Assembly: GCA_025934635.1 (NCBI GenBank)
Contig: JAICWX010000278.1
Coordinates: 1 to 11,196 of the forward strand
DNA: 11,196 nucleotides
Reading direction: 5' to 3'
Source: Streptosporangiaceae bacterium
GTDB taxonomy: Bacteria; Actinomycetota; Actinomycetes; Streptosporangiales; Streptosporangiaceae
Of this stretch, positions 1 through 11,196 are shown piece after piece (positions within the stretch are counted from its first letter, which is position 1; every line of letters starts with the position of its first letter). A program made the translations under genes and the position numbers. The notes below the pieces were generated by a model. It was not told the origin of the DNA, made no database searches, and saw nothing but the letters and a program-made list of their open reading frames with translations.

Positions 1-690
1 GATCGCATCACCAGCGGGCAGTGGCCGCCCGGCCGCCCGCTGCCCTCCCAGCAGCAGCTCGCGGCCGAGTTCGGGGTCAGCGTCATGACGTTGCGCCAGG
101 CCCTGCAGTTGCTGGCCGATGACGGCCTGATCCACACCCGGCACGGAGCCGGCACCTATGTCGCCGCCCGTTACGCCTATGACCTCGGCGGCCTGCGCAG
201 CTTCGCCGCCGACCTCAGCGCTCAGGACACGGGCATCACGACCGAGGTTCTCGCGGCCGGCACCGTAGAGCCGCCAGCCGACATCGCGGCCCGGCTCGGA
301 GCGTCCGGCCCGGTGCTCCGCCTGCGCCGGCTGCGGCTCTCGGAGGGCCGGCCGCTGATCGTCCAGACCTCCTACCTCCCGGCCGCGCTAGCCCGCCTCG
401 TCAGCCGGGAGGACCTCGGGCACCGTGGTCTCTACACCGTCCTGGCCGAGCAGGGGCTGGCCATCGCCCGCGCCGACGAGACGATAACCCCGGCCGCGCT
501 CGGCCCGCGCGACGCCCGCGACCTTTCCCGCCCCCGGTCCAGTCCCGCCTTGCTCAGCCACCGGGTCAGCTTCACCGCGGATGGCAGCCCGGTCATCGAC
601 GACTACGCGCTCCTGCCGGCCGACAGCGTGGCGATCACGGTCAACCGCTCGCCCGGGCACCTGGAGGTGCACTACACGCTCGCGGGCTAG
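1..690 (+). CDS. GntR-family (HutC/UTRA type) transcriptional regulator, 5' end cut by window
   Basis: This is a DNA-binding repressor or activator that responds to a small-molecule effector. Frame 1 is open from the first base and ends at TAG 688-690, giving 229 visible residues. The first 28 codons, before the first ATG (85), already read as conserved GntR sequence (SGQWPPGRPLPSQQQLAAEF), so the true start lies upstream and roughly 15-25 residues are missing. The winged helix-turn-helix spans about residues 14-54, with recognition region VSVMTLRQAL and wing HTRHGAGTYV. Residues ~59-226 fit a UTRA effector domain, including VLRLRRLRLSEGRPL and a late segment DGSPVIDDYALLPAD. That is the HutC subfamily layout, usually 240-250 residues. 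The effector cannot be told from sequence. The gene converges on LAL1, so it is unlikely to share its transcript. The family call is firm; the regulated pathway is unknown. Confidence 0.9.
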   Translation, partial: DRITSGQWPPGRPLPSQQQLAAEFGVSVMTLRQALQLLADDGLIHTRHGAGTYVAARYAYDLGGLRSFAADLSAQDTGITTEVLAAGTVEPPADIAARLGASGPVLRLRRLRLSEGRPLIVQTSYLPAALARLVSREDLGHRGLYTVLAEQGLAIARADETITPAALGPRDARDLSRPRSSPALLSHRVSFTADGSPVIDDYALLPADSVAITVNRSPGHLEVHYTLAG

Positions 691-705
691 CATCACGCGG
701 GCATA

Positions 706-726
706 CCGCCCCGGTTTACGGGGCCG
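706..726. terminator. Hairpin between convergent GntR and LAL1 genes
   Basis: GCCCCG (708-713) pairs with CGGGGC (719-724) around a 5-base loop, GTTTA. One further C-G pair (706/726) lies beyond a mismatch. The LAL1 stop codon (716-718, minus strand) falls in the loop, and the GntR stop is 17 bases to the left. The position between two convergent ends suggests a bidirectional terminator. There is no T-tract on either side, as is common in actinomycetes, so termination is inferred from position and stem only. Confidence 0.4.
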
Positions 727-3478
727 GCCCGTCGTGACTGCTGCCGGGCAGCACCTGCCGAAGCTGGCGGCGGGAGGTGATGTCGAGCTTGGCGAAGACC
801 TTGGCCATGTGGTATTCGACGGTGCGCGGGGACAGGAACAGCTGGCCGGCGATCTCCGGGTTGGACAGGCCGGCCCGGGCCAGCCGCGCGATCTGGGCTT
901 CCTGCGGGGTGAGCTGCTCGTGCGGGCTGGCGGTGCGCCGGCGGGCCGTCTCGCCGGTAGCCCGCAGCTCACGCCGGGCCCGTTCGGCGAACGCCTGCAT
1001 GCCGATCGCGGCGAACAGATCGTGCGCGGTGCGCAACTGCTCCCGCGCGTCGGTCCGCCGCCGCTCGCGGCGCAGCCATTCGCCGTAGAGCAGGTGCGCG
1101 CGGGCCAGTTCGGGCCGGAAGCCGGTGCGGCTCAGCCGGCCGATCGCCTCGCGATAGCAGCGCTCGGCGTCCTCGCCGTCGCTGACCAGCGCCCGGGAAC
1201 GCACGTAGATTCCCTGCCCCCAGTCGGTCTGGCCGATGCTGGTCGCATCGGCCAGCCGGCCGAGCGCCTCGGCGGCTAGCTGGTTCTGCCCGGTCCTGGT
1301 GGCCGCCTCGATCAGCTCGGGCAGTGCCCACATGGAAATATGCAGCTCGGGCGCCTGCTCGGCGGCTTGGGCCTCAGCCAGGGCTGTCTCGTAGCGGCCG
1401 AGCCCGTTGTACAGGACGGCGGCTATCCACCGCGGAAGCTGGACTCCTACCCCCTGGCCAGCCGCTCGAGCATCCGCGATCACGGCCTCCATCAGCGGCA
1501 CGGCCTCGGCTTCCGCGCCTCGGAAACCGGCCAGCATCACCGCCCCGGTGAGAGCGTGGCGGCTCCCGGTCGCCACGGCGATCGCCTCCGCCTCGGCGAC
1601 TAGTGAAGCGGCCTCCGCGAAATCGCCGCGCCAGGTCGTGAACACGGCCATCGCGTGCACCCAGATCAGCAGCGGGGTGAGCAAGCCCGCCTCGCGGCAG
1701 GCCCGGATCTCGCGGGCCTGGATTGCATGCCAGCTCTCCTCGTCCCACACCGTGGCGGCGGCGACGACGGCCACATGGCTCCATCGCCGGCGCTCCGCGG
1801 GCGGGATCTCTTCTTCGGCGAAGACCCGCGCCGCCCGGCTCAGCAGGGGTGCCGCCTGGGTTCGTCCCTGGGTAACCAGGATGGCCAGGCCGTCCAGCAG
1901 CAGATCCGACAGGCTGGGCGCGCCGGCGGGTGGCGGCGCTGACTGGGCGGCCCGGGAGATCTCGTGCAGATCGCCGGCGCCCGCGAACTGGCCGGCGAAC
2001 AACGCGGCGTACCACGCATCCAGATAGGTCTGGCGCGCGAGCGCCGCATCGACCGGCTCCAGTTGCCTGGCCGCCTTGACCAGCAACGCCGGGCCCTCGC
2101 CGCCCAGGCTGACGGAGAACGCGATCTGCCCGCGTACCAGGTCGACGAGGGGCTGCTGGCGTTCATCCAGCGGCCCCGCCGCCGCTATGGCGAGCAGCTC
2201 GGACGCCGCATCGAACGCTCCGGTCGTGGCGTTCGCCTGCGCGGCCGCCAGAGCCCGCCCGGAGCGCCGGGCGGAGTCGGCCGTCAGCTCGACCGATCGC
2301 TGCAAGAACGCCGCCGCGGCGGCCATCCCGCCCCGAGCCTGCGCCCGGCCCGCCGACCGCTCCAGCTCCGCGGCCACCTGCTCGTCGGGTCCCGGCGCGG
2401 CCGCGGCCAGGTGCCACGCCCGCCGGTCCGGGTCACGGTCACGGTCGGTCACCTCGGCCAGAGCCCGGTGCGCCGCCCGCCGCTCCGGCAGCGGCGCCGT
2501 CGCGTAGACCGCCGACCGGACCAGCGGATGCCGGAACCGGACTCCGGTCCCGATCTCCAGCAACCCGTCGGCCTCGGCGGCGGCCGAGGCCGAGGCCGGG
2601 ATCCCGAGCCGCCCGGCCGCCTGCCACACGGCCAGCGAATCGCCGGTCGGATCCAGCGCCGCGACCAGCATCAGCGACCGCGTATCCGCAGGCAGCGCCG
2701 CCAGCCGCCGCCGGAAGACCGCTTCGATCCGCGTCGGGACCGCTCCCACCGGCCCCAGGCCGCCCGCCAGCTGGGTCGGGTCCTGACCGCGCGGCAGCTC
2801 GAGCAGCGCCAGCGGGTTGCCGTTGGCCTCGGCCAGGATCCGGTCCTGGGCCCGCTCATCGAGCCCGAACCCGACCACCGACCGCAGCAGCGTGCGGGCT
2901 TCAGGGGCCGGCAAACCCGCCACCTCCAGGTCCGCCAGCCCGCGCAAGTGCTCTCCGGGCTCACGCGCGACGAAGACCAGTCCCACCGGCTCGGCCAGCA
3001 GGCGCCGGGCCGCGAACGCCAGCACCTGGGCCGACGCCGCATCCAGCCACTGCGCGTCATCGATGGCGCACAGCAGCGGCCGTTCCCCGGCCGCATCCGA
3101 CAGCAAGGTCAGCACCGCCAGCCCGACCATGAACCGGTCTGGCACGCCCCCCTCCCGCAGCCCGAACGCGACACCGAGCGCATCGCGCTGCGGCACCGGC
3201 AGGCGTTCCAGCCGGTCCAGCAGCGGCGCGCACAGCAGATGCAAGCTGGCGAACGCCAGTTCCAGCTCCGATTCCACCCCCGCCGCCCGGACCACCTGCA
3301 TGTCCGCCGCCGCGCCGATCATGTACTCCAGCAGCGCCGACTTGCCGACACCGGCCTCACCCCGCAGTACCAGTGCCCGCCCGCGTCCCGACCGCAGCTC
3401 CCCGAGCAGGCCATCGAGCGTCGCCCGCTCCTGCTGCCGGTTCAGCAGCGCGAGCGCCGGCTTATCTCCCGTCCGCAT
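716..3478 (-). CDS. LAL-type LuxR-family transcriptional regulator (LAL1)
   Basis: This is a large ATP-dependent transcriptional activator of the MalT/LAL class: an N-terminal STAND-type ATPase, a long helical repeat middle and a C-terminal LuxR helix-turn-helix, 920 residues in all. The Walker A motif GEAGVGKS is at residues 40-47 and Walker B LLCAIDDAQWLD at ~135-146. The NTPase-tail motif GNPLALLEL is at ~220-228 and FRHPLVRSAVY at ~315-325. The middle is alanine- and arginine-rich, consistent with degenerate TPR-like helices, and includes the LAL signature ELARAHLLYGEWLRR. The HTH covers ~856-910 (LTPQEAQIARLA... SPRTVEYHMAKVFAKLDI). I chose ATG 3478 because GGAGG lies 7 bases upstream; TTG 3484 is only 1 base from it. 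Length is normal for the family. It diverges from LAL2. The ligand and targets are unknown; actinomycete LALs often control specialised metabolism or sugar use. Confidence 0.95.
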   Translation of the reverse strand: MRTGDKPALALLNRQQERATLDGLLGELRSGRGRALVLRGEAGVGKSALLEYMIGAAADMQVVRAAGVESELELAFASLHLLCAPLLDRLERLPVPQRDALGVAFGLREGGVPDRFMVGLAVLTLLSDAAGERPLLCAIDDAQWLDAASAQVLAFAARRLLAEPVGLVFVAREPGEHLRGLADLEVAGLPAPEARTLLRSVVGFGLDERAQDRILAEANGNPLALLELPRGQDPTQLAGGLGPVGAVPTRIEAVFRRRLAALPADTRSLMLVAALDPTGDSLAVWQAAGRLGIPASASAAAEADGLLEIGTGVRFRHPLVRSAVYATAPLPERRAAHRALAEVTDRDRDPDRRAWHLAAAAPGPDEQVAAELERSAGRAQARGGMAAAAAFLQRSVELTADSARRSGRALAAAQANATTGAFDAASELLAIAAAGPLDERQQPLVDLVRGQIAFSVSLGGEGPALLVKAARQLEPVDAALARQTYLDAWYAALFAGQFAGAGDLHEISRAAQSAPPPAGAPSLSDLLLDGLAILVTQGRTQAAPLLSRAARVFAEEEIPPAERRRWSHVAVVAAATVWDEESWHAIQAREIRACREAGLLTPLLIWVHAMAVFTTWRGDFAEAASLVAEAEAIAVATGSRHALTGAVMLAGFRGAEAEAVPLMEAVIADARAAGQGVGVQLPRWIAAVLYNGLGRYETALAEAQAAEQAPELHISMWALPELIEAATRTGQNQLAAEALGRLADATSIGQTDWGQGIYVRSRALVSDGEDAERCYREAIGRLSRTGFRPELARAHLLYGEWLRRERRRTDAREQLRTAHDLFAAIGMQAFAERARRELRATGETARRRTASPHEQLTPQEAQIARLARAGLSNPEIAGQLFLSPRTVEYHMAKVFAKLDITSRRQLRQVLPGSSHDGPAP

Positions 3479-3485
3479 GCCCAAG

Positions 3486-3490
3486 CCTCC
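3486..3490 (-). promoter_or_regulatory. Ribosome binding site of LAL1
   Basis: On the minus strand GGAGG precedes ATG 3478 by 7 bases. The in-frame TTG at 3484 is only one base from this site, so the ATG is the better start. Confidence 0.65.
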
Positions 3491-3612
3491 GCCGCGATTG
3501 ACTGCCAGGCCGTCTGTATGGCTGAGAGGCGAGTCCCGGCCGGCTCTCCTGATGTCAGCGGTCAGGAACCCAGGCAGGGCAAAGCGCGACAGGGCGGCGA
3601 CTTGTCACCCCC

Positions 3613-3641
3613 AGCCAACCGACGGCCAGCAGGCCTGTCAA
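3613..3641 (-). promoter_or_regulatory. Candidate LAL1 promoter with overlapping palindrome
   Basis: On the minus strand TTGACA (3641-3636) is a perfect -35 hexamer. It is followed after 17 bases by TTGGCT (3618-3613), a weak -10 match. The perfect 8-base palindrome CAGGCCTG (3630-3637) overlaps the -35 and could be a repressor or activator site. The implied transcript start near 3606 would leave a leader of about 125 bases. The -35 is convincing; the -10 is not. Confidence 0.35.
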
Positions 3642-3675
3642 GAGCGCAGTCTGAGTTTCTGGCGCGCGTGTCCGC

Positions 3676-3690
3676 CTAGGGCTGCTAGGG
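3676..3690. repeat. Paired CTAGGG repeats upstream of LAL2
   Basis: CTAGGG occurs at 3676-3681 and 3685-3690, a 9-base period, about 75 bases before the LAL2 start. CTAG tetramers are scarce in GC-rich actinomycete DNA, so a close pair is noticeable. No matching -35/-10 pair for LAL2 could be placed with confidence in the rest of the 3479-3764 intergenic region. Confidence 0.35.
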
Positions 3691-3739
3691 AGTTCTACTG
3701 AGGCGAACCCGCCCGGTAAGCGCGACAGTGGTGACCAGC

Positions 3740-3748
3740 GGAGGAGGG
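3740..3748 (+). promoter_or_regulatory. Shine-Dalgarno-like GGAGGAGGG before LAL2
   Basis: The purine run GGAGGAGGG is the only strong ribosome-binding sequence before LAL2. It sits 16 bases before the first usual in-frame start codon (TTG 3765), which is too far. It sits 7 bases before ATT 3756, which is in frame. It therefore argues for an upstream start or for a frame problem in this stretch. Confidence 0.5.
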
Positions 3749-3764
3749 CAGAGCGATTAGCGGG

Positions 3765-6521
3765 TTGCTGGACCGGGCGGCGGAGACCGGCGCGCTGGAG
3801 GGCGTGCAGGCAGCGGTCCGCGACGGGCTCAGCGGGGTGCTGGTGCTGCGCGGCGAGGCCGGGGCCGGCAAGACGGCGCTGCTGGACTGGGCGGCCGAGC
3901 AGGCCGGCGACATGCAGGTGGCCCGGGTAGCCGGCGCCGAGGCCGAGATGGACATGGGCTTCGCCGGCCTGCACCAGCTGCTGATCCCGTTCCTGGCCGG
4001 CCTCGAGGGTCTTCCGCTGCCGCAGCAGCAGGCCCTCAAGTCGGCGTTCGGGCTGGTCGCAGGCCCGCCGCCGGACCGCTTCCTGGTCGGCCTGGCCGCC
4101 TTGACGATGCTGACCGACGCGGCGGCCGCGCGCCCGGTGCTGTGCATCGTCGACGACGCCCAGTGGCTCGACCAGGTATCGATCGAGGTACTCGGGTTTG
4201 TCGCCCGGCGCCTGTACGCGGACCGGGTGGGCATGGTGTTCGCGGTCCGCGAGGGCGAGGGACAGCCGCTGATCCTGGCCGGGCTGCCGGAGCTGACGGT
4301 CGCCGGGCTGGCCGAAGAGGCAGCGCGGGAGCTGCTGGCGCGGTCGGCCGGCACGCAGGTTGACCGGCAGGTGGGCTGGCGCATCGTGGCCGACACGGCC
4401 GGTAACCCGCTGGCACTGGTCGAGCTGGCCGCGGAGCTGACCGCCGCCGAGTTGTCGGGTACCGAGCCGCTGGACTGGCCGTTGCGATTCCGCGGCCGTC
4501 TGGAGGAGCTGTACCGGTCCCGGCTGCGAGCGCTGCCCGGCGGCACCCAGACGCTGCTGCTGCTGGCGGCGGCCGACCCGACCGGGGAACCCGCACTGAT
4601 CTGGGACGCGGCCCGCAAGCTGGGGATCGATCCCGGGGCGGCCGAGGCCACCGGCGCGGACCGGCTGGTGTCCTGGGAACCGCGGGTACGGTTCCGTCAT
4701 CCGCTGATCCGGTCAGCGGCGTACTACGCCTTCCCGGCCGCGGCGCGGCGCGACGCCCACCAGGCGCTGGCCACGGTCACCGACCCGGAGGCTGATCCGG
4801 ACCGGCGCGCCTGGCACCTGGCCGAGGCCGCGGCCGGCCCGGACGAGCAGGTGGCCGCCGAGCTGGAGCGGTCGGCCGACCGGGCGCGCGGCCGGGGCGG
4901 CTGGAGCAGCGGCGCCGCCTTCCTGGAGCGCGCGGCCGCGCTGACCCCGGACGAGGAGCACCGGGCCCGGCGGATGCTGGCCGCGGCCGAGAACCGGCTG
5001 GCGGCCGGGGAGGCCCCGGCCGCGCGGGCGCTGCTGGGCCTGGCCGCCCCGCGGCTGGCCGATGTGCTGGCCCGGGCGCGGGCCCGGCGGCTGGAGGGCC
5101 AGAGCCTGTACGCGGCCGGGCAGATGCCCGAGGCGACGTCGGTGCTGCTCGACGCGGCCGAGCTGGTGCAGTCGTTCGAGCTCCGGCTGGCCCGCGACAC
5201 CCTGCTGGACGCGTGGGGAGCGGCGCAGTTCTCCGGCCAGCCCGGGGCCGGGATGGCCGAGTTCCTGCGGGCGGTCCGCTCGGTGCCGGCCGTGGCGGAC
5301 GCCCGCGCCACCGTGGCCGACCTGCTGCTTGACGGCTTCGCGGCGGTCGGCGAGCGCCGCGACGATGCTGGCGCCGCGCTGCTCCGCCGGGCCATCACGC
5401 CGCTGTTCGCCGGCCAGTCGATGGCCGACGAGGCCTTGCCGCACCTGATGGCCATGGCCATGGCGGCCGGCATGCTGTACGACGACTCGGCCCGGCACCA
5501 GATGGAGAAGCGGTGGGTGGGGGAGCTGCGCGACCGGGGCGCGATCGCGGCGCTGCTGCCCGCGCTCGGCATCCAGATGAGCGCCCAGATCGACGAGGGC
5601 CGCTTCGCGGACGCCGAGACCACGCTGGCCGAGGCGCGGTCGCTGTCCGAGGCGACGGGTTACCGGGCCTACCTGCGGGCCTATGCCCGGGCGGAGCTGT
5701 GGGCGCTGGCCCTGCGCGGTCGTGAGGCGCAGGCCCGCCCGCTCGCCGCCCGGCTGCTGCGCGAGTTCGCCGAGCGGGGCAACCGGTACGAGGTCCTGCG
5801 GGTGCAGGGCGCGCTAGCCATGCTCGAGCTGGGCCTGGGCAACTACGATGCCGCGCTGCGCCACGCGCTGGATGCTCTCCCGGGACAGAACGTGCTGGGA
5901 TTTCGCCAGGTGGCCGAGGTGGTCGAGGCCGGAACCAGGTGCGGGGAGCACGAGAGCGCGGCAGCTGCCCTGAAGGCCTTCGCGTCCTGGGCGCTGGCGA
6001 GCGGGACCGACCTGGCCCTGGGGCTGCTGGCCCGCAGCCGGGCGCTGCTGGCCGATGACGGCCGGGCTGAGGCGCAGTACCAGCTGGCCATCGATCACCT
6101 GCGGCGCTGCCGGCTGGTCCCGGAGCTGGCCCGGGCCCACCTGGTATACGGGGAGTGGCTACGTCGCCAGCGCCGCCGCCGCGACGCCCGCGATCAGCTC
6201 CGCCGTGCCTTCGAGCTGTTCGACGAGATGGGCCTGACGGCTTTCGCGGGCCGGGCCCGGACCGAATTGCGCGCTACCGGTGAGCAGGCCAGCCCACGGG
6301 GCCCCGGAACCCCGGAGGTCCTCACGGCGCAAGAGGCGCAGATCGCCCGGCTGGCCGCCGAGCGCCTGTCCAACCGGGAGATCGCCGGCCGGCTGTTCAT
6401 CAGCGCCAGCACGGTCGAGTACCACCTGCGCAAGGTGTTCCGCAAGCTAGGCGTCACCAGCCGGGGACAGCTCGCCCGGACATTCTCAGAAAACGGGCAG
6501 CCGCCGTCCTGGCGGGACTGA
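3765..6521 (+). CDS. LAL-type LuxR-family transcriptional regulator (LAL2)
   Basis: This is an ATPase-coupled transcriptional activator of the LAL class, 918 residues from TTG 3765. Walker A GEAGAGKT is at residues 30-37 and Walker B VLCIVDDAQWLD at ~125-136. GNPLALVEL is at ~213-221 and VRFRHPLIRSAAY at ~308-320. A long helical TPR-like middle follows, containing the family motif ELARAHLVYGEWLRRQ, then a LuxR HTH at ~853-905 (LTAQEAQIARLA... TVEYHLRKVFRKLGV). It is the most divergent of the three: its recognition helix begins SASTVEYH where LAL1 and LAL3 have SPRTVEYH. No ATG or GTG is in frame before the ATPase; the in-frame TGA at 3732-3734 limits the start to ATT 3756, TTG 3765 or CTG 3768. 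A one-base indel near 3758 would instead join a GTG start (3728 or 3731) to this frame. It converges on the BON gene 12 bases away. Target genes are unknown. Confidence 0.92.
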   Translation: MLDRAAETGALEGVQAAVRDGLSGVLVLRGEAGAGKTALLDWAAEQAGDMQVARVAGAEAEMDMGFAGLHQLLIPFLAGLEGLPLPQQQALKSAFGLVAGPPPDRFLVGLAALTMLTDAAAARPVLCIVDDAQWLDQVSIEVLGFVARRLYADRVGMVFAVREGEGQPLILAGLPELTVAGLAEEAARELLARSAGTQVDRQVGWRIVADTAGNPLALVELAAELTAAELSGTEPLDWPLRFRGRLEELYRSRLRALPGGTQTLLLLAAADPTGEPALIWDAARKLGIDPGAAEATGADRLVSWEPRVRFRHPLIRSAAYYAFPAAARRDAHQALATVTDPEADPDRRAWHLAEAAAGPDEQVAAELERSADRARGRGGWSSGAAFLERAAALTPDEEHRARRMLAAAENRLAAGEAPAARALLGLAAPRLADVLARARARRLEGQSLYAAGQMPEATSVLLDAAELVQSFELRLARDTLLDAWGAAQFSGQPGAGMAEFLRAVRSVPAVADARATVADLLLDGFAAVGERRDDAGAALLRRAITPLFAGQSMADEALPHLMAMAMAAGMLYDDSARHQMEKRWVGELRDRGAIAALLPALGIQMSAQIDEGRFADAETTLAEARSLSEATGYRAYLRAYARAELWALALRGREAQARPLAARLLREFAERGNRYEVLRVQGALAMLELGLGNYDAALRHALDALPGQNVLGFRQVAEVVEAGTRCGEHESAAAALKAFASWALASGTDLALGLLARSRALLADDGRAEAQYQLAIDHLRRCRLVPELARAHLVYGEWLRRQRRRRDARDQLRRAFELFDEMGLTAFAGRARTELRATGEQASPRGPGTPEVLTAQEAQIARLAAERLSNREIAGRLFISASTVEYHLRKVFRKLGVTSRGQLARTFSENGQPPSWRD

Positions 6522-6534
6522 GCCATGCTCCCGC
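6512..6534. terminator. Hairpin across convergent LAL2 and BON gene ends
   Basis: GCGGGA (6512-6517) pairs perfectly with TCCCGC (6529-6534). Inside the 11-base loop GC (6522-6523) can pair with GC (6527-6528). The loop and arms contain the LAL2 stop (6519-6521), and the BON-gene stop (6534-6536) overlaps the right arm. There is no T-tract. It is a plausible compact bidirectional terminator, judged from the stem and its place between convergent genes. Confidence 0.4.
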
Positions 6535-7190
6535 TAGGGTGCGTCGATACCGATGCGATCATCGACCTCGGTCACGCCCGGTGCCGACCAGGCCGCGGCC
6601 ACGGCATGATCGCGCGCGGCCCGGGAGCCGACCGTGCCCGACACGATCACCAGCCCGCCGGGGAAGGCCTCGACCGCGAGCCGGTCCGCGTCCAGCAGCG
6701 CATCGCGCCGGAACGCGCAGCTGATGGCCTCGGCCGCGGCGGCGGGGGTCGCGGGAGCCTGGTCCAGGGCGATGGCGTTGTCGATGCCGGCCACGCCGGG
6801 CACGCTCGCGGTGCGGCACTCGGCCGCCTCGCGCTGGTAGTGCCACTCCACCTTGCCGGTCAGGGTGACCAGGCCGTCCCGGGCTTCCGCGTCGACGGTC
6901 ATCGGCACCGAGCTCTCCAGCATCAGCGCCTCGAGGACGTCACCGCGCAGGTCCTCGTCGCCGCGCCGGTCCCGCTCCGGGATCTGCACCCGCAGGTCGT
7001 TGGCGACCCCGGTGACCCCGGTGACGCGGCCGGCCGCATGGCCGCCCGCCCGCTTGTGACTGAGGCTGGTCACCGTCCCGCGCAGCGTTACGGTGCCGCC
7101 GACGGCCGCTACCTCGATCGCCGTGCTGTCCACCTGAGGATCCCAGTGCAGCTCGGCGGCGACGTCCCGCCGCAGATCATCGTCTGTCAT
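6534..7190 (-). CDS. Triple BON-domain protein, cytoplasmic
   Basis: The 218-residue protein consists of three BON (bacterial OsmY and nodulation) modules at roughly residues 4-70, 78-143 and 150-216. Each has the central strand motif (VTLRGTV 34-40, VTLTGKV 108-114, VIVSGTV 181-187) followed by a closing GV...I segment such as VTGVANDLRV or VPGVAGIDNAIAL. BON domains bind phospholipid or other ligands and are linked to osmotic and envelope stress in OsmY. Here there is no signal peptide and no membrane segment, so it should be cytoplasmic, as in many actinomycete stress proteins that pair BON with CBS domains. I chose ATG 7190 because GAGGA precedes it by 4 bases and the first BON repeat starts right after. 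ATG 7277 in the same frame lies upstream of the predicted promoter. It diverges from LAL3 and shares a mirror-image promoter with it. The molecular role is unknown. Confidence 0.85.
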   Translation of the reverse strand: MTDDDLRRDVAAELHWDPQVDSTAIEVAAVGGTVTLRGTVTSLSHKRAGGHAAGRVTGVTGVANDLRVQIPERDRRGDEDLRGDVLEALMLESSVPMTVDAEARDGLVTLTGKVEWHYQREAAECRTASVPGVAGIDNAIALDQAPATPAAAAEAISCAFRRDALLDADRLAVEAFPGGLVIVSGTVGSRAARDHAVAAAWSAPGVTEVDDRIGIDAP

Positions 7191-7194
7191 GGTT

Positions 7195-7199
7195 TCCTC
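7195..7199 (-). promoter_or_regulatory. Ribosome binding site of the BON gene
   Basis: On the minus strand GAGGA lies 4 bases before ATG 7190. This supports the 218-residue start over the 29-codon longer alternative at 7277. Confidence 0.65.
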
Positions 7200-7227
7200 G
7201 CCGGGTCCAGTTGCCTTGCCGGGCTTC

Positions 7228-7275
7228 ACGCTACGGCCAGCCCGCCGGGCACCGCATCCTTGAAAGTCCTTAGTC
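7228..7275 (-). promoter_or_regulatory. BON-gene promoter with upstream activator box
   Basis: Reading the minus strand, the box GACTAAGGAC (7275-7266) is followed after 32 bases by TAGCGT (7233-7228), which fits the actinomycete -10 pattern TAGNNT. The -35 position reads TGCGGT, a poor match, so an activator is likely. The start point would be near 7221, leaving a leader of about 30 bases before ATG 7190. The identical geometry on the opposite strand for LAL3 is the main support. Confidence 0.5.
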
Positions 7276-7322
7276 ATGCCCCCGGGAGATCACCCGTCCG
7301 GCGCGTCCGCGGGACTAAGGAC
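7266..7322. repeat. Perfect 10-base inverted repeat, paired regulator boxes
   Basis: GTCCTTAGTC (7266-7275) and GACTAAGGAC (7313-7322) are exact reverse complements with 37 bases between and centres 47 bases apart. Each box lies in the same orientation and at the same distance relative to the promoter it faces, so they are best read as two binding sites of one regulator. The right copy reads GGGACTAAGGACC, which contains the GGGACT half-site of mycobacterial DosR boxes. The second half is a poorer match. Confidence 0.6.
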
Positions 7323-7360
7323 CTTCCGGGATTCGGGCGAGCCCCCCCGATCCCTAGCGT
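7313..7360 (+). promoter_or_regulatory. LAL3 promoter with upstream activator box
   Basis: GACTAAGGAC (7313-7322) is followed after exactly 32 bases by TAGCGT (7355-7360), a TAGNNT-type -10. The -35 position (7332-7337) reads TTCGGG, a weak match, with a 17-base spacer. A start near 7367 would give a leader of about 50 bases before ATG 7418. The box centre would lie near -50, a usual place for a NarL/DosR-type activator. Confidence 0.5.
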
Positions 7361-7417
7361 CGGTTATGCCGGACGTATCCCGCGGTCGGATCGAACAGAT
7401 CAAAGGGGTGAGCACCA

Positions 7418-10222
7418 ATGCAGGCCACCGATGGCACGAGTACGCAGCTCGTCAGTACGTCGTCTGAGCGCAGGCTGTGTGGCCGGCGCGGCGAGCGCGA
7501 GGTACTGGACCAGCTGATGGCGCGGGTGCGGGCCGGCCACAGCCGGGTCCTGGTCCTGCGCGGCGGGCCCGGGACCGGCAAGACCGCGTTGCTGGGATAC
7601 CTGGTAGAGCGCGCGGCTGACTGCCGTATCGCCCGGGTGGCTGGCGTTGAGTCGGAGATGGAGCTCGCGTTCGCCGGGCTGCACCAGCTCTGCGCGCCGT
7701 TCCTGGACCGGATCGAACCCCTGCCAGCTCCGCAGCGCGCTGCCCTGAGCGTCGCGCTGGGCCTGCGCGATGGCGCCGCTCCGGATCGCTTCGCGGTCGG
7801 CCTCGCCGTCCTGAGCCTGCTGTCGGACGTGACCAGGGACCGGCCGCTGGTCTGCGTCGTGGACGACGCCCAGTGGCTCGACCGGGCCTCCGCCCAGGCG
7901 CTCGCGTTCGTGGCCCGCCACCTCGTGACCGAGCCGGTCGGCGTGGTCTTCGCGGTGCGCCCGCCCGGCGCGGAACAGGACCTGGCGGGGCTGGCCGGGC
8001 TCCTCGTTTCCGGGCTGCCAGACGGTGATGCGCGGGCCCTGCTGGACTCGGTCCTCATCGGCCCGCTGGATGAGCAGGTACGTGACCGCATCGTGGCCGA
8101 GACCCGAGGCAACCCGCTGGCGTTGCTGGAACAGGCGCGCGCGCTGACACCGGAGCAGCTGGCGGGCGGGATCGGACTGCCCGGCCGGGCGACGACGCCC
8201 GGCCGGATGGAGGAAGGCTTCCGGCGCCAGCTGCTGCCCCTCCCGCCGGCGACGCGGCAGCTGCTGCTGGTCGCGGCGGCCGAGCCGGCCGGTGACCCGT
8301 TGCTGATGTGGCGGGCGGCGGACCGGCTGGGCGTGCCCGCCCCGGCGGCGGCCCCGGCGGTCGCGGCCGGGCTGATCGAGTTCGGCCGGCACGTGCGGTT
8401 CTGCCATCCGCTGGCCCGGGCGGCGGTGTACCGCGCCGCCTCACCGCCAGAGCGCCAGAGCGCGCACCGCGCCCTGGCGGAGGCCACCGACCCCGGCACC
8501 GATCCCGATCGCCGCGCGTGGCACCGCGCGCTCGCCGTGCCTGGCCTCGATGAGGACGTCGCCGCCGAGCTCGAGGGCTCGGCCAGCCGGGCCGGTGCCC
8601 GCGGCGGTCTGGCGGCAGCCGCCGCATTTCATGAGCGGGCCGCGGAGCTGACGCCCGACCGGGCGCGCCGGACCCGGCGCGCGCTGGCCGCGGCGCAGGC
8701 CAAGCAGCAGGCGGGGGCACCGGATGCGGCGCTGCGATTGCTGGCCATGGCCGAGGTCGGCCCGCTCGACGAGCTTGGCTACGGGCGCGCGGAGCTGCTG
8801 CGCGCCCAGCTCGCGGCCGGCCCGGGCCATGGCGGCGGTGCGCCGCAGCTCCTGCTCAAGGCCGCCAGTCGCCTCGAGCCGCTCGATGCCGGGCTAGCGC
8901 GCGAGGCCTACCGTGACGCGTTCCTGGCGGTACTGGCGGCCGGGCGCCTGGCCATCCCCGGCGGACTGCTCGAGGTGGCCGAGGCGGTCCGGGCGGCACC
9001 GCAGGCCCTGCGGCCGCTGGGGGGCTGTGACCTGCTTCTCGACGGGCTCGCGGGGCGGACTATCGAAGGCAATGCCGCCGGGACGCCGGTACTGAGGCGA
9101 GCACTGATGGCATTGCGCGACGGGACGTCCGCCCCCGAGGGCTTGTCCTGGCTGCCGCTGGCCTGCGCCATGTCCCTGGATCTCTGGGACGACGAGAGCT
9201 GGCAGGCGCTCTCGGCCCGGCTGATCGAGCACGCCCGCCAGGCCGGGGCGCTCACCGTGCTGCCGGCTGCCCTGCTCATGGGCATGCCGGCCCGGCTGCT
9301 GGCCGGCGAACTGGCCACGGCCGTCTCCCTGGCCGAAGAAGCTGAGGCAGTCGGCCGGGCGACGGCTAACCCGGTGGGGCCTTACGGGCACCTGGTGCTC
9401 GCCGCCTGGGGCGGCGAGGAGGCCGAAGCCGCTGCGGTGACCGCGACGGCCTTGAGAGAAATGGTGGCGCGCGGAGAAGGGCAGTGGCTGACCGTCGCTC
9501 ACTGGGCGACGGCGGTGCTCAGCAACAGTCTTGGTCGCTACGACGAGGCGCTGGCCGCCGCCGAGCGCGGGAGCAGCGATTACCCGCAGGAGCGGGGCCT
9601 GGCGGCGCTGTCCTTGGCCGAGCTGATCGAGGCCGCCGCCCGGACCGGGCGGCCCGAACGAGCCGCCGATGCCCTGCGGCACCTGGCCGCGGCCGCCACG
9701 ACCGCCGGCGGTGACTGGGCGCTGGGGATCCTGGCGCGTTCGCGGGCACTGCTGAGCGACGGCGAGCCGGCCGAGTGCTGGTACCGGGAGGCCGTCGACC
9801 GCCTCGGCCGCACCCGCATCCGGGTGGAGCTGGCCCGCGCGCACCTGGTCTACGGCGAGTGGCTGCGCCGCCAGAACCGCCGGGTGGACGCGCGGGACCA
9901 GCTGCGGACCGCCTACGACATGCTGACCGCGATGGGCATCGACGGGTTCGCCGAACGCGCCCGGCGGGAGCTGCTGGCCACCGGCGAGACCGTCAGGAAG
10001 CGCACGTCCGAGACGGCCGGTCAGCTCACTCTTCAGGAAGCCCAGATCGCCCGGCTCGCCGGTGACGGACATACCAATCCGGAGATCGCCGGCCGGCTGT
10101 TCCTGAGCCCGCGCACGGTCGAGTACCACCTGCACAAGATCTTCCGCAAGCTCGGCGTCAGCTCCCGCCGGGAGCTCCGCCAGGCGGTGCCCCACCTCGA
10201 ACAGGCAGCGCAAGCCGCTTAG
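7418..10222 (+). CDS. LAL-type LuxR-family transcriptional regulator (LAL3)
   Basis: This is a LAL-class ATPase-coupled activator of 934 residues. Walker A GGPGTGKT is at residues 49-56 and Walker B LVCVVDDAQWLD at ~144-155. GNPLALLE is at ~231-238 and VRFCHPLARAAVY at ~326-338. A helical TPR-like middle leads to ELARAHLVYGEWLRRQ and a LuxR HTH at ~870-922 (LTLQEAQIARLA... SPRTVEYHLHKIFRKLGV). ATG 7418 is well supported by AAGGGGTGA ending 6 bases upstream. Its ATPase domain is closest to LAL1: both have AGVESE and ELAFA with CAP close behind, then GLAVL and LLSD. The recognition helix starts with the same SPRTVEYH. The PEP-utilising-enzyme gene begins 8 bases after its stop and its ribosome binding site overlaps that stop, so LAL3 is probably cotranscribed with it and may control it. 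The promoter is paired with that of the BON gene. Confidence 0.95.
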   Translation: MQATDGTSTQLVSTSSERRLCGRRGEREVLDQLMARVRAGHSRVLVLRGGPGTGKTALLGYLVERAADCRIARVAGVESEMELAFAGLHQLCAPFLDRIEPLPAPQRAALSVALGLRDGAAPDRFAVGLAVLSLLSDVTRDRPLVCVVDDAQWLDRASAQALAFVARHLVTEPVGVVFAVRPPGAEQDLAGLAGLLVSGLPDGDARALLDSVLIGPLDEQVRDRIVAETRGNPLALLEQARALTPEQLAGGIGLPGRATTPGRMEEGFRRQLLPLPPATRQLLLVAAAEPAGDPLLMWRAADRLGVPAPAAAPAVAAGLIEFGRHVRFCHPLARAAVYRAASPPERQSAHRALAEATDPGTDPDRRAWHRALAVPGLDEDVAAELEGSASRAGARGGLAAAAAFHERAAELTPDRARRTRRALAAAQAKQQAGAPDAALRLLAMAEVGPLDELGYGRAELLRAQLAAGPGHGGGAPQLLLKAASRLEPLDAGLAREAYRDAFLAVLAAGRLAIPGGLLEVAEAVRAAPQALRPLGGCDLLLDGLAGRTIEGNAAGTPVLRRALMALRDGTSAPEGLSWLPLACAMSLDLWDDESWQALSARLIEHARQAGALTVLPAALLMGMPARLLAGELATAVSLAEEAEAVGRATANPVGPYGHLVLAAWGGEEAEAAAVTATALREMVARGEGQWLTVAHWATAVLSNSLGRYDEALAAAERGSSDYPQERGLAALSLAELIEAAARTGRPERAADALRHLAAAATTAGGDWALGILARSRALLSDGEPAECWYREAVDRLGRTRIRVELARAHLVYGEWLRRQNRRVDARDQLRTAYDMLTAMGIDGFAERARRELLATGETVRKRTSETAGQLTLQEAQIARLAGDGHTNPEIAGRLFLSPRTVEYHLHKIFRKLGVSSRRELRQAVPHLEQAAQAA

Positions 10223-10225
10223 GAG
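10221..10225 (+). promoter_or_regulatory. Ribosome binding site overlapping the LAL3 stop
   Basis: AGGAG begins inside the LAL3 stop codon (TAG 10220-10222) and ends 5 bases before ATG 10231. This is typical of translational coupling between adjacent genes of one operon. Confidence 0.7.
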
Positions 10226-10230
10226 ACACG

Positions 10231-11196
10231 ATGGCTTCTGTCATTCCCGTCGGCGAGTTCGCCCGTGACGAGTGGTATCCGGGGTTCAAGCCGGACGATG
10301 ACCAGGCGCCGCGGTACGTCGATCCGGTGCGGAGGTTCCGCCCGGACGATGAGCAGGAGCTCTGGTTCCTGGACTTCCACTTTCCGCGCGGCCTGACCCC
10401 GATGGGGCTGATCTTCAACCAGGACGGCTACAACTGGAGCACCCAGCTAGCGGCCGAGCAGCTGCCGCTGCCATCCGGGCGCGGGCTGACCGGCCGGATG
10501 GCCGGCACCCACACCTACGGCTCAGCGATCAGCGTCGACGATCCGCGAGAGATCGGCCAGCGGGCCCGGCGGCTGGAACATGCCCTGCCCGGGTTCCTCC
10601 GGGATTTCGGCCCGGCCTGGGGGCGGATGCGGGAGGAAATCGACCAGGGCTGGGACCATTTCCGCAGCGTCGACCACTGCGCGCTGTCCCTGCCGGACCT
10701 GCGGGAGAACCTCGTCCAGGCCCGCCGGTACCTCAAGCGGTCCGCCGAGATCCATTTCCAGGTGATGTACCCGCTGCTGGCCAACTACGCCGGCTTCTAC
10801 AGCCTGTGCACCGAGCTCGGCCTGGACCCGGGCCAGATCGGCAAGTTCCTGCAGGGCTACGACACCAAGATCATGGAAACCGACCGCGAGCTGTGGCGCC
10901 TGACCACCGCCGCCCGCGCGGCCGGCCTGGAATCGGTGTTCGCGGGCAACGACGCCGGCCAGCTCCGCTCCGCCCTGGCCGTCCACGGCGGCAGCGCCAG
11001 CACCTGGCTGACCACCTTCGATGACTTCCTCCAGGTCTACGGCTGGCGCACCGAAGGCTCCTGTGACATCGCCCTGCCCAGCTGGAACGAGGACCCCACC
11101 CCCGCCCTGGGCATGATCAAGTCGTTCCTGCAGAAAGACACCGTGCACGACTTCGAGAAGGCCCGCGCCGCCGCCGTCGAGGAACGCGAGGCCGCC
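10231..11196 (+). CDS. PEP-utilising enzyme-like subunit (PEP synthase / phosphotransferase family), 3' end cut
   Basis: Frame 1 is open from ATG 10231 to the window edge, 322 codons. The sequence resembles the substrate/linker part of PEP synthase-like phosphotransferases, the family of rifampin phosphotransferase and phenylphosphate synthase. Its landmarks are an N-terminal WFLDFHFPRGLTPMGL (~45-60), FLQGYDTKIMETDRELW (~206-222), FDDFLQVYGWR (~263-273) and PSWNEDPTPALGMIKSFL (~283-300). I recognise these from family memory, not from a search. There is no ATP-grasp domain before them, so the nucleotide-binding part is probably a separate protein. The swivelling phosphohistidine domain would be expected past the window edge. 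It follows LAL3 with overlapping translation signals, so LAL3 is probably its regulator or at least co-expressed. The substrate is unknown. No signal peptide is seen, so it should act in the cytoplasm. Confidence 0.65.
   Translation, partial: MASVIPVGEFARDEWYPGFKPDDDQAPRYVDPVRRFRPDDEQELWFLDFHFPRGLTPMGLIFNQDGYNWSTQLAAEQLPLPSGRGLTGRMAGTHTYGSAISVDDPREIGQRARRLEHALPGFLRDFGPAWGRMREEIDQGWDHFRSVDHCALSLPDLRENLVQARRYLKRSAEIHFQVMYPLLANYAGFYSLCTELGLDPGQIGKFLQGYDTKIMETDRELWRLTTAARAAGLESVFAGNDAGQLRSALAVHGGSASTWLTTFDDFLQVYGWRTEGSCDIALPSWNEDPTPALGMIKSFLQKDTVHDFEKARAAAVEEREAA

Follow-up and report, generated by a model that had tools for sequence, protein, structure and literature searches.

The 227-nt intergenic region (7191–7417) between a gene for a BON-domain stress protein and LAL3, a gene for a large ATP-binding LuxR-type regulator, probably contains two divergent, activator-dependent class II promoters that share one activator, a reading to which we assign a probability of roughly 0.68. 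This region lies in an 11,196-nt stretch of DNA, hereafter the window, and is bounded by the predicted start codons of the BON gene (7190, minus strand) and of LAL3 (7418, plus strand; see Table 1 for all features). Each promoter would comprise a −10 of the TANNNT type (TAGCGT), no good −35 element and a 24-nt activator site oriented with its own promoter. A single activator, bound beside both −35 regions, would turn on expression of the BON stress protein in one direction and of LAL3 together with the following open reading frame (ORF) in the other. A promoter pair of this kind is of a familiar type, and a divergent promoter region shared by two genes is an ordinary arrangement.

Architecture of the intergenic region

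The 10-mer GACTAAGGAC occurred in exactly two copies in the whole window, at 7313–7322 on the plus strand and at 7266–7275 on the minus strand, both pointing outwards, and each copy was followed by exactly 32 nt and then by TAGCGT. This geometry had been described in an earlier note on the same DNA and was exact on re-check, as were its statements that in the 14 nt directly behind the 10-mer 10 positions match between the strands (TTC, GGAT and CGG) and that the next 18 nt are unrelated (4/18 matching). From the 10-mer through the hexamer, 30/48 positions match. The fuller unit was a 24-nt block, GACTAAGGACYTTCNNGGATNCGG, 20/24 identical across strands and followed by 18 mostly different nt and the −10. 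A repeat search independently paired the two arms as an inverted repeat of 24 nt with 83% complementarity and a separation of 37 nt.

Table 1. Features of the BON/LAL3 intergenic region and its flanking genes (positions in the window).
Feature	Position	Strand	Remarks
BON gene, OsmY-like, BON domains, 218 aa	6534..7190	−	Pfam PF04972, 3 stretches
Shine-Dalgarno-like GAGGAAA, BON gene	7193..7199	−	Sequence
Predicted −10 TAGCGT, BON	7228..7233	−	Predicted start near 7221; register kept in 4/5 N-extended homologues
24-nt block, BON promoter, GACTAAGGACTTTCAAGGATGCGG	7252..7275	−	Box 7266–7275, GGAT 7256–7259; sequence, homologue extensions
Spacer between arms	7276..7312	.	37 nt, repeat search
24-nt block, LAL3 promoter, GACTAAGGACCTTCCGGGATTCGG	7313..7336	+	Box 7313–7322, GGAT 7329–7332; putatively activator-type; 20/24 identical to minus copy
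Predicted −10 TAGCGT, LAL3	7355..7360	+	Fits TANNNT; predicted start near 7366–7367
Shine-Dalgarno-like AAAGGGGTG, LAL3	7402..7410	+	Sequence
LAL3, large ATP-binding LuxR-type regulator, 934 aa	7418..10222	+	AAA_16 and GerE
Downstream ORF, cut by window end	10231..11196	+	Distant likeness to PRK08296 / PEP-utilising enzymes

If each −10 is placed at −12 to −7, the block extends in both predicted promoters from −54 to −31 and is centred on −42.5, where a class II activator would sit, and GGAT falls at −38 to −35 on both strands. Within the block, AAGGAC and NNGGAT recur by eye at 10-nt spacing. The predicted leaders are ~31 nt (BON) and ~51 nt (LAL3) long, and both predicted −10s lie upstream of genes that have Shine-Dalgarno-like sequences. 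Among hexamers 15–19 nt before either −10, none exceeded 2/6 matches to TTGACA, and so weak a −35 would fit dependence on an activator. A promoter scan reported no site; its −10 model would reject TAGCGT, which shares 3/6 positions with TATAAT. What would mark an activator-dependent divergent pair, namely TANNNT hexamers, no good −35 and an equal site at an equal distance on both strands, was found here. The earlier note had proposed one activator and one sigma factor acting both ways; one activator is indeed the most likely reading, whereas the sigma part says little because TAGCGT is a generic TANNNT, the housekeeping-type −10.

No further composite site (≤8 mismatches, plus TANNNT) was present in the window besides these two, and thus LAL1, LAL2 and the ORF at 10231 have no composite site of their own. 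An Rfam search gave no match at gathering thresholds. An RNA hairpin formed by the two arms was rejected by reasoning: both predicted transcripts would start outside the arms, so neither would contain both of them.

Promoter register in homologues of the BON gene

As called mechanically, the ORF of the BON gene opens with an ATG at 7277, inside the promoter; the start was taken as 7190, since an equivalent start was used in 115 of the 120 listed BON homologues. Three of the 120 (P0017, P0062 and P0094) are named Streptosporangiaceae bacterium, which makes an uncultivated member of this family's kin the likely host. The five homologues with a different start were N-extended, and their extensions can be read as translations of promoter DNA, the predicted start having been set too far upstream. 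Each of the five extensions was slid along both strands of the window, with every codon in its best-fitting synonymous form. In this way conservation was read through protein extensions and on the BON side only, with synonymous positions invisible.

Four of the five extensions placed best on the BON-side promoter, in the same register. The strongest case was P0030 (MTKDFHGFGSRRADRSVEPG...), whose best place was minus 7277: over 20 codons, 55/60 bases were compatible (z 8.7), and the first 20 residues agree with the window's frame at 15 positions. It covers the box, GGAT and the −10, and thus the whole BON-promoter block, and is the sole extension of the five to cover the 10-mer. Its remaining 16 codons added 22/48, against a background of 22.8, so that the likeness ends after the −10; its leader is 7 codons longer than that of the window. 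The extensions of P0056, P0019 and P0112, which cover the block from GGAT on, all placed best at minus 7261 on their first 15 codons (z 5.6, 5.1 and 5.4, respectively), a placing in which GGAY precedes the −10 by 22 nt, the distance seen in the window. These three start downstream of the 10-mer and are therefore uninformative on it. Over the full extensions the leads over the next place were narrow for P0019 (54 vs 53) and P0112 (64 vs 62), and the fifth extension, P0029, had its best place off the promoter when both strands of the window were scanned. Over 20 codons, P0030 had its second-best place at plus 7311 (42/60, z 4.5), which is the LAL3-side copy with the register kept; this place was tied second on 15 codons and outside the top four on all 36, and it depends on the likeness of the two window copies and so is not independent.

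Overall, the register from block to −10 on the BON side looks constrained and the leader unconstrained, as far as protein extensions reveal it. The proposal of selection on boxes and spacing thus gained support on the BON side, where four of the five N-extended homologues were in register, with the 10-mer itself covered by one of the five. In protein searches with the extended BON ORF, its first 40 residues gave no match, and 58 residues matched 12 proteins, each over 50% of the query.

Chance and repression as explanations of the inverted arms

The match between strands was compared with 3000 dinucleotide shuffles of this 227-nt sequence, of which 161 contained a divergent, non-overlapping inverted 10-mer; the 10-mer is therefore weak by itself (about 5%). 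Adding an identical 6-mer in the same register 10–45 nt downstream left 1/3000 shuffles, a 24-mer that started with the inverted 10-mer and had ≥20 identities was seen in 0/3000, and a 48-mer with ≥30 identities in 5/3000. These figures supersede an earlier count that included self-overlapping palindromes (386/1000 for a 10-nt run, 143/1000 for 30/48 and 32/1000 for the composite). The composite of 10-mer, register and hexamer is hard to explain by chance; its true significance is somewhat lower than the counts, because it was picked after the whole window had been viewed. The arms could still be accidental, or a non-regulatory relic such as an inverted duplication or the terminal repeats of a mobile element lying over two unrelated promoters, and the shuffle counts for the bare 10-mer and for 30/48 identities leave some room for this. 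Against it stand the rarity of the composite and the behaviour of P0030, whose likeness runs from the block through the −10 and then stops, an end that terminal repeats would not give, and we regard such an origin as very unlikely.

The inverted arrangement, with arms 37 nt apart, would also suit a common repressor operator, or two sites bridged by one repressor. This is improbable in our view, because the block is oriented and spaced relative to each −10 as an activator site beside −35 would be, because neither promoter has a good −35, and because 47 nt (about 4.5 turns) separate the box centres, which puts the boxes on opposite faces of the DNA.

Candidate activators

Granted a shared activator, the leading candidates are a DosR/OsdR-like response regulator of the NarL family, possible but tentative, and one of the three adjacent LAL regulators, rather doubtful; the remaining probability falls to some other factor. 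A hypoxia/stress regulator that bound the block as a DosR/DevR/OsdR-type site would activate both genes. For the comparison we used the DosR consensus sequences given in PMC6448022. The weak consensus RRGNCYWNNGNMM was matched with 0 mismatches at both boxes (7264–7276 and 7311–7323), but it was also matched in 155/1000 shuffles. For the stringent consensus GGGACTTNNGNCCCT, the plus copy had 10 of 12 specified bases, a match equalled in 49/1000 shuffles, but the minus copy had only 7/12, so that the stringent palindrome is not shared by both copies; the window held 2 stringent sites vs 1.07 expected, little excess. With up to three mismatches allowed, the OsdR palindrome AGGGCCGATCGGCCCT was absent from the window; the closest match within the region had 7. 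The predicted position also differs from that of a reported site: the box centre lies at about −49.5, and the 3′ edge of a 20-nt site would be 39–40 nt from the predicted start, vs 34 nt reported for DrrS, a one-promoter yardstick (PMC5360333). Finally, a DosR site would leave the shared GGATNCGG unexplained.

Known divergent pairs under this family resemble the present one in part. The genes tgs1-Rv3131 of Mycobacterium tuberculosis form a divergent pair under DevR (PMC3029386), with activator sites in one intergenic region and the proximal site near −35, and our box core fits the weak DosR consensus; unlike that pair, the window has a poor palindrome in the minus copy, a site about 5–6 nt further upstream, the extra GGATNCGG and one copy per promoter. 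Similarly, SCO0207/SCO0208 of Streptomyces coelicolor is described in PMC5069765 as a divergent pair bound by OsdR, with divergent USP/PPDK genes as OsdR targets, so that there too genes for a stress protein and a PEP-type enzyme diverge with sites between them, but here AGGGCCGATCGGCCCT is missing at the tolerance given above. A Bon-domain protein was also among those more abundant in later isolates of Burkholderia, according to a paper on a low-oxygen-activated locus (PMC6127331).

One region (L129) of the megaplasmid p1 of Streptomyces sp. BHT-5-2 carries, at positions 5900–15040 of that region, two CBS-BON genes, an Hsp20 gene, a response regulator and a GAF-GAF-HisKA_3 kinase. The last two form what we call an OsdKR-like pair, and a USP gene, named by eye, is also present. 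Here 5 OsdR palindromes stood against 0.33 expected; one lay between the USP gene and a CBS-BON gene, which diverge, and the regulator too was preceded by such a palindrome. However, in three further stretches of this plasmid that bear BON genes the counts were 1, 2 and 0 vs about 0.3, and thus its BON genes are not all tied to OsdR sites. Membership of BON genes in a regulon of this kind is thereby shown to be possible, without its being shown for the BON gene of the window.

Alternatively, an adjacent LAL (MalT-like) regulator, most simply LAL3 itself, might bind the block and activate its own promoter together with that of the BON gene. Three LAL genes lie within the window; GGAT occupies the −35 region on both strands, and the 10-nt recurrence inside the block could serve as a direct repeat. 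There is a precedent in Actinoplanes sp. SE50/110, where, according to PMC7567727, a MalT-like LAL regulator activates most of its own 51-gene region through a motif with GGATGA overlapping −35. The likeness extends to LAL genes inside the region and GGAT over −35, but the Actinoplanes palindrome TCATCC-N5-GGATGA does not recur here: in register, both copies matched at 6/12 and agreed in the position of GGAT alone, and the best match in the region (8/12) lay elsewhere and was equalled by 490/1000 shuffles. The E. coli MalT box was matched at 7/10, and 999/1000 shuffles did as well. Nor did seven related LAL3-like loci on actinobacterial replicons (L115–L121, 53–59% identity; seven of 38 records were looked at) carry a composite site, and none stood before LAL1 or LAL2. 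Binding by LAL3 or a neighbour is rather unlikely on these comparisons.

It is similarly speculative that the block is the site of an undescribed class of activator, for instance a LAL regulator on an asymmetric direct repeat (NNGGAY, 10-nt spacing) that would control its own gene and the BON stress gene. If so, the block would be the signature of a regulon shared by uncultivated, Streptosporangiaceae-like bacteria; were the site DosR-like instead, BON and LAL genes would join the hypoxia/stress regulon of a lineage about which little is known. To our knowledge, LAL regulators are widespread among actinobacteria and only a few of them have been assigned a binding site or a target; one abstract describes them as poorly studied. 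An experimentally accessible site linking a LAL regulator to a BON stress gene would offer an entry point.

Genes flanking the region

The window contains three large LAL genes (AAA_16 plus GerE) in 11 kb, LAL3 being preceded by genes at 716–3484 (−) and 3765–6521 (+), and a GntR/UTRA regulator gene stands at the window edge beside this cluster. LAL3 and the ORF at 10231 are likely to be co-transcribed, judging by the 8-nt gap between them. The label of PEP-utilising enzyme that this ORF had been given is weak: neither Pfam (E 0.001) nor the PDB sequences (E 0.01) yielded a match, two annotated PEP-utilizing enzymes are 21–23% identical to it, and the faint likeness of the truncated ORF to NCBIfam models for PRK08296, prodigiosin ligase PigC and PEP synthase lies far below cut-off.

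Searches beyond the window

A genome-contig scan with the BON protein returned only two Sphingomonas loci at 40% identity and no actinobacterial orthologue, and the protein had no match in the six LAL3-like records searched with it, in a search that ran without a positive control. When the intergenic region was compared with plasmids by BLAST, the matches listed, from 20 of 27 records, were all fragments of 28–37 nt. Viral contigs contained no match to the 24-mer and no relatives of the BON or LAL proteins; they held 107 short-pattern matches, a count without a yardstick for the window's host. The string GACTAAGGAC occurs in 17 papers of the collection searched, and the ten that were listed concern other subjects by title. 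The pattern GACTAAGGNC was present on five of seven actinobacterial replicons (W01 and four of W02–W07) and showed no enrichment on the seven, being rarer than the reversed control pattern wherever it was present. Its two copies on W01 have identical flanks that, in our own reading, look like rRNA. One of the LAL3-like records, from Nonomuraea gerenzanensis (NZ_LT559118.1), is listed as plasmid I although at 11.85 Mb it is chromosome-sized; the plasmid table gives it 10 annotated features.
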